This document shows, one piece after another, positions 1 through 64,000 of a stretch of 64,000 bases of DNA. The translations under genes were made by a program, and so were the position numbers. The notes below the pieces were generated by a model. That model searched no databases and was not told the origin of the DNA. It saw only the letters and a list, made by a program, of their open reading frames with translations. Position 1 is the first letter of the stretch, and every line of letters starts with the position of its first letter. This stretch comes from Chloroflexus aggregans DSM 9485 (GTDB lineage Bacteria > Chloroflexota > Chloroflexia > Chloroflexales > Chloroflexaceae): positions 3,795,353 through 3,859,352 of the forward strand of contig NC_011831.1 in the NCBI RefSeq assembly GCF_000021945.1. The letters run 5' to 3'.

Positions 1-3000
1 CGCTATAGCGCTGTGACCGGGTTGACTTCTGGTGAGAATGACGATACGTGGGATGTCGGTCTGGTGACGGTGACGGCAGTTGGTAATTATGTCTGGATTG
101 ACCGCAACGGTAATGGGATTCAGGATGAACCTCCCGGTGATGGCGTCAATGGCGTGACCGTGCGGCTCTACCGTTCAGACAATACACCGGTAGCGACGAC
201 CGTTACCGCTGATGATTTTCTCGGTAATCCCGGTTACTATCTCTTCAGTGATCTAGCTCCCGGTAGCTATTACATCGAGTTTGTATTGCCCACCGGCTTT
301 TCCTTTACGACAGCAGATAGCGGTAGTAGCGATGAAGCCGATTCAGATGCAAATCCGACCACCGGTCGCACGACGGTCTTCACGCTGGCAGCCAATCAAC
401 TCGACCGCAGCCGCGACGCCGGTCTGATTGCGCCGTCCGGTACGCTCCGTTTAGGCAATCGGGTCTGGTATGACCGCGATAACGATGACCGCTACGAGCC
501 GGTCAATGGCGAGACCGGCATTAATGGCGTGTCGTTGAGCCTGTTCCGCGATTTCAACAACAATGGCCAGCCTGATCCCGGCGAGCATGTCGGCAATTCG
601 GTGACGATGACGGTTGGCGGTGAAGCCGGCTATTACCAGTTCACCAATTTGGCCGCCGGCGACTACATTGTGGTGGTTGATGACAGCAACTTTGCTCCCG
701 GCGGCGCGTTGTTCGGCATGCGCACCAGCAGCGGCAATGATCCGGCGCCTGATCCTGATAACAATGTTGACCACGACGACAACGGCGATCTGCTCGGCGT
801 CATTGTGCGCTCGTTGCCGATTACCCTTTCGGTTGGTAGTGAGCCGGTTGATGATGGTGATGATGCTAACGGCAACCAGACCCTCGATTTCGGCTTTATC
901 CGTGGCGCTGCGCTTGGCGATCGGGTTTGGTTTGATACCAACAATAACGGCATCCAAGATGCCGCCGAACCCGGCGTACCCGGCGTGACGGTTGAGCTGC
1001 TCGATGGCAGTGGCAATCCGATTGATAGCGATCCGAGTACAACCGGTATTCAGCCAACTATCACGGTGACCGACGGTGATGGTCGTTATGGCTTCACCGA
1101 TCTAAACGCCGGTACCTACCGGGTGCGCTTTAGTGGTCTGCCGAGTGGCTATAGCTTCACCACGCCCGATCAGGGGTCGAACGATGCCCTCGATAGCGAT
1201 GCTGACGCAACCGGTCTCACGACGGTGATTACGCTGGCCGCCAATCAGACCGACCTGCGCTGGGATGCCGGTTTGGTGGCTACTCCAGCTAGCCTTGGCA
1301 ACCGTGTTTGGAATGATCTGAACTATAACGGTATCCAAGACACCGGTGAGCCGGGTGTAAGTGGTGTCAGCGTGTCGCTCTTCCGCCCCGGTTACGATGG
1401 TGTCGCCGGTACTGCCGATGATGAGTTAGTGGCCACAGATACGACTGATAGCAGTGGGAACTACAGCTTCACCAACTTGCCCCCCGGTCGCTACTTTGTC
1501 CAGTTTGGCCCGCCGCCGACTGGGTACGCGATCACAGCGACCGATCAGGGGACGGACGATGCTGCCGATAGCGATGCTGATCTCACCACCCGCCGCACTG
1601 TGTTGATCGATCTTGCCCCAGGCGAGAACGATCCCGACTGGGATATGGGTCTGTTTGTCTTCGCCACCATTGGTGATCGGGTCTGGAGTGATACGAACAA
1701 CAACGGGATTCAAGATACCGGCGAGCCGGGCGTGAGTGGTGTACAAGTGCGCCTCTACCGACCCGGCAGCAGTGTTCCGGTGGCGATGACCACCACCAAT
1801 AGCAGTGGTATCTATACCTTCACCAATCTCATTCCCGATAATTACTACGTTGAGTTTAGCTTACCCGGCGGCTACCGTGCCAGTCCGCGCGATCAAGGGG
1901 GGGATGATACGCTCGACAGCGATGCCGATCCGGTCACGCGCCAGACGGCTGCGACCACGCTCGCTCCGGGTGAGAATGATCCAACATGGGACTTCGGTAT
2001 TGTGCCGACGGCCAGCATCGGTGATCGGGTGTGGCTCGATCTCAACGCCAACGGTATTCAAGATGCCAACGAGACGGCCGGCGTGCCCGGTGTGCAGGTC
2101 GTGCTTTACGACGGCGTAGGTAATGTACTCAACACCACCGTCACCGACGTTGATGGCCTCTATCGCTTCGACAATCTGTTGGCCGGCAATTACTATCTGC
2201 GCTTCGTTGTGCCTGCCAGTTTTGTGGTGAGCCCGCAGGATCAGGGTACGAACGATAATGCGGACTCGGATGTCAATCCAACGACCCTCTTAACCGTGCC
2301 GACCACCCTGAGCGCCGGCGAGAACGATCTGCGCTGGGACCTTGGTCTCTACCAGTTGGCCAGCATTGGCGACCGGGTGTGGCACGACCTCAATGGCAAT
2401 GGCCGTCAAGACGGCGGCGAACCCGGCGTGCCCAGCGTATCGGTGTCGCTCTACCAACCCGGCCCCGACGGGTTGGCCGGCACGGCTGATGATGTGCTGG
2501 TTGCCAGTACGACCACCGATAGCAATGGCTTCTACCGCTTTGACAACTTGACACCCGGCCGCTACTTCGTGCAGTTCGGAGCGACTCCTGGCTACAGCCT
2601 GCTTAGTCCACGTGATTCGACCGAGGCAACCGACGAGACCGACAGCGATGTCGATGCCAACCGTCGTACACCGATTGTTGAACTGGTGTCGAGCGCAGTT
2701 GATCTCAGTCTCGATATGGGTGTGCTCAACCCGGCCAGCCTCGGCAATTACGTCTGGTTTGATGCTGATGTAGACGGTGTTCAGGATGCGACCGAGAGCG
2801 GTGTGCAGGGGGTGCGGGTGCGCCTCTTCACGACCGGCAGCGCCACGCCGGTGATGACCACAACGACTGATATCAACGGCCTGTATCTGTTCAACAATCT
2901 GTTGCCGGGTGAGTATTACGTCGTCTTTGACCAATTGCCCGCTAATCGCTCGCTCACCCGCGCTGATCAGGGCAGCGACGATGCGCTCGATAGCGATGCC

Positions 3001-6000
3001 AACCCGCTCGATGGACGCACCGGCGTTATCCGACTGGTATCGGGTGACAATAATCAAACTGTCGATGCCGGTATCTTCGAGACGATCACGGTCGGCGATC
3101 GGGTTTGGATTGACCGCAACGCGAATGGTGTTCAAGACACTGACGAAACCACCGGCGTGCCCGGTGTGCGCGTCGAATTGCTGCGCGACAGCGACGGCGC
3201 AGTGCTCGATGTGACCTACACCGATCTGACCGGTCTCTACCAATTCACGAATCTCTTCCCCGGCACGTATCGCATCCGCTTCAGTGAGATTCCAACCGGC
3301 TATATCCGTAGCCCACAAGATCGTGGTGGGGATGATACGCTCGATAGCGATGCCAACAGCAATTTCGAGACTGCACCGTTTACACCGGGATCGGGCAACA
3401 ATCTGCAGTACGACCTTGGTCTCTACCAGTTGGCGCGCATCGGCAACTACGTCTGGGAAGACCGCAACGGCAACGGCCGCCAGGATGCCGGCGAGCCGGC
3501 GATTTCCGGCGTGACGGTGACACTGACCGGCACGACCGGCGCCGGCGGTTCGGTGACATTGTCGCAGACGACCGATGTGAACGGCTTCTATCTCTTCACT
3601 GACCTTGTGCCGGGTACGTACACTGTCAGCGTCACGGCGCCATCTGGCTATGTCTTCACCGCTGCCAATCAAGGTGACGATCTGGGTGACTCTGACGCCA
3701 ATGCCGGCGGTGTGATGGCTTCAACCACGCTCGAATCGGGTGAAGAAGACCTGACGTGGGATGCCGGTCTCTACCGGCCGGCCAGCATTGGTGACCGGGT
3801 CTGGCGTGACACCAACGGCAATGGCGTGCAAGACGCCGGTGAAGCAGGGATTGATGGTGTCAATGTAACACTAAATGGAACAACTGGTGCGGGTGTGGTG
3901 GTTAACCAGACCACTACCACTGCCGGCGGCGGCCTCTACAGTTTCACCAATCTCGCGCCGGGTACGTACCAGATCACCGTCACGGCGCCGAGTGGTGAGG
4001 TCTTTACCTATCGTGACATTCTGGCGAGTGAGGTGGCCGGGGCGAACGATACCAACGACAGCGATGCTGACGCTAGCGGCATAATGATCGCCACCACGCT
4101 TGAGTCGGGTGAGAATGATCTGACATGGGATGCCGGTCTGGTCATTCCGGCCAGCTTAGGTGATCTGGTCTGGGAAGACCTCAATGGCAACGGTGTGCAA
4201 GAGACAGGCGAACCCGGCTTCAACAATGTAACCGTCGCGCTGATTGGGGCCGGACGCGACCGCACCTTTGGCACCGCTGATGATACGTCGGCGACGACGA
4301 CCACCAATGGCAGCGGCAGCTATAGCTTTACCAACCTGCAACCCGGTCTGTATCGCGTCCGCTTTACCCGTCCGAACGGTTACGGCTTTACGGTGGGTGA
4401 CGCGGCGGTAGCCACCGATACGACCGACTCGGACGTACCCGGTGGGGTGAGCGCAACAGCCACCACGATCACGGTTGATCTGGAGTCGGGTGAGAATGAT
4501 CCAACGTGGGACGCCGGTCTTTACCAATTGCTCTCATTGGGCAATCGGGTTTGGGACGATGTCAATAACAATGGCCTGCTTGATACCGGTGAGGATGGCA
4601 TTGACGGCGTGACCGTGCGTCTCTACCGTGATCTCGACGGTGATGGAGATGTCAACGACTCCGGTGAGACCACACCCGTGGCAACCACGACTACCGGCAA
4701 CGGTGGCTACTACCTGTTCAGCGGCTTGGTGCAAGGCGACTATCTGGCTGAGGTGGTCTTGCCGAGCGGTTATGTCTCAAGCACCGGCACGAACGGTAGC
4801 GCCAGCGGCCCCTACGAGTCGGCTCCCGATGCCAATACCAACAATACCGACAGTGATGACAACGGTACGCAGAGTGGCAGCGTTGTGCGTAGTACCGTTG
4901 TGCAGTTGCGGCCCAGCACCGAACCAACTAGCGAGACCGATCCGCTACCCCCTGCAATCAGCGACCCGGCCCGCAACGAAAATAGCAACCTGACGGTTGA
5001 CTTCGGGCTTTTCCGCCCGGCCAGCCTCGGCAATCTGGTCTGGTTCGACCGCGACGCCAACGGTGTGCAGGACGGTGGTGATGAGACGGGAGTGAGTGAG
5101 GTTCAGGTCCAGCTCTTCCGTGACGATGACGGCACACCCGGCCAAAGTGCCGACGATAGCCTGATTGCCAGTACCACCACCGATGCTTCCGGTGTGTATG
5201 GGTTTGGTTATCTGATCCCGGCGAATAACTACTATCTGGTCTTCGATCTGCCAACTGGCTATATGCGCAGTCTGCCCGATCAGGGCGGTAATGATGCAAC
5301 CGATAGCGATCCCGACCGGACGAGCGGTGCAACTGCGTTGATCACGTTGGTAGCCGGTCAGAATGACCAGACGTGGGATGCCGGCCTCTACCAATTGGTC
5401 AACCTCGGCAACCGGGTCTGGAACGATGTGAATAACAACGGCCAGCTCGATGACGGCGAAAGCGGCATTGACGGCGTGACCGTCAACCTCTACTACGACG
5501 CGGATCGCAATGGCACGATCGATCCGGCTGAAAATACGCCGGTGGCAACGACCACCACCAGCGGCGGCGGGTTCTATGCCTTTGCCAACCTTGATCCGGG
5601 TAACTATCTGGTTGAGATCCCGGCCAGCAACTTTGCCGCCGGCGGAGCGCTTGGCCCGATCGGCACGATGCCGGCCTTCCGCTCTAGCACCGGCACGAAT
5701 GGCAGCGCCACCGGCCCCTACGAGGATGCGCCCGATCCCGATGACAATGTGGACAATGACGACAACGGTACCGACGATGGAAGTGGGAATGTGCAATCGG
5801 CGCTCATTACCCTCCGCTCACAAGATGAGCCGGCCACCGACGGTGACGATAATAACGGCAACCTGACCGTTGACTTCGGTTTCTTCCGCCCGCTGGCGTT
5901 GGGTAACTTCGTCTGGCACGACTACAACAACAACCGCGCAGTAAATGCGGGCGAACCCGGTATCAATAATGTGACAGTACAGCTCTACCGTGATGTCAAC

Positions 6001-9000
6001 AGCAACGGCGTCTACGATCCCGGCACTGATACGCTGGTGGCGACAACGACAACGTCTGGTGGCGGGTCCTATCGGTTCGATAACCTCATCCCCGGTGATT
6101 ACCTCGTTGTCATTCCAGAAGTCAACTTTAGCGCTAGCGGCGCTCTCCGCTTCTTCCGCAGCAGTGATGGTGGCAATGCCGATGACGGTGCAGGTACGCT
6201 TGATCCCGATAACAATGTTGATAATGATGACAACGGTATCGGGCCGAATGTGGGTGTAGTCACCGGTACATCAACTGACCGGGTGGTTAGTGCGGCAGTG
6301 ACACTTTCGTTTGCCGATGAGCCAACGACCGAAGATAGTGATAGCAACACCAATCTGACGGTAGATTTTGGCTTCTACAGCTTGACTGTCGGTAATCGAG
6401 TTTGGCTGGATGTCAACAATAATGGTGTGGTAGATGGGGGTGAAACTGGTGTCGATGGTGTCACAGTGCAGTTGCTCTACGATGCCGATGGTAGTGACAC
6501 AATCAACGGTTTAGAGACGACGGCTGTAGTAACGGTTACTACCAGCAACGGCGGACGCTACTTCTTTGGTGGTCTGCGTGATGGCGGTACCTACGCGGTA
6601 CAAGTGGCTTCAAATGCGTCGCTGGTGTCGAGCACCGGTATTAACGGTATGGCAAGCGGTCCGTATGAACCGGGTCTTGATCCCGATGCCGACCTGACCG
6701 ATAACAACGATAACGGTACCCAAACCGGCAATAGCGAACGTAGCCCAGTCTTTGCGGTGCGGGTTGGTTCACTGCCGACCAATGAGCCTGATACCACATT
6801 ACCGACCGGTATCACCAATCCGGCCATCGATGCCAACAGCAATCTGACAATTGACTTTGGTCTGTTTGACGATGCACGGCTAGGTGATCGGATTTGGCTA
6901 GATGTCAACGGTGATGGGATTCAGGATACCGGCGAAACCACAAATATTGCCGGAATTACCATCACCATCTACGATGCCACGACCAACCAGCCGCTCGACG
7001 GCGATCCGGTAACGTCGGGCATCCAGCCGATTACGCGCACCTCGACGACGGCAGCGACGAGCTACCTGTTCAACCGCCTGATCACCGGTTCGTACTATCT
7101 GGTCTTTAGCGACATTCCAGCACAGTACGCCATTAGCCCGCTTGATCAGGGCACTGACAATGCGGTCGACTCGGATGTCGATCCGGCAACCCTGCGTACT
7201 GCAACGGTCACATTTGGCACGAGCAATAACAACAACCTAACGTGGGATCTAGGCCTCTATCCGCGGTTGACACTCGGTAATCTGGTCTGGTACGACACCA
7301 ACGATAACGGAGTAGTTGATAGTGGTGAGAGTGGTATTGCCAACGTCCGGGTTGAACTCTACCGTGACAGCAATAACAATGGTCAGCCTGATCTCAGTGA
7401 GTTCGTCACCTTCACTACAACCGACGCGAATGGCAACTATCTCTTTACCGGCCTCGAGCAGGGTGACTACATTGTGGTCATTCCGGCGAGCAACTTCGTG
7501 CTTGGTCAGCCGCTCTACCGCCATCGCTCAAGCACCGGTGCCAATGGTGCGGCCAGCGGCCCGTATGAGCCGGCGCCCGATCCCGACAATAACGCTGATA
7601 ACGACGACAACGGTACCGATCAGATCGGCGATGATGTGGTCAGTGGTGTGATCACGCTTAACCCGTCGTTCGAGCCGGCCACCGATGGCGATGACGCCAA
7701 CGGCAATCTGACCCTCGATTTCGGCTTCTTCGAGCCATTGACACTCGGTGATCTGGTATGGAATGACCTGAACAACAACGGCCTGTTCGAGACCGGTGAA
7801 ACCGGTATTGACGGTGTACGTGTCGAGTTGTATCTCGATGGCAACGGCAACGATCAGGTTGATGCAGGTGAGTTTGTTGCCTTCACCACCACAGCGGGCG
7901 GCGGTCTCTACACCTTCAGCGACTTGATTGAAGGCAACTACATCGTGCGTATTCCGGCCAGCCAGTTCGCGACGGGCCAACCGTTGGCCGGCTTCGTCTC
8001 GAGCACCGGTACGAACGGCAGCGCTAATGGTCCCTACGAAGGTACGGCAACGCCAGACCCCGATAACAACCTTGATAACGACGACAACGGCACGACCGGT
8101 ACCAGCGGCAACGTCGATAGCCTACCGATCACGCTAAGCCGTGGTAACGAGCCAACCAATGATGGTGATGGCAACAACGGCAACTTGACGGTTGACTTTG
8201 GCTTCTTCCGCCATGCCCGCCTCGGTGACCGGGTCTGGCACGATGTCAACGCTAACGGTCTGCAAGAGGGCGGCGAAAGCGGTATCAACAACGTGACTGT
8301 CGAGCTGTACAGCGCTGGCGCTGATGGTGTGATCGGCGGCGGTGACGATGTGTCGGTGGCGACCACAACCACTGACTCTAGCGGGATCTACGGCTTCGGC
8401 TACTTGATCCCCGGCAACTACTACGTGCGCTTTGCTCTGCCAACTGGCTACACCGACGTAAGCCCACGAGATCAGGGCAGCGACAACGCGATCGACAGCG
8501 ACGCCGATCCGGTTAACCGCCAAACGGTGGTGATCACGCTGGCTGCCGGTGATAACGATCCGACATGGGATATGGGTGTCTTTAACCGGGCCAGCGTCGG
8601 CAACTTCGTCTGGGAAGATCACGACGGCGACGGTGTGCAAGACGCCGGCGAGTCGGGGATTGATGGCGTGACGGTGACGCTCTACCGCGCCGATGGGACG
8701 ACTGTTGCGACAACTACTACCGCAGCCGATGGTTCGTACAGCTTCACCGGCCTTGTGCCCGGCGAGTACTATGTGGTCTTCAGCAACCTGCCCAGCGGCT
8801 ATGTCTTCACCGCCGCCGATCAGGGTAGTGATAATACGGTTGACTCGGATGCCAATCCAACCACCGGCCGCACTGCAAACTTCACGCTCACGAGCGGGCA
8901 GACCGACACCACGTGGGATGCAGGCGCGTATCGGCCGGCCAGCATTGGTAACTACGTCTGGGAAGACACAAACGGCAACGGCGTGCAAGAAACGGGTGAG

Positions 9001-12000
9001 TCGGGAGTGGCGAACGTGACGGTGACGCTCTACCGCGCGAGCGACAACTCCGTGGCGGGGACGGCTACGACCGCGCTCGATGGCTCGTACAGCATCACCA
9101 ATCTCGTGCCCGGCGAGTACTATATCGTCTTCAGCAACCTGCCGAGCGGCTATGTCTTCACGGCGGCTGATCAGGGCGATAATGCGCTCGATTCGGACGC
9201 TAATCAAACCACCGGCCGCACGGCCAACTTCACGTTGGTCAGTGGTCAGAGTGACCTGACGTGGGACGCCGGTCTCTACCAGCCGGCCAGCGTGGGCAAC
9301 TACGTCTGGGAAGACACAAACGGCAATGGCGTGCAAGACACGGGTGAGGCGGGAGTGGCGAACGTGACGGTGACGCTCTACCGCGCGAGCGACAACTCCG
9401 TGGCGGGGACGGCTACGACCGTGCTCGATGGCTCGTACAGCATCACCAATCTCGTGCCCGGCGAGTACTATATCGTCTTCAGCAACCTGCCGAGCGGCTA
9501 TGTCTTCACGGCGGCTGATCAGGGCGATAATGCGCTCGATTCGGACGCTAATCAAACCACCGGCCACACGGCCAACTTCACGTTGGTCAGTGGTCAGACC
9601 GACCTGACGTGGGACGCGGGTCTGTTCGGTGCGGCCAGCATTGGTGACCGGGTGTGGGAAGACCTAAATGGTAATGGCGTGCAAGACGCCGGCGAGCTTG
9701 GTGTAGCCAATGTGGAAGTGCGCCTGAGTGGGACGACCGGTGTCGGGGCGACGGTCAATCTGACGACGACGACAACCATCACCGGCTCCTACCGGTTCGA
9801 CAATCTGGCGCCGGGCACCTACACGGTAACGGTGGTGCGACCGAGCGGGTACGAGTTCACAGCGGTCAATCAGGGAAGTGACGATGCAGTGGACTCGGAC
9901 GCTGACCCGACCAGTGGCGCGATGAGCGCAACCGTGTTGGTGTCGGGTGAGGAAGACCTGACGTGGGACGCCGGTCTCTACCGCCCGGCCAGCATCGGCG
10001 ACCGGGTCTGGCGTGATACCAACGGCAATGGTGTGCAAGACGCCGGCGAGCTTGGCGTGGCCAATGTGGAAGTGCGCCTCAGCGGGATGACCGGTGCAGG
10101 TGTGTCGGTTAATCGCACCACGTTCACCGATAGCGATGGCCTCTACCGGTTCGACGGCCTTGCGCCGGGTGAGTACGCCATCACTGTGATCGCGCCGCCG
10201 AATGACGCCTTCACCGTACCCAATCAAGGTGGCGATGATGCACTTGACTCGGATGCGGACGCAACCGGTGCGATGCCGATCACAACGCTGACGTCGGGCG
10301 AGGAAGACCTGACGTGGGACGCCGGCCTGTTCGGTGCGGCCAGCATTGGTGATCGGGTGTGGGAAGACCTAAATGGTAATGGCGTGCAAGACGCCGGCGA
10401 GCCGGGGGTGGTGAATGTTGAAGTGCGGTTGAGCGGGACGACCGGCGCAGGCGTGGCAGTCAACCTGACCACCATGACCGATAGCGGTGGCCTCTACCGC
10501 TTCGACAACCTCGCGCCGGGGACGTACACGGTGACGGTGAGCCGACCGAGCGGGTACGAGTTCACGGCGGCCAATCAGGGCGCCGACGATGCGGTCGACT
10601 CGGATGTGACCAATTCGGCTACCGGTGCTATGAACGCCACAGTGCTGGTGTCGGGCGAGGAAGACCTGACGTGGGACGCGGGTCTCTACCGCCCGGCCAG
10701 CATCGGCGACCGGGTCTGGGAGGACGTGAACGGGAACGGCGTGCAAGACACGGGTGAGGCGGGAGTGGCGAACGTGACGGTGACGCTCTACCGCGCGAGC
10801 GACAACTCCGTGGCGGGGACGGCTACGACCGTGCTCGATGGCTCGTACAGCATCACCAATCTCGTGCCCGGCGAGTACTATATCGTCTTCAGCAACCTGC
10901 CGAGCGGCTATGTCTTCACGGCGGCTGATCAGGGCGATAATGCGCTCGATTCGGACGCTAATCAAACCACCGGCCGCACGGCCAACTTCACGTTGGTCAG
11001 TGGTCAGAGTGACCTCACGTGGGACGCGGGTCTCTACCGTCCGGCCAGCGTCGGCAACTTCGTCTGGCGCGATGTGAACGGCAACGGCGTGCAAGACGCC
11101 GGCGAATCCGGTATCAGCGGCGTGACCGTCACTCTGACCGGGACCGGGCCGGATGGTGTGTTCGGTACTGCCGACGACATCAATCGTACCGTGACAACCG
11201 ACAGCAACGGTGAGTACATCTTTGACAACCTGCCGCCGAGCAACTACCGGCTGACCTTTAGCGGCATTCCGGCTGAATTAACCTTCAGTCCAGCCGATCA
11301 AGTCGGCGATGATACCGCTGATAGTGATGTCATCACGAGCGGCGGCGTCACCGATGTTTTTGCCCTCACCAGTGGTCAGAGCGATCTCACCCGCGATGCC
11401 GGACTCTACCCGCTGCTCAGTCTGGGTAATCTGGTCTGGATCGATACCAACAACAACGGTGTCTTTGATAGTAGCGAGTCGGGCGCAGACGGTGTGCGAG
11501 TCCTCCTCTACCGCGACAGCAACGGCAACGGGATGTGGGATGCGGATGATCCACAGGTTGGTACAACGTGGACGGATAGCAATGGCAATTACCGCTTTAC
11601 CGGCTTGCCACAAGGCAACTACTTCGTGGTCTTGCCCGGTCGGCAATTCGGAGTCGACGGCGTCTGGTATGGCTATCGCAGCAGTACTGGCGACTTCTCG
11701 CTAACGGCTGGGCCGTATGAGCCGGCGCCCAACGCCAACAACGATCTCGACAACGACGACAACGGTACGCGGCAGGCTGATGCTGACTCGGACTTCAACA
11801 TCGTCAGCGGCTTGATCGAGCTGCGGCCCGATAGCGAGCCGGATACATCCGCTGATGGTGATGGACGTGATAGCAACTTGACCATCGACTTCGGCATCTT
11901 CCAGCCGGCGGTGGTGGGCGACACAGTTTGGAGTGACCGTAATGGCAATGGCCGGCAAGACGCTGAAGAGCCGGGAGTGGCGAATGTGCGCGTCACCCTC

Positions 12001-13686
12001 TACTACGTGGGCACGGACGGCATTGCCAATACGGCTGACGATACGTTGGTAGGGACGCGGCTCAGCGATAGCGATGGCTTCTACGAGTTTACCGATCTGC
12101 TGCCGGGCGATTACTATCTGGTCTTCAGCGAATTGCCGGTGGGGGCGCGCTTCACCGCTGCCGATCAAGGTGCTGATGACACGATCGACTCGGATGCTGA
12201 TCCGGTCACCGGCGTGACCGCCGTCTTCTCGATCGAGAGCGGCACGATCACTTGGGATTGGGACTCCGGTCTGCTCTTGCCGGCCAGTGTGGGTGATCGG
12301 GTGTGGCTGGATACTAACGGGAACGGGGTGCAAGACAGCGATGAGAGCGGGATCGAAGGCGTGACCGTGCGCCTGACCGGTACCGACATTGATGGGAACA
12401 CGGTTGATCTGACCAGGGTTACCGATGCGAACGGGAACTACCGGTTCGACAACGTGCAGCCGGGTACGTACACGATCACGGTGACGCCACCGACCGGTTA
12501 TATGATCACAGCAGCGAATCGAGGTAGCAACGACAGCACCGATTCGGACATCGACTCGAGCGGTGCGACCGATAGCTTCACCGTTCTCGGCGGTGATGTC
12601 GTGCTGACGTGGGATGCCGGTCTCTACCGGCCGGCCAGCATCGGTAACTTCGTCTGGGAGGACGTGAACGGGAATGGGGTGCAAGATGCCGGCGAGTCGG
12701 GGATTGATGGTGTGATGGTGACATTGAATGGGACAACCGGTGCGGGGGAGACGGTCAACCTGACCACTACCACCAGCAGCGGTGGCCTCTACCGGTTCGA
12801 CAACGTGCAGCCGGGTACGTACACGATCACGGTGACGCCACCGACCGGTTATGTGATCACGGCAGCGAATCGGGGCAGTGATGACAACACCGATTCGGAC
12901 ATCGATCCGGTCACCGGTGCCACCACCACCTTCGCTCTCACGAGTGGCGCCACCGATCTAACGTGGGATGCCGGATTGTACCAACCGGCGACGTTGGGCA
13001 ATCGAGTCTGGCACGACAGCAATGCCAACGGCATTGCCGAAAGTGGTGAAGAGGGTGTCAGCGGAGTTACGGTCCGGCTATATCGGGCTGACGGCACACT
13101 GGTTGATACCGTCGTGACCGATAGTAATGGTCGCTACCTGTTCACCAATTTACCACCGGGAAGCTACTACCTGGAGTTTGAGCTACCGAGTGGCTGGGTC
13201 TTTAGCCCACCGATGCAAGGCGGTGACAGGGGACAGGATAGCGATGTCGATCCGAATACGCAGCGCACAGCAATCTTTACGATCGGTTACGGTGAAACCG
13301 ATCTCAGTTGGGGGGCAGGCATCCACCAGCCGGCGCCGCCGACCGCGATCACGCTGCTCAGCTTCACCGCCGAGCGCCAGACCAACGGAGTGTTGCTGCG
13401 CTGGGTAACCGGTAGCGAACGGGATACACTCGGTTTCGTGATCTTGCGCAGCGCGAGTGGCAACCGGGCTGATGCAGTGCAACTCTTCACGACACCAATT
13501 CCGGCACAAGGTAGTGCAGGCAGTGGTGCAAGCTATCAGTGGTTCGACCGCACGGCCCAGCCTGACGTAAGCTATCGCTACTGGCTGGTTGAAATCGAGT
13601 CTGGCGGTGGGCGTAACGAGTTTGCCCTTCATAGCCCAGCGCTCCAATCCACCTACCGTCTGTTGATACCGGTGATCTTGCGTTAA
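1..13686 (+). CDS. Giant SdrD-B-like repeat surface/secreted protein (5' end outside window)
   Basis: The reading frame is open from base 1, so the N-terminus and any signal peptide lie outside; at least 4561 residues are present. I count 34 repeats, each opening with a block like (A)S(I/L)G(D/N)RVW-x-D-x-N-x-NG-x-QD-x-GE-x-G(V/I), which matches SdrD B-like (Cna-B-fold, calcium-binding) domains of large adhesins. The D-x-N-x-NG-x-x-D part resembles a calcium-binding loop. There are two repeat classes: short (about 115 residues, ending in LTWDAGLY-like text) and long (about 150 residues, with an inserted GPYE-PDPDNN-DNDDNG segment and TVDFGFF ending). The repeats stop near residue 4445 and are followed by a roughly 110-residue C-terminal domain (TAITLLSFTAE..., fibronectin-III-like guess) ending LIPVILR. 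Known for the family: extracellular stalks or adhesins. Inference: a cell-surface or sheath protein. Large antisense open frames inside it are by-products of the repeats. Confidence 0.9.
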   Translation, partial: RYSAVTGLTSGENDDTWDVGLVTVTAVGNYVWIDRNGNGIQDEPPGDGVNGVTVRLYRSDNTPVATTVTADDFLGNPGYYLFSDLAPGSYYIEFVLPTGFSFTTADSGSSDEADSDANPTTGRTTVFTLAANQLDRSRDAGLIAPSGTLRLGNRVWYDRDNDDRYEPVNGETGINGVSLSLFRDFNNNGQPDPGEHVGNSVTMTVGGEAGYYQFTNLAAGDYIVVVDDSNFAPGGALFGMRTSSGNDPAPDPDNNVDHDDNGDLLGVIVRSLPITLSVGSEPVDDGDDANGNQTLDFGFIRGAALGDRVWFDTNNNGIQDAAEPGVPGVTVELLDGSGNPIDSDPSTTGIQPTITVTDGDGRYGFTDLNAGTYRVRFSGLPSGYSFTTPDQGSNDALDSDADATGLTTVITLAANQTDLRWDAGLVATPASLGNRVWNDLNYNGIQDTGEPGVSGVSVSLFRPGYDGVAGTADDELVATDTTDSSGNYSFTNLPPGRYFVQFGPPPTGYAITATDQGTDDAADSDADLTTRRTVLIDLAPGENDPDWDMGLFVFATIGDRVWSDTNNNGIQDTGEPGVSGVQVRLYRPGSSVPVAMTTTNSSGIYTFTNLIPDNYYVEFSLPGGYRASPRDQGGDDTLDSDADPVTRQTAATTLAPGENDPTWDFGIVPTASIGDRVWLDLNANGIQDANETAGVPGVQVVLYDGVGNVLNTTVTDVDGLYRFDNLLAGNYYLRFVVPASFVVSPQDQGTNDNADSDVNPTTLLTVPTTLSAGENDLRWDLGLYQLASIGDRVWHDLNGNGRQDGGEPGVPSVSVSLYQPGPDGLAGTADDVLVASTTTDSNGFYRFDNLTPGRYFVQFGATPGYSLLSPRDSTEATDETDSDVDANRRTPIVELVSSAVDLSLDMGVLNPASLGNYVWFDADVDGVQDATESGVQGVRVRLFTTGSATPVMTTTTDINGLYLFNNLLPGEYYVVFDQLPANRSLTRADQGSDDALDSDANPLDGRTGVIRLVSGDNNQTVDAGIFETITVGDRVWIDRNANGVQDTDETTGVPGVRVELLRDSDGAVLDVTYTDLTGLYQFTNLFPGTYRIRFSEIPTGYIRSPQDRGGDDTLDSDANSNFETAPFTPGSGNNLQYDLGLYQLARIGNYVWEDRNGNGRQDAGEPAISGVTVTLTGTTGAGGSVTLSQTTDVNGFYLFTDLVPGTYTVSVTAPSGYVFTAANQGDDLGDSDANAGGVMASTTLESGEEDLTWDAGLYRPASIGDRVWRDTNGNGVQDAGEAGIDGVNVTLNGTTGAGVVVNQTTTTAGGGLYSFTNLAPGTYQITVTAPSGEVFTYRDILASEVAGANDTNDSDADASGIMIATTLESGENDLTWDAGLVIPASLGDLVWEDLNGNGVQETGEPGFNNVTVALIGAGRDRTFGTADDTSATTTTNGSGSYSFTNLQPGLYRVRFTRPNGYGFTVGDAAVATDTTDSDVPGGVSATATTITVDLESGENDPTWDAGLYQLLSLGNRVWDDVNNNGLLDTGEDGIDGVTVRLYRDLDGDGDVNDSGETTPVATTTTGNGGYYLFSGLVQGDYLAEVVLPSGYVSSTGTNGSASGPYESAPDANTNNTDSDDNGTQSGSVVRSTVVQLRPSTEPTSETDPLPPAISDPARNENSNLTVDFGLFRPASLGNLVWFDRDANGVQDGGDETGVSEVQVQLFRDDDGTPGQSADDSLIASTTTDASGVYGFGYLIPANNYYLVFDLPTGYMRSLPDQGGNDATDSDPDRTSGATALITLVAGQNDQTWDAGLYQLVNLGNRVWNDVNNNGQLDDGESGIDGVTVNLYYDADRNGTIDPAENTPVATTTTSGGGFYAFANLDPGNYLVEIPASNFAAGGALGPIGTMPAFRSSTGTNGSATGPYEDAPDPDDNVDNDDNGTDDGSGNVQSALITLRSQDEPATDGDDNNGNLTVDFGFFRPLALGNFVWHDYNNNRAVNAGEPGINNVTVQLYRDVNSNGVYDPGTDTLVATTTTSGGGSYRFDNLIPGDYLVVIPEVNFSASGALRFFRSSDGGNADDGAGTLDPDNNVDNDDNGIGPNVGVVTGTSTDRVVSAAVTLSFADEPTTEDSDSNTNLTVDFGFYSLTVGNRVWLDVNNNGVVDGGETGVDGVTVQLLYDADGSDTINGLETTAVVTVTTSNGGRYFFGGLRDGGTYAVQVASNASLVSSTGINGMASGPYEPGLDPDADLTDNNDNGTQTGNSERSPVFAVRVGSLPTNEPDTTLPTGITNPAIDANSNLTIDFGLFDDARLGDRIWLDVNGDGIQDTGETTNIAGITITIYDATTNQPLDGDPVTSGIQPITRTSTTAATSYLFNRLITGSYYLVFSDIPAQYAISPLDQGTDNAVDSDVDPATLRTATVTFGTSNNNNLTWDLGLYPRLTLGNLVWYDTNDNGVVDSGESGIANVRVELYRDSNNNGQPDLSEFVTFTTTDANGNYLFTGLEQGDYIVVIPASNFVLGQPLYRHRSSTGANGAASGPYEPAPDPDNNADNDDNGTDQIGDDVVSGVITLNPSFEPATDGDDANGNLTLDFGFFEPLTLGDLVWNDLNNNGLFETGETGIDGVRVELYLDGNGNDQVDAGEFVAFTTTAGGGLYTFSDLIEGNYIVRIPASQFATGQPLAGFVSSTGTNGSANGPYEGTATPDPDNNLDNDDNGTTGTSGNVDSLPITLSRGNEPTNDGDGNNGNLTVDFGFFRHARLGDRVWHDVNANGLQEGGESGINNVTVELYSAGADGVIGGGDDVSVATTTTDSSGIYGFGYLIPGNYYVRFALPTGYTDVSPRDQGSDNAIDSDADPVNRQTVVITLAAGDNDPTWDMGVFNRASVGNFVWEDHDGDGVQDAGESGIDGVTVTLYRADGTTVATTTTAADGSYSFTGLVPGEYYVVFSNLPSGYVFTAADQGSDNTVDSDANPTTGRTANFTLTSGQTDTTWDAGAYRPASIGNYVWEDTNGNGVQETGESGVANVTVTLYRASDNSVAGTATTALDGSYSITNLVPGEYYIVFSNLPSGYVFTAADQGDNALDSDANQTTGRTANFTLVSGQSDLTWDAGLYQPASVGNYVWEDTNGNGVQDTGEAGVANVTVTLYRASDNSVAGTATTVLDGSYSITNLVPGEYYIVFSNLPSGYVFTAADQGDNALDSDANQTTGHTANFTLVSGQTDLTWDAGLFGAASIGDRVWEDLNGNGVQDAGELGVANVEVRLSGTTGVGATVNLTTTTTITGSYRFDNLAPGTYTVTVVRPSGYEFTAVNQGSDDAVDSDADPTSGAMSATVLVSGEEDLTWDAGLYRPASIGDRVWRDTNGNGVQDAGELGVANVEVRLSGMTGAGVSVNRTTFTDSDGLYRFDGLAPGEYAITVIAPPNDAFTVPNQGGDDALDSDADATGAMPITTLTSGEEDLTWDAGLFGAASIGDRVWEDLNGNGVQDAGEPGVVNVEVRLSGTTGAGVAVNLTTMTDSGGLYRFDNLAPGTYTVTVSRPSGYEFTAANQGADDAVDSDVTNSATGAMNATVLVSGEEDLTWDAGLYRPASIGDRVWEDVNGNGVQDTGEAGVANVTVTLYRASDNSVAGTATTVLDGSYSITNLVPGEYYIVFSNLPSGYVFTAADQGDNALDSDANQTTGRTANFTLVSGQSDLTWDAGLYRPASVGNFVWRDVNGNGVQDAGESGISGVTVTLTGTGPDGVFGTADDINRTVTTDSNGEYIFDNLPPSNYRLTFSGIPAELTFSPADQVGDDTADSDVITSGGVTDVFALTSGQSDLTRDAGLYPLLSLGNLVWIDTNNNGVFDSSESGADGVRVLLYRDSNGNGMWDADDPQVGTTWTDSNGNYRFTGLPQGNYFVVLPGRQFGVDGVWYGYRSSTGDFSLTAGPYEPAPNANNDLDNDDNGTRQADADSDFNIVSGLIELRPDSEPDTSADGDGRDSNLTIDFGIFQPAVVGDTVWSDRNGNGRQDAEEPGVANVRVTLYYVGTDGIANTADDTLVGTRLSDSDGFYEFTDLLPGDYYLVFSELPVGARFTAADQGADDTIDSDADPVTGVTAVFSIESGTITWDWDSGLLLPASVGDRVWLDTNGNGVQDSDESGIEGVTVRLTGTDIDGNTVDLTRVTDANGNYRFDNVQPGTYTITVTPPTGYMITAANRGSNDSTDSDIDSSGATDSFTVLGGDVVLTWDAGLYRPASIGNFVWEDVNGNGVQDAGESGIDGVMVTLNGTTGAGETVNLTTTTSSGGLYRFDNVQPGTYTITVTPPTGYVITAANRGSDDNTDSDIDPVTGATTTFALTSGATDLTWDAGLYQPATLGNRVWHDSNANGIAESGEEGVSGVTVRLYRADGTLVDTVVTDSNGRYLFTNLPPGSYYLEFELPSGWVFSPPMQGGDRGQDSDVDPNTQRTAIFTIGYGETDLSWGAGIHQPAPPTAITLLSFTAERQTNGVLLRWVTGSERDTLGFVILRSASGNRADAVQLFTTPIPAQGSAGSGASYQWFDRTAQPDVSYRYWLVEIESGGGRNEFALHSPALQSTYRLLIPVILR
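8938..11037 (+). repeat. Near-identical tandem and dispersed DNA repeats inside the giant gene
   Basis: Three copies of a block of about 270 bp, beginning GGGAGTGGCGAACGTGACGG, start at 9003, 9351 and 10761. Copies 1 and 2 are offset by 348 bp (116 codons), copy 3 by a further 1410 bp. They differ at only a few bases over most of their length: copy 1 encodes ALDG where copies 2 and 3 encode VLDG, and copy 2 has CAC where the others have CGC after ACCGGC. Separate nearly identical segments start at 9631 and 10336, and at about 12430 and 12788. This indicates recent intragenic duplication or gene conversion. Confidence 0.9.
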
Positions 13687-13704
13687 GCATAGACCGGAAC
13701 AGTG

Positions 13705-13760
13705 ACCAAACCGGTGACCGATCCTCACAATTGCGTGAGGCACGGTCACCGGTGGTTTGT
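13705..13760 (+). terminator. Two-tier stem-loop after the giant gene
   Basis: An outer inverted repeat (AAACCGGTGACCG against CGGTCACC-GGT-GGTTT) encloses an inner stem CCTCAC/GTGAGG with loop AATTGC. It begins about 20 bp after the stop codon at 13684-13686. The 3' side is followed by TTTGTTCATT, only weakly U-rich, so this is a probable rather than textbook intrinsic terminator. Confidence 0.65.
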
Positions 13761-13931
13761 TCATTAGAGCAAGCTAGACGTCTGAGGACGGTCGGGGTGG
13801 GGATGGAACCTGAGTGGCTCGATAGATACGCCACTCGTCTCGTCTGCGTCGTGTTACTCGTGGCACAAAAAGGGTTTTTCAGACAATTTTTTGATTTTTA
13901 AGCAAAAATACATGCCAAAATTGGCCGAATA

Positions 13932-13940
13932 TGCTATAAT
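13932..13940 (+). promoter_or_regulatory. Extended -10 promoter TGCTATAAT
   Basis: A perfect TATAAT at 13935-13940 is preceded by TG-C, giving an extended -10 element. No good -35 box lies 16-18 bp upstream (ATGCCA at best), which fits an extended -10 promoter. Upstream DNA (13867-13920) is A/T-rich with T and A runs that could act as an UP element. It would drive the leader and the gene at 14117. Confidence 0.65.
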
Positions 13941-13989
13941 AGGCAAACAAGATCAAAACTCGATGAAACTCCACGAGAGCGGTTGGGAA

Positions 13990-14023
13990 GGTGTGAGCAA
14001 ACACCACTCTCAATGAGAGTGGT
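13990..14023 (+). other. Overlapping leader hairpins in a long 5' UTR
   Basis: Two stem-loops share three bases: GGTGT (13990-13994)/ACACC (14001-14005) and ACCACTCT (14003-14010)/AGAGTGGT (14016-14023). They cannot both form fully. They sit within the roughly 170-nt leader between the promoter at 13932 and the start codon at 14117. The rest of the gap 13761-14116 shows nothing else I can name beyond the A/T-rich stretch before the promoter. Confidence 0.5.
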
Positions 14024-14116
14024 TGTACGGTTTACACGAGACAACAAGATAAATACCGCACAAATCAAGAATTGCATATTTCCCTACAGCCCGCAGCCAG
14101 AGCAGGAGTTGGTGTT

Positions 14117-14542
14117 ATGTATATCCGTTGGGTGGTGAGAAGGCATAAGAATGCCGAGATAGCTAATACCAACTTTCACGATGCATATCTCGTCGAGAGT
14201 TATCGTGACGAGCGCGGACAACCGCGCCAGCGCACGATTGCGTATCTCGGCAACATTCGCCAAATCGGTGATGAGTTTCCGACAATTGAGCGCGAATTAT
14301 TCCTCTTGCGGGCCGACCGGATCCTCGAATCACTCCCTGACCTGACTGAAAGCGATCGGCAAGAGGCACGTGAAGCCCTCCGACGCAAAGTGCCGCCACT
14401 CACCCGGGACGAGGTAATTCGAGCCTTTACCGCTAATTTAACGTGGTACCGGCAATGGTTGGAGCAGAACGGTTGCCCACTCAACGATGACGAATTGCTG
14501 AGTATCGTTCGTACAACCCGTAGTGGGTTAGAGCCGATTTGA
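14117..14542 (+). CDS. Unrecognised 141-residue protein
   Basis: Start ATG at 14117 chosen because AGGAG lies 8 nt upstream; an in-frame ATG at 14072 has no such site and would add 15 unlikely residues. The N-terminal half holds a beta-rich segment AYLVESYRDERGQPRQRTIA followed by YLGN. This pattern (HLVESYRENGKVKQRVLxYLG-like) is familiar from small proteins and from the N-termini of some IS1634-type transposases in Chloroflexota. The C-terminal half is charged and helical (REALRRKVPPLTRDEV...). No catalytic motif, membrane segment or signal peptide is visible. It stands alone, with its own promoter and structured leader, directly upstream of a two-component gene. It could be a transposase-derived fragment or a stand-alone nucleic-acid-associated protein; I cannot assign a function. 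Confidence 0.7.
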   Translation: MYIRWVVRRHKNAEIANTNFHDAYLVESYRDERGQPRQRTIAYLGNIRQIGDEFPTIERELFLLRADRILESLPDLTESDRQEAREALRRKVPPLTRDEVIRAFTANLTWYRQWLEQNGCPLNDDELLSIVRTTRSGLEPI

Positions 14543-14604
14543 AGTTTGCATAAGGCAACAATTTTGTCACACGCATGATAGTCACTCCATGGTAGGATAT
14601 AACC

Positions 14605-16107
14605 ATGGAGCAAAATACAATCCTCGTAGTTGATGATGATGAGCAGATTCACGATCTGCTCACTGCAATAGTCGCCCCTCTTAGTCTTCACCTGCTGGTC
14701 GTGCAGCGTGGTGGCGAGGCACTGCATTTGGCAAGACAATACAAGCCCGATCTCATTTTGCTAGACGTTATGCTGCCCGATATGAGCGGGTTTGAGGTGT
14801 GTCGGACGTTGCGCGAAGACCCCGTACTTGCCCAGATTCCGATCGTGATGATTACTGCGTTACACGACCGTGAAGCGAAGATCCGCGGGTTTGAAATCGG
14901 TGCTGATGAGTTCATCACTAAGCCGTTTGATCTCGGCGAGATGCAAGCTCGGATCACGACCATTCTTCGCCTCAACCGCTATCGCCGTCTGTTGCAAGAA
15001 CAAGCTCGAGTGAATGCCGAACGAGCACGGTTTGAGTGGGTGATTGAGAATTCTGATAGCGCCTACCTCATTGTTGATCGCGATGACCGGATTGTCTATG
15101 TCAATGCATGTGCCCGTTCTTATCTCGGTCTTGCCCCTAACGAGCAACCGTCGCAATCGTTGCGCGAATTGGTTGCGCAGCGTTATCGATTGATCCCACC
15201 AGAAGCGTGGGAACGGTGGCCATTGCCGGTCGATATCCAACGCTTACTCATGCATCCTGAGACGTTACATAGCCCTGAACAGTGGTTGAGTGTCGAAACG
15301 GCGATCATTCATCCATCTGATGATCAAATTGTGGTGACATTCCGAGATATAACTAGAGAAGTTACAACGCAACGTGATATGTGGACCTTTCACACGGCTA
15401 TCTCGCACAAGTTGCGCACGCCATTAGTGAGTATTATTGGAGGATTGAATATTTTACACGACAATATCGAGCAAATTGACCGCTCAATGGCGCGTAATAT
15501 TGCCGCGATTGCCCTTAGTGGTGCGCGCCGACTGGAAAGTGAAATCAATGATATTCTGCGCTACATTGATAGTCCAAGCGATGCATACCATTTTGGTACC
15601 TGCACTGTATTCGATCTTCCCAATATGATCGCTACGATTAGTCAAGATTTGCACCTCCGAAGTGTAGATCTCAGCCTTGATCCGGAACTTGATACACGGC
15701 GGTTACGCATTTCGCGCCGTAGTCTGGAACGGATTTTATATGAGTTATGCGACAATGCTATCAAGTTCCATCCCCAACGTAATCCGGTCATTATGATACG
15801 GGTCACGACCAGTACAGACTATGATCAGGTGCGGTTGTTGTTTTGTGATGATGGCATCCATCTACCACCTGAGCAACTGCGCAAGATTTGGCAGCCGTAC
15901 TATCAAGTTGAGCGCAGTTTTACCGGTCAAGTTGAGGGAATGGGGCTAGGATTGGCCCAAGTTGCACGTATTGTACTGGCGTTTGGTGGCAGCTATTGGG
16001 TCTGGAACCGGGTTGACCGGCCTGGCCTCTGTATCGAATTGCGTTTCCCCTTTGCTGAAGGTGAACAAAGCAATGTCTCCCCAGTGCCGACGCTACCTTC
16101 GAGTTGA
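14605..16107 (+). CDS. Response-regulator/PAS/histidine-kinase hybrid
   Basis: A 500-residue signalling protein with no membrane segment, so probably cytoplasmic. Order: receiver domain (about 5-120; acidic DDDE at 10-13, phospho-acceptor D54 in LLDVMLPDMSG, K106 in ITKP), coiled linker (120-140), PAS-like domain (about 141-250), HisKA-type dimerisation domain with H268 in SHKLRTPL, and HATPase_c (N384 in ELCDNAIKF; G box GMGLGLAQVARIV). A kinase with an N-terminal receiver is typical of a phosphorelay component fed by another kinase. Odd: the residue after the phospho-acceptor His is Lys, where Glu or Asp normally acts as the base for autophosphorylation. No cognate response regulator is adjacent. 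The start ATG at 14605 begins directly with the receiver domain. Confidence 0.9.
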   Translation: MEQNTILVVDDDEQIHDLLTAIVAPLSLHLLVVQRGGEALHLARQYKPDLILLDVMLPDMSGFEVCRTLREDPVLAQIPIVMITALHDREAKIRGFEIGADEFITKPFDLGEMQARITTILRLNRYRRLLQEQARVNAERARFEWVIENSDSAYLIVDRDDRIVYVNACARSYLGLAPNEQPSQSLRELVAQRYRLIPPEAWERWPLPVDIQRLLMHPETLHSPEQWLSVETAIIHPSDDQIVVTFRDITREVTTQRDMWTFHTAISHKLRTPLVSIIGGLNILHDNIEQIDRSMARNIAAIALSGARRLESEINDILRYIDSPSDAYHFGTCTVFDLPNMIATISQDLHLRSVDLSLDPELDTRRLRISRRSLERILYELCDNAIKFHPQRNPVIMIRVTTSTDYDQVRLLFCDDGIHLPPEQLRKIWQPYYQVERSFTGQVEGMGLGLAQVARIVLAFGGSYWVWNRVDRPGLCIELRFPFAEGEQSNVSPVPTLPSS

Positions 16108-16167
16108 CGCTATCCGGCTCTTCTGCTACCCTGTTGCTTTAGGTATGTGCGAAGAAGGAGTCGGAGC

Positions 16168-17016
16168 GTGCGAATTGCGATTACCGGAGCAAATGGTCAG
16201 TTGGGGCGTGCATTGATCGCAACGCTCGCCCGTCATCACGATGTTGTCGCGTTGGGTCACGATCAACTCGAGTTGTCCGACCCGGCCACGGTTGATCAGA
16301 TCGCGAACACGCGGGCAGAGGTTGTTATCCACGCTGCTGCCTATACCAATGTTGACGGCTGTGCTCGTGATCCCGTATTAGCCTATCGGGTAAACGGGTT
16401 GGGTACGCGCTATGTGGCGCTCGGTTGCCGTCGAATTGATGCAGCGATGGTCTACATCAGCACCAATGAGGTATTTGCCGGTACGAGCCATCGCCCATAC
16501 TATGAAGATGACCCCACCGGACCGATCAATCCCTATGGGCAGAGCAAATTGGCCGGTGAACAGGAAGTTCGTTTTCTCGTGGCGCGCCACTTTATCGTGC
16601 GGGTTGCCTGGTTGTTCGGTGGTGAACGTAATTTTGTGCAAACGGTGTTACGCTTAGCCGCTAATCCGCCAAACGGCGTACTCCGTATGGTTGCTGACGA
16701 GATCGGCAGTCCGACATATGCTGGCGATGTAGCGGCAGGGTTGGCGCGCTTGATTACGACCGATTATTACGGAACGTATCATTTTGTCAACGACGGGATA
16801 TGTTCGCGCTATGAGTTTGCCGCCGAGATTTTGCGCCAAGCGGGGATTGATACGCCGCTGCTACCGATCCGGTTACGTGATTTTCAGCGCGATAGTACCC
16901 CGCCACCCTACACACCGTTGGCGAATATCGCCGGGGCTGCACTCGGGATTACTTTCCGTCCGTGGCAGGAGGCCGTTGCCGATTATTTGGAGCGTCTGCG
17001 CTCTGCGCACGTATGA
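16168..17016 (+). CDS. dTDP-4-dehydrorhamnose reductase-like NAD(P) sugar reductase (RmlD family)
   Basis: Start GTG 16168 (AAGGAG at 16155-16160, 7-nt spacing) gives 282 residues, normal for RmlD. The N-terminus carries the Rossmann dinucleotide motif GANGQLG, an early HAAAYTNVDGCARDP block typical of RmlD, and the catalytic YGQSK (Y-x-x-x-K) near residue 118, with STNEVF just before. The family reduces dTDP-4-keto-rhamnose to dTDP-L-rhamnose in the cytoplasm for cell-surface glycans. rmlA, rmlB and rmlC are not in the window, so exact substrate is inferred from similarity. It overlaps the next glycosyltransferase by 4 bp (ATGA), suggesting translational coupling and joint work on a glycan. 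Confidence 0.85.
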   Translation: MRIAITGANGQLGRALIATLARHHDVVALGHDQLELSDPATVDQIANTRAEVVIHAAAYTNVDGCARDPVLAYRVNGLGTRYVALGCRRIDAAMVYISTNEVFAGTSHRPYYEDDPTGPINPYGQSKLAGEQEVRFLVARHFIVRVAWLFGGERNFVQTVLRLAANPPNGVLRMVADEIGSPTYAGDVAAGLARLITTDYYGTYHFVNDGICSRYEFAAEILRQAGIDTPLLPIRLRDFQRDSTPPPYTPLANIAGAALGITFRPWQEAVADYLERLRSAHV

Positions 17017-17975
17017 CCATGATCGATGTCATCATTCCTAATTACAACGGACGTGAGTTATTACCGACGTGTCTCGACTCGTTGCGGGCGCAGACACGGC
17101 GTGATTTTCAGGTGACGGTGGTTGATGACGCGAGCACCGATGACTCGGTGGCACTGATCCGGTCCCGTTATCCTGAAGTGCAAGTGGTGCAGTTGCCCCA
17201 GAATCGCGGTTTCGCGGCTGCCGTCAATGTCGCTTTGGCGCAGACGTATCAGCCGTTTGTGGTACTGCTCAACAATGATACTGAGGCCGATCCACAATGG
17301 TTGGCAGCATTGATCGGTGCGCTCGAACGTTGGCCGCAGTTTGCCTTTGCCGCCTCGAAGTTGCGATTGTTTGATCGGCGTCACGTACTCCATTCAGCCG
17401 GTGATTTTTACCGATTGAACGGTGAGCCGGGTAATCGCGGTGTGTGGGAAGTTGATCGTGGTCAGTACGATGCGTTTGTCGAAGTGTTTGGGCCGTGTGC
17501 TGGCGCAGCGGCGTATCGGCGAAGCGCCTTGGAGTTGCTTGCCACGGCTGGGTATGTGTTCGACGAAGAACTGGTGATGTACTGTGAAGACGTTGATCTG
17601 AACTTGCGTGCGCGACGAAGGGGGTTGCGCACGATCTTTGTGCCGACAGCGGTGGTGTATCATCGGCTTAGTGCGAGTGGTGGTGGCGTCTTGGCAAGTT
17701 ATTATTGTGGCCGTAACATGCCGTTGGTGTGGGTAAAGAATATGCCCGCTCCGTTGGCCCGTCGCTATTGGCCGGCTTTGCTTCTTTCCCAACTGCGGTT
17801 TGCCCTCCACAGTCTGCGCCATATTCGCGAACCGGCTGCACGGGCGCGTTTGCGCGGTCAGTTTGACGGTTTACGTGCGTTACCCCGCTTTCTTGCCCGT
17901 CGTGCTGCTCAGGTTCACGAAACGGCCGCGTTCATTGCCGCGGTAAATTGCTCTAGCTATGCGAGATTCCTATGA
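17013..17975 (+). CDS. Family 2 glycosyltransferase (rhamnosyltransferase-like)
   Basis: 320 residues from ATG 17013, which overlaps the preceding stop as ATGA. GT-A fold features: VIIPNYNGRELL at the N-terminus, VVDDASTDDS, the nucleotide/metal motif LLNNDTEADPQWL (N-D replaces D-x-D, as in WbbL-like enzymes), and CEDVDLNLRARRRG near residue 200, typical of rhamnosyl- or galactofuranosyl-transferases. The C-terminal 100 residues are Arg-rich with a possible amphipathic membrane-associated helix but no clear transmembrane segment. With the RmlD-like enzyme upstream, a rhamnosyl transfer to a surface polysaccharide or lipid is plausible. It overlaps the next gene by 4 bp. Confidence 0.88.
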   Translation: MTMIDVIIPNYNGRELLPTCLDSLRAQTRRDFQVTVVDDASTDDSVALIRSRYPEVQVVQLPQNRGFAAAVNVALAQTYQPFVVLLNNDTEADPQWLAALIGALERWPQFAFAASKLRLFDRRHVLHSAGDFYRLNGEPGNRGVWEVDRGQYDAFVEVFGPCAGAAAYRRSALELLATAGYVFDEELVMYCEDVDLNLRARRRGLRTIFVPTAVVYHRLSASGGGVLASYYCGRNMPLVWVKNMPAPLARRYWPALLLSQLRFALHSLRHIREPAARARLRGQFDGLRALPRFLARRAAQVHETAAFIAAVNCSSYARFL

Positions 17976-18757
17976 CGACCATTGATGGTCCATTCCTGTC
18001 GATTGTTATTCCTGCCTACAACGAGGAGCGACGCCTACCATCTACCCTCGCAACCATCATGGCGTTTCTCGCCCACGAACCGTATACCGCCGAGGTGATC
18101 GTGGTTGATGATGGAAGCGACGACCGGACTGCTGAGATCGCAGCGGCAACTCCCGGCGTGACCGTGTTACGCTGCGAGCATCGGGGAAAAGGTTTTGCGG
18201 TACGGGCCGGTGCTTTAGCCGCTCAGGGTTCGATTATTTTACTCTGCGATGCTGATCTGGCAGTACCGATTGAAGAATGGTCGCGGTTGCGGGCTGCAAT
18301 TGAGGCCGGTTATCCGATCGCAATTGGCTCGCGTGAAGGTCTCGGAGCATCGCGTGAAGGTGAACCGTGGTATCGTCACGTAATGGGCCGAGTGTTTAAC
18401 TGGATTACCCAGATGATTGCCCTACGAGGGATTAACGATACCCAATGCGGCTTCAAAGCATTGCGTCGTGACGTAGCCCGTGATCTCTTTACACGGATGC
18501 GCATTTACGGCGATGACGCCCCGGTGGTCCGTGGTCCGGCCGTCACTGCCTACGATGTCGAATTGCTGTTTCTTGCCCGACGGCGTGGCTATCCGATTGC
18601 TGAGATTCCGGTTATTTGGCGCTATGGCGCCGAAACAAAGGTGAACCCATTACGCGATTCGTGGCGTAATCTGCGCGATGTGCTGCGAGTCCGCCTCAAC
18701 GATCTTTGTGGACGTTATAATACGACTTCAGCCCCGGTCGAGGAGATTGCACCGTGA
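17972..18757 (+). CDS. Family 2 glycosyltransferase, dolichyl/polyprenyl-phosphate glucosyltransferase-like
   Basis: 261 residues. It begins LSIVIPAYNEERRLPSTL, followed by VIVVDDGSDDRT, HRGKGFAVRAGALAAQG and LCDADLAVPIEE. It has GSRE, and NDTQCGFKALRRDVARDLF near residue 150. This set matches the ALG5/DPM1-type branch that loads glucose or mannose onto a polyprenyl phosphate. No C-terminal membrane segments, so it likely acts at the inner face of the membrane. It overlaps both neighbours by 4 bp, consistent with coordinated synthesis of a lipid-linked sugar donor and a surface glycan. Substrate sugar and lipid are not readable from the sequence. Confidence 0.87.
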   Translation: MTTIDGPFLSIVIPAYNEERRLPSTLATIMAFLAHEPYTAEVIVVDDGSDDRTAEIAAATPGVTVLRCEHRGKGFAVRAGALAAQGSIILLCDADLAVPIEEWSRLRAAIEAGYPIAIGSREGLGASREGEPWYRHVMGRVFNWITQMIALRGINDTQCGFKALRRDVARDLFTRMRIYGDDAPVVRGPAVTAYDVELLFLARRRGYPIAEIPVIWRYGAETKVNPLRDSWRNLRDVLRVRLNDLCGRYNTTSAPVEEIAP

Positions 18758-19044
18758 TGAAACCCGCTCAACGTGCGTATTTACGTCGGCTCGCCCATCC
18801 GTTGCCGGTGACGGTTATGATCGGTAAACATGGGCTGACCGAAAATGTGCTCTCGAAGATTGAACAAGAACTCGATGCTCACGAATTGATCAAGATGCGC
18901 TTCCTTGATTACAAAGATCTGAAACAGCCGTTGTTAGAGGCGATTGTAGCGACAACAGGTGCTGAATTGGTGGCAACGATTGGTCATACTGCCATTCTCT
19001 ATCGCCAGCATAGCGACCCGGCACAGAGGAAGATTGTGCTATGA
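18754..19044 (+). CDS. yhbY: YhbY-like CRS1/CRM-domain RNA-binding protein
   Basis: 96 residues, the usual size for bacterial YhbY. Features: LRRLAHPLPVTVMIGKHGLT (the GxxG-type RNA-binding loop as GKHG), then KIEQELDAHELIKMRFLD and a C-terminal strand VATIGHTAILYRQ. The family binds pre-50S particles or intron RNA and is thought to help ribosome assembly. The start may be GTG 18754, overlapping the upstream stop by 4 bp, or the adjacent ATG 18757. Its location at the end of a glycosyltransferase cluster is unexpected for a ribosome-associated protein and may only reflect co-transcription. Confidence 0.9.
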   Translation: MMKPAQRAYLRRLAHPLPVTVMIGKHGLTENVLSKIEQELDAHELIKMRFLDYKDLKQPLLEAIVATTGAELVATIGHTAILYRQHSDPAQRKIVL

Positions 19045-19421
19045 ATACGAAAGCCTTACAACGCGGGTTTTGGCTCTCGTTTTGGTCGGTCGTCACCATT
19101 ATGACGGTGCGGGGGGCGCTTATTCCGGCACGACTGCGCAATCCGCGGATCACGAGTCTCAGCGGGATCGGGCCGGTGTATGCGATGCTCTGTTGGGGAT
19201 ATGGTGCAGGCGGCCGACCGGTGAATGTCATTTTCGATCTGCAATTCACCGGTGGCGCTACAGGGAGTGTGACCGTTGATGGTGAAGCGTTGGAAGCCGA
19301 GGTGCCATTGATCGGCATGGCACATACCGGCGAGGCTTACACGATTACGGCGACGTTGGTCTACCGTTGGCTTGGGTGGACGTTTACCCGCCAGATGCAG
19401 GTGTCGGGTCAGGTTGGTTAG
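19041..19421 (+). CDS. Unrecognised 126-residue protein with N-terminal hydrophobic segment
   Basis: The N-terminal 40 residues hold a hydrophobic stretch (FWLSFWSVVTIMTV) that could be a membrane anchor. The rest alternates hydrophobic and polar residues (VNVIFDLQFTGGATGSVTV...), suggesting a small beta domain ending QMQVSGQVG. No catalytic motif is seen and I do not recognise the family. ATG 19041 overlaps the yhbY stop by 4 bp, making it the fifth member of the coupled cluster from 16168. Its 3' end overlaps the convergent gene on the other strand by 38 bp. Confidence 0.65.
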   Translation: MNTKALQRGFWLSFWSVVTIMTVRGALIPARLRNPRITSLSGIGPVYAMLCWGYGAGGRPVNVIFDLQFTGGATGSVTVDGEALEAEVPLIGMAHTGEAYTITATLVYRWLGWTFTRQMQVSGQVG

Positions 19422-19839
19422 CCTGTGCTTCTAGTTCGGCAATGCGAGCGCGCACTTCTGCGGCTAGCCGCTGCAATTCACGGTTTACCACATATTGCCA
19501 TTCTGCCGCTTCGTGATCTTCAAGCGCACCACCACCGTATTTGAGTTCCATAGCCAAATGCCATCCCTTCCGTTCCGCGAACTTCTCGATCTCCGCGCAA
19601 CGGCTCGGTGGCCAACGTCGGCGAATGAACTGGCGAAATGCTCGTTCCATTCGTCCCGATCCATCAGGATTGAGTGATGGGAGCGAGAAGAATGGCTCCT
19701 GATCGCGTGGATCGGGCGCAGCGGCTTTACTGAAGTAGAGGGTGCGCTGGGTGATTGAGTAGCGCCATTCGCCATCGCCATGGTAGTTGCCGGGGTTGTT
19801 GGCGATGGCACCTGTCAGCATGCGGTCGGTGATGGTCAT
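19384..19839 (-). CDS. Unrecognised acidic/basic 151-residue protein
   Basis: Read from ATG 19839 (MTITDRMLTGAIANNPG...); an upstream in-frame ATG at 19860 is less likely because the promoter below leaves little leader for it. The middle reads FFSLPSLNPDGSGRMERAFR then a basic RRRWPPSRCAEIEKF; the C-terminus is a charged helix, possibly coiled coil (LQRLAAEVRARIAELEAQA). No membrane segment or signal peptide. The family is unknown to me. The 3' end runs 38 bp into the convergent gene ending at 19421, so the two transcripts are antisense over that stretch. Confidence 0.65.
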   Translation of the reverse strand: MTITDRMLTGAIANNPGNYHGDGEWRYSITQRTLYFSKAAAPDPRDQEPFFSLPSLNPDGSGRMERAFRQFIRRRWPPSRCAEIEKFAERKGWHLAMELKYGGGALEDHEAAEWQYVVNRELQRLAAEVRARIAELEAQANQPDPTPASGG

Positions 19840-19891
19840 AGTGGCACCTGTTCTACACAAACCGATCTTACGACAGTAGCCCGTTCAATAC

Positions 19892-19920
19892 AGCATAGCA
19901 CAGAGCCTATAAAGAGACAA
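19892..19920 (-). promoter_or_regulatory. Promoter for the minus-strand gene starting at 19839
   Basis: On the minus strand TTGTCT (19915-19920), 17-bp spacer, TATGCT (19892-19897) with TGC just before the -10 (extended -10). Distance to the start codon is about 50 nt. Confidence 0.55.
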
Positions 19921-19936
19921 ATGGTACCTTCACTAT

Positions 19937-19965
19937 TTTACGCTGACACCGAATTGGCGTATACT
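19937..19965 (+). promoter_or_regulatory. Promoter for the flavin reductase gene at 20004
   Basis: TTTACG (19937-19942), 17-bp spacer, TATACT (19960-19965). The start codon follows after about 38 nt. Together with the minus-strand promoter at 19892-19920 it forms a divergent pair. Confidence 0.55.
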
Positions 19966-20003
19966 TCCATAAGGAAGATGTTTTGAAATGGTAGAGCTAT
20001 TCT

Positions 20004-20501
20004 ATGACGATTGATCCACGTGAGTATCGAGCAACTATCGGTCTCTTTGCCACCGGCGTCACCGTTATTACGGCAGATGATGGTAAACAGGTGCGCGGGA
20101 TGACGGCTAATTCCTTGACATCGGTTTCCCTCGATCCACTGCTCTTGTTGGTTTGCGTTGACCGTAAGGCACGGATGGCTCCGGTGATTAGTGCAGCAAC
20201 GCACTTTGCCGTCAATATTCTGCGGACCGATCAGGAAGCGATAGCACGTCATTTTGCCGGGCGTCTACAGCCCGATCTAGAAATCCTATTTACCGAGCTG
20301 GCCGGGGCGCCGGTGTTGCACGATAGTCTGGCCGCACTTGTATGCCGACGTGATCGGATTCTTGATGGTGGTGATCATGTAATCGTTCTTGGTCAGGTCG
20401 TTGCGCTCAGACGTTCCTCCAAAGGGGAGCCATTGCTCTATTTTGCCGGCTCATACCGTCAATTAGCAGAGCCGTCGCCAACATTGGCAGCAGCCGATTA
20501 G
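20004..20501 (+). CDS. Flavin reductase-like domain protein (FMN-binding split barrel)
   Basis: 165 residues, the whole length of the flavin reductase-like (NADH:FMN oxidoreductase, HpaC-type) family. Diagnostic text: YRATIGLFATGVTVITADDG at the start, GMTANSLTSVSLDPLLLLVC, a central FAVNILRTDQEAIARHFAG, and a C-terminal GDHVIVLGQVVAL followed by LLYFAGSYR. Such proteins bind FMN or FAD and deliver reduced flavin to a monooxygenase, or act as stand-alone reductases. No partner oxygenase is adjacent. A paralogue lies at 56106-56573. It has its own promoter and appears monocistronic; the promoter of the next gene overlaps its last codons. Confidence 0.85.
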   Translation: MTIDPREYRATIGLFATGVTVITADDGKQVRGMTANSLTSVSLDPLLLLVCVDRKARMAPVISAATHFAVNILRTDQEAIARHFAGRLQPDLEILFTELAGAPVLHDSLAALVCRRDRILDGGDHVIVLGQVVALRRSSKGEPLLYFAGSYRQLAEPSPTLAAAD

Positions 20502-20513
20502 CTGTGCTACGAT
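20484..20513 (+). promoter_or_regulatory. Promoter for the hybrid kinase at 20565
   Basis: TTGGCA (20484-20489), 18-bp spacer, TACGAT (20508-20513) preceded by TGC. The -35 box sits inside the end of the flavin reductase gene. An imperfect hairpin with a T-rich loop (about 20520-20557) lies between it and the start codon. Confidence 0.55.
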
Positions 20514-20564
20514 ACACTCTGGTAGTAGAGAAGGCTTTTTTGTCTTCCTACCGGAGTTTTACCT

Positions 20565-23500
20565 ATGGGCCGGTTGCACCAGCGCTATCTGTTCGGTTTC
20601 AGCCTTGTATATGCTGTACTCATCTGGCTAGACGTACAGCTTGCGTTGGTGCGCTCTGATACCCTATTAGTGTGGTTTGCTACCGGGTTGTCAATCGGTG
20701 GCGTATTGGCCTTTGGGAACCGGGCGCTTTGGCCGATCCTCTTTGGGGCACTCGTTGGATGTAGCGTCGTATGTTGGCAACTAGGCCTTGAGCCGTACCG
20801 CCTGATCACCGTGACGATGCTGTTTGCCTTCAGCGCCGTAGGGCAGGCGTGGTTGGCCGGTTGGTTAGTGCGCCGATTCGGTCGTTCACTGCCACCGGCT
20901 TCGTTGCGCTGGGGGTTGCATACGTGCGGATTGCTGGCGCTGGCTGTACTACCGGCACCGGTGTTATGGTTAACGGTACTAACTGCCCTAGATGTGGTGG
21001 TGGTATCCGATCTGTGGATCGCTGCTCTCCAATGGTGGCTCAATCTCCTGACCAGCGTTTGGTTGGTCGCACCTTGGGTGGTTTTGGGTGTTACCTATTG
21101 GCGACGAAAATCAATACGCGAGCCGTGGCTGTGGCCGGTAAGTAGTCTGCTGCTAGCGTTGTTATTGTTTACCCTCCAGCTCGTTTGGCGCGATGCACAG
21201 CAGCGCTACGCAACAAAGGTGCAGTCCGATGCAGCCGAAATTGTGAGCGTTATCGATGATCGTTTGCTCCGCTACGAACAGGCGATGCAGAGCCTGAGTG
21301 CATTCTTTTATGCGTCACAGTCTGTAGAACAGCACGAGTTTAGTGCTTTTGGGCGCACGATCCTTGAACAATTACCGGCGGTGCAGTCGGTGGGATGGGT
21401 GCGTCGGGTACGACAGGCCGAGCGGTTAAACTTTGAGTATGCTCAGCAGGAGCGCGGGATACCCGACTTTGTAATTCGCGAACCGGGTGTTACAGGGCCA
21501 CCAGCCGCAGTTCGCGATGAATATTACCCGCTGACCTACGTCGAACCGTTCGCGACTCGTCGTGCATTGTTGGGGATGGATATGGCTATGGAGCCATACC
21601 AACGCGATGCGTTGTACGAGGTGCGTGATAGTGGACAAGTGGTGATGACAGGGCCGATTCAGCCCTATGCGACCGATGTCGAATCACCGGCTGTGCTCTT
21701 GATCATGCCGGTTTATACGTCTGGCCCACCTCCGCAAACCGTGGAGGAGCGACGGCAACGGATTCAAGGTGTGGTCTTGATGCTCGTATCACCGGCAGAG
21801 CTGCTCAAACAGGCGCTACAACCTATCGCTGCCCCCGATTTCGACATCCTTCTGATTGATGCAAGTGCAGTGCCACCTCGTCCCCTCGCCTTTCATTCGT
21901 TGGCGACAACGCAGGTTGATACATTACCCGACCCGGTGAGCTATGTGCGTGAGGCAATCATCATTCACGAACTATCACGTTATGGGCGCGTATGGCAAGT
22001 TGCGTTCCGTCCCGGACCGACCTATCCACAGCGTTGGTTAAACGAGGATGCCATATGGCGTAGTGTGTTGGCGGTAGGTAGTGTAGCGATCTTTTTTCTC
22101 TTCGTCGGTGTGCGCCAGCGTCACGAAGTTCGCCAGCGTCGGCTCACGCGGACCTACGCCCTGCTTAGTGCCATCAACAAAATGATTATTCGCGAACGCG
22201 AACCACTGCGTATCTTTCAGGCAGTCTGCCAAATTGCGGTGAAACAGGGTGGTTTTCGGATGGCGTGGGTAGGGTTACGGAATACGACGAATAACCGTCT
22301 CGAACCGATTGCGGTTGCCGGTAAGGCAGATGATTATCTTGCCCAACTCGATATTGTGCTAACCGAAGATAATCCCTGTCCTACAGCGCAAGCGTTGCTC
22401 CGCAAGCAGGCGATCATTGTCAACGATGTTGCTAACGATCGGCGGGTAGCGATATGGCGTGAGGCGGCGTTACGTTTAGGGTATCGCGCATCGGCGAGTT
22501 TTCCGATTTTGATTGATGGTGAAGTATATGCCACGCTCAGTTTGTATGCTGCTCAGCCGGGATTTTTTGATACAGCGGAAGTTCATTTGCTGAATGAACT
22601 GGTGCAGGATATTGCGTTTGCTATTGTCGTTAGGCGGCAAGAAGCTCAGCTACGGGCGAGTGAACAACGGAATCACTTGATCGTCAGTACGTTACCCGAT
22701 ATTGTATTTCGCCTCAACCGGGAAGGACGGATTATCGATGTTGCGGACGGCAATACGAACAGTTTGCTCAAACCACCGGCAGAAATTCTGAACCAGACGT
22801 TAGAAGACTTGAGCGATGTGCTGAGTTCAGAGATGATTAGCGAGCTTCGCTTGGCATTGACAACCGCTTTTGCCACCGGCGAACTACAAACGGTGGCGTA
22901 TAAGCTGCTTTTTTCAGGCCAAGAACGATTCTTTGAGGCGCGGATCAAAGCCATCCCGACCGGTGATGAAGCGATTGTGCTGGTGCGCGACATTACTGCC
23001 TGGCGGGTTGCCGAATTGCAGTTGCAAGCCGAGCGTGATTTGTTGGCGCAGCGTGTCGCGGAACGTACTGCCGAACTTAGTCGGGCCAATGCTGAACTGG
23101 CCCGGTCGGTGCGGGTCAAAGATGAATTTCTCGCTAATATGAGCCACGAGTTACGCACGCCACTCAACACCATCCTTACCCTGAGTGAGAGCTTGCTGGA
23201 AGAACTGCGCGGTCCGCTCAACGAACGGCAACGGGCATCAATCCAATTGATCGAAACGAGTGGTCGTCATCTATTAACGCTCATCAACGATGTGCTCGAT
23301 GTGGCAAAGATTGAGGCAGGACGGATGGAGCTGGTCAAAGAGGTGGTTGCGGTCAGTGATGTGTGTGAGTCCAGTTTGGTTTTAATTAAAGAACAAGCGG
23401 CCAAGAAACAGATTCGGCTGCATTGTGTCATCGATGCTCCGCATACCCGTTTCCTCGCCGATCCGCGTCGTTTGAAGCAGATATTGGTCAATCTGTTGAG

Positions 23501-24623
23501 TAACGCCGTTAAGTTCACACCGGAAGGTGGTTCGGTCGAGTTGCGGGTGACTACCGATACGGCGCAAGGAACGATTGCGTTTGCAGTCAGTGATACAGGA
23601 ATTGGGATTGCACCTGACCAGTTGCCACGACTATTTCAGCCGTTTGTGCAGCTTGACAGCAGTCTCACCCGAGAACACGAAGGGTCGGGCTTGGGGTTGG
23701 CGTTAGTGAGGCGGCTGGTTGATCTTCACGGCGGTAGTGTGAGTGTTACCAGCACGCCGGGATCTGGTAGCGTATTTACCGTCACGTTACCGTACCAACC
23801 ACTCCAGTATGCGGTACCTAATCCTGCGGCAAATGATCCATTACCGCCGGTGCGATCGGCACTGATTATTGAAAGTTCAGCCGTCGTTGCCGAACAACTA
23901 GCCCGCTACCTCGCCGAGCAAAACATTCAGCCGGTGGTGTGGCTGTACGGTAACGGTGCGGTTGAGCAAGTGGCAGCCATGCGTCCTGATTTAATCGTGC
24001 TCAGTGTCGAGATACCAGATCGCTCCGGCTGGGAGATTCTCGCCGATCTGCAACGTGATCCAGAGCTACGCCGTATTCCCGTGATCGTTGTCTCGGTAGT
24101 TGATGAACCGGAACGAGGTTTTACGGCAGGCGCTGCGGCGTATCTCGTCAAACCGATCAATCGGGCGATGCTACAGCAAGCATTGAGCCAAATCTCGTTT
24201 TCGGCTGTCTTACCCGCTGAGCCGGTAGTAGGAAAAGGTAGCAGTGCGCGCGTGTTGGTAGCTGAAGACAATGAGATGAATCTCATGGTTTTGAGTGAAT
24301 ATCTGCAAGCTTATGGTTACGAGGTGTGTGTGGCGCGGAACGGACGTGAAGCGTTACAGGTGGCAGCGGAGTGGCGACCGGATCTCATCATTATGGATAT
24401 CCAGATGCCCGAACTTGATGGTTTAGAGGCCATCCGTCAGTTACGGGCGCAGGCGGCGTATGCGACCACGCCGATCATTGCGGTAACGGCACTGGCGATG
24501 CCGGGTGATCGTGAACAGTGTTTGCTGGCCGGTGCCACTGACTACCTCACCAAGCCGATTAGTTTACGTCGGTTGGCTCGACACATCGAACGATTGCTGA
24601 CTCACTCGCAACATGCCAGATAA
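20565..24623 (+). CDS. Membrane hybrid sensor histidine kinase: MASE1-like, CHASE, GAF, PAS, HisKA, HATPase, two receivers
   Basis: 1352 residues. N-terminal 190 residues contain about six hydrophobic segments with a GNRALWPILFGALVG block reminiscent of MASE1 sensor regions. An extracytoplasmic CHASE-type domain follows (about 220-460; RLLRYEQAMQSLSAFFYAS, AVQSVGWVRRV), then a membrane segment near 505-525, a GAF domain (about 545-700), a PAS domain (about 705-820), a coiled coil, HisKA with H861 in SHELRTPLN, HATPase_c (NLLSNAVKF; GSGLGLALV), and two receivers. The second receiver is canonical (EDNE, D1278 in IIMDIQMPELDG, LTKP). The first has Ser1147 at the phospho-acceptor position (IVLSVEIPDRSG) and lacks the acidic pair, so it is probably a non-phosphorylatable pseudo-receiver. 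CHASE domains in other kinases sense small ligands; the ligand here is unknown. Confidence 0.92.
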   Translation: MGRLHQRYLFGFSLVYAVLIWLDVQLALVRSDTLLVWFATGLSIGGVLAFGNRALWPILFGALVGCSVVCWQLGLEPYRLITVTMLFAFSAVGQAWLAGWLVRRFGRSLPPASLRWGLHTCGLLALAVLPAPVLWLTVLTALDVVVVSDLWIAALQWWLNLLTSVWLVAPWVVLGVTYWRRKSIREPWLWPVSSLLLALLLFTLQLVWRDAQQRYATKVQSDAAEIVSVIDDRLLRYEQAMQSLSAFFYASQSVEQHEFSAFGRTILEQLPAVQSVGWVRRVRQAERLNFEYAQQERGIPDFVIREPGVTGPPAAVRDEYYPLTYVEPFATRRALLGMDMAMEPYQRDALYEVRDSGQVVMTGPIQPYATDVESPAVLLIMPVYTSGPPPQTVEERRQRIQGVVLMLVSPAELLKQALQPIAAPDFDILLIDASAVPPRPLAFHSLATTQVDTLPDPVSYVREAIIIHELSRYGRVWQVAFRPGPTYPQRWLNEDAIWRSVLAVGSVAIFFLFVGVRQRHEVRQRRLTRTYALLSAINKMIIREREPLRIFQAVCQIAVKQGGFRMAWVGLRNTTNNRLEPIAVAGKADDYLAQLDIVLTEDNPCPTAQALLRKQAIIVNDVANDRRVAIWREAALRLGYRASASFPILIDGEVYATLSLYAAQPGFFDTAEVHLLNELVQDIAFAIVVRRQEAQLRASEQRNHLIVSTLPDIVFRLNREGRIIDVADGNTNSLLKPPAEILNQTLEDLSDVLSSEMISELRLALTTAFATGELQTVAYKLLFSGQERFFEARIKAIPTGDEAIVLVRDITAWRVAELQLQAERDLLAQRVAERTAELSRANAELARSVRVKDEFLANMSHELRTPLNTILTLSESLLEELRGPLNERQRASIQLIETSGRHLLTLINDVLDVAKIEAGRMELVKEVVAVSDVCESSLVLIKEQAAKKQIRLHCVIDAPHTRFLADPRRLKQILVNLLSNAVKFTPEGGSVELRVTTDTAQGTIAFAVSDTGIGIAPDQLPRLFQPFVQLDSSLTREHEGSGLGLALVRRLVDLHGGSVSVTSTPGSGSVFTVTLPYQPLQYAVPNPAANDPLPPVRSALIIESSAVVAEQLARYLAEQNIQPVVWLYGNGAVEQVAAMRPDLIVLSVEIPDRSGWEILADLQRDPELRRIPVIVVSVVDEPERGFTAGAAAYLVKPINRAMLQQALSQISFSAVLPAEPVVGKGSSARVLVAEDNEMNLMVLSEYLQAYGYEVCVARNGREALQVAAEWRPDLIIMDIQMPELDGLEAIRQLRAQAAYATTPIIAVTALAMPGDREQCLLAGATDYLTKPISLRRLARHIERLLTHSQHAR

Positions 24624-24649
24624 TTCCGTTTCATCGGGTAAGCTGCATG

Positions 24650-24658
24650 TGCTACAAT
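24650..24658 (+). promoter_or_regulatory. Extended -10 promoter TGCTACAAT
   Basis: TACAAT at 24653-24658 with TGC before it; only a weak -35 (TTCATC, 17-bp spacing). Lies 109 bp upstream of the ATG at 24767 and just after the hybrid kinase stop codon. Confidence 0.5.
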
Positions 24659-24766
24659 CAGACATAAGATAAGGCCGATGCAGTGCCTCTTTACTGCGTT
24701 CGTATACCTGTACTTCCGTCGGCCAACAGCGTTCAGCAACATCACAATCCTCGCGAGGAACGCACT

Positions 24767-25372
24767 ATGTTTGCCCGAATTGCGCTCAGCTTGTTGTTAG
24801 GGTTTATTTGCGGCACGACCGGTCTGGTCTTTATGCCAGATCTGGCGCGTGTGATGGGGCCATTGATCTGTGTTGGTGAACTACAGCCGGTACGCGATGA
24901 AGGGCCACTCCATTTTCGTTGCCGCACGGTTAATGGCACTGAGCAGCGACTTGATCTGAGGCAGATGCTACCGTATGCCGTGATCAGCACTTCCTTGCTC
25001 CTCATTCCACCGGTACACACAGCGATTCGCCGGTTTGAGCGTCGTTATACACTGATCCGGCAGGCGATGGAGCGTGATCTAGCGACTTCAGTGCCGGTAC
25101 GTGCCGAGTTACTGAAGGTCGAGATGGTCGGCTCGTACAAACGGGCAATTCTCATGCGAGCGGTTGAAGTTGAGCTAACGCTGTGGGTGTATCCACCGGC
25201 GAATCGACCGTATGAAGCACGGGTGCTGTGGCTGGTTGAAGAGACCGGTCTGCCCACATTGCATCGTGGTACCATGCTCAATTGTCGGATCAACCCGTTG
25301 CGGCCACAGCGGGTCTACCCGGCTGAAGAGTGGGCTAGCTATCTTTGGTCTGAGCCGGTACCGACGGCATAA
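24767..25372 (+). CDS. Unrecognised membrane protein, 201 residues
   Basis: ATG 24767 is preferred (GAGGA 7 nt upstream) over an in-frame ATG 84 bp earlier that lacks a ribosome binding site. Two hydrophobic segments are visible: FARIALSLLLGFICGTTGLV at the N-terminus and AVISTSLLLIPPVHTAI near residue 73. Between them is a short external or periplasmic loop with two Cys (ICVGELQP...FRCRTVNG) that could form a disulfide. The C-terminal 110 residues are soluble and look beta-rich (VELTLWVYPPANRPY...). No enzyme motif. The family is not known to me; the layout suggests a small membrane protein of the cell envelope. It is monocistronic and convergent with the next gene. Confidence 0.7.
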   Translation: MFARIALSLLLGFICGTTGLVFMPDLARVMGPLICVGELQPVRDEGPLHFRCRTVNGTEQRLDLRQMLPYAVISTSLLLIPPVHTAIRRFERRYTLIRQAMERDLATSVPVRAELLKVEMVGSYKRAILMRAVEVELTLWVYPPANRPYEARVLWLVEETGLPTLHRGTMLNCRINPLRPQRVYPAEEWASYLWSEPVPTA

Positions 25373-25435
25373 ATGACGGGGTAGGTTGCGACACCTCCAC
25401 CATCGGCTTAACTCACCCACGGTTACGATTATCGG

Positions 25436-25891
25436 CTATTGGTTGTGGGCAAGCTGGTGTTCCGATTGTGCAGCGTCGAGCAATATCCAGAGAATAACTG
25501 CCAGCAATATCCAGTGCAACTGATCACGGATCAGAGCGGCGATACTGATCACTTCGCGGGCAAAGGGCACCATCGTATACAGCATCTGTAGGAAGCGGTC
25601 TGGCCAGGCTTCCAGTTGCGTGAGGATCATGTCGATTCCAAGCTGTAACCAAAGAACCTGGTAGAAATAGGCTGGGCCAACAATTGAGAACAGCGACGTG
25701 ATGACGATCAAACCCAAAGCAAGATAAAGACGCCAGCGCGGCAGTGGTGCATCGGGGGTTGAGGGTACAGTTGCACCGGGTACCAGTTGTAGCAGACGAT
25801 TGGTCAGCTCTGGTGGTGCCTCCCACCGCAACTCGTGGCGGAGCGCTGCATCGAGCAATTCTTCTGGTGGTGTTGGCAATGGAGTACTCAT
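25436..25891 (-). CDS. Likely membrane anti-sigma partner of the adjacent ECF sigma factor
   Basis: 151 residues. The start codon lies 3 bp after the stop of the sigma factor gene, and the two are surely co-transcribed. The cytoplasmic N-terminus reads PPEELLDAALRHELRWEAPPELTNRLLQLVP; membrane segments follow at about 53-75 (LYLALGLIVITSLFSIVGPA) and near the C-terminus (LHWILLAVILWILLD). A short cytosolic helix followed by membrane spans, encoded next to a sigma factor, fits an anti-sigma factor, but no zinc-binding H-x-x-x-C-x-x-C motif is visible, so this is an inference from context. Confidence 0.6.
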   Translation of the reverse strand: MSTPLPTPPEELLDAALRHELRWEAPPELTNRLLQLVPGATVPSTPDAPLPRWRLYLALGLIVITSLFSIVGPAYFYQVLWLQLGIDMILTQLEAWPDRFLQMLYTMVPFAREVISIAALIRDQLHWILLAVILWILLDAAQSEHQLAHNQ

Positions 25892-25894
25892 ACT

Positions 25895-26569
25895 TCACCT
25901 CCTCCCCCACCCCGGCTGCAGGCGTAGCGGTGTAATACACAGCAAGTGATCGTCAGCCGGCTTCTGTGTCGGCTGACGAACAGCACGCGCTGTTGGTGGT
26001 TCATCGGCTTGCAACAGTTGTGCTAATCGCTCCTTACCGCGGCGGATGTGACTCTTGACCGTATTGAGCGGTAGGTCAAGGATTTCGGCAATATCGGTAT
26101 ACTTCAGGTCCTCGAAATAATACAGCGTAAGCACCAGCCGGTAATGTGGTTCAAGTTGTTCGAGCGCTCGTCGTACTTCTAGACGTAACTGGTTTAAGTC
26201 TAGGGACTGTGCAGGATCGATCAAGCGGTCAGAATCAGCCACCGTATGCAAAGCATCGAACTCATCGTCGTCGGGGGTAGGTGGCACAATCGGCGCTTGC
26301 CGTCCACGTCGACGGAGTTCATCGCGGCACAGATTAACGACAAGCCGGTACAGCCATGTGGTAAAGCGACTTTCGCCGTTGTACTGAGGAAGAGTACGAA
26401 ACAGACGAATGAACGCCTCTTGGGTCAGATCGGCGGCGTCATCAGCATTTTTCAACACGCTCATCGCGATACTGTAGACATAATGCTGTTGACTAATAAT
26501 CAGATCGGTCAACGCCTGTTGATCGCCCTGTTGGGCACGCACAATCGTCTCGCGAGATGGTTCAGCCAC
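25895..26569 (-). CDS. ECF-type RNA polymerase sigma factor
   Basis: 224 residues. Region 2 at about 10-90: DLIISQQHYVYSIAMSVLKN, DLTQEAFIRLFRTLPQYNG, FTTWLYRLVVNLCRDELRRR. A variable acidic linker follows (PPTPDDDEFDALHTVADS), then region 4 at about 135-190: LEPHYRLVLTLYYFEDLKY and DIAEILDLPLNTVKSHIRRG (helix-turn-helix). It directs polymerase to a specific promoter set in response to an envelope or cytoplasmic signal. The downstream gene probably holds it inactive. The last residues after the HTH (about 30, RAVRQPTQKPADDHLLC...) form a short extension. No obvious own-type promoter upstream could be recognised. Confidence 0.9.
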   Translation of the reverse strand: MAEPSRETIVRAQQGDQQALTDLIISQQHYVYSIAMSVLKNADDAADLTQEAFIRLFRTLPQYNGESRFTTWLYRLVVNLCRDELRRRGRQAPIVPPTPDDDEFDALHTVADSDRLIDPAQSLDLNQLRLEVRRALEQLEPHYRLVLTLYYFEDLKYTDIAEILDLPLNTVKSHIRRGKERLAQLLQADEPPTARAVRQPTQKPADDHLLCITPLRLQPGWGRR

Positions 26570-26674
26570 AGTTCATACTCCTGATACCATCGGCGGCATC
26601 ACATCCTCGCTGTAGCTCAGAGACAGCGAGCCTGGCTGAAGATATAGACGACGGCACGGCGGAAAAAGTTGCAC

Positions 26675-26707
26675 AGAAAAGAAGAGCGCCGCAGTCGCGC
26701 GGCGCTC
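26675..26707 (-). terminator. Intrinsic terminator after yidD
   Basis: Perfect 9-bp stem GAGCGCCGC (26684-26692)/GCGGCGCTC (26699-26707), loop AGTCGC, followed on the minus strand by TTCTTTTCT. It lies 10 bp beyond the yidD stop codon. Confidence 0.85.
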
Positions 26708-26716
26708 AGGATATGC

Positions 26717-26929
26717 TTACGGTACCGGATCGTAACCGCCGCGAGCGAAAGGATGGCAGCGGGCAATACGTTTAATCGTCATCCAGCCACCACGCAAGGC
26801 ACCGTACTTTTGTATCGCCTCGTAGCCGTAGTGCGAGCAGGTGGGGGTATAGATACAGCTCGGCGGCGTCCACGGCGAGATCGCGACTTGATAGAAGCGG
26901 ATCAGCTTCAAGAGCAACCAGCGCAGCAT
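26717..26929 (-). CDS. yidD: YidD membrane protein insertion efficiency factor
   Basis: 70 residues from ATG 26929, the normal YidD size; an upstream in-frame start would overlap the preceding gene. Family signature is complete: [49 protein letters not shown] and terminal DPVP. YidD sits at the inner membrane face and helps YidC-dependent insertion. It is usually next to rnpA and yidC, which are absent here; instead it follows a V4R-domain gene by 4 bp and shares its terminator. Confidence 0.93.
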
Positions 26930-26933
26930 ACGC

Positions 26934-27572
26934 TTACTCCAGCGGATCCTTACCGATGGCAAAGGCGCACGACTCACAATTTCCCTGACCGATACACGAG
27001 ATCTGCTCAACGGCGAACCGGCGTCCACCGCTCACCCAGGCGGTAGCCTCTTCGAGGATACCACGGGCGATATAGAACACCGGGCCGGGTTCAGGTCGGG
27101 TAATGCAGTTCGAGCAGCGGGTAATGTGGTAGACAAAGCGCCCGCGTTCCTCCTCGACATGGCTCGACTGGTCGGAGAAGCGGTCAAACGTTTGGGCAGT
27201 GGCGTTCAGCACGATCTTGAGTTTCATGGTGATCGGCATCAACTTCAGCGCCAAATCTGCCATCCCAAGTAGCGGGCCGAACTCCTTCAGACCAAGCGAG
27301 AACGCAACCCGTCCGGCGCGCAACTCAAGACCGCGCGCTCCACGCGGCCCGTACATCGTGCCGAGCGCAACTGAAAACTTCGAGATAGCCTCGAAGGGAA
27401 ACTCGCGCTTCAAGTCGTTCGGCGGATAAGCATCGATGTACTGGTGCAGATCGGCAAGCCGGAGCAGGGCCTTCACGCCGTTCTGACCCATGACTTCCTC
27501 CAGCGACAGGAAGCAGAGTCGGCCGATCTTGTTAGGGTAGTACAGGCCGCGGAAGGCTTCTACTGACGTCAT
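26934..27572 (-). CDS. V4R (4-vinyl reductase-like) domain protein, possibly BchJ-type
   Basis: 212 residues. The C-terminal 100 residues fit the V4R domain: [37 protein letters not shown], then a terminal cysteine cluster [10 protein letters not shown]. The N-terminal half holds [19 protein letters not shown], also typical. V4R proteins include BchJ, first linked to 8-vinyl reduction in bacteriochlorophyll synthesis and since regarded as an accessory protein, and small-molecule-binding domains of regulators. The cysteine pattern suggests metal or cluster binding. In a Chloroflexus-like phototroph a bacteriochlorophyll role is reasonable but unproven; no other bch gene is in the window. It is followed at 4 bp by yidD. 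Confidence 0.75.
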
Positions 27573-27651
27573 GGGTTCTCTGGCTCCTTCTCACAGCAAC
27601 GAAGAGAACGATTTGTTCCACGAATGCTCATACTATAACAGAAAATCGCTA

Positions 27652-28158
27652 TTAGCGCACCGTCTCCCACACCAAATGCGCTAGTTCGGGCAAGATGAGG
27701 CGTTCCATACCGAGCTGGACGGCGTTAGGTGACCCCGGTAGACAAAAGATCAGTGTTCCACCGAAGACACCGGCAGTTGCACGTGAGAGCATTGCTGCCG
27801 GCCCAATTTCGGCGAAGGAGAGCATACGGAATAGCTCACCAAAACCGGGCAACCGTTTCTCGAGCAAGGCATCGATCGCTTCAAAGGTGCTGTCACGCCG
27901 GGCAATCCCGGTGCCACCGTTGGTGATGATAACTTTGCACCCTTCAGCAGCAAAACGACGCACCATCTCTACGATCTGCGCCGGCTCATCTCGCACCACG
28001 GCATATTGTACCACATTATGACCGGCTTGCGTCAATGTAGTACGAATAAAGTGCCCACTTTCATCGGTGGCTTCAGTACGGCTATCGCTAATCGTGAGGA
28101 CTGCACAAGGAATTGATGTCGTTTGTGCTGCTGCCGACTGACGGTGTTCTTGATGACC
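27652..28158 (-). CDS. MogA/MoaB-type molybdenum cofactor biosynthesis protein
   Basis: 168 residues from ATG 28158 (GAGGG about 8 nt upstream); an in-frame ATG at 28203 is not supported by a ribosome binding site. Motifs: AVLTISDSRTEATDESG, ITNGGTGIARRDSTFEAI (molybdopterin-binding TGGTG-like loop), PGFGELFRMLSF, and a terminal GTLIFCLPGSPNAVQLGME. MoaB/MogA enzymes adenylylate molybdopterin before molybdate insertion. No other moa/moe genes are adjacent, so this is a lone copy in the window. Confidence 0.9.
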   Translation of the reverse strand, partial: GHQEHRQSAAAQTTSIPCAVLTISDSRTEATDESGHFIRTTLTQAGHNVVQYAVVRDEPAQIVEMVRRFAAEGCKVIITNGGTGIARRDSTFEAIDALLEKRLPGFGELFRMLSFAEIGPAAMLSRATAGVFGGTLIFCLPGSPNAVQLGMERLILPELAHLVWETVR

Positions 28159-28323
28159 CATAGAATAGCCCTCGTCGTTGGTTAACCTGCTGTATCCTAC
28201 CATATTTTGGGCAGATGCGCCAATGCGAGAACGACAAGCGCAGTAGGTATACTGTCACGATCAGTTCTCGATAAATGTGGTGAGCACTGAGGCAAATTTC
28301 TGCGCTGTTATCTGGCAAATTCC

Positions 28324-28352
28324 TTGTATTCAAAATTGGAATGTGATATAGT
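28324..28352 (+). promoter_or_regulatory. Promoter for the MIP18-like/amidohydrolase pair
   Basis: TTGTAT (28324-28329), 17-bp spacer, TATAGT (28347-28352) with TG-A before the -10. It gives a leader of about 100 nt before the ATG at 28460. The rest of the 28159-28459 gap shows no gene; a CCTCTGCGTTCTCTCCGCG stretch near 28407 resembles a short intergenic motif. Confidence 0.6.
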
Positions 28353-28459
28353 TGTCTCAGATCTCATCCCATCTTCACACCTAATATTCCGCAGCGTAGC
28401 GTTCATCCTCTGCGTTCTCTCCGCGATTCGGTGTTCGGCCTGCAGCGGTGGAGGTGTCA

Positions 28460-28855
28460 ATGTTAGAACCCACGACGGCTGGTATCGGTCACGATGAGGT
28501 GATGGCCGCTCTACGGCGGTGTTACGACCCGTGCTGTAAAGAGCGACAGGTGAGTGTCGTCGATATGGGGCTGGTTGAGCGGGTAACGGTCGACGGTACA
28601 CAGGTGGGGATCGATATTATTCTCACCACCGGCTGGTGTCCATTTGCCCTGCATCTACTGCAAATGATGGAAGAGGAGGTGAAGCGGCTGCCCGGGGTCG
28701 AACATGTGCAGGTGAACATTACGTGGGATACACCTTGGTCACCGGAACGGATGTCAGCTTTAGCCCGTGAACGGTTGCGGTTGCCACTTGAACAGTTGCT
28801 GCCACTACGTGAAGCTCGGCTGCGGAGTGTGCAGCAGGAGGTGCGCAATGATTGA
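28460..28855 (+). CDS. MIP18/PaaD-like metal-sulfur cluster assembly protein
   Basis: 131 residues from ATG 28460 (GGAGG 5 nt upstream). MIP18 (DUF59) features: MAALRRCYDP, VSVVDMGLVERVTVDG, ILTTGWCPFALHLLQMMEEE (T-x-x-x-C-P motif), LPGVEHVQVNITWDTPWSPE. The family assists iron-sulfur cluster assembly or delivery (SufT, PaaD, CIA2). Odd: the usual D-P-E near the N-terminus reads DPCC, adding two cysteines. Its stop codon overlaps the amidohydrolase start by 8 bp, so the two are translationally coupled and probably functionally linked. Confidence 0.85.
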   Translation: MLEPTTAGIGHDEVMAALRRCYDPCCKERQVSVVDMGLVERVTVDGTQVGIDIILTTGWCPFALHLLQMMEEEVKRLPGVEHVQVNITWDTPWSPERMSALARERLRLPLEQLLPLREARLRSVQQEVRND

Positions 28856-29852
28856 AGACGCCTTTGTGTTCGATTGTGTCTGTCACGTGTTTAATTTTGA
28901 TAAATCGAATGCGTTCGGCAAACCGGGGGAGATGTTTATTGATCATCTTTACGCCTTTCACCAAGTGCTGAATGCGCCCGGCGAGAAGACCCTCAGCCCC
29001 GAAGAGTATATGCGCCAGTGGCATCCTGAAGAGATCGGGCGCATGGTGTTTGACGAAAGTCCGACCGATATGATCGTCGCCCAACCACTGCCGCTGACCG
29101 ATTTGTTCAAAGATGGCTTGTCGTCGTGGGAGCGGTGCGCCGAGATGGCACGACTCTACCCGGATCGAGCCATCTTTTGGGGGACGATTAATCCCCTTGA
29201 GGGTAAAAAAGCGCTCGATCTGATGGAGATTCAAGTGAAGGAGTATGGCGCACGCGGGTTTAAGCTCTATAATGTCCGCTACGATTATGGTCAGCCCTTC
29301 CCATGGCGGATGGATGACCCACGAGTCGCCTTTCCAATCTTCGAGAAGGCGCTGGAATTAGGCGTCAATATCATCGGTGTGCATAAGGGCGTGCCGCTTG
29401 GCCCACAACCTATCGAACATACCCAAGCATGGGACATGGATGGTGCGGCGGCGAATTTCCCCGAGATTAACTTTATCATCTTCCACGTTGGCTTACCCTT
29501 CATCGATGAGGTGTGCTGGCAGTTGGTGCGCTATCCGAACCTCTATGCCTCGATTGCGGCAACGGTCAATTTCGTAACGCGGTCGCCGCGGGTGTTTGCC
29601 GAGACGATGGCGAAGCTGCTCTTCTGGTGCGGCGAGGATAAGATTATCTACGGTGGTGAGACGCCGATCTGGCATCCGCGGGGTGCGCTCAAGGCGTTCT
29701 GGGAGTTTGAACTGCCCGAAGATATTGTTGCAGGCTACGGTTGCGGCCAGTTGACAAAAGAGGCGAAGAAGAAGATTTTGGGCTTGAATCTGGCCCGCCT
29801 GCACGGGATTGACGTTGAGGCGAAGAAACGTAGCCTTGGTTTGGCAGCGTGA
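28848..29852 (+). CDS. Amidohydrolase family 2 (TIM-barrel metal hydrolase/decarboxylase-like)
   Basis: 334 residues from ATG 28848, inside the end of the upstream gene (8-bp overlap). It starts FVFDCVCHVFNFDKS: the usual amidohydrolase-2 D-x-H-x-H is replaced by D-C-V-C-H, so one metal-ligand His of the first strand is missing. Later strands keep GFKLYNVRYDYGQPF, IIGVHKGVPLGPQP (His ligand), FIIFHVGLPFIDEVC (His ligand) and IIYGGETPIWHPRG (usual GTD/GSD acid is not obvious). Members hydrolyse or decarboxylate small organic acids. Given the altered metal site and the coupled MIP18-like partner, metal content may be unusual. A strong terminator follows at 29905. Confidence 0.82.
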   Translation: MIEDAFVFDCVCHVFNFDKSNAFGKPGEMFIDHLYAFHQVLNAPGEKTLSPEEYMRQWHPEEIGRMVFDESPTDMIVAQPLPLTDLFKDGLSSWERCAEMARLYPDRAIFWGTINPLEGKKALDLMEIQVKEYGARGFKLYNVRYDYGQPFPWRMDDPRVAFPIFEKALELGVNIIGVHKGVPLGPQPIEHTQAWDMDGAAANFPEINFIIFHVGLPFIDEVCWQLVRYPNLYASIAATVNFVTRSPRVFAETMAKLLFWCGEDKIIYGGETPIWHPRGALKAFWEFELPEDIVAGYGCGQLTKEAKKKILGLNLARLHGIDVEAKKRSLGLAA

Positions 29853-29904
29853 CGAGTGACAGCTCCACGAATGAGGTGGGTCACCGGCGGGTGCCATCTG
29901 TGGC

Positions 29905-29937
29905 AAGAGGGGTGATCGTCGGTTCACCCCTCTTTCG
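29905..29937 (+). terminator. Intrinsic terminator after the amidohydrolase
   Basis: Perfect 11-bp stem AAGAGGGGTGA (29905-29915)/TCACCCCTCTT (29924-29934), loop TCGTCGGT, followed by TCGTTCTTTC. Confidence 0.85.
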
Positions 29938-29953
29938 TTCTTTCGGTGTTGTG

Positions 29954-29976
29954 TTGGTGGTGCATAAGGCCACCAA
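29954..29976 (-). terminator. Weak stem-loop after aroQ
   Basis: Perfect 7-bp stem TTGGTGG (29954-29960)/CCACCAA (29970-29976). It lies just beyond the aroQ stop on the minus strand but has no U-tract, so the terminator call is tentative. Confidence 0.4.
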
Positions 29977-29981
29977 TACTG

Positions 29982-30428
29982 TTACGTGTTACGTAGCTCA
30001 GCTAATAACCATTCCAGCGCTAAGAGATACCCTCGCCAACCCAACCCGGTAATCTGACCACGTGCAATCGGGGCGATGACTGAGGTGTGACGAAACGCTT
30101 CGCGTTGATAGACGTTCGACAGATGAACCTCGATGATCGGCGTCGCGAGCATAGCAAGGGCATCACGCAAGGAGAGGCCATAATGCGTGAGGGCGCCCGG
30201 ATTGATGATAATGCCCTGTGCATCCCAACCGTGGCGTTGAATGGCGTCAACGAGTTCCCCTTCGTGGTTCGATTGAATGCAGATGATCTGAACACCTGCC
30301 TCGGCACCGCGCTGTTGGAGGGCGGTGTTGATGTCGGCCAGAGTGGTGGTGCCGTAGAGGTGGGGTTCACGTCGGCCCAACATGTTCAGGTTGGGGCCGT
30401 GAATTACGAGAATGGTAGCTGTCATCAC
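29982..30428 (-). CDS. aroQ: Type II 3-dehydroquinate dehydratase
   Basis: 148 residues, standard for the dodecameric type II enzyme of the shikimate pathway, which dehydrates 3-dehydroquinate to 3-dehydroshikimate. Signature: ILVIHGPNLNMLGRREPHLYG (split here as ILVIHGPNLNMLGRR and EPHLYG, the latter holding the catalytic Tyr), IQSNHEGELVDAI, INPGALTHYGLSLRDAL, EVHLSNVYQREAFRHTS. The start may be ATG 30428 or the adjacent ATG 30425. It lies 13 bp after the stop of a large secreted protein gene on the same strand, so it may be read as the last gene of that long transcript; no other shikimate genes are near. Confidence 0.95.
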   Translation of the reverse strand: MMTATILVIHGPNLNMLGRREPHLYGTTTLADINTALQQRGAEAGVQIICIQSNHEGELVDAIQRHGWDAQGIIINPGALTHYGLSLRDALAMLATPIIEVHLSNVYQREAFRHTSVIAPIARGQITGLGWRGYLLALEWLLAELRNT

Positions 30429-30441
30429 CGTGTTCTCTGAT

Positions 30442-33400
30442 TTAGCGACTTACCAATGGTATAAAGATCGGTTCGCCAAACATATCTGCCCGATAGAGAT
30501 AGATCATTGAAAGCCGAATCCTACTCTGTTGTGACGGATCGCGCCGCGATGTTGCAGTGAGCACCAGGTCGTGGCGTAGTGCTGCCGGCTGGATCGGCGG
30601 GAGGTTGACGATGACGCTGATCCCAACATCGCGTTGGCCGCCGTTGAGGGTGATTTCGTTGGGGATCACCGTCACCCCGAACCTACTATCCAGCCCGCTC
30701 ACTGTCAGATCGAAGGTGTCGAGCGCATTACCCAGATTTTCGAGTTCGATCCCACTAAAAGTGAGCCGGTTGATCCCAGACGGAATGCCACGTAGACGGT
30801 CACTGCTCAGTACGACACCGGTTACCAGCCCTACCCTCACCCGATCGAGTACACTTGCTTTGACCGACGGATCACTGCGAGAGATAGCAGTGACTCGAAT
30901 ATTGCTCAGCACGGTATCGGCAGCAAGACCTGCCGGTAAGGTTAACAAGACCGCAATTTCACGACTTTCACCCGGTCCTAAATCAATTTGGTTCGGTGTC
31001 GCAATGGCGCTTAATCCGTCGCCTTGAAGTGCGGTAATAGTGTACGAATCGGCGCTGAAACCGATGTTGCGTACCGTGTGCGTAATGACGGTAGTCATGT
31101 CGGGTAATGCGATCACGTTACGTTCTGGTTCGATTACTACATTCCGTAAAGCACCGACTTGGATGGTGTGCTCGGCGCTTGCCAGTATGGTTATGTCGCC
31201 GGTGGCGCGGGCGGTAACGGTGATCAGATTGCTGGTACCGGGTGGTGCGGTGGTAGGGACAGTGACGGTCACCGTAATGAGCGTACTACTTCCCGGCGTG
31301 AGGACGGGTGTGGTGACCGGTTCGATGATCGGTGCCGACCAACCGGGATCGGTACTCTGGACGGCCACATCATAGGCAGTAGTGGTTGAGCCGCTGTTCT
31401 GGAGGGTGTGGGTCAAGACAACGGTTGCGCCCGGCGTACTGTTCACCGTCGTGCCCGGCGAGAGTACGGATCCGTTCACCGCATTGACGGTGATGCTATC
31501 AGCAACATCGGCGTATACCGCCGGATTGCCTTGTGAGGTGGCGCGTACCGTTGCGGTAGCAGTGGTTCCGGCGGCGATGCCGGTTGGAACCGTGATCTGC
31601 ACGGTCACAGTGATGCTGGCATTACGCGCAAGGATAGGCGTCGTCACCGGATCGACTGTCGCCGTCCAGCCGCTGGGTAGACCGCTAAGATTGAGGGTAA
31701 ATCTGTCGGGTGCATTGCCGGTATTGGTCAAGGTATGGGTAAAGCTTACCGTAGTTGCCGGATCGGCATTGGTAGTCTGCGATGTCGGTGTAAAGCTAAG
31801 GTTACGCACAGCGGCAACGGTGACAGTAACCGGTTGATTGGCCGTGCTATCCGGCGCCGGCGGGGTTTGACCACCATTGCGAGCAATCGCCTGCACCTCA
31901 ACCGTCGTCTCCCCACCATCGGCGTCAGCCGGAACGCCGACTTGCAACGTATACGTACACGTTGTACCGTTTGTCGGTACCGGTATAGGGCATGTCGTAC
32001 TGCTGCCGATAAGGTTCCAGCCGGATGGCAAGGTTTGGGTAAACTCAAACGGGGTCGCAGCGTTTCCGCCGTTGCGCACCGTGATAGTGATCGTTGCCGT
32101 CGCGCCTGGATCAACCGGGTTAGGGGCCACGATTGGCGTACCCACAAAGATCGGCGTGCCGCCGCCGATGACCTGCGCCGTGCCAGTCGTCGTGCGGTTG
32201 GCTGGCGGGTTAGCGCCGCCGGTGACACCGGTTTGGACGGTAAAGTTGTAGAAGCCAACCGGCTCACTGGCGCCAGCGGTAACGGTGAGGGTGATCGGGC
32301 GCGATTGTCCGGCGGCCAAGGTGAAGTTGCTAGCTGGGGCAGTGGCAAACGTCAGGCTGGAAGCGGGAGTTGTGCCGGTCGGCGGCATGATGATAAAGGT
32401 GTCGGTAAAATTACCGGTATTCGTGATGACATAGCTGAACTCAACCGAACTGGCCGGTGTCAATTGGCGGGTGGTTGGGTCCAGAGCAGTAAACTCGAAG
32501 CTGCGCACCACCGGCACGCGCACGGTATCGGTCGTCGGCGGATCGCTCTGCTCCGTAAAGATCTGCGTGCCCTGCTGACTCACCGCGCGCACGCGGAATG
32601 CAAACGAGTAATCACCGGCAATGAGCATTCCGCTATCCGGTGTATTGACGACGATGGTGAGTGTTGTCGTGGTACCGGCAGCTAGTGTTGTGCTGCCGAA
32701 TGTAGCCGAAACAATACTCCATCCGGTCGGTGGCGTCCCGCTGAATACCGGTAACCCGCTGCTGCCATCAGGTCGGATCACACTGAGATTACCGATCAAC
32801 TGGCCGGTATTGGTCACAGTATGGGTAAAGGTGATGGTATTCCCGCTGCGTTCGATGATGTAACCGGGTGAGACTACCGGTTGCGCAGGAGTAATGGTTG
32901 CGGCTTGGGCAACGGTTGTCAGGGTAACGCTGTTCGAGAGCGTTTGATCACTGCGAGCGGTCACAGTCGTGGTGTCGGTATCACCGGCTACTGCCGTAAA
33001 CGGCACGAGAACACCGATCAGTATCTCGGTGCTGCCTTGGGGTGGCACCTCGACCAGAGCGGGGCCGCTCGTCCAGCCGCGATCACTGGTAAGGTTTAAG
33101 GTATAGGTCCGGGTGACCGATGCGGTATGGCTAAGAGTCAGCGTATACGTGGATGTGCTACCGATACTCACAACCCGACTAGTGCCACCGGTCACGGTGA
33201 GCGTAGCAGTTGGTGTGGCACAGGCATCGGTGGCACTGACGTTGAGCGCGTTGGAGAACGGCGAACTATTGCCGGTTGTCGGATTGTGGACGGTCGCGGT
33301 GATATAACCAAGACAACCGGTAATGTTGGCGCTGAAACTGCCGCCGGTTGTCGTCGTAACGCTGGTTAAGAAGACCGGCCCCTCCCGATCGCGGTCGGTA

Positions 33401-35592
33401 ATACTGGCGCTGGTGGTAAAGATTTCGACTACGCAGTTTGCTCCGCAGCCCGTCGATCCGGTGACGATTGGGGAACCGGCGGTAATCGGGTTGAAGGTTG
33501 GCGCAGCTAACCCGCCGTTTGCACCACTTTCAAGGCTAATCCCATCGCCTGCGTTGTCTTGGGTCGTATTACGAGAGATCAGAACCCCCGAAACACCGTT
33601 GGCGACAAAGATACCATGACCGATACCCAGTTGACCGTTGCGCACCAGTCGGTTGCCGTTCAGTTGGTTATTGCTGCTTTTGACAGTAATACCGTGAGCA
33701 GCACCTACGAGGCTTAAATTAGACTGACCGGTGAAGGCGATCAGGTTGTTCTCAATCCGATTATTGCTACCGCTATTGAGTTGGATACCATCTTTACGAG
33801 TGGTCGTACCACTTCCCGGTGTCTCGCTACTCGAAGCACGGACACCGATACGGTTACCAACGATCAGATTATTACTCGCGCTATTGCGAATGTTGATACC
33901 GCGATCGACACCACCAATGAGATTGTTGCGTACTGTTGTATTACTGACGCCGCTGAGCCGTAATCCTTCACTCTCGGCAAGAATGCTGCTGGCAAGGATG
34001 CTGTTACCATCAGCCCGTACACCGAGATAGTTCCCCTCTACGATGTTGCTGTTGGCGGTACAGGTAGCGCATGGTTCGATCAACACCGCCGCCCCTGATC
34101 CGGTGTAAGCAAAGTTACCGTTGGCAATCACATTGCGGTCGGACGGGTTGGGTCCGCCGATCTGCGAATTACTGCCGTTCTCAATATAGACCGTGGCGTC
34201 GCCAGTACCGTAGCCAACGGTTGGTTGGCTGATAGTGGTGGTGGTGGTTTGGGAACCGGTTGGATCGGTACCCAGATAGTTACCCCGCACAATCGTGTTA
34301 CCGGATCGGATACGGATCGCATTCGTGCGCGCACCGGCAATCACGTTGCCCGGCCCGATAACGGTGTTTACACTGTTGCGTCCAACGAAAACACCTTCAC
34401 CACCGCTCACTTGACTGATCGTGCCGTTGCCGACCGGGAAGGGATTACCACTTGAATTGAGGGCAATACCGATCCAGTTCCCGACAATAGTCGTAGGGCC
34501 GGTCGCGAATTGGGTATCGCTGATCACAATCCCGCCGTTGGTGTTGCCGCTGATATAATTTCGCCCACCCACCGGGTCAATCGGATCACCGATCACCGTG
34601 TCGATGGCACCGTACACAGCGCCGCCCGAAACTAAAATACCGATCCGGTTGGCAATGACCGTACCGGTAGGTGTCACGCCGATCCAGTTCCCGGTAATCC
34701 GGGTAGTACGGGGAATGCTGGATGAGCCGGCGCTCGTCGAGTTGCTAAAGAGCACAATACCGGCAGCGTTGGAACCGAGATAACCACCGATCACATTACC
34801 ACTGATAACGGTGTCGCGGGCATATTGCTCGATAGTGATACCACCGAGGTTTGCCGTTAACGGTGTGACCGGTAGGGCGGCATCGCCGGCAACGGTCGTG
34901 CCGATGTAGTTGCCAAGGATTTGGTTACCACTAACGAAGGCAGTACTCGTGGTATTACTAATCGAAATATCGGCAATGACATTACCACTTATGACATTAC
35001 GATCAGACGGATCACCGGTTCCGATCCGGTTATTGCTTGCGCCACCATCGACGAGGATACCATACCCCGTGTTCGGTTCAGGCAAACCGTTAAGATGGCC
35101 GATCCAGTTGTTGGCGATCAGATTGTTCTGCGCATTGTTATACAGGTAAATCCCGGCACCGCCGACACTGGTACCGCGACTAAAGCGGATAATCACCAGT
35201 CCGCGAATAACGTTGTTACTGGATGCGATGCCCAAACCATGCGCTGGGATCGGGGTATCATTAGCGTCACGCAACTGTTCGCCGCTGATGACCACCGTAT
35301 GCCCATTGCCACCGTCAATCGTGGTATTGCCTTCGGTTAGTGGTGGTAGCCCGGCGTTTTGGACGTAGATCGTTCCGCTCACGCTAAAGGTGATCGTGTC
35401 GGGGATACCATTACTGTTCGCGGCATTGATAGCTTCGCGCAGTGTACATCCGTTGGCACTGGTGGTACAAGCCCCGTCGTCGGTGTCGGCCAGTGAGTTG
35501 ACTACAAATGCAGCGGCGTAGACCGGTTTGGTTGTAGGCAACAAGCCGATCAAGGTAATAATCAGGATGGCAATGCGCAGATGACGATGCAT
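30442..35592 (-). CDS. CSLREA-domain parallel beta-helix secreted protein with Ig-like/CARDB-type repeats
   Basis: 1716 residues. Signal peptide about 1-26 (LRIAILIITLIGLLP..., cleavage near VYA-AA). A CSLREA-type segment follows: NSLADTDDGACTTSANG-CTLREAINAANSN. Residues about 75-720 form parallel beta-helix repeats rich in N-x-I-x-G-N (right-handed helix as in pectate-lyase-like proteins). From about 790 to 1690 at least seven Ig-like repeats of roughly 110 residues appear, with VTHTVTNTG-, ITVTVTVP- and DRFTLNLSGLPSGW-like text (NEW3/CARDB-like). It ends PIFIPLVSR, the tail shared with three other exported proteins here. Role unknown; likely surface or sheath component. ATG 35592 is 10 bp after the upstream gene's stop with AGGAA 7 nt before it. 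Confidence 0.88.
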   Translation of the reverse strand: MHRHLRIAILIITLIGLLPTTKPVYAAAFVVNSLADTDDGACTTSANGCTLREAINAANSNGIPDTITFSVSGTIYVQNAGLPPLTEGNTTIDGGNGHTVVISGEQLRDANDTPIPAHGLGIASSNNVIRGLVIIRFSRGTSVGGAGIYLYNNAQNNLIANNWIGHLNGLPEPNTGYGILVDGGASNNRIGTGDPSDRNVISGNVIADISISNTTSTAFVSGNQILGNYIGTTVAGDAALPVTPLTANLGGITIEQYARDTVISGNVIGGYLGSNAAGIVLFSNSTSAGSSSIPRTTRITGNWIGVTPTGTVIANRIGILVSGGAVYGAIDTVIGDPIDPVGGRNYISGNTNGGIVISDTQFATGPTTIVGNWIGIALNSSGNPFPVGNGTISQVSGGEGVFVGRNSVNTVIGPGNVIAGARTNAIRIRSGNTIVRGNYLGTDPTGSQTTTTTISQPTVGYGTGDATVYIENGSNSQIGGPNPSDRNVIANGNFAYTGSGAAVLIEPCATCTANSNIVEGNYLGVRADGNSILASSILAESEGLRLSGVSNTTVRNNLIGGVDRGINIRNSASNNLIVGNRIGVRASSSETPGSGTTTRKDGIQLNSGSNNRIENNLIAFTGQSNLSLVGAAHGITVKSSNNQLNGNRLVRNGQLGIGHGIFVANGVSGVLISRNTTQDNAGDGISLESGANGGLAAPTFNPITAGSPIVTGSTGCGANCVVEIFTTSASITDRDREGPVFLTSVTTTTGGSFSANITGCLGYITATVHNPTTGNSSPFSNALNVSATDACATPTATLTVTGGTSRVVSIGSTSTYTLTLSHTASVTRTYTLNLTSDRGWTSGPALVEVPPQGSTEILIGVLVPFTAVAGDTDTTTVTARSDQTLSNSVTLTTVAQAATITPAQPVVSPGYIIERSGNTITFTHTVTNTGQLIGNLSVIRPDGSSGLPVFSGTPPTGWSIVSATFGSTTLAAGTTTTLTIVVNTPDSGMLIAGDYSFAFRVRAVSQQGTQIFTEQSDPPTTDTVRVPVVRSFEFTALDPTTRQLTPASSVEFSYVITNTGNFTDTFIIMPPTGTTPASSLTFATAPASNFTLAAGQSRPITLTVTAGASEPVGFYNFTVQTGVTGGANPPANRTTTGTAQVIGGGTPIFVGTPIVAPNPVDPGATATITITVRNGGNAATPFEFTQTLPSGWNLIGSSTTCPIPVPTNGTTCTYTLQVGVPADADGGETTVEVQAIARNGGQTPPAPDSTANQPVTVTVAAVRNLSFTPTSQTTNADPATTVSFTHTLTNTGNAPDRFTLNLSGLPSGWTATVDPVTTPILARNASITVTVQITVPTGIAAGTTATATVRATSQGNPAVYADVADSITVNAVNGSVLSPGTTVNSTPGATVVLTHTLQNSGSTTTAYDVAVQSTDPGWSAPIIEPVTTPVLTPGSSTLITVTVTVPTTAPPGTSNLITVTARATGDITILASAEHTIQVGALRNVVIEPERNVIALPDMTTVITHTVRNIGFSADSYTITALQGDGLSAIATPNQIDLGPGESREIAVLLTLPAGLAADTVLSNIRVTAISRSDPSVKASVLDRVRVGLVTGVVLSSDRLRGIPSGINRLTFSGIELENLGNALDTFDLTVSGLDSRFGVTVIPNEITLNGGQRDVGISVIVNLPPIQPAALRHDLVLTATSRRDPSQQSRIRLSMIYLYRADMFGEPIFIPLVSR

Positions 35593-35602
35593 AGGGCCAT
35601 TC

Positions 35603-38600
35603 CTATTGGAGTATGAGCGGAATCCAGACTACCGGTACCAAGACGCCTGATGAGTCGCGAACAATTGCTGTATTCTGAACTTCTGCCCCGCTCAGCGGTT
35701 CTGGCGAACCGGGGATCGAAGCCCAGATACGTAATGTTTCACGGCTACCGGGCAAAATCAATTCACTGATCCGTACTCGGACACGTAACGTAATCTGATT
35801 AATCCGACCGGCGCCGGCGATATTGTCAAGTGTCACCGTATTGCCGCTGATCGTAACACCACTCGTTCCTGACTCAAAGGCTACCAGCGTACTGCCACGG
35901 CTGGCGGCAAAATTGAGTTGGAAGGTTGCGCGGCCATTGCTGGTGTTGCGCAGCGTGTGCAAGAAGACGACCTCGCGACCAGCCTGGACATCTTGTTCAT
36001 AGCCGCTGCGTAATTCGGCCCCATACCGCAACCCAACGCTGGTTGTGTCATTCATCGTGATGGTTTGTGGGCCGAAGCCACGTGGGGTAGCGGTAATCAA
36101 GGTTGTGGCCCGTAGCGGATTACCGTCGGGGTCGGTAGTCTGGGCGGCTGACGGTACAGTGATACGAACTGCAATCTCGGCGCTAGCTCCCGGCGCTAAT
36201 GTAACTGTCGGTGTCAGCACAGTGGTGTTGTAGGTGTCTAGTCCAATTGGATCGGTGGTGGCGGCGCTAACGTCAACCGGCACCGTCACATTGCCATTGT
36301 TGGTGATACGGTGGCGGTAGATGTACGTGTCGGCAGGGAGAACGGTCGCTGTACTATTAACCGGATCGGCGACGAGTACCGGTAGGGCCTGTACGACGGT
36401 GCGCAAGGTTTGGGTGATCGGATTCATCGCCGGTGCTGTCAGCGAGAGGGTTGTCATGTCGGTAATCGGTACTTGCACCGATGGATGAGAACCCGTCGGC
36501 AGCGTGAGGGTAACGGTAAGGAGCTGGCCGGTTCCGGGCAACAGCGTGAAACGTTCGCTCGGCGCGACGGTCGCTGTCCACCCGCTGAGGGTTCCGGTTG
36601 TGGTAAGCCGGATCCGATTAACGCCAAGGTTTCCGTGGTTTTCGATCCGTAGTCGGTAGTTGATGGTGCTACCGGGGGCAGCACTCTGTTCAATCGGATC
36701 GATTGGAATCAGTCGTAGATCAAAGACCGGTGTGAAGGAACGGAATACCGAAGTATTACCGAATTGGTCGGTAGCCGCGAAGACGAGTTGACGATAGCTC
36801 TGTGGTGGCGGACTAAGAAGTGTGCTGAATGCACCGACCCCATTCACACTGACATTAGCGAGTTGCTGCCAACCTTGCTCGTCCGGTGTCGGTAGATCGG
36901 GATCGGTGCTGTAAATTTGGATGGAACAACCAACACATGCCGATACCGGCTCGAGATTTGCTTCCTGTTCGGCAGTACTGGTAAAGACATTCCCACTCAC
37001 ACCACCGTCTTGGAAGAGCTGGAGGTTAAACGGCGGATCGATGCTATGGTTTGGCCGGTCGAGGTTTTGATCAGGATCAGGTAGTGTGCCGTTGTACAAC
37101 GTTGTATTGACCAATGCGATCCCGCCCAGCGTATTGGCCGTCATCTGATTTTGTGTAATACTGACGCGGCGGGCGTTGTCGGTAACGCGGACGCCGTAAC
37201 CGGTGTTAGCGCGTAATCGATTGGTCGTGATGGTAACACCGAGGCTCGTACCGCCAACTTGAACTCCATCTCCGTTGTTCTGCTCAATGACATTATTATT
37301 GTTGATGGTGACGGCAGATGAATGCGTCAGTTGAATCCCATCGTCTGTGTTGAGGCGGATTTGATTGGCAGCGAGGGTAGCCGTTGTCACGTTGGTGAGG
37401 GCAATGCCAATCCTGGCCGGACGAGGGAGCGGATTCGACCCACCGTTCGGATCGGCGATCCAGCCGATTTGATTCTGCTGAACGGTTACCTGCTCGACAT
37501 TATGTAGTTCAATACCGGTATTGCTACCATCACCGGCGATCAGATTGTTGGCAATGGTTATCTGTGCGCTGTTCCCAACTCTAATTGCAGGGCCGTTGTT
37601 TGGGGCAGCAACGCTAAACGCATCACCGGTTGTATCGCGGCGCAGCCCGAAGGTATTAGCACGAATAGTAATGGTTAGATTAGTCGTGCCACCAATCTCG
37701 ATCCCAGGACCATTGGTTGCCGCAATCACATTTCCACTACTATCACCGATGGTTACGTTGGCGCTATTGACTACCGTAATCCCGGCGCTCGCGCTACCGA
37801 GTGCAGTACGGCCATCGGCACTGAGGCCGATGATATTATTGTCGAGCGTTACCCGGCCCACATTGTTGATGTGAACATCATAATCGGTGTTGGCAGCAAT
37901 GACCGATCTGGTCATTGTCACTTCAGCAACACCATCAAACCGGATACCGCCATTATTGACAAAAGTTGTTGTGCCGTTGGGGAGAACGCCGACAAACGCG
38001 CGCGTGATGGTGGCGTTAGCAACCCCGTTACCGAGCCAGATACCTGGTCCACCATTACCACCGATCTGCACATCTCCGTTATCACTACCGATTGTTGCCG
38101 TGCCGGTGCTTTCGCTAAATCGGATCCCACCCTGGCCGTTCGGGCGGGTGCTCGTTCGGCTCCGACTCAGCCCAATCACTGTATACCCATTGATCATCGT
38201 TTGCACCGGTGCCGCCCCACCACCACTCCGCACGTGTATTCCATACCCGTTGTTACCGCTGATCACGAGCGGTTGGGTGACGTTAGGGCTGCCGATCATC
38301 GTTCCTTGGGCGCCATCTTCGACCCGAATACCATCGCCGCCGTTACCAAACGCCGGTTCACCGTCGAGATTTACGCCGATAAGGTTACTACTGATGGTTG
38401 TCGTATAAGTCTGTGTGCCGCCGATAAGAATACCGCTCAATGAATTCGCACCGATGATATTGCGTTCAGCATTTGTGGCACCGCCGACGATGTTGAGTTC
38501 AGTTCGGGCATTAGGATCGATGGTAAGGTCGCTCAGAATCTGAATACCGTACCCACCGTTAGATCGAGCGACGGTTGAGGTTGTGAACAGCACACCGATC

Positions 38601-39319
38601 CGATTGGCCTTGATCGTGTTTTGTGAAGCGTTTGTGATGACAATCCCATTCGCGATATTACCGGCAATCGTATTCGGTTTGGTTACATCACCAATCTGAT
38701 TATTACGGGCCGCACTGCCAATGATCACGATGCCGTTGCGATTTCGCTGGGCATCGGGTGGCACTGTTCCATCGAGCTGTAGCCCAATAATGCAATTCCG
38801 CACCGTATTACCGGCGCTGCTGATATAAATCCCACTGCCACGATAGCTTCCGGTATCGCTACTAGCACCATAGATGACCAATCCTTCAATCGTGGCATTA
38901 CCACCGTTCAGCACCAAACCCGCATCGGCGCCGTTGGCATTAATAGCAATCAGTGGAGTGCCAAACGATAGATCGGCGCTAATCACCACGTTTGGTCGGG
39001 TCAGCGGAGGCAGTCGTTCGGTTAGCGTAATGACGTAAGGAGGGGTACCTACAGTACCTTCGGTGATCAAGTTGAAGTTGATACTGATCGGGTTTGTCCC
39101 GGAAGTGGCGTTTGCTTTGGCGATGGCTTGGCGCAGACTACAATTGTTGTTAGCGAGCGAGTCGATACAATGGTTATTCAGATCCGTAACTGCTGTGTCG
39201 GCCAGGGTATCGACAAAAAACTCGGTCACTGCTGATTGACCCAGACTCACTTTGGGCCATAGCAGTATACTTGCGATGAACAGAAGGATCGCAATCCACC
39301 ATACTCTGCGCCTGTGCAT
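35603..39319 (-). CDS. CSLREA-domain parallel beta-helix secreted protein
   Basis: 1238 residues from ATG 39319 (signal peptide about 1-26: WWIAILLFIASILLWPKVSLG). A frame upstream of this ATG runs into the IS element and is not coding. CSLREA-type segment: VDTLADTAVTDLNNHC, NNNCSLRQAIAKANA. Residues about 80-830 are beta-helix repeats (VENNLI-, IGNN-, GIRFS-like turns), with short Ser/Asn-rich turns. Two to three NEW3/CARDB-like domains follow (YRLRIENHGNLGVNRI, YRHRITNNGNVTVPVD, FLHTLRNTSNGRATFQ), and the protein ends VVWIPLILQ. It is the first gene of a three-gene minus-strand unit and has an extended -10 promoter at 39400. Confidence 0.88.
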   Translation of the reverse strand: MHRRRVWWIAILLFIASILLWPKVSLGQSAVTEFFVDTLADTAVTDLNNHCIDSLANNNCSLRQAIAKANATSGTNPISINFNLITEGTVGTPPYVITLTERLPPLTRPNVVISADLSFGTPLIAINANGADAGLVLNGGNATIEGLVIYGASSDTGSYRGSGIYISSAGNTVRNCIIGLQLDGTVPPDAQRNRNGIVIIGSAARNNQIGDVTKPNTIAGNIANGIVITNASQNTIKANRIGVLFTTSTVARSNGGYGIQILSDLTIDPNARTELNIVGGATNAERNIIGANSLSGILIGGTQTYTTTISSNLIGVNLDGEPAFGNGGDGIRVEDGAQGTMIGSPNVTQPLVISGNNGYGIHVRSGGGAAPVQTMINGYTVIGLSRSRTSTRPNGQGGIRFSESTGTATIGSDNGDVQIGGNGGPGIWLGNGVANATITRAFVGVLPNGTTTFVNNGGIRFDGVAEVTMTRSVIAANTDYDVHINNVGRVTLDNNIIGLSADGRTALGSASAGITVVNSANVTIGDSSGNVIAATNGPGIEIGGTTNLTITIRANTFGLRRDTTGDAFSVAAPNNGPAIRVGNSAQITIANNLIAGDGSNTGIELHNVEQVTVQQNQIGWIADPNGGSNPLPRPARIGIALTNVTTATLAANQIRLNTDDGIQLTHSSAVTINNNNVIEQNNGDGVQVGGTSLGVTITTNRLRANTGYGVRVTDNARRVSITQNQMTANTLGGIALVNTTLYNGTLPDPDQNLDRPNHSIDPPFNLQLFQDGGVSGNVFTSTAEQEANLEPVSACVGCSIQIYSTDPDLPTPDEQGWQQLANVSVNGVGAFSTLLSPPPQSYRQLVFAATDQFGNTSVFRSFTPVFDLRLIPIDPIEQSAAPGSTINYRLRIENHGNLGVNRIRLTTTGTLSGWTATVAPSERFTLLPGTGQLLTVTLTLPTGSHPSVQVPITDMTTLSLTAPAMNPITQTLRTVVQALPVLVADPVNSTATVLPADTYIYRHRITNNGNVTVPVDVSAATTDPIGLDTYNTTVLTPTVTLAPGASAEIAVRITVPSAAQTTDPDGNPLRATTLITATPRGFGPQTITMNDTTSVGLRYGAELRSGYEQDVQAGREVVFLHTLRNTSNGRATFQLNFAASRGSTLVAFESGTSGVTISGNTVTLDNIAGAGRINQITLRVRVRISELILPGSRETLRIWASIPGSPEPLSGAEVQNTAIVRDSSGVLVPVVWIPLILQ

Positions 39320-39399
39320 ATCCTTTGCCTCAACGAACAATACGCAGCAGCGAGGGTGCTGGTCACCCTTGATGTGCTTGGGCTTACTTGTTGCTGTTG

Positions 39400-39430
39400 A
39401 TTGTAGCATGGCGGATTGGAATGATGTCGA
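39400..39430 (-). promoter_or_regulatory. Promoter for the CSLREA operon
   Basis: Minus strand: TACAAT (forward 39400-39405) preceded by TGC; TCGACA (forward 39425-39430) 19 bp upstream may be a -35 box. About 80 nt before ATG 39319. It lies between the gene and the IS left end, so the IS does not separate promoter and gene. Confidence 0.55.
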
Positions 39431-39475
39431 GCAACAGGTCTTTAGTCCTGATTTTACAGAACAGGTGCGCGAAAG

Positions 39476-39496
39476 CCCACACCCTTTAGGGGTGGG
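39476..39496. repeat. IS left-end stem-loop
   Basis: CCCAC-A-CCC/GGG-GTGGG with loop TTTAG-like and flanking GCGCGAAAG ... GATGAAGCGCG. Subterminal palindromes of this kind are the TnpA recognition sites in IS200/IS605 elements. Confidence 0.75.
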
Positions 39497-39576
39497 ATGA
39501 AGCGCGATACTGATGTGTAGATACACATTGCACACCCACACAACATCATCTACACAATCTATGATATCCTGTTGCT

Positions 39577-39975
39577 ATGAAACAGATGGACCACTCCAAC
39601 GATCCGTGCGGGTTGCTCATCAACTCCCACTTGGTCTGGTGCCCCAAGCGGCGACGGAAGATGGTAGGTGGCCGCCGAACAACACGCCTGGAAGAACTAA
39701 TTCGTGAGACGGCGCCAGAGCTGGGGTGTGCGATGGTGGCGCTTGAAATCATGCCTGACCATCTCCATCCGGTTGTTTCGGCAACGCCGCACTGGGTACC
39801 CAACCACATCGTTAGTCGGTTCAAGGGCAAAACCAGCCGCATCGTGCGACAGGAGTTTCCTTTCCTGCGACGTATGCCGTCCTTGGGGACTCGTTCGTAT
39901 TTCTGGTCAACGGCTAGACACGTTTCCGCCGATACCATCCGGCGGTATAGCGAAGCGCAGCGCACACGCGGATGA
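39577..39975 (+). CDS. tnpA: IS200/IS605 Y1 transposase TnpA
   Basis: 132 residues, normal size. It keeps the HUH motif H62-L-H64 in MPDHLHPVVS, and the candidate catalytic Tyr124 in IRRYSEAQR. N-terminal LLINSHLVWCPKRRRKM is typical. The enzyme is a dimeric single-strand DNA endonuclease/ligase that cuts and joins the ends of the element through a covalent Tyr link. It appears intact, so the element may still be mobile. Its stop overlaps the tnpB start (ATGA). Confidence 0.9.
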   Translation: MKQMDHSNDPCGLLINSHLVWCPKRRRKMVGGRRTTRLEELIRETAPELGCAMVALEIMPDHLHPVVSATPHWVPNHIVSRFKGKTSRIVRQEFPFLRRMPSLGTRSYFWSTARHVSADTIRRYSEAQRTRG

Positions 39976-41141
39976 AGACGTTTGTCTCCAAGTTGCGTCC
40001 AACACCTGCTCAAGGAGCGTGTCTTTCTGAGACGGTCGAAACCTGCCGCCAACGCTACAACCACGCTTTGAGCGAGCGCAAGACCGCCTATCGGGAGCGT
40101 GGCGAGTCCATCGGCTTTGCGCGCCAATGCGCCAGCCTGCCTATGCTGAAACGGGAGGTGCCATATTTGCAGCGTGTCCACTCCCAAGTGGTGCAGGATG
40201 TCGTGCGTCGAGGAGACCGCGCGTTTCAAGCGTTCGTTCGGCGGGTGAACGCCGGCGAAAAGGCGGGGTATCCGCGCTGCAAAGGGCAGGGCCGGTACGA
40301 TAGCTTCACCTATCCCCGGTGGGGCAACGGCGTCAAGCGGGAGCAGGGATGGCTCGTCCTCTCCAAAATCGGCGCTATTCGGCTGCACAACGATCGCCCG
40401 GTTGAGGGCACGCCAAACATCTGTATCATCGTTCGCAACGTGGATGGATGGTACGCACACATCGTGTGTGACGTTGCACCGTCGCCGCTCTCACCAACCG
40501 GCAGGTCGGTAGGGATTGATGTTGGGCTTGAGTCGTTTGCGACGCTGTCGAACGGCGTGCAGATTGCCAACCCACGCCACTATCGCGCCGCCGAACGCAC
40601 GCTGAAACAAGCACAACGGTGGCTTTCTCGTCGCGTGAAGGGCAGCAATCGCTCCCGTAAGGCACGCACGTTGCTTGCGAACGCTCACCTGAAGGTCAAG
40701 CGGGCGCGACGGGACTTCGCCCACACAATCGCCCGCGCACCGGTCAATGAGGATGACCATATTGTGGTTGAAAAACTGAACATTCGGGGGATGGTACGGA
40801 ACCATCCCCTTGCCAAATCGATCTCCGACGCCGGATGGGGCATCTTTCTGAATATCCTCTTCGCCAAGGCTGCACGTGCTGGGCGAGTCGTGGTGGCAGT
40901 CAACCCTGCCGGAACGTCGCACATATGCGCGCGCTGTGGCGAGTCCGTTCCCAAACGACGTGCCGTTCGCTGGCACTCTTGCCCATAGTGTGGTTGTGCG
41001 TTGCACCGCGATCATAATGCTGCGCTCAATATCCTAAAGAAGGGCGGGGGTACCGCCTTCGGGGAGGCTTTGCCGTTGGGCGAGCCGCAGAACCGAGAAC
41101 CCCCACAGGCTTTAGCCGTGGGAGTGTCAGAAGCGAGGTAA
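39972..41141 (+). pseudogene. tnpB: TnpB RNA-guided nuclease interrupted by one in-frame TAG
   Basis: The frame reads 338 residues, then TAG at 40986-40988, then continues for 50 codons to TAA at 41139-41141 with clear TnpB sequence (CGCALHRDHNAALNILKKGG). RuvC-I D183 (SVGIDVGLESF) and RuvC-II E267 (IVVEKLNI) are before the stop. The zinc ribbon has C319, C322 and C337 before it; the fourth Cys (codon 340) and the RuvC-III Asp (codon 347, in RDHNAA) come after it. The truncated 338-residue protein would lack the third catalytic acid and could not cut DNA. A single C-to-T change of CAG would create TAG, so this is a recent inactivation, unless the codon is read through. The last codons also run into the right-end structure and beyond it. 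Confidence 0.88.
41102..41122. repeat. IS right-end stem-loop
   Basis: CCCAC(A)GGCT-TT-AGCCGTGGG, one bulged A. In TnpB elements the 3' end of the guide RNA scaffold overlaps this region and the guide would be the DNA just downstream (about 41130 on). That part is inference. Confidence 0.75.
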
Positions 41142-42128
41142 GACCCCAATGGTGCGCAGGTAGGCGATTGAAGTTGCGTACTGTTGATCTTCGTACAAGC
41201 TGATCTGCTCTTCACCGGAACCGCGTTCCCATGGCGTGCGCCAGTCATCGTCACGGAGGCGCATCGTTTGGGCAAACAGCCGCAAGACCGGCAGCACCTC
41301 ACGCACATCGCAGGGAGGGTACCCTTGCCACCAGTCATCATCGAGAATACGCACGTGACGAGCACTATGACTGACCAGCTCAATCTGACACGCGACATCA
41401 GGCGCATACTGCTCGATCAGTCCAAACAGGCGACGAATATCCAAATCGCCCTCGCCGAGCGCACAACGCACGAGTCGCCAACCTTGGGTGGTGGGGTACG
41501 TTTCATAATCGGCCAGATGTACATTACGAATCAGTGGGCCGAGCCGTTCAAACGCCGCATACGGTGTTTCACCGACAACAAGGCAGTTAACCGCATCGAA
41601 GCAGACACCGATGAATGGGCTATCGACTGCGGTGCAGATCGCAGCAAGATCGGCACTAGTGGCGTCTTGGTGGTTCTCAACCGCCAACACGATGTTATGT
41701 TCGGCGGCCAGATCGATCACTGCGCGCAGACGGGCCGTGACATCGGCCAAATGGGCCGGCCAGTTGTCGGTGAAAGGACGACGATACCCTTCAAGTACCG
41801 GGCTGATCAGGACACGCAGTACGCGGGCGCCGAGCATCGCCGCTGCCGGAATATGAGCCTTTAGCAGATCGATGTCGACAATCTCGCTATCGGCAACCGG
41901 TGTGAGACCACAGCGATTGCACCGCTCGCGGAGTGTACTAAGCCGGTTGGGCGACAGATCGGGTAGTATACCGAGCGGAAACTCAATACTTTGCAGGCCA
42001 GCGCGGGTTGCCAGTGTGATGATATCCTCGACACCAAGTGGATGACTAACGGCACGCACCGTCCCACGCCCGATCAGGCCACAGCGATAGCTAAAACTTA
42101 AAGCGGAAAGACCGATAAACACGGCCAA
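41127..42128 (-). CDS. Xylose isomerase-like TIM-barrel sugar isomerase/epimerase
   Basis: 333 residues. Barrel features: GLQSIEFPLGILPDL, HIPAAAMLGARVLRV, VIDLAAEHNIVLAVENHQ (metal-ligand Glu in VEN), GVCFDAVNCLVVGE (Asp ligand), NVHLADYET (His ligand region), CQIELVSHSARHV (Glu ligand). The family (AP endonuclease 2 superfamily) isomerises or epimerises keto-sugars, or processes inositol-type compounds; substrate not readable. Odd: its stop codon TGA (41127-41129) falls at the right end of the IS element, so the last residues (YLRTIGVLPRF) may end earlier or differently than in the pre-insertion gene. Confidence 0.8.
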   Translation of the reverse strand: MAVFIGLSALSFSYRCGLIGRGTVRAVSHPLGVEDIITLATRAGLQSIEFPLGILPDLSPNRLSTLRERCNRCGLTPVADSEIVDIDLLKAHIPAAAMLGARVLRVLISPVLEGYRRPFTDNWPAHLADVTARLRAVIDLAAEHNIVLAVENHQDATSADLAAICTAVDSPFIGVCFDAVNCLVVGETPYAAFERLGPLIRNVHLADYETYPTTQGWRLVRCALGEGDLDIRRLFGLIEQYAPDVACQIELVSHSARHVRILDDDWWQGYPPCDVREVLPVLRLFAQTMRLRDDDWRTPWERGSGEEQISLYEDQQYATSIAYLRTIGVLPRF

Positions 42129-42237
42129 ACCTCATCAACACCAATAGTGTAGAACATTATGATACCACATGTGGCAGACGACGTTATTCGCGAGGGGGAT
42201 GGGGAAACGGATAGGGTTCTCCATCATCTGCCCGCTG

Positions 42238-43161
42238 CTATGTACTTGCATGTTGTTGAGTTGCGCTAGACGGAGTACGCTGTTCGGCGATAGAAGCTAT
42301 CGCAATTCCGCTAAGCAGCAAAACGATCCCGCCAAACTGTAAGAGTGCCAGTGTCTCACCGAACAAGAAGAAGGCCAGCAGGGTTGAGCCGATGGGTTCG
42401 CCGAGAATAGCCACCGCGACATAGGTCGCCGACAGACTGCTGAGCGCGTAGTTAAAGGCAGTATGACCAAGGAGTTGCGGGCCAACTGCCAGGCCAAGAA
42501 TAAATAGATAGGTAATCGGTGAGAAACCGAAGAATTGCTGACCGGTCACGATAGCCCACACGATCAACACCACGGCTGCACTAGTGTAGACGAGCCAAAT
42601 GTAGGCCAAGACTGATAATCGTCGGCGGAGATCGCGCCCGATCAGGAGGTAAGCGCTCGCGGTCATCGCACCGATCAGCGCCAGTGCGTTCCCAAGCAGT
42701 GGGTTGCTTTGTACAGGATTGGTACTATCGCTCACGCTGATGGCAATCGTCCCGATGAGGGTCAGGGCAATCCCGAGCAACGTCGTCCAATGCAGACGTT
42801 CACGAAAGAAAAAGAGCGATGCCACCCCGACCCAGAGCGGGTTCGTCGAGACCAGAGCCGCGCTGCTTGCAACCGAAGTATACTCCAATGAGCTGATCCA
42901 ACTGGCGAAGTGAATGGCCAGAAAGACACCGGCTCCCATACCGAAGAGCACATCACGTTGGCGAAGCCGACGGATCTCGTGTCCGGCCCGACTCCAGGCC
43001 AACGGGGTCAAGATGAGTGCTGCCAGCCCAAGTCGGCCGGCGGCAATACTCAACGACGACATACCGGCCCCTTGCGCGTAACGGATCATGATCGAAGCCG
43101 TTGACGCGATCAGCACACCGGCGAACAGAACGGTATATAGCCACAAACGATGTCGGTTCAT
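42238..43161 (-). CDS. EamA/DMT-family permease
   Basis: 307 residues with ten predicted membrane segments, in two EamA halves: LWLYTVLFAGVLIASTASIM, GLAALILTPLAW, ... and YLLIGRDLRRRLSVLAYIWL, ... ending LLLSGIAIASIAEQR. The first half has FASWISSLEYTSVASSAALV and STNPLWVG, typical of DMT exporters. Members export metabolites or drugs; the substrate is unknown. Its start overlaps the upstream MEMO-like gene stop by 4 bp. Confidence 0.9.
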   Translation of the reverse strand: MNRHRLWLYTVLFAGVLIASTASIMIRYAQGAGMSSLSIAAGRLGLAALILTPLAWSRAGHEIRRLRQRDVLFGMGAGVFLAIHFASWISSLEYTSVASSAALVSTNPLWVGVASLFFFRERLHWTTLLGIALTLIGTIAISVSDSTNPVQSNPLLGNALALIGAMTASAYLLIGRDLRRRLSVLAYIWLVYTSAAVVLIVWAIVTGQQFFGFSPITYLFILGLAVGPQLLGHTAFNYALSSLSATYVAVAILGEPIGSTLLAFFLFGETLALLQFGGIVLLLSGIAIASIAEQRTPSSATQQHAST

Positions 43162-44030
43162 GCAGTTACTTTCGTCCAGCGTATCAGCGAGGCAGCGACC
43201 CAGGTCGGTGGTGGTGTCTGGTACAGTTGGGTGGCATCACTCGCCACCAGATCGAGAATCTCGCCGTGGAGGGGGCCGCGCAGGAAGCGGAAGACCTGCC
43301 CCGCATCACGGGCATCGCTTTTCGCGCGAACACAATGTTGGTTATACCCCCAATAATCTCCGGCGGCGAGCAAACGGATGCCTTCTTCGATGGTTTGGCG
43401 AGCCAGGGCAAGACCACCGGCTTCGGGATCAAGTGATTGTTCAGGCGGATCACCGTAACCGATACCGTGATGAAAGGGATCGGCGGTAGAGACGATGACG
43501 GCATCACGGGCCAGTTCGACCAGCTCGTCGATACCGGGCAGCGATTCGGGATGACCACCGGCCAGATAGGGATAGCGTTCGATCACTTGTGGCCCGCGAA
43601 TACCGCGGCGGCGAGTTTCTAGCTCCCAAAAGAAGCGGAAGCTGTAAAGGGCATGGTCAAGCTGCCATTCATTACCACGGTCGAGACCCGGTCCCTGAAT
43701 ACCCCAGTAGCGTTCGTGAGCAGGAGAGTCACCGGCAGCTACCCGTCGGCGGGCTTGTTCCATCTCATCGTTCCACGCATGCAGCACGCTAATCACCAAT
43801 ACACGGTCGGTGCCGCTATCGAGGCAGGCGTGAACTGCAGCGGCAATCTGGTGACCACAATCAGCTACCCCGGCGTGCGGAAAGACGATCACGCCACCGG
43901 CAGCCAAGGTGGGTGCTAGATCCCACTGTCGTGCTCGCTCCAGTAACTCGTAACCGCCACGCTCGCCGAGCGCTTCGTGTTCGGCCCGATACAGATCGTG
44001 AATGGCTCGATTCAGCTCATCACGGCGCAT
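43158..44030 (-). CDS. Divergent MEMO-like protein
   Basis: 290 residues. Central GGVIVFPHAGVADCGHQIAA, VLVISVLHAWNDEM and VIVSTADPFHHGIGYG resemble the metal-binding strands of the MEMO/AmmeMemoRadiSam-B family (PHAG, SH and SSDxSHYG), though the last His-His-Gly differs. The C-terminus LVASDATQLYQTPPPTWVAA is unlike the family's usual end. MEMO folds like extradiol dioxygenases; function in bacteria is poorly known. The gene lies 3 bp after pheS and overlaps the DMT permease, suggesting one transcript. A different, unrelated amidase-like fold is not excluded. Confidence 0.55.
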   Translation of the reverse strand: MRRDELNRAIHDLYRAEHEALGERGGYELLERARQWDLAPTLAAGGVIVFPHAGVADCGHQIAAAVHACLDSGTDRVLVISVLHAWNDEMEQARRRVAAGDSPAHERYWGIQGPGLDRGNEWQLDHALYSFRFFWELETRRRGIRGPQVIERYPYLAGGHPESLPGIDELVELARDAVIVSTADPFHHGIGYGDPPEQSLDPEAGGLALARQTIEEGIRLLAAGDYWGYNQHCVRAKSDARDAGQVFRFLRGPLHGEILDLVASDATQLYQTPPPTWVAASLIRWTKVTA

Positions 44031-44033
44031 ACA

Positions 44034-45083
44034 TTACCCAAATTGCTCGACAAAGCGCTGATCGCCACTATAAAACCAGCGGATGTCATCGATGCCGTAT
44101 TTGAGCATTGCAACCCGTTCGGGGCCAAACCCACCGGCAAAGCCACTAAACTCAGCCGGATCGTAACCGCCGTTGCGCAGCACATTCGGATGGACCATCC
44201 CACAGCCACCGATTTCAAGCCAGCCCGCATACTTACAAATCCGGCAGCCCTTTCCACCACAGAGGAAGCAGGTCACATCCATCTCGGCGCTTGGTTCGGT
44301 GAAGGGGAAGTAACTTGGGCGTAGCCGCACCTGCGTACCCGGCCCAAACATGCGCTCGGCGAAGAAGCTCAAAGTGCCCTTGAGATCGGCCATCGTCACA
44401 CGACGACCGACTGCCAAAAACTCAAACTGGTGGAACATCATCTCGCTACGCACCGTCACTTGTTCATTCCGATAGACCTTTCCTGGGATCAACACGCGCA
44501 GCGGGTTGGGTGCATTCTTTCGCATCGCGTGAATCTGGCCGGGAGAGGTGTGGGTGCGTAACAGTACTGATGGCGCACCGGCCGGCATCTCGACATAAAA
44601 CGTGTCTTGCATATCGCGGGCCGGGTGGTCGTCGGGGAAATTGAGCAGGCTGAAGTTAAAGGCATCGTATTCAACTTCAGGGCTTTCCCAAACCTGAAAC
44701 CCCATTTCGGCGAAGATCTGCTGCACTTGACGCAAAATTTGGTTGGTGAGATGGACATAACCCACAGCAGGTCGGCGACCGGGCATCGTAATATCGATCC
44801 GCTCAGCAGCCAACTCAGCAGCGATCGCCTGGGCTTCCAACCGTTCTTTGGTGGCTGCGAACGCTGCTTCTAACTGTTCACGCAACGAGTTCACACGCTG
44901 GCCGGCCAAAGGTCGTTCGGCGACAGGGAGGGTACCGAGACTACGGCTGAGGCGGGTCAGACGACCCTGCTTACCGATGAAGCGACTCTTCCATTCGGTG
45001 AGGGCTGTCAGATCGGTAACGGTGTTGAGAGCGTCAAATGCTTCTTGTTCGAGCGCAGTCAGTTCATCGAGCAGTGTGGTCAT
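44034..45083 (-). CDS. pheS: Phenylalanyl-tRNA synthetase alpha subunit
   Basis: 349 residues, normal for bacterial PheS. Class II motifs: N-terminal coiled coil (about 1-85), motif 1 region PRQVQQIFAEMGFQVWESPE, motif 2 in SEMMFHQFEFLAVGRRV, and motif 3 FAGGFGPERVAMLKYGID. It contains VLLRTHTSPGQIHAMRKN, an active-site segment. A Cys-rich insertion (TCFLCGGKGCRICKYAG) lies before motif 3, as in many bacterial PheS. It pairs with PheT, which is not in this window. A promoter lies at about 45126. Confidence 0.96.
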   Translation of the reverse strand: MTTLLDELTALEQEAFDALNTVTDLTALTEWKSRFIGKQGRLTRLSRSLGTLPVAERPLAGQRVNSLREQLEAAFAATKERLEAQAIAAELAAERIDITMPGRRPAVGYVHLTNQILRQVQQIFAEMGFQVWESPEVEYDAFNFSLLNFPDDHPARDMQDTFYVEMPAGAPSVLLRTHTSPGQIHAMRKNAPNPLRVLIPGKVYRNEQVTVRSEMMFHQFEFLAVGRRVTMADLKGTLSFFAERMFGPGTQVRLRPSYFPFTEPSAEMDVTCFLCGGKGCRICKYAGWLEIGGCGMVHPNVLRNGGYDPAEFSGFAGGFGPERVAMLKYGIDDIRWFYSGDQRFVEQFG

Positions 45084-45125
45084 GCGGCACCATTTGCTTG
45101 TGATACGGGCAGTACTTGCGTTGCT

Positions 45126-45147
45126 ATTATACCTTAGTTATGAGGTA
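45126..45147 (-). promoter_or_regulatory. Promoter region for pheS
   Basis: Perfect TATAAT (forward 45126-45131); -35 CTAACA with 16-bp spacing is weak. 43 bp before the pheS ATG. Confidence 0.5.
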
Positions 45148-45166
45148 TGTTAGCTAACGGGTGTTC

Positions 45167-45940
45167 TTAGCGAATGGTTTGCTGGCGAAGCGCTTCAAAC
45201 AGAATAATACTACCGGCCACCCCGGCGTTTAGCGACTCGATAGGTCCGGCCATCGGGATGGTAATGGTGGAATGGGCAAGGGTACGCGCTGCGGTGCTCA
45301 CACCGTGGGCTTCATTCCCGATGATCAATGCCGCCGGTTGGCGCCAATCGACAGTGTAGTATGGCTGTTGCGCAGCGCTATCGGCAGCGTATACCGTGTA
45401 GCCGGCCAATTCGGTCGCAATATCGTCCCATGGAAGTAGGCGGAGTGGCACGATGAAATGTGCTCCCATCGCCGCCCGGGCAACTTTCGGGCTAAATGGG
45501 TCGGCTGTACCGGGAGCACAGATCACAAGACCTACTCCGGCAGCGGCTGCCGAGCGCAGCAAGGTACCTACGTTACCGGGATCTTGGATCTCGTCGAGTA
45601 TGAGGCGGAGGCCGGGACGAGGTGGGAGGTCGGGCCAGGCGACCGCCGCAACCACTCCCTGTGGTTGCTCGGTATCGGCAGCAGCGGCGACGACAGCAGG
45701 AGTGGCCGGGAAACAGCGTGGCAAGTGTTGGAGCCGGGCAAGCAATGTCGCACCTGCTGCCGTTGTCGCTAATTGGTCGGGTGCATACAAGACTACCTGT
45801 AGATATGCACCGGCGGCCAACGCATCGCTCACAAGACGGACACCTTCGATCACGAAACTACGCTCACGTCGGCGAAGTCGAGCGGTATCGGCCAGAGCAC
45901 GCAGTCGTTTCACATGTTGATTCGCGGTGCTGGTAATCAC
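45167..45940 (-). CDS. SpoU/TrmH-family RNA 2'-O-methyltransferase
   Basis: 257 residues from GTG 45940. The N-terminal 100 residues form the substrate-binding domain (ITSTANQHVKRLRALADTAR, FVIEGVRLVSDALAAG). SPOUT motifs follow: motif 1 LILDEIQDPGNVGTLLRSAA, motif 2 ALIIGNEAHGVS, motif 3 PMAGPIESLNAGVAGSII, with the deep-knot Asn/Ser pattern. It methylates a 2'-OH of rRNA or tRNA using S-adenosylmethionine. The exact target cannot be told. Only a weak ribosome binding site is visible before the GTG. Confidence 0.93.
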   Translation of the reverse strand: MITSTANQHVKRLRALADTARLRRRERSFVIEGVRLVSDALAAGAYLQVVLYAPDQLATTAAGATLLARLQHLPRCFPATPAVVAAAADTEQPQGVVAAVAWPDLPPRPGLRLILDEIQDPGNVGTLLRSAAAAGVGLVICAPGTADPFSPKVARAAMGAHFIVPLRLLPWDDIATELAGYTVYAADSAAQQPYYTVDWRQPAALIIGNEAHGVSTAARTLAHSTITIPMAGPIESLNAGVAGSIILFEALRQQTIR

Positions 45941-46116
45941 AGTGTGTTAACCCAAGTTGTCTCCTACAGCGCCATTATACGACGGGAATGCCACAGACAG
46001 AGGATTTGTGCGCTATCGCCTCGCTCGGTGCCGGTCCTGGTGAGTGTGATGCGGGTATCGGCCTACATTCGCCGGCGAGGTGGTGAAAGACACTTTGTAG
46101 ACGATGGTTATGACAG

Positions 46117-46149
46117 AAAACAGGTAGCAAGCAACCGGCTTGCTACCTG
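46117..46149 (-). terminator. Terminator of the infC-rpmI-rplT operon
   Basis: Perfect 12-bp stem CAGGTAGCAAGC (46121-46132)/GCTTGCTACCTG (46138-46149), loop AACCG, followed on the minus strand by TTTTCTGTC. It lies about 50 bp beyond the rplT stop. Confidence 0.92.
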
Positions 46150-46197
46150 AAACCTCGGTCAAATATTGAGTATCGGAACGTCTTACGTCACTTAACC

Positions 46198-46557
46198 TTA
46201 GGCCGTAACTGCCGCCTGCGCTTGTTGCACGATGCGGCTAAACGCCTGCGGATCACGCACAGCCAGATCGGCCAGCATCTTACGGTCAATCTGGATGTTA
46301 GCCTGCTTCAGCGCATTGACCAAGCGGCTGTAGGTCGTACCGTTAAGGCGCGCAGCGGCGTTAATCCGCATAATCCACAAGCGGCGAAAATCGCGCTTAC
46401 GCCGGCGCCGGTCGCGGTAAGCATCGGCGAGGGCGTGCATCACCGCTTCGTGGGCAACTTTATAGTGACGACTGCGGGCGCCGCGGTATCCCTTCGCCTG
46501 TTTTAACAGTTTCTTATGGCGCTTACGCACCATTGTGCCACGCTTGACACGAGCCAT
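46198..46557 (-). CDS. rplT: Ribosomal protein L20
   Basis: 119 residues, the family size, basic. Signature: [59 protein letters not shown], and the C-terminal [21 protein letters not shown] 23S rRNA-binding protein and, in several bacteria, a translational repressor of its own operon. It sits at the 3' end of the infC operon, followed by the terminator at 46121-46149. Confidence 0.98.
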
Positions 46558-46651
46558 ATCTGTTCTCCTTTAGCGGATAGGTCAGGGGGTGGCAAACCGA
46601 ACCCTGAACTACATCCGAACTCAAACGATTAACACGCCGACATAACGAATT

Positions 46652-46671
46652 CGCAGAGACACAACTCTGCG
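46652..46671 (-). other. Stem-loop between rpmI and rplT
   Basis: Perfect 7-bp stem CGCAGAG/CTCTGCG with a 6-nt loop in the 150-nt spacer between rpmI stop and rplT start. It could be an L20-binding regulatory site, but nothing shows this directly. Confidence 0.45.
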
Positions 46672-46707
46672 GTAACAGGAACTGTAAGCAAGGTGTAGCC
46701 CACGGCC

Positions 46708-46914
46708 TTAGTCAAGACCGTAAGGCAAGGCTACTTGCAGCAACCGGCGATTAGCCGGTGAAGTGGGTTGATCCTTACCCCACGCACGTTGTGAGCGGCT
46801 CGGTCGATTGCGCTTATTGCCGCGCACACCACGCTGTTGCAGAAACTTACCTGACGCCGTTATTTTAAAGCGCTTTTTAGCACCTTTGTGCGTCTTCATC
46901 TTCAACTTTGCCAT
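46708..46914 (-). CDS. rpmI: Ribosomal protein L35
   Basis: 68 residues from ATG 46914 (MAKLKMKTHKGAKKRFK). An upstream in-frame ATG at 46953 would add 13 residues not present in the family. Signature KITASGKFLQQRGVRGNKRNRPSRSQR and PANRRLLQVALPYGL. A small 50S protein, always near L20 in such operons. Confidence 0.97.
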   Translation of the reverse strand: MAKLKMKTHKGAKKRFKITASGKFLQQRGVRGNKRNRPSRSQRAWGKDQPTSPANRRLLQVALPYGLD

Positions 46915-46969
46915 GAATAACTCCTTTACCGCGACCGAATCGGCAATATGCAAGCCGGTCTCGCATTAG

Positions 46970-47728
46970 TTACCGTCGCCGCCGCTCGTACTCATCGTCC
47001 TCGTCGTCCTCATCTGCGTCGTACTCCTCATCGATGATCTCGTCGTCTTCGTCGTAATCTTCATCGATAAGGCCTTCTGCTTCTTCATCTTCCTCAACGT
47101 CCTCATCAGGAGGTGGCGTGTCAGATGTTGGGCTGCTGGTTTGAGCAGGTGCAGCACTAGTTGCCGCAGCCTGGCGCTGGGCAGCAGCCTTTTGGGCCTG
47201 CTGAGCTGCTTTCAGCACCTTCGCGTTCGGTGCTAGCAACATCGAAAGCACGCGGCCTTCCATCAGCGGTTTTTGCTCGATGATGGCAATATCACTTAAC
47301 TGTTCGGCAATCTCATCGAGCATCTTGCGCCCGATTTCTGGGTGGGCCACTTCGCGGCCACGGAAGCGCAGGTTAAACTTCACTTTATCGCCGGCCAACA
47401 AAAAGCGTCGCGCTTGATTCGCCTTGACAGCGACATCGTGATCATCGGTTTTGGGCATCAGCCGGATCTGCTTGAGTTCCGACTGTTTCTGATTACGGCG
47501 CGCTTCACGCTCCTTCTTGCTCTGCTCGTAACGAAACTTACCATAATCGAGCAGACGACATACCGGCGGAACCGCATTGGGTGCAACCTCAACGAGGTCG
47601 TACCCCCGCTCCTCAGCCATTGCCAGCGCCTCGCGTAAGGGTACGATGCCGACCTGCGTACCGTTCTCGTCGATCAGGCGGACTTCACGGGCGCGAATGC
47701 GATTGTTGATGCGAAACCGGTCTCTGAT
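46970..47728 (-). CDS. infC: Translation initiation factor IF-3 with AUC start and acidic tail
   Basis: 252 residues when started at ATC 47726-47728. AAGGAG (47736-47741 forward CTCCTT) is 7 nt before it. The upstream in-frame stop is TGA at 47768-47770, and no ATG, GTG or TTG occurs between it and the family N-terminus (RDRFRINNRIRAREVRLID). Restricting the protein to an internal ATG at 47620 would remove the conserved N-domain. Known in other bacteria: infC starts at AUU or AUC, allowing IF-3 to repress its own translation. Body features: RLLDYGKFRYEQSK, KEREARRNQKQSELKQIRL. The C-terminus extends beyond the standard 175 or so residues by about 75, with 30 of the last 46 residues Asp or Glu and ending RRRR. 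Confidence 0.95.
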   Translation of the reverse strand: MRDRFRINNRIRAREVRLIDENGTQVGIVPLREALAMAEERGYDLVEVAPNAVPPVCRLLDYGKFRYEQSKKEREARRNQKQSELKQIRLMPKTDDHDVAVKANQARRFLLAGDKVKFNLRFRGREVAHPEIGRKMLDEIAEQLSDIAIIEQKPLMEGRVLSMLLAPNAKVLKAAQQAQKAAAQRQAAATSAAPAQTSSPTSDTPPPDEDVEEDEEAEGLIDEDYDEDDEIIDEEYDADEDDEDDEYERRRR

Positions 47729-47752
47729 AGCGCGACTCCTTCGTCTTGTGAG

Positions 47753-47785
47753 CGATGACGGTCGTCGTCAGGTGAACCGTCATCG
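47753..47785 (-). promoter_or_regulatory. Leader hairpin just upstream of the infC ribosome binding site
   Basis: Perfect 10-bp stem CGATGACGGT (47753-47762)/ACCGTCATCG (47776-47785), 13-nt loop. It ends 12 bp before the Shine-Dalgarno sequence and could regulate infC translation. A smaller stem CGTGA/TCACG lies farther upstream at about 47825-47843. Confidence 0.55.
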
Positions 47786-47853
47786 TAACGGCTTTCCTCA
47801 AGTTAGACGACAATACAACATATCCGTGAACAGACTGCTCACGTCAAGCCTGC

Positions 47854-47882
47854 ATTATACCAGTCTGTAAAAATGCCGTCAA
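47854..47882 (-). promoter_or_regulatory. Strong promoter for infC-rpmI-rplT
   Basis: Minus strand TTGACG (forward 47877-47882), 17-bp spacer, TATAAT (forward 47854-47859). Divergent from the thi promoter 18 bp away. Confidence 0.85.
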
Positions 47883-47899
47883 ACTGTCGCCGGTAGGAA

Positions 47900-47928
47900 T
47901 TGCATACGCCGTCTATCCATGCTATGAT
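47900..47928 (+). promoter_or_regulatory. Promoter for the thiamine operon
   Basis: TTGCAT (47900-47905), 17-bp spacer, TATGAT (47923-47928) with TGC before it. The TPP riboswitch follows directly. Confidence 0.75.
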
Positions 47929-47944
47929 GAGACTAACATAGATG

Positions 47945-48047
47945 CCAGGGGAGCCTGGGGGAGCCGGGCTGAGAGGGTACCTTATGGCTATTGCCACCGG
48001 TACCGACCCTCTGAACCTGATCTGGGTTATGCCAGCGGAGGGAGGAG
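47945..48047 (+). ncRNA. TPP riboswitch (THI element)
   Basis: Has the conserved thi-box parts in order: a GGGAGCC/GGCTCC-like P1-P2 region, GGCTGAGAGGG (47967-47977), then ACCCTCTGAACCTGATCTGG and GTTATGCCAGCGGAGGGA at about 48006-48043. These match the TPP-sensing core. Binding of thiamine pyrophosphate would favour the terminator downstream and reduce thi expression. Confidence 0.95.
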
Positions 48048-48054
48048 CAGTTCG

Positions 48055-48118
48055 CAGACTCGCTATCCGAGTCTGTGCGATCGCGTATAACCGTCCTGCC
48101 GCGGCAGGGCGGTTTTTT
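48055..48118 (+). terminator. Riboswitch-controlled terminator and preceding hairpin
   Basis: First a perfect 8-bp stem CAGACTCG (48055-48062)/CGAGTCTG (48068-48075). Then the stem CCG-T-CCTGCC/GGCAGG-G-CGG (48091-48112) followed by six T (48113-48118), the expected intrinsic terminator. The first hairpin may act as a spacer or alternative fold. Confidence 0.85.
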
Positions 48119-48164
48119 ATCCCTATCGCCGCGCTCTTCCGTTCACTGGCGCAAGGAGGTTGTG

Positions 48165-49001
48165 ATGACGTTCAATGACCGGATCGCCGAGTTGCGAGAT
48201 CGGGTGCGCCAGCAGCGCCCTCTTATTCACCACATTACCAATTTTGTCGTAATGAACGATACGGCTAATGTAACCCTGCATATCGGTGGGCTACCGGTGA
48301 TGGCGCATGATCGCGAGGAAGTGGCCGAGATGGTGGCGGCTGCCGGAGCGTTGGTGCTGAATGTTGGTACGCTCTCGCCCGATTGGATCGAGGCGATGAT
48401 CATTGCCGGCAAGCGGGCGAATGAACTAGGGATTCCGATTGTACTCGATCCGGTCGGGGCTGGGGCAACATCGTTGCGCACGAGTAGTAATCGCCGCCTG
48501 CTGGAGACGTTGCAGGTTGCTGTGATCCGTGGAAATTCGGGTGAGATCGGTGCCTTAGCCGGGATGGGTGGAGTCGTGAAAGGGGTTGAGGCGGTCGTTG
48601 AGGCCGATGATCCACTGGCCGCTGCCCAGGTACTGGCCCGTCAGTATCATACGGTGGTAGCCGTGACCGGACGACGCGATCTCGTCACCGACGGCTCGCG
48701 GGTGTTGGCGGTTGATAATGGTCACGAATGGCTCAAGACGCTGACCGGTACCGGTTGCTCGGCGACAACGGTGATTGCCGCCTTTACCGCAGTCGAACGC
48801 GATTATCTCTTTGCCGCTGCTGCCGGCTTGGCTTGTTTTGGTTTGGCGGCTGAGCTGGCTGCACCGCAGGCGCGTGGCCCGGCCAGTTTTAAAGTAGCCT
48901 TCTATGATGCGATCTATCACCTCGCAGCCGATCAGATTCGGGCCGGTGCGCGGGTTGTCGATCTCAGTACGGAACAGAGTAAGGCAGTGGCGCAGTCGTA
49001 G
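48165..49001 (+). CDS. thiM: Hydroxyethylthiazole kinase
   Basis: 278 residues from ATG 48165 (AAGGAGG 5 nt upstream). Motifs: PLIHHITNFVVMNDTANVTL, GGLPVMAHDREEVAEM, LVLNVGTLSPDWIEAM, PIVLDPVGAGATSLRTS, IRGNSGEIGALAG, VAVTGRRDLVTDG and LTGTGCSATTVIAAF (anion hole and catalytic Cys region). It phosphorylates 4-methyl-5-(2-hydroxyethyl)thiazole, a salvage step in thiamine synthesis. First gene of the TPP-regulated operon. Confidence 0.96.
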   Translation: MTFNDRIAELRDRVRQQRPLIHHITNFVVMNDTANVTLHIGGLPVMAHDREEVAEMVAAAGALVLNVGTLSPDWIEAMIIAGKRANELGIPIVLDPVGAGATSLRTSSNRRLLETLQVAVIRGNSGEIGALAGMGGVVKGVEAVVEADDPLAAAQVLARQYHTVVAVTGRRDLVTDGSRVLAVDNGHEWLKTLTGTGCSATTVIAAFTAVERDYLFAAAAGLACFGLAAELAAPQARGPASFKVAFYDAIYHLAADQIRAGARVVDLSTEQSKAVAQS

Positions 49002-49065
49002 CCGTGAGTGGTCGGTATGTGCGTTGCGATGAGCTAACGGCATACCGGCCTTATGAGGAATGGAT

Positions 49066-49731
49066 ATGGCGCTCAGGCAAGCCGTTGATTGGAGTTTGTA
49101 TGTCGTTACCGATGCCGGTCTCTCCCGTGGCCGTTCGCATGTAGCGGTGATCGAGGCTGCGATTACCGGTGGCGCAACGGTGGTGCAGTATCGGGAAAAG
49201 CATGCCCCTACCCGACAGATGGTAGCCGAAGCCCAAGTCTTGCGTGAGCTGACGCGCCGCACCGGTGTGCCATTGATTGTCAATGACCGTCTCGATGTTG
49301 CGTTGGCCGTTGATGCCGACGGTGTGCATCTCGGTCAAGATGATATGCCGGCGGCGTTGGCCCGTCGCTTGATCGGTCCTGACAAAATCCTGGGTATTTC
49401 GGCGAGTACGTTAGCTGAAGCTTTGCAAGCGGTGCAAGACGGCGCCGATTATCTCGGTGTCGGGCCGATCTTTGCCACACCAACCAAACCGGATGCTGCA
49501 CCACCGATTGGTATAGACGGTCTACGCTTGATCCGTCAGCACGTGTCGTTGCCAATCGTGGCGATTGGCGGAATCAATGCCACGAATGCGGCTGAGGTCA
49601 TGGCTGCCGGTCCTGACGGGATTGCCGTGGTGTCGGCAGTGGTCGCCGCCGAAGATATTGCGGTTGCGGCCCAGGAGTTGCGTGCGATGGTAAACGCAAG
49701 CCGCCAACGCCGTGAAGCTGCGTCGAATTGA
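49066..49731 (+). CDS. thiE: Thiamine-phosphate synthase
   Basis: 221 residues from ATG 49066; an in-frame ATG at 49060 has no spacer to the GAGGA at 49055-49059, so the second ATG is preferred. Motifs: YVVTDAGLSRGRSH, GGATVVQYREKHAP (pyrimidine-binding), VNDRLDVALAVDADGVHLGQ, LGISASTLAEAL, YLGVGPIFATPTKPD and IGGINATNAAEVMAAG. It joins HMP-PP and thiazole phosphate to make thiamine phosphate. Third step partner of ThiM and ThiD. Confidence 0.97.
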   Translation: MALRQAVDWSLYVVTDAGLSRGRSHVAVIEAAITGGATVVQYREKHAPTRQMVAEAQVLRELTRRTGVPLIVNDRLDVALAVDADGVHLGQDDMPAALARRLIGPDKILGISASTLAEALQAVQDGADYLGVGPIFATPTKPDAAPPIGIDGLRLIRQHVSLPIVAIGGINATNAAEVMAAGPDGIAVVSAVVAAEDIAVAAQELRAMVNASRQRREAASN

Positions 49732-49762
49732 GGATACGTATGGAAGAGGAGTCGAAACGCCC

Positions 49763-50554
49763 ATGAGCTTGCCACGTTGTCTGACCATTGCCGGGTCCGA
49801 TTCAGGAGGTGGCGCCGGTATTCAAGCCGATCTGAAAGCTTTTGCCGCCCTCGGTGTCTATGGGATGAGTGCCTTGACGGCGGTGACGGCGCAGAACACC
49901 ATCGGTGTCCAAGCGGTGTTTGAATTACCGGCGACATTGGTGGCACAGCAGATCGATTCGGTGGTTACCGATATCGGTGTTGATGCCGTCAAAACCGGTA
50001 TGTTGGCGAATGCTGAGATTATTGCCGTCGTGGCCGAGAAAGCGCGCACCTACCGCTGGCCGTATCTAGTGGTCGATCCGGTGATGGTTGCCAAAAGCGG
50101 CGATCCATTGTTACGCCCAGAGGCACGAACGGCCCTGATCTCACTCCTATTTCCACTGGCAACCATTGTGACGCCTAACTTGCCCGAAGCAAAGGCGTTA
50201 ACCGGTCTGAACATCTCTTCTGTTGCCGAGATGGAACAGGCCGCCCAGCAGATTCATGCGCTCGGTCCACGGTGGGTGTTGGTCAAGGGCGGTCATTTGG
50301 CCGGTGATAGCGTTGATGTGTTGTACGATGGCCATGAGTATCGTTATTTCAGCTCATCACGGATCGAGACAAGGCATACCCACGGTACCGGCTGCACGTT
50401 TGCCTCGGCGATTGCTGCCGGGTTAGCAAAAGGTTTGTCGGTGCCGGAGGCGGTGCAGGCAGCGAAGGATTACATTACGCTCGCTTTGCAACATGCACCC
50501 GGTCTGGGGCAAGGCCATGGTCCGGTGCATCACTTTGCCGCATGGTATAGATGA
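49763..50554 (+). CDS. thiD: HMP/HMP-phosphate kinase
   Basis: 263 residues from ATG 49763; a GAGGAG lies 11 nt upstream. Motifs: CLTIAGSDSGGGAGIQADLK, FAALGVYGMSALTAVTAQN, DAVKTGMLANAEI, VVDPVMVAKSGDPLL, TPNLPEAKALTG, VLVKGGHLAGDSVDVL and GTGCTFASAIAAGLAKG (ribokinase-fold anion hole). It phosphorylates HMP twice to HMP-PP for ThiE. thiC is absent from the window. Confidence 0.96.
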   Translation: MSLPRCLTIAGSDSGGGAGIQADLKAFAALGVYGMSALTAVTAQNTIGVQAVFELPATLVAQQIDSVVTDIGVDAVKTGMLANAEIIAVVAEKARTYRWPYLVVDPVMVAKSGDPLLRPEARTALISLLFPLATIVTPNLPEAKALTGLNISSVAEMEQAAQQIHALGPRWVLVKGGHLAGDSVDVLYDGHEYRYFSSSRIETRHTHGTGCTFASAIAAGLAKGLSVPEAVQAAKDYITLALQHAPGLGQGHGPVHHFAAWYR

Positions 50555-50684
50555 TGCAAGGGTGCGGGAATGGTGTACGTGCGGTCAACGGGACCGGTAC
50601 TATTCGTTGACAAACCAGATAATCAGGCGTATGGTATCCTCGCCGGTCGGCATGTGGCCGACATCTAAGGATGAGGATAGCAGC

Positions 50685-51494
50685 ATGCTTGTCAACAACA
50701 AAGTTATTGTTGTTAGCGGTGGTGGTAGCGGTATCGGTCGAGCACTTGTTTTACACCTCCTGACCAAGGGAGCGCGCGTCGCCGCAGTTGATCTGAACCC
50801 GACTACCTTGCAGGAGACGGCACAAATGGCCGGTTCATCGGCGAATCGGCTGTCTATCCACAGGGTCGATATTACCGATCGGGCAGCGGTAGCGGCCCTG
50901 CCCGATCAGGTTATCGCGGCTCACGGGGTCGTTGATGGTTTGATCAACAACGCCGGCATCATCCAGCCGTTTCTAGGGGTGCCTGATCTTGATGAAGCCA
51001 CCATCGAACGGGTGATGAAGGTCAATTTCTACGGCACTGTATGGATGACCAAAGCCTTTTTGCCCTATCTCCTCTCGCGACCTGAAGCGCATATCGTTAA
51101 CGTTTCGAGCATGGGTGGCTTTTTACCGGTACCGGGACAGACGATCTATGGTGCGGCGAAGGCGGCGGTGAAGCTGTTTACCGAAGGTCTCTATGCAGAA
51201 TTGCTCGAAACAAACGTGCGTGTCACGGTTGTCTTTCCCGGCGCGGTACGTACCAATATCGTTGCCAATTCGGGCGTGAATCGGTTACCGACGGGGACGA
51301 CCGATAACCGGCGTGCGCCGACGGCACTTGCCCCAGAGCGCGCGGCTCAGATAATTGTTGATGGTATCGAACGCAACCGGTATCGGGTGTTAGTCGGGAG
51401 TGATGCGCGGTTGATGGATCTCCTCTCGCGCCTTAATCCGCAATTTGCGGCGCGCTTTATCTTTCGCCAGATGAAGAGTTTATTGCAGCAATAG
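50685..51494 (+). CDS. Short-chain dehydrogenase/reductase
   Basis: 269 residues from ATG 50685 (GAGGA 7 nt upstream). Motifs: VVSGGGSGIGRA (cofactor binding, T-G-x-x-x-G-I-G variant), AVDLNPTTLQ (Asp suggests NAD preference), LINNAGI, VNVSSMGG and the catalytic Y-G-A-A-K with FTEGLYAELLETNVRVTVV after it. Substrate unknown. It follows thiD by about 130 bp and may be part of the thi transcript, although it has no known thiamine role. It converges with the LamG gene, 28 bp apart. Confidence 0.9.
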   Translation: MLVNNKVIVVSGGGSGIGRALVLHLLTKGARVAAVDLNPTTLQETAQMAGSSANRLSIHRVDITDRAAVAALPDQVIAAHGVVDGLINNAGIIQPFLGVPDLDEATIERVMKVNFYGTVWMTKAFLPYLLSRPEAHIVNVSSMGGFLPVPGQTIYGAAKAAVKLFTEGLYAELLETNVRVTVVFPGAVRTNIVANSGVNRLPTGTTDNRRAPTALAPERAAQIIVDGIERNRYRVLVGSDARLMDLLSRLNPQFAARFIFRQMKSLLQQ

Positions 51495-51522
51495 CCATCG
51501 CCAGGCAGTGCTGAGTTTCTCT

Positions 51523-52542
51523 TCATGACTTTATAATCATCGGAATAAAGGCACGCGGCGTTAAGGGAACGCTGCTGCTGGCGAAAGGTGTATCGGTTGA
51601 CCGGTGTTGTGTAGCGCCTCCGGGTCGTGGTTTCAATTCGCCGGGGCTTTGGTTTCCTGGTGTGCTGTCACCGATTGTCGTATTACTGCCTTCATCGAAG
51701 CGGTAAAGCGCGATGGTGTTTGCATCGATGGCGTGCGGTGCTGTGGGCCGGCTAAATGGGTCGGTGTAACGCACCACGTTCGATATGCGGACATCGTCGA
51801 GTAGGCCGTTGTAGTGAAGGCTACCGGTTACATTGTGTTTTTCGGCTCCAAACACAAGGTAGGGATCACTGTTGGGATAATCGGTGGGGCGATTGAGCCG
51901 GTAATCGATCCGTCCACTTGGTCCGGTCATTGTTGCATCGATCTGCCCATCAACGAACAAGCGTACTTGTCCGCTATTGGCGCGGGTAACGGCGATATGA
52001 TGCCAGGCTCCGTCGGTGATGATGGTGTTGCCTTTGAGCAGCCGATCATCGCTACCAACACTAAATCCAACCACGAGTTTGTTCGCGCAAATGGCAATAC
52101 CGTAGTCACCATAATCACCTGCCCAAAAGACATCACGATCGATGATGATATTGCCGTAGTACCATCCATCACAATCAGGAGCGGTATTATCGCCGGCGAA
52201 GGCTTTCATCCAGAACTCAATCGTCAGATCGCCGCTCACATTGACCGGTCGAGAAGTGGTGAGCTGACCACTGCTATCGATGGTTCCCAGCGGTATCTTG
52301 ATGCGGTCACGGTCGTCATTACTACTGCCAAAGAAACGAATGGCATAGCCGGAGCCGGTTGGGGGAGCGGTTGTCGCTGTCGTTGCGGGGATGCCGGTCG
52401 GCGGTAAAGCGGCGGTTGCCGATCCGATAGTGGCGGTTGTAGTGGGCTGCTGGGCTTGCGTAGGAGCCGGCGTATTCACTCCGGCGCTACAGCTAATAAT
52501 AAGCCCACAGAGGAGAACTATCAAGCCAAGCCGATACTGCAC
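51523..52542 (-). CDS. LamG-like domain lipoprotein
   Basis: 339 residues from GTG 52542 (GGAGG 6 nt upstream; an in-frame GTG at 52548 abuts the same site). N-terminal lipobox: LGLIVLLCGLIISC, Cys at about 18, giving a secreted lipoprotein. A low-complexity linker (PAPTQAQQPTTTATI...) follows. A jelly-roll laminin-G-like domain from about 80 to 290: GDLTIEFWMKAF, GIAICANKLVVGF, AWHHIAVTRANSGQVRLFV (split), LDDVRISNVVRY and NTIALYRFDEG. The C-terminus ends AFIPMIIKS, the signature shared with other exported proteins here. Ligand is probably a polysaccharide or protein. Confidence 0.85.
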   Translation of the reverse strand: MQYRLGLIVLLCGLIISCSAGVNTPAPTQAQQPTTTATIGSATAALPPTGIPATTATTAPPTGSGYAIRFFGSSNDDRDRIKIPLGTIDSSGQLTTSRPVNVSGDLTIEFWMKAFAGDNTAPDCDGWYYGNIIIDRDVFWAGDYGDYGIAICANKLVVGFSVGSDDRLLKGNTIITDGAWHHIAVTRANSGQVRLFVDGQIDATMTGPSGRIDYRLNRPTDYPNSDPYLVFGAEKHNVTGSLHYNGLLDDVRISNVVRYTDPFSRPTAPHAIDANTIALYRFDEGSNTTIGDSTPGNQSPGELKPRPGGATQHRSTDTPFASSSVPLTPRAFIPMIIKS

Positions 52543-52610
52543 TATCACCCTCCCCCTTATAGCGACAAACAACGTCTGTGTCGCTTTTGTACCACGCCGG
52601 TCTCTCTGTC

Positions 52611-53930
52611 TCAATAGCCTGATGGTACCGCCTGTGGCTTAGGGTACAGGTGTTCGCGCATGATCCGTGCCGCCCGTCGGCCCAATTCGACTGCGTAGTT
52701 GGTGCCGCGATCCCACGGATATACCTGGCTCATGCTAGCCCAATAGAGGCCGGGTAGGGGAGTTGGGATGGGCGGAATGTTGCGGCTATGGTTAACCGGC
52801 ACAATCGGTTGAGCGTAGGGTTCGCGGTGTAGCCAATAGGCTCGTACCCATTCGCGTTGGAAGGCGGGGTTGATCTGGCGTAGTGCCGGCACAAAGCGTT
52901 CGAGCAACGCTTCTGGGGTGAGCCGAAAATACTCGTGGTCGGGATCGAGATAATCACCGCAGTAAATCAGATTATCACCGCCATAGTGACTCGGTTCAAT
53001 AAAGTTCGTATGTTCAACCAGCGCCAGAAACGGGAATTCATCCTTCGGTAGATTGAGCCAGTAGATACCGTTGGTAAGTGGTTGACGCAGAGCGATGGTC
53101 ATCACAACTGCTCCCATCGAACGCAACCGGCGTAATTGGCCGAGGTAGCCGCTTGGGAGATGAGGAACCAGTCGTGCCAACAGTCCTGGCGATCCGGTAA
53201 CGAGCAGAGCATCATAGTCGGTTGGCGGATGATCACCGGCCAGTACCTGCCAACCGCCGGCAGTTTGGTGAACGGCTTTCACCGGTGTCCGTAGTACAAC
53301 CTGTACGCCGCGACGGAGGCATACGGCACATAATGCGTCGGCGAATGCTTGAAAACCGCCGACAAAGTAGCCCAACTGAAAGCTCCGTGCGCGAAGTCGT
53401 GCCCAGAGCCACGCCATATTGACCTCATCGGCGTGAGGGCCGAACTTCCCTTCGAGTAACGGATGCCAGATCACTTGGGCTGCGTTCTTGCCTGAAAAGC
53501 GCTCGATCCAGACTGTAGCGGTGGTTTGTTCGAGTTTCTGCCAATTGTTTGTAAGATACTTGAGGTAAAACGCGGTCAACCCAAACCGTAACCGGTCGAT
53601 GAAGGGTAATCCGGGAAACCGTAACACCGGCAGCACGCCATCGAGGGCATAACCGCGTCCTCGCCACCACTGAGCCGTCACCGGACTGCGAAAGAAGAGC
53701 CGGTCACGCAGGCCGATCTCGTTAGTTAGGGCAATAATGGCGTGATCGGTGGTGAAGATATGGTGATAAAACCTTTCAAGCGGCCATTCCCACATCGGAT
53801 CGCGAAAACCGCTGGCTAAGCCTCCTACCTGCTCGCCGGCTTCGTAGATCGTGACCGCATAGCCGTGTCCGGCAAGGTCATAGGCAGCGCTCAGACCGGC
53901 AAAGCCCGCACCGATGATCGCAACCTTCAT
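52611..53930 (-). CDS. FAD-dependent amine-oxidase-family oxidoreductase (protoporphyrinogen/carotenoid-type fold)
   Basis: 439 residues. N-terminal FAD motif VAIIGAGFAGLSAAYDLAG with GGLASGF; second segment LEGKFGPHADEVNMAWLWAR; VGGFQAFADALC; and a C-terminal flavin-binding end LPGLYWASMSQVYPWDRGTN-YAVELG. No signal peptide. The family oxidises amines or desaturates isoprenoid and sugar-lipid substrates; UDP-galactopyranose-mutase-like relatives also exist. It overlaps the next upstream gene by 4 bp (ATGA), so it may act in the same envelope pathway. Confidence 0.82.
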   Translation of the reverse strand: MKVAIIGAGFAGLSAAYDLAGHGYAVTIYEAGEQVGGLASGFRDPMWEWPLERFYHHIFTTDHAIIALTNEIGLRDRLFFRSPVTAQWWRGRGYALDGVLPVLRFPGLPFIDRLRFGLTAFYLKYLTNNWQKLEQTTATVWIERFSGKNAAQVIWHPLLEGKFGPHADEVNMAWLWARLRARSFQLGYFVGGFQAFADALCAVCLRRGVQVVLRTPVKAVHQTAGGWQVLAGDHPPTDYDALLVTGSPGLLARLVPHLPSGYLGQLRRLRSMGAVVMTIALRQPLTNGIYWLNLPKDEFPFLALVEHTNFIEPSHYGGDNLIYCGDYLDPDHEYFRLTPEALLERFVPALRQINPAFQREWVRAYWLHREPYAQPIVPVNHSRNIPPIPTPLPGLYWASMSQVYPWDRGTNYAVELGRRAARIMREHLYPKPQAVPSGY

Positions 53931-54967
53931 GGCAGTACCTTTTGTGTCGTGATAACTTCATCGTTGGCCGCGGGGCTTGTTTGGGATCGCAACGCTGCCG
54001 CCCGATCCATATCGCGCCACGTCAGGCTTTGGCGCAGCATATACCACGCACCGAGCAGGGTAACCGGCAACCATAACGCAACGTGTAATACCAGCGTATA
54101 GCCGGCAGCGATTGCATGGGCAACACCGAATTGGGTCAAAATCGCAATGCCGGGTGCATCAAACGTACCGATATATCCCGGTGTGGAGGGGATGGTGGTA
54201 AAGAGATTCACCACCGCCGTCATGAGCATCAAGACGAGGAACGACACTTCAAACGGAAAAGCATGCATCACAAACCAGTATTTTAACGTTTCACCTAACC
54301 AGATCAACGTAGAGGTGATCAGAATAACCAGCACCTCCCGTGGGCTACGCAGCGATTGTAAGCCGATGATAAACCGGTCAAAGAGGCCGTGAATACGTGG
54401 GCGTAAAAACGGCGGGGCAAAACGATCAACGGCTAAGGTGTAGAGCCGACTCATGCGTTGCGGATAAGCAGCGACGGCAATGAAGCCGATTAATGCTGCG
54501 ATAAACATCGCACTAAACCCGATCACGAGGGTGCGGAATGTGTTCGGCAAAGGAGCGAAGGGAAGGGTAATTGCGACGAACAAGAGCATCACCAGACCGT
54601 CAAACAATCGTTCAAGCACGACGGTCGCCAACGAGGCACTCATCGCGATACCGCAGTTGCGACGCAGCACATAGCTCCGCAGCACTTCGCCGGCGCGTGC
54701 AGGGTAGACGTTATTCCCCATGTAACCGATAACCACAATTGGGAAGAGGGATCGTAACGGCACAAAGGCAATGTGATTGAGCATCGATTGCCAGCGCCAC
54801 GTGCGCACCCAGACCGTGGCAAAATAAACGACAATGCCCGGTATCAGCCACCAGTAATTCGCCTCGCGCAGTGCTTCCCAGAAATGGACGAGATCGAGAC
54901 CGTAGAGGGCGATACCGAGGAATATGATACTAATGATGAATCCGAGCCATAATTTCCAGTTTCGCAC
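53927..54967 (-). CDS. Lysylphosphatidylglycerol synthase/flippase-like membrane protein (UPF0104 type)
   Basis: 346 residues with about eight hydrophobic segments (LWLGFIISIIFLGIALYG, WLIPGIVVYFATVWVRTW, ... LVLHVALWLPVTLLGAWY). Conserved family text: NNVYPARAGEVLRSYVLRRN, SASLATVVLERLFDGLVML and TIPSTPGYIGTFDAPGIAIL. Relatives move or modify lipids at the inner membrane, including lysyl-PG synthase N-domains and glycosyltransferase-linked flippases. No separate transferase domain is present. It is the upstream gene of the FAD oxidoreductase pair. Confidence 0.85.
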   Translation of the reverse strand: MRNWKLWLGFIISIIFLGIALYGLDLVHFWEALREANYWWLIPGIVVYFATVWVRTWRWQSMLNHIAFVPLRSLFPIVVIGYMGNNVYPARAGEVLRSYVLRRNCGIAMSASLATVVLERLFDGLVMLLFVAITLPFAPLPNTFRTLVIGFSAMFIAALIGFIAVAAYPQRMSRLYTLAVDRFAPPFLRPRIHGLFDRFIIGLQSLRSPREVLVILITSTLIWLGETLKYWFVMHAFPFEVSFLVLMLMTAVVNLFTTIPSTPGYIGTFDAPGIAILTQFGVAHAIAAGYTLVLHVALWLPVTLLGAWYMLRQSLTWRDMDRAAALRSQTSPAANDEVITTQKVLP

Positions 54968-55077
54968 CGATCTTCCTTATGTTCACCATGTGGATGTGTA
55001 CTAACGAGTCGTTTCGTTCGCTGCAAGGTGTTCGTACAGTGAACCTTTGAGCATCTTACCCTTGCTCTGGCCGACTG

Positions 55078-55920
55078 TCAAAGGGGAAGTACCAGCAGGG
55101 CAAAGGGCAAAGGGACAAACGAGTCGATCCGGATATTGCCGCGGTCACTCTGCGCCATCAATCCACTCGATGAGCCACCATCGAGATTAACAGCGATGGT
55201 AAGATCAAGATCGGCGGTCGCTAAAAATTGTGACCATTCGGCAAGGCTGAAGCTGGCGGCAGGCGCAACGATGAGCAGCACACGCCCTTGATTATCGAGC
55301 GCAATAGCACTGCGACGCGCGCGTTGACCATCTTCATCGGTATACGCAGCAGTACCATCCGAACGTACCAACAGTGGCCATCCTTGAATTGCTTGCTCGA
55401 AAACGGTACCGTCGTAGGGTTGTTCGGCCAACGCCCATAAGTGCGGTCTCCCTTCTGCATCAACCGCAAACATTCCACCCTGCTCGACGTAACTTTGACC
55501 GATGATCTGCTGATTACTGATCAGCAAGGCGACCGGCTCACCAGCTCTGTCAAAAAAACCACCGTTAATTGCAGCGACCGCACTGTATTGCGCAGCCCAC
55601 GCACTCAGCATCCGTGGCGCGGTCGGATCGTAGCCTACCACGAACCGTACCTGCGTCGGATCGACGCGAATAACCTGCACGGGTGAACCCGGTACATCAA
55701 GGCGACGGAATTCAATCCCGTTTGTCAGCACTTGCCACTCCTGAACCGTGGCTGTCGGAGATGCAGGGACGGTGGGTATGAGCGTAGGTATCTGAACCGG
55801 TCCGTGCATCGGTGTCGGCGACCCACTACACGCCGCTAACCAGAGGAGGCATAGTAGCCAGCACTTTAGTATGGCGGGCCGGTGCGACCTGAATTGGCAA
55901 GAAGGTCGGTAATTGGTCAT
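55078..55920 (-). CDS. Phosphodiester glycosidase (NAGPA-like, DUF2233) lipoprotein
   Basis: 280 residues from ATG 55920; upstream in-frame ATGs (55944, 56019) are possible, and no clear ribosome binding site decides. N-terminal lipobox: CWLLCLLWLAAC, lipid Cys near 31. Domain features: VRFVVGYDPTAPRMLSAW, VAAINGGFFDRAGEPVALLI, QGWPLLVRSDGTAAYTDEDG, RRSAIALDNQGRVLLIVA, and the active-site text DLTIAVNLDGGSSSGL. Relatives hydrolyse N-acetylglucosamine phosphodiesters or related cell-wall glycosides outside the cell. It ends FALLVLPL, without the IP-signature of the LamG protein. Confidence 0.85.
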   Translation of the reverse strand: MTNYRPSCQFRSHRPAILKCWLLCLLWLAACSGSPTPMHGPVQIPTLIPTVPASPTATVQEWQVLTNGIEFRRLDVPGSPVQVIRVDPTQVRFVVGYDPTAPRMLSAWAAQYSAVAAINGGFFDRAGEPVALLISNQQIIGQSYVEQGGMFAVDAEGRPHLWALAEQPYDGTVFEQAIQGWPLLVRSDGTAAYTDEDGQRARRSAIALDNQGRVLLIVAPAASFSLAEWSQFLATADLDLTIAVNLDGGSSSGLMAQSDRGNIRIDSFVPLPFALLVLPL

Positions 55921-56105
55921 ACTGGTGCGGCTGCCATAGTTCATACCGTTAACGTAACCATCAGCCGTTGTCAGGGGTTCGTGCTGATCGGTGGGTTTCC
56001 TTACAATAGCTTGGGGCAACTATCCACGCCCTTGTGGGTTACACATCACTGTGCTCATGCACCTGCCATCTATACCATTCAAGTTGTCCGAACGCGCTGA
56101 CTCGT

Positions 56106-56573
56106 CTACCCCAACTGGTGGTACCCCGACCGATAGTACAAGAGCGGTCGTCCTCCAAACACACGTGCATCTACTACTTCGCCGGTAAAGATAGTATGGT
56201 CACCACCGGGCAACGCACTATGCAGGCGGCACTCAATCTGGGCCAACACGCCATTGAGGAGTGGTAAGCCACGCGGCGAGAGGGTAAAACTGTGTGGCGC
56301 AAACTTTTCACCATCGTGCATGGCGAAGCGACGTGAGAGGTATTCTTGTTCTTCAGACAGGATATTGACCGCGAACTGCCCGGCAGCGGCGATCACATCG
56401 TGGCTGGCGGCAGAACGGTCGATACATACAAGCACGAGTGGCGGATGTAAGGAAAGCGACGCAAACGAACTAACCGTTAGTCCGGCCAACCGACCTTCGT
56501 AATTCGTGGTGACCACCGTCACTCCTGAGGCAAAATGGCTCATTGTTTGGCGAAACAGTGATTCGTCGATCAT
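56106..56573 (-). CDS. Flavin reductase-like domain protein (second copy)
   Basis: 155 residues. Same family as the protein at 20004-20501: FRQTMSHFASGVTVVTTNYE, GLTVSSFASLSLHPPLVLVC, FAVNILSEEQEYLSRRFA, GLPLLNGVLAQIECRLH, and GDHTIFTGEVVDA with PLLYYRSGY. Binds flavin and NAD(P)H. Its start overlaps the stop of the thioesterase gene (ATGA), so the two are coupled. No oxygenase partner is next to it. Confidence 0.85.
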   Translation of the reverse strand: MIDESLFRQTMSHFASGVTVVTTNYEGRLAGLTVSSFASLSLHPPLVLVCIDRSAASHDVIAAAGQFAVNILSEEQEYLSRRFAMHDGEKFAPHSFTLSPRGLPLLNGVLAQIECRLHSALPGGDHTIFTGEVVDARVFGGRPLLYYRSGYHQLG

Positions 56574-57067
56574 CGTTTTCCTGCATTACGGCGTGCAGCG
56601 ATGGCAGCGTGTATCTCGGCTCCAATCGCGTGTTCGGCGCGGGCTTCATCGTCAAGTAAGAGGAGTTGCGGCACCGTTGGCGAAGGGCCACCGTCGGGAT
56701 TAATCGCAACCATACTGAAATAGCCGGTTGTACAGAGGCGACGGTCGCCGATCAACGGATGTTCGGCGAAAAGGTGAACGCGCACAACCATTGATCTGCG
56801 TCCGACATAAATAACTCGCGAGAAGGCTTCAACGATTTCGCCTTGCCCAATAGGTGTGCGAAAATCGATCCGTTCCGTTGAAGCCGTAACAACCGGCAAA
56901 CGGCAGAAGCGCAGGGCGGCGATAGCAGCAGCTTTATCCATCAGTGCCATCACGTCACCGCCAAACATCGTTCCGTAACCGTTGGTCTGATGTGGCAAGA
57001 TGATCTCGGCCATCCGCTCTTCGGCGGCAGCTTTAGCCGGACGATTTTGCAGGGTGATGTCATCCAT
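56570..57067 (-). CDS. Acyl-CoA thioesterase (hot-dog, YciA-like)
   Basis: 165 residues. Features: EIILPHQTNGYGTMFGGDVM (split), ALMDKAAAIAALRFCRLPVVTAS, ERIDFRTPIGQGEIVEAF, VGRRSMVVRVHLFAE and CTTGYFSMVAINPDG. The core His-x-x-Asn-x-x-x-x-x-x-Gly-Gly-(D/E) of YciA-type enzymes is present (HQTNGYGTMFGGD). It hydrolyses acyl-CoA thioesters; exact chain length not known. Coupled to the flavin reductase downstream by a 4-bp overlap. Confidence 0.88.
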   Translation of the reverse strand: MDDITLQNRPAKAAAEERMAEIILPHQTNGYGTMFGGDVMALMDKAAAIAALRFCRLPVVTASTERIDFRTPIGQGEIVEAFSRVIYVGRRSMVVRVHLFAEHPLIGDRRLCTTGYFSMVAINPDGGPSPTVPQLLLLDDEARAEHAIGAEIHAAIAARRNAGKR

Positions 57068-57087
57068 AGTGTTTGATGAGGTATAGA

Positions 57088-57109
57088 GCGGCGCTCACCT
57101 GAGCGCCGC
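57088..57109 (-). terminator. Stem-loop after the ABC permease gene
   Basis: Perfect 10-bp stem GCGGCGCTCA/TGAGCGCCGC with a CC loop. No U-tract follows on the minus strand, so termination is likely but not certain. Confidence 0.55.
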
Positions 57110-57161
57110 CGTTGCGATATTCCTCTGTTCGATTGCGATCGGGGCAGTGTGGTCGGGAGCG

Positions 57162-58301
57162 TTACCCACCCCATCCCTTCGAGAGTTGCGTCTCTTCGCC
57201 GGGTTTGCGTTTGGGTAGCCGATAGATAAACCGCACAATCTGGTCGGCGGCAACGAACATAATGATCAGCGCCTGCACTATCTTGATCACGTCGATGGAC
57301 AGGCTAGCCCGTACCTGCATGAGGCGCGCACCGGTCAGCAAACCGCCCCACAGCAACCCCGAAAAGATAATCCCAACCGGATTAGCACGGGCCAAAAGGG
57401 CTACAGCAATCGCGTCGAAGCCGAGGCCGGAAAAGAAATCAGCACTCAGCGCCCCCCGAACGCCGATCACTTCAATTGCACCGGCAATCCCGGCCAGCCC
57501 ACCGGCCAACGCCATCGCCAAAACGATGGTGCGTGGCACGCTTATCCCGGCGTAGCGGGCAGCATTCGGATTCGTGCCGGCAGTGCGCATCTCGAAACCT
57601 AGCGTCGTGCGGTAGAGCAGCCATGCGACGACAAAGACAAGCACGAGTGCTAGCGGAATGCCGAGGTGCAGTATCGTCGAACTCCCAACTTGAATACCGG
57701 GCAAGCGAGCTGTCTCGACAATCAGCCGTGACCGGGCACCGGTCGTATCGGCAGGATCGCCCAAAATGTAGGGTGTCTTACTACGGATGAGCCAGTCGGT
57801 CATGCGCAGGGCAATGTAGTTGAGCATGATCGTATTGATCACCTCGTGCGCCCCGGTGCGAGCTTTGAGAAAACCGGCAATAGCGGCCCAGGCTGCCCCG
57901 CCGAGCGCACCGGCGATTAACGCGGTTGGAATGTGAAAAATCGCCGGCATTTGCAACGTTGTTCCGATCACGACCGCAGCAACAGCCCCGGCGTAGAGTT
58001 GACCTTCTGCACCAATATTAAACAAGCCGGCTTTGAAGGCTAACGCTACGCACAAACCACAGATGATAAACGGCGTTGAACGCACAACCGTATCGGCGAT
58101 GGCCCGTGGTGAGCCAAACGAGCCTTCCCAGAGGCCAATATAGGCGGCTTGCCAGTCCGCACCGGTAATTCCGATAATGAATGCGCCGACCACCAACGCG
58201 CTAAACACAGCAAGGATCGGCACTAGGATTCCCGACCAGCGATCCCAAAAGTGGCGGAGCGCCGAGGGTCGTATTCCTGTTTCGGTGGCTGCTTGCGCCA
58301 T
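57162..58301 (-). CDS. Nucleoside-type ABC transporter permease
   Basis: 379 residues, multi-span. BPD_transp_2-like text: AFKAGLFNIGAEGQLYAGAV, GALGGAAWAAIAGFLKARTG, AHEVINTIMLNYIALRMTDW, GTNPNAARYAGISVPRTIVL and LSADFFSGLGFDAIAVALLA. This arrangement is characteristic of purine-nucleoside/simple-sugar importers (YufP-like). It is 24 bp after the ATPase gene. Only one permease is present; the family normally has two, the second being downstream. The window shows a stem-loop instead. Confidence 0.88.
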   Translation of the reverse strand: MAQAATETGIRPSALRHFWDRWSGILVPILAVFSALVVGAFIIGITGADWQAAYIGLWEGSFGSPRAIADTVVRSTPFIICGLCVALAFKAGLFNIGAEGQLYAGAVAAVVIGTTLQMPAIFHIPTALIAGALGGAAWAAIAGFLKARTGAHEVINTIMLNYIALRMTDWLIRSKTPYILGDPADTTGARSRLIVETARLPGIQVGSSTILHLGIPLALVLVFVVAWLLYRTTLGFEMRTAGTNPNAARYAGISVPRTIVLAMALAGGLAGIAGAIEVIGVRGALSADFFSGLGFDAIAVALLARANPVGIIFSGLLWGGLLTGARLMQVRASLSIDVIKIVQALIIMFVAADQIVRFIYRLPKRKPGEETQLSKGWGG

Positions 58302-58325
58302 GCTGTTCTCCCTGACTGCTCGCGC

Positions 58326-59879
58326 TTAGGCAACAACCGGTTGCGAGCGATCGAGTGTCGCACCGGCCATCAACAGACCAAGTTCTTCGCGTGAGAGTTC
58401 GCCGTTTTTCACCGTTGCGACGATCTGGCCGTGATACATGACGGCAATGCGGTCGGCCAGTGACAAAATCTCATCGAGTTCGGCAGATACCAGTAAGACG
58501 GCGACACCCTCATCACGCTTTTTCACGATCTGATTATGGATAAACTCTATCGAACCGACGTCAATCCCACGGGTTGGTTGAGCCGCGATCAGCAATTTCA
58601 GCGGACGGGTAAACTCGCGGGCCACAATCAGCTTCTGCTGGTTACCACCGCTTAGTGAACTAGCCGGTACGTTGATGCTCGGGGTGCGCACATCGAACTC
58701 GACAACCAAGCGTGTGCAATGCTCGTTAATAGCCTGATCGTTGCGCACAATCCCGTTGGCAAACGGCGGCAAATAGTACAATTCCAGAACTGAGTTATCG
58801 GTCAGCGGGTACGAGGTCACTAACCCATCGCGCTGACGATCTTCGGGAATATGGGCCACACCTAACTCGCTAATCTTACGTGGTGTAGCGTTGGTCACAT
58901 CAACACCGGCAATCCGAACGGTGCCGGCTTCAATTGGCCGCAGACCGGTGAGTGCCGCAACCAGTTCGGTTTGGCCGTTGCCCTGTACGCCGGCGATTCC
59001 GAGAATCTCACCTGCGCGTACTTCGAGATTGACTCCACGTACCGCCAACAAACGACGGTCATCACGCACATGCAAGTCACGGACTTCGAGAACCGGCTCG
59101 CCGGGGTGAGCCGGCTGCTTCTCGACTTTTAAAATAACGTCGCGTCCGACCATCATCGCGGCCAGACTCGCTTCAGTCGCCTGCGCCGGGGTCGTTTCAC
59201 CGACCACTTTCCCATTACGCAGCACGATAATCCGGTCGGCAACCTCAAGAACTTCACGCAACTTGTGCGTAATAAAGATGATCGAAGCGCCTTGAGCCGT
59301 CAGTGTGCGCATAACCCGCACGAGATCGTCAGCCTCTTGCGGCGTCAGCACCGCAGTTGGCTCATCGAGAATGAGAATATCGGCGTTTCGATAAAGCGCC
59401 TTGATAATCTCAACGCGCTGCTGTGCCCCGACATCAAGATCGGCAACTAAAGCATCAGGGTCAACGGGGAGGCCATACTGGGCGGAGATAGTCCGAATGC
59501 GTTCAGCAGCCTGTTTGCGGTTAAGGAACGGGCCGTTAGTGACTTCGTTCCCGAGGATGATGTTTTCGGTTACGGTCATCACCGGTACCAATTGGAAGTG
59601 CTGGTGTACCATTCCGATCCCACGGGCAATCGATTCATGCGGATTACTGATCCGGATCGGTTCACCCTTGACAAAGATTTCGCCTTCGTCTTGATGGTAC
59701 AGCCCGTACAGAATATTCATGAGCGTTGATTTACCGGCGCCGTTTTCGCCGAGCAAGGCCAATACCTCGCCCTTGTGTAGCTTCAGCGACACATTATCAT
59801 TAGCGATGACACCGGGAAAGCGTTTGGTAATCCCCCGAGCTTCCAGTACAACTGGTCGTTCCTGGCCGTTCTGTGTCAC
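58326..59879 (-). CDS. Double ATP-binding cassette protein of a nucleoside/sugar ABC importer
   Basis: 517 residues with two NBDs. NBD1: Walker A GENGAGKST, signature region DVGAQQRVEIIKALYR, Walker B DILILDEPTAVLT. NBD2: degenerate Walker A GVQGNGQTE, signature LSGGNQQKLIVAREF, B-type LLIAAQPTRGIDVG. This is the RbsA/MglA/YufO pattern, in which one chain powers both halves. It lies upstream of the permease and downstream of adenosine deaminase, implying purine nucleoside uptake. The substrate-binding lipoprotein is not in the window. Confidence 0.92.
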   Translation of the reverse strand: MTQNGQERPVVLEARGITKRFPGVIANDNVSLKLHKGEVLALLGENGAGKSTLMNILYGLYHQDEGEIFVKGEPIRISNPHESIARGIGMVHQHFQLVPVMTVTENIILGNEVTNGPFLNRKQAAERIRTISAQYGLPVDPDALVADLDVGAQQRVEIIKALYRNADILILDEPTAVLTPQEADDLVRVMRTLTAQGASIIFITHKLREVLEVADRIIVLRNGKVVGETTPAQATEASLAAMMVGRDVILKVEKQPAHPGEPVLEVRDLHVRDDRRLLAVRGVNLEVRAGEILGIAGVQGNGQTELVAALTGLRPIEAGTVRIAGVDVTNATPRKISELGVAHIPEDRQRDGLVTSYPLTDNSVLELYYLPPFANGIVRNDQAINEHCTRLVVEFDVRTPSINVPASSLSGGNQQKLIVAREFTRPLKLLIAAQPTRGIDVGSIEFIHNQIVKKRDEGVAVLLVSAELDEILSLADRIAVMYHGQIVATVKNGELSREELGLLMAGATLDRSQPVVA

Positions 59880-60033
59880 TGGTGACCTCGTGTAACGTGA
59901 CTAAAGCCGATTGAATTGATAAGCACATCTTGCACAGACGGCGCTGTGGATCGTTTCCGCAGCGCAGATTCACGCATCGGTGCGCACCGGCTTGCCTTGC
60001 CGCAGTACGAACGCTCCATCCGCGATATATCGT

Positions 60034-60042
60034 ATTGTAGCA
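60034..60042 (-). promoter_or_regulatory. Extended -10 promoter for the ABC importer
   Basis: Minus strand TGC-TACAAT (TACAAT at forward 60034-60039). 155 bp before ATG 59879; no strong -35. This separates the ABC genes from the deaminase, which ends at 60070. Confidence 0.5.
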
Positions 60043-60069
60043 TATTCTGTCGGTTGCACCGGCAATTGT

Positions 60070-61110
60070 TTATACACCGAGTTCGGTGCGCAGCGTTTGG
60101 AGATCATGTTCAACGGTGGTGATGAGGGCTGCCCGTTCATCTGTCGGTAAGAAGGTGGCTTGCGCCGCAGTGCGTGTGATCTGACAAAACTCATCGGCGG
60201 TAAAACCGAGATAGGTGGCCGCACGGCGAAATTCTTCACTAATCGTGGTCTCGAAGAAGGTGGGATCATCGGAATTGATCGTAACCAATACACCGTTATC
60301 GTATAATCGACGTAGTGGATGACTCGACCATGTTGGAACGGCTTTTGTGCGAATATTGCTACTCGGACAAACATCGAGCACGATCTGGCGTTCGGCCAGG
60401 GTCTGCATCAGCGACGGATCATCCACACTGCGGATGCCGTGACCGATCCGGCTTACTGCGAGGACATCAATTGCGCCCCACACACTGGTCGGCCCGACCA
60501 CTTCGCCGGCGTGGGCCATCACTCCCAGGCCGGCGGTGCGGGCGGCGGTGAACAGATCGATAAACTCTTCGGGTGGATGACCGATCTCATTCCCACCGAT
60601 TGACCATCCTACCACACCGTAGGAACGGCATGCGATGGCCGTCTCGAGGATCGGCCATGCAGCAGTGGCACCATACTGGCGGCCATAATCGAGGACCAAC
60701 CCCACTCGTGGCCCTCCGTATTGCGCAGCACGGGCAAAACCGGCGGCAGTACCGGCCAGCGCCTCGACGAGATCGACGCCACGCCGCACGTGTTGCATCG
60801 GTGACAACATCACTTCGGCGTAGACAACACGTTGTGCTGCCAGTTGCATGCCCAGCTCGAAAGCCAGCAATTCAAAATCTTCGCCGGACACGATAGTTGC
60901 CGCGAGCGCCATAAATGTATCGAGAAAGGCGTGGAAATCGTCGTAATGGAAGAGTTGCGCCAATTCTTGTTCGGTACGCACCGGGAGAGGGATGCCGTTG
61001 CGTCGGCTTAGCTCCAAAAAGGTGCGAGGGGCAACGGCTCCTTCGAGGTGAAGGTGTAATTCGATTTTGGGCATGCGTTCAATAAAAGCCGCGAGCGCCG
61101 GTGTCAGCAT
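60070..61110 (-). CDS. add: Adenosine deaminase
   Basis: 346 residues. Zinc and catalytic features: MPKIELHLHLEGAVAPRTF, GNEIGHPPEEFIDLF, GLGVMAHAGEVVGPTSVWGA (His and catalytic Glu), VSRIGHGIRSVDDPSLMQ (catalytic His) and VTINSDDPTFFETT (Asp ligand pair). It deaminates adenosine to inosine. It is next to a nucleoside ABC importer, so a purine salvage role is well supported by context. Confidence 0.95.
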   Translation of the reverse strand: MLTPALAAFIERMPKIELHLHLEGAVAPRTFLELSRRNGIPLPVRTEQELAQLFHYDDFHAFLDTFMALAATIVSGEDFELLAFELGMQLAAQRVVYAEVMLSPMQHVRRGVDLVEALAGTAAGFARAAQYGGPRVGLVLDYGRQYGATAAWPILETAIACRSYGVVGWSIGGNEIGHPPEEFIDLFTAARTAGLGVMAHAGEVVGPTSVWGAIDVLAVSRIGHGIRSVDDPSLMQTLAERQIVLDVCPSSNIRTKAVPTWSSHPLRRLYDNGVLVTINSDDPTFFETTISEEFRRAATYLGFTADEFCQITRTAAQATFLPTDERAALITTVEHDLQTLRTELGV

Positions 61111-61146
61111 GATTTTCTTCCCGGAGCCGGAACGATATTGCGTAGT

Positions 61147-61152
61147 ATTATA
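61147..61152 (-). promoter_or_regulatory. Possible -10 element (TATAAT) before add
   Basis: Perfect TATAAT on the minus strand (forward 61147-61152), without an acceptable -35 at 16-18 bp. It lies between the prfA stop and the add start codon. Confidence 0.4.
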
Positions 61153-61167
61153 GCGTGTCTACGCAAG

Positions 61168-62253
61168 TTAATTGTTGCTGATGCCGCTCGCTCGCAGCCG
61201 TTCGGCAGTATCGTACACAATTAGAGCCTCGATGATCTTATCGAGTTCGCCGTCGAGTACTGCCGGCAAGTTTGAGAAGTTTTGACCGATGCGATGATCG
61301 GTAATGCGATCTTGGGGGAAGTTGTAGGTGCGGATTTTTTCAGCGCGCTCCCCACTGCCGACTTGAGCCAGCCGTGAGGCACCGATTTCGCGTTGGCGCT
61401 TCTCTTGTTCACGCGCATAGAGCCGAGCGCGCAAGACGGTCATAGCTCGTTCACGGTTCTGAATCTGCGAACGGCCATCCTGGCAGGTGACGACTATCTC
61501 TTCCGGGGTACCGGGCTTGTACACGATCCGCACAGCCGAGTCGGTCGTATTCACGCCTTGCCCACCGTGGCCGGCACTGCGAAAGACATCGATACGTAAG
61601 TCTTCGGGTTTGATCTCGATCTCGGTCTCTTCGACCTCCGGCAACACAGCGACGGTCGCGGTTGATGTATGGATGCGCCCACGTGCTTCGGTTGCCGGTA
61701 CTCGTTGCACGCGATGTACTCCACCCTCGTATTTCAACTGACTGTACGCACCTTCACCGTGAATCTGAAAAATGACTTCTTTAATGCCGCCAATACCATT
61801 TTCGGTAAGACTATCGACTTCTACCTTCCATCCTCGCGACTCGGCGAAGCGGGTGTACATGCGGAAGAGGTCGGCGGCAAACAAAGCGGCTTCGTCACCA
61901 CCTTCACCCTGCCGAATTTCCATAATGACATCTTTCGAGTCGTTGGGGTCGCGTGGCAACAAGAGTACTTTCAATTGCTCTTCGAGGGTAGCAAGCCGCT
62001 TACGTTGGGTATCGAGTTCCTCTTGCGCCAAAGCGCGCAATTCGGGATCGTTCTCATCGAGCATCGCCTCGGCCTCAGCAATGGCACGCTGGGCCGCCTG
62101 GTATTCGCGGTAGGTAGTAACAATATCTTCTAATTCACGCTGTTCACGCGCATACTGCTGCAAGAGGGTGACATTGGTTGCCACCTCGGGCTGAGCCATA
62201 AGCTGAGTCAATTCATCGTAGCGCTGCGCAACAGCTTCAAGCTTATCAAACAT
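61168..62253 (-). CDS. prfA: Peptide chain release factor 1
   Basis: 361 residues. The RF1 discriminator PAT occurs in [17 protein letters not shown], and the universal GGQ in [20 protein letters not shown] (split: GHGGQGVN). N-terminal coiled coil is about 1-100. RF1 reads UAA and UAG. RF1 activity means a UAG in the IS tnpB would terminate translation. It is downstream of rpsU on the minus strand, 158 bp apart, with a stem-loop at 62357-62398 between them. Confidence 0.97.
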
Positions 62254-62356
62254 ATGTGACGATCCCTTGGGATGATTTTATCTTTTGGTTAAAAACACTT
62301 GCCGGCAAAGCAATGGCTTTTCGTATCACGATCTCTCATGTATTTTCAGATAGTTA

Positions 62357-62398
62357 GTGGCACAATGCGCGCGCAACCGCATCAGCGCATCGTGCCAC
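62357..62398 (-). other. Long stem-loop between rpsU and prfA
   Basis: Thirteen paired bases with one A/C mismatch: GTGGCAC-A-ATGCGC against GCGCAT-C-GTGCCAC, 14-nt loop. No U-tract follows. It may be a terminator or processing site after rpsU. Confidence 0.5.
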
Positions 62399-62411
62399 CG
62401 ATAAACGTCTC

Positions 62412-62615
62412 CTACAAACCAAGAGCAGCAGCTTTCGCCAGCTTCTTGCGGCGATTACGTTCGGCGCGGCGGCGCTTCTCTTTGCGCTGCTCGCTCTTCG
62501 AGATGAAGTGCATCTTTTCGCGGTAGGTCTTGGTGATTCGCTCGGCAACGACACCTTTATTGAAGCGACGAATCAGTTGTTCTACTGTTTCACCTTCACG
62601 ACGTTCAACTCGCAT
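62412..62615 (-). CDS. rpsU: Ribosomal protein S21
   Basis: 67 residues from ATG 62615. Signature MRVERREGETVEQLIRRFNK, GVVAERITKTYREKMHFIS, then a basic C-terminus (KRRRAERNRRKKLAKAAALGL). Belongs to the small 30S subunit. There is no good Shine-Dalgarno sequence before this ATG; a short upstream ORF with a strong one overlaps the start (see the 62605-62718 entry), suggesting translational coupling. Confidence 0.95.
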   Translation of the reverse strand: MRVERREGETVEQLIRRFNKGVVAERITKTYREKMHFISKSEQRKEKRRRAERNRRKKLAKAAALGL

Positions 62616-62718
62616 AGCGCTGCTGGATCGGCGGCACGGCACCCACTATCGGCATAGAACTGTCATGCGGCGTGGGGCGTCGCCCAGTTCTATGGTCGTA
62701 TCCGCGATCCTCTCTCAT
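62605..62718 (-). CDS. Candidate 37-codon upstream ORF overlapping the rpsU start
   Basis: Starts at ATG 62718 (MREDRGYDHRTGRRPTPHDS...) and stops at TGA 62605-62607, overlapping the rpsU ATG by 11 bp. AAGGAGGTGAT at 62717-62727 is fully complementary to the usual 16S 3' end, but the core GGAGG is only 2 nt from the ATG, closer than optimal. No similarity to a known protein. It may be translated to couple rpsU, or the sequence may be a ribosome standby site. Confidence 0.4.
   Translation of the reverse strand: MREDRGYDHRTGRRPTPHDSSMPIVGAVPPIQQRYAS
62653..62694 (-). promoter_or_regulatory. Structured rpsU leader palindrome
   Basis: Perfect 10-bp inverted repeat CATAGAACTG (62653-62662)/CAGTTCTATG (62685-62694), enclosing GGGC-GTC-GCCC. 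It lies 38 bp upstream of the rpsU ATG and inside the uORF. It could be a protein-binding leader for S21 or another regulator. Confidence 0.55.
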
Positions 62719-62788
62719 CACCTCCTTCGTGCTAGATTTGGTGTGCCCCGCAGCAGCGGCAATGCCGTGATCCCTACACCGAAGCAAT

Positions 62789-62817
62789 AGTATACCGGAA
62801 GGTTCGCGAAACTGCAA
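62789..62817 (-). promoter_or_regulatory. Promoter for rpsU
   Basis: Minus strand TTGCAG (forward 62812-62817), 17-bp spacer, TATACT (forward 62789-62794). The rpsU transcript has a leader of about 165 nt. Confidence 0.7.
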
Positions 62818-62827
62818 CTCTCCGGTT

Positions 62828-64000
62828 CTAGGACAATTGTCGTAACACAGCACCGCCATACGCCGGGAGCCACACCTTTCCGGCAACGATTTCGGCAGTT
62901 TGCGTGACGAACGCTATGTCCCATGTTCCTGCCGGGAGCGGTATGCTACCGGCCTGTGATGAGTGATGAAGCGCAACCAACCACGTTTCGCCGTTGGCAG
63001 TACACGTATAGGCGAGTTGTCCGTGTTGGTTATCGATGTGGGAAAAGGTGCGCCGACCACGCCAGACTGCCGTTGTAGACCGGCGGAAGGCGCCGAGTCG
63101 ACGGTAAAATGCCAACAGTTCACGATCTTGGGCCTCACCCCACAGCATCGGTAGCCGTGATTCTTCAGGGTGACCACTGCCATCGGCATGGCGAACATCG
63201 CGGCGCTGGCTCAGTCCGACTTCCGTACCGTAGTAGAGAATCGGTGTGTGCGGTAGTGTGTATTGACAGAGGGCGGCGAGCCGGAGCCGCCGGGTATCAC
63301 CACGGACCACCCACAAAAAGCGGTTCATATCGTGGTTGTCGAGGAAACTGGGCAAAGCGAAGCCGGTGGGGAAGTATGCCAAATGACGTTGGAGAAAGAC
63401 GGCGAAAGCGCTGGCGTTCATTTCATCGAAAGCGAAGAAACGACGCAACGCTTGCAACAGCAAGAAATCGAGACACCCATCGAGCCGACCGTAATACGAG
63501 CGCAGAACGTCAGCCGTATCGACTGCTTCACCGAGCAAGACACAATCAGGTTTGACGGTACGCATTGCAGCCCGAAAGACCGTCCAGAAATCGTGTGAGG
63601 GGCCAATGGTATAGTCGAGCCGGTAGCCGTCTATTCCCTGTTCGAGCCAGTAACGAGCCGCATCGATCATAAATTGTCGTGCTGCCGGATGGTCGAGGTC
63701 GAGTTGTGGCAATTCGTGTACGCCAAAAAACGAGACGTAGTGGTCGGGGTAGCGGGTAAAAATAAACCAATCGCGTTCTGGGCTGGTCGGGTCACTGATT
63801 GCACGTTGGAAGATGGGGTGTTGGTTCGAGAAATGGTTGGCGGTGAAGTCGAGGAGCACGCGCAGGCCGCGATCATGAGCGGCGGCAAGTAGCTGTTGCA
63901 GATCGGTCATAGTGCCTAACCGCGGCTCGACGCTGTAGTAATCGGTAGCATCGTAGCCGTGGTGAGACGGTGAAGGAAAGAGTGGGGAGAGCCAAATCGC
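62828..64000 (-). CDS. GH13 alpha-amylase-family glycosidase (5' end outside window)
   Basis: The frame is open to the window edge, so at least 390 residues of a longer protein are visible (AIWLSPLFPSPSHHGYDATD...). GH13 regions: I DFTANH, II GIDGYRLDYT (nucleophile Asp), III CVLLGEAVDT (acid/base Glu), IV FLDNHDMNR. A domain C follows (TWLVALHHSSQAGS...). The WLSP-F-S..HGYD-DY pattern suggests an oligosaccharide-acting enzyme such as alpha-glucosidase or trehalose synthase-type. The rest of the N-terminus is absent, so substrate and secretion are not known. Confidence 0.9.
   Translation of the reverse strand, partial: AIWLSPLFPSPSHHGYDATDYYSVEPRLGTMTDLQQLLAAAHDRGLRVLLDFTANHFSNQHPIFQRAISDPTSPERDWFIFTRYPDHYVSFFGVHELPQLDLDHPAARQFMIDAARYWLEQGIDGYRLDYTIGPSHDFWTVFRAAMRTVKPDCVLLGEAVDTADVLRSYYGRLDGCLDFLLLQALRRFFAFDEMNASAFAVFLQRHLAYFPTGFALPSFLDNHDMNRFLWVVRGDTRRLRLAALCQYTLPHTPILYYGTEVGLSQRRDVRHADGSGHPEESRLPMLWGEAQDRELLAFYRRLGAFRRSTTAVWRGRRTFSHIDNQHGQLAYTCTANGETWLVALHHSSQAGSIPLPAGTWDIAFVTQTAEIVAGKVWLPAYGGAVLRQLS

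Follow-up and report, generated by a model that had tools for sequence, protein, structure and literature searches.

An amber codon in one tnpB copy of a mosaic IS200/IS605 family in Chloroflexus aggregans, and its probable sharing by short-patch gene conversion

The element at its locus

The window, a stretch of 64,000 nucleotides from Chloroflexus aggregans DSM 9485, carries one copy (L001) of an IS200/IS605-family element at the 3' end of an isomerase-like gene encoded on the minus strand (Table 1). The element is absent from the homologous site in all six congeners in which that site was matched, while the host gene had no match in the seventh congener (G002). Insertion would have altered only the last residue of the isomerase-like product. 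The G-TAA at the stop of this gene, whose complement is the TTAC target, is present in three of the six congeners. Across the family, TTAC stands at the left of 10 of the 12 gene-bearing copies and at the right of none (12 right flanks), meaning that there is no target duplication. It can also be seen at window positions 41127-41138 that the element was inserted at the isomerase-like stop codon, where its right end provides a new TGA.

Table 1. Features of the element and its surroundings (window coordinates)
Feature	Position	Strand	Basis or remark
TTAC target (presumed TAM)	39454..39457	+	Left flank; TTACA at the left boundary in 10/12 gene-bearing copies
Left end, inverted repeat visible by eye	39458..39576	+	Common to the copies and both ends-only elements
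tnpA, Y1 HUH transposase, 132 aa	39577..39975	+	Pfam Y1_Tnp, 97.2 bits; homologue comparison
tnpB, 338 sense codons before the amber	39972..40985	+	Pfam matches; family alignment
In-frame amber TAG	40986..40988	+	Between zinc cysteines 3 and 4
tnpB remainder in the family frame, with fourth Cys and RuvC-III Asp	40989..41099	+	Family alignment
Five-C run, frame-shifting	41100..41104	+	Longer by one than in 10/12 copies
Right-end hairpin region, to last shared base 41130	41105..41130	+	Family and ends-only copies
TAA read earlier as the proper stop	41139..41141	+	Host DNA outside the element
Xylose-isomerase-like TIM-barrel host gene, stop now from the right end	41127..42128	-	Congener comparison

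The tnpB gene of the window copy matches the Pfam families OrfB_IS605, Cas12f1-like_TNB and HTH_OrfB_IS605. Its amber codon is in frame and falls within a C-P-stop-C motif, upstream of the RuvC-III Asp, confirming the position given in the first-pass annotation. The RuvC-I Asp and RuvC-II Glu are present within the 338-codon part, and the fourth zinc Cys and the RuvC-III Asp lie 3' of the stop, outside the truncated product. A complete RuvC D-E-D together with a four-Cys zinc ribbon is therefore not found in any single product of this copy. When the intact sister copy L003 was aligned to chain 9yyg_A, the amber codon was placed, by hand count, at residue 353 and the Asp at residue 361; the same residues, 5-373, were matched in the chain group 8bf8/8ex9/8exa (E 2.3e-58). 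We take Asp361 to be the third catalytic residue of ISDra2 TnpB. The excerpted text of PMC11844463 names 8EXA as ISDra2 TnpB and describes a mutational scan in which only stop codons beyond residue 376 escaped depletion. Since the stop in the window copy aligns to residue 353, the truncated TnpB, judged from its sequence, is very probably inactive as a nuclease. This supports the earlier claim that the amber inactivates tnpB, the product being without both the fourth zinc Cys and the third catalytic Asp.

No stop was found at the homologous codon in any of the 74 other loci that cover it (75 matched, one without coverage; nine of the 74 are gapped there), a count in which some loci are one gene fetched twice, such as L152 and L043. 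Several groups were set aside beforehand: the family's own loci (L001-L012, L014, L018 and L050), the tRNA-pattern loci (L051-L077), the own-genome end, isomerase and target-pattern loci (L113-L150, including six congener isomerase loci), and L048, L049, L078 and L079, which duplicate the 78-79% outgroup copies.

The first-pass annotation described 50 conserved codons running from the amber to a proper stop. There are indeed 50 open codons, including the RuvC-III Asp in 'RDHNAA', but only about 37 of them (40989-41099) are in the same frame as in the sister copies. The length of the C run at 41100-41104 is shared by L010 only. Because of the extra C, the frame departs from that of the family and skips the native stop at 41113-41115, exits the element and reaches a TAA that is host sequence, so that the reading of this codon as the proper stop falls. 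The intact sisters L003-L007 have a TnpB of 380 sense codons, with a TAG stop that lies within the right-end hairpin region.

The right-end sequence, which is the source of a putative omega-RNA, is present in the window copy. The omega-RNA of ISDra2 overlaps the end of tnpB, according to the excerpted text of PMC8612924, and by analogy the omega-RNA scaffold of the window element probably also lies within 40989-41099. Its guide would begin at 41131. The right-end hairpin appears in the predicted fold, but shuffled sequences fold about as well as the stretch as a whole (z -0.47).

The annotation had also called tnpA intact. This holds for the reading frame, which is open, for the HUH His pair (DHLH) and for the catalytic Tyr (RRY), but not for three residues that are kept in the homologues compared and from which the window TnpA deviates. 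None of the nine full-length tnpA copies has the Trp or the Ile kept by homologues, and in the window copy a Gly is missing as well. Among the homologues the Trp is conserved in 12 of 12, the Gly, Tyr and Ile in all 11 that cover each, and the second HUH His in 11 of 12; these counts come from a table of 14 rows with L020 as the query, excluding two window rows (L148 and L141). The second HUH His is replaced by Pro in eight of the 12 family copies. L007, L009 and L011 have a tnpA deletion in common, and L009 additionally has an early stop.

Copies and lesions across the family

The genome, a single contig (C1) of 4,684,931 bases, contains 12 gene-bearing copies and two ends-only derivatives of this TTAC-target element. 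The gene-bearing copies carry tnpA and/or tnpB, and their matched segments show 91-96% DNA identity to the window copy; the left end is missing from L010 and L011. The presence of these 12 copies and two derivatives at different sites implies past spread. The closest copy to L001 is L002, at a distance of 4.42%; near-identical pairs are absent from the family, which thus gives no sign of recent movement. Outside this genome, the seven same-genus genomes gave no listed match above 36% identity, and three of them gave none at all. The nearest copies, at 78% identity, are in a member of the same family, Chloroflexales bacterium MAG.66 (G015). A degenerate right-end fragment of 78-82% identity (L140, C1:756474-756560) was also seen in the genome, near a weak, below-cut-off DDE_Tnp_1 match (C1:756942-757211).

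A full-length TnpB with all three catalytic residues is encoded by five of the 12 copies (L003, L004, L005, L006 and L007), and only L003 and L006 combine a complete TnpB with the HUH motif. The tnpB of L002 is interrupted by a TGA stop. L008, L009 and L010 have one in-frame 27-bp deletion in common, equivalent to window 40505-40531, that removes the RuvC-I Asp. Frameshifts affect L011 and L012, the latter also carrying the amber codon found in L001. The two ends-only elements, L118 (C1:62007-62224, 218 bp) and L119 (C1:3052655-3052871, 217 bp), have the same internal junction, which suggests mobilisation in trans. These ends-only copies and the deletions common to different sites show that defective forms have spread, through either trans mobilisation or conversion. 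Elements devoid of both genes have thus been able to spread; for the window copy itself, movement in the absence of a nuclease, as suggested earlier, is a conjecture.

Mosaicism, probable short-patch exchange and selection on tnpB

At the amber codon, codon 339, ten of the 12 copies have Tyr, and L012 has the same TAG as L001; in the two outgroup copies this codon reads Ser and Tyr. The tnpB match of L012 (C1:1050658-1051518, minus strand) also shares the change in the preceding codon. Differences between L001 and L012 at 40979 and 40999 limit the common patch to at most 19 bp; outside it the two are unexceptional members of the family, and overall they are 4.88% apart. Four alleles are unique to this pair within the family, in two patches (40491/40493 and 40985/40988). 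The allele at 40493 is also found in an outgroup copy and may for that reason be ancestral. From the sequences, it seems unlikely that both shared changes arose independently in the two copies. A patch of 19 bp or less in copies that are 4.88% apart is better explained by recombination than by two mutations or a sequencing error.

Copies of the family are mosaics at the scale of tens of base pairs, with linkage decaying within about 20 bp. In tnpB, 2561 of 4371 site pairs (94 two-allele informative sites, 12 copies) fail the four-gamete test, an incompatibility of 0.59, and r2 falls from 0.52 at 1-5 bp to 0.14 at 6-20 bp and to about 0.10 beyond. Clonal simulations on the FastTree tree (40 at each of three rate settings) gave a mean incompatibility of 0.20-0.38 and a maximum of 0.46, and on average 14-33 three-allele sites versus the two observed. 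The 22 transversion sites alone gave an incompatibility of 0.58. When gene conversion among 12 copies was simulated (12 runs per tract length), tracts of 25-50 bp came closest to the data; because the observed r2 at 1-5 bp (0.52) exceeds that of these simulations (0.31-0.40), no single tract length tried fits all distances.

A similarly scrambled site pattern was found in other genomes, in G027 (four copies) and G029 (five copies), and more weakly in G017 (four copies). These came from four other TnpB groups that were fetched, of which G022, with distances of 14-41% between its copies, was left out, as were three distant copies from G027. A control group of at least four close DDE_Tnp_1 or rve copies was found in none of four genomes, as judged from score lists. 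There is a small chance that TnpB itself drives the mosaicism, the breaks it introduces at excised donor sites being partly repaired from paralogous copies. If so, TnpB families would be a pool exchanging patches of tens of base pairs, in which dead alleles such as the amber hitch-hike.

Over the family as a whole, purifying selection acts on tnpB, and tnpA evolves almost neutrally. Across all copies, pN/pS is 0.86 for tnpA (95% bootstrap 0.48-1.72; window 39577-39971) and 0.23 for tnpB before the TAG (0.15-0.33; 39972-40985), with a bootstrap that treats copies without regard to common history; after the TAG (40989-41097) it is 0.61, given without an interval. This trend, with tnpB kept and tnpA drifting, is the reverse of a picture in which movement is maintained without the nuclease. 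Copies with dead and intact TnpB have similar tnpB values (0.245 vs 0.211), which fits patch exchange and recent death equally. Singleton changes lean to relaxation in the dead copies, with 14 nonsynonymous to 13 synonymous against eight to 17 in the intact copies, although the numbers are few. The private changes of the window tnpB before the TAG, four nonsynonymous and two synonymous, are too few to show constraint.

Origin of the amber allele and comparison with known systems

We consider it highly likely that the window carries a loss-of-function tnpB amber in one of 12 copies, probably shared via short-patch gene conversion. The allele would reach two copies by such conversion or by template switching in repair, and patch exchange would also help to keep the rest of a dead tnpB looking intact. 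A trace very similar to that of patch conversion alone would be expected if an amber copy had transposed and later exchanged sequence with other copies. The truncated protein would not cut DNA, and the site, if protected at all, would be so in trans, by TnpB from L003-L007 acting on the right-end RNA of the window copy.

The clean frame around the TAG might instead reflect a recent mutation in a copy that is still mobile by its own tnpA. The window tnpA, open and with its HUH motif and Tyr while eight of 12 copies have lost the second His, would suit this, as would the few private changes in the rest of the frame. It is nevertheless improbable, as the amber and its linked change also occur in L012, the frame carries an extra base at 41100, even the closest copy, L002, is 4.42% away, and the window TnpA deviates at three residues that homologues keep. 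The first-pass inference that decay is very young cannot be drawn, since the allele is in two copies, a second lesion is present and the copies are patchworks; for this last reason a clean frame around the TAG cannot date the stop, and the clean look of a single copy is no clock for decay. A sequencing or assembly error is extremely improbable: repeated elements are prone to mis-assembly, but here the same TAG and neighbouring change are found in two copies 4.88% apart, and misplaced reads would be expected to scramble the copies more coarsely than at tens of base pairs.

Readthrough, by a suppressor tRNA or in a context-dependent manner, could in principle yield a low level of TnpB, as the frame is open for 50 codons past the TAG. 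We regard this proposal as very improbable and found it to be unsupported. Although 27 loci match a CUA-anticodon/T-arm pattern, ARAGORN called tRNA genes at five of them and the anticodon CTA at none; this pattern covers part of tRNA space only, and more matches were obtained with its reversed control. Translation past the TAG would change frame at 41100 and continue into host codons, and the other amber copy, L012, has a frameshift upstream of its TAG. Efficient amber suppression would also extend the intact copies, since these end at TAG. It is just as doubtful that the 338-aa product is on its way to becoming an RNA-guided binder without nuclease activity, resembling the TldR repressors. 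The N-terminal and RuvC-I/II parts and the right-end region are retained, yet there is no convincing target: a search of the genome with TTAC plus 14 flank bases and up to three mismatches gave three matches, namely the element's own junction, a TTAC site with three guide mismatches and a GTAC site with two further mismatches. The frameshift in L012 also speaks against such a role, and the private changes, four to two, are too few to show constraint. Overall, the amber is a run-of-the-mill loss-of-function allele, in a gene whose kind is well known.

When an insertion sequence is present many times over, damage to a gene in one of its copies is commonplace, and by itself the amber is of little consequence; of more interest is the mosaicism that emerged alongside it. 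If exchange is usual among TnpB elements, it matters for the question of how nuclease genes remain under selection while transposases drift, and for that of whether cutting by TnpB feeds recombination between copies.

Dead copies kept similar by conversion have a counterpart, to judge by its title, in a 2009 study by Cordaux, in which gene conversion reportedly maintains nonfunctional transposable elements in an endosymbiont. In its general organisation, a Y1 HUH tnpA with a RuvC nuclease tnpB, the window element resembles IS608 of Helicobacter pylori and ISDra2. It shares the TTAC target with IS608, as given in the excerpted text of PMC8612924. Its TnpB is homologous to the ISDra2 chain group 8bf8/8ex9/8exa but breaks off at the position matching residue 353, ahead of Asp361, and its target is TTAC rather than the TTGAT of ISDra2. 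TldR proteins are described in the excerpted part of PMC13418256 as nuclease-dead, TnpB-derived repressors; like them, the window product is a TnpB relative predicted to be without nuclease activity, but unlike them it has neither a convincing target nor visible constraint, and the other amber copy is frameshifted. A close parallel in family structure is the IS605 family of Halanaerobium hydrogeniformans, which, according to the excerpted text of PMC7290912, is likewise multi-copy, shows stages of decay and signs of recombination between tnpB copies, and includes an ends-only derivative with proposed trans mobilisation. There, the evidence for recombination came from the sequences of inserts and the structure of elements, whereas here it is resolved site by site, and a nonsense allele is common to two of the copies.
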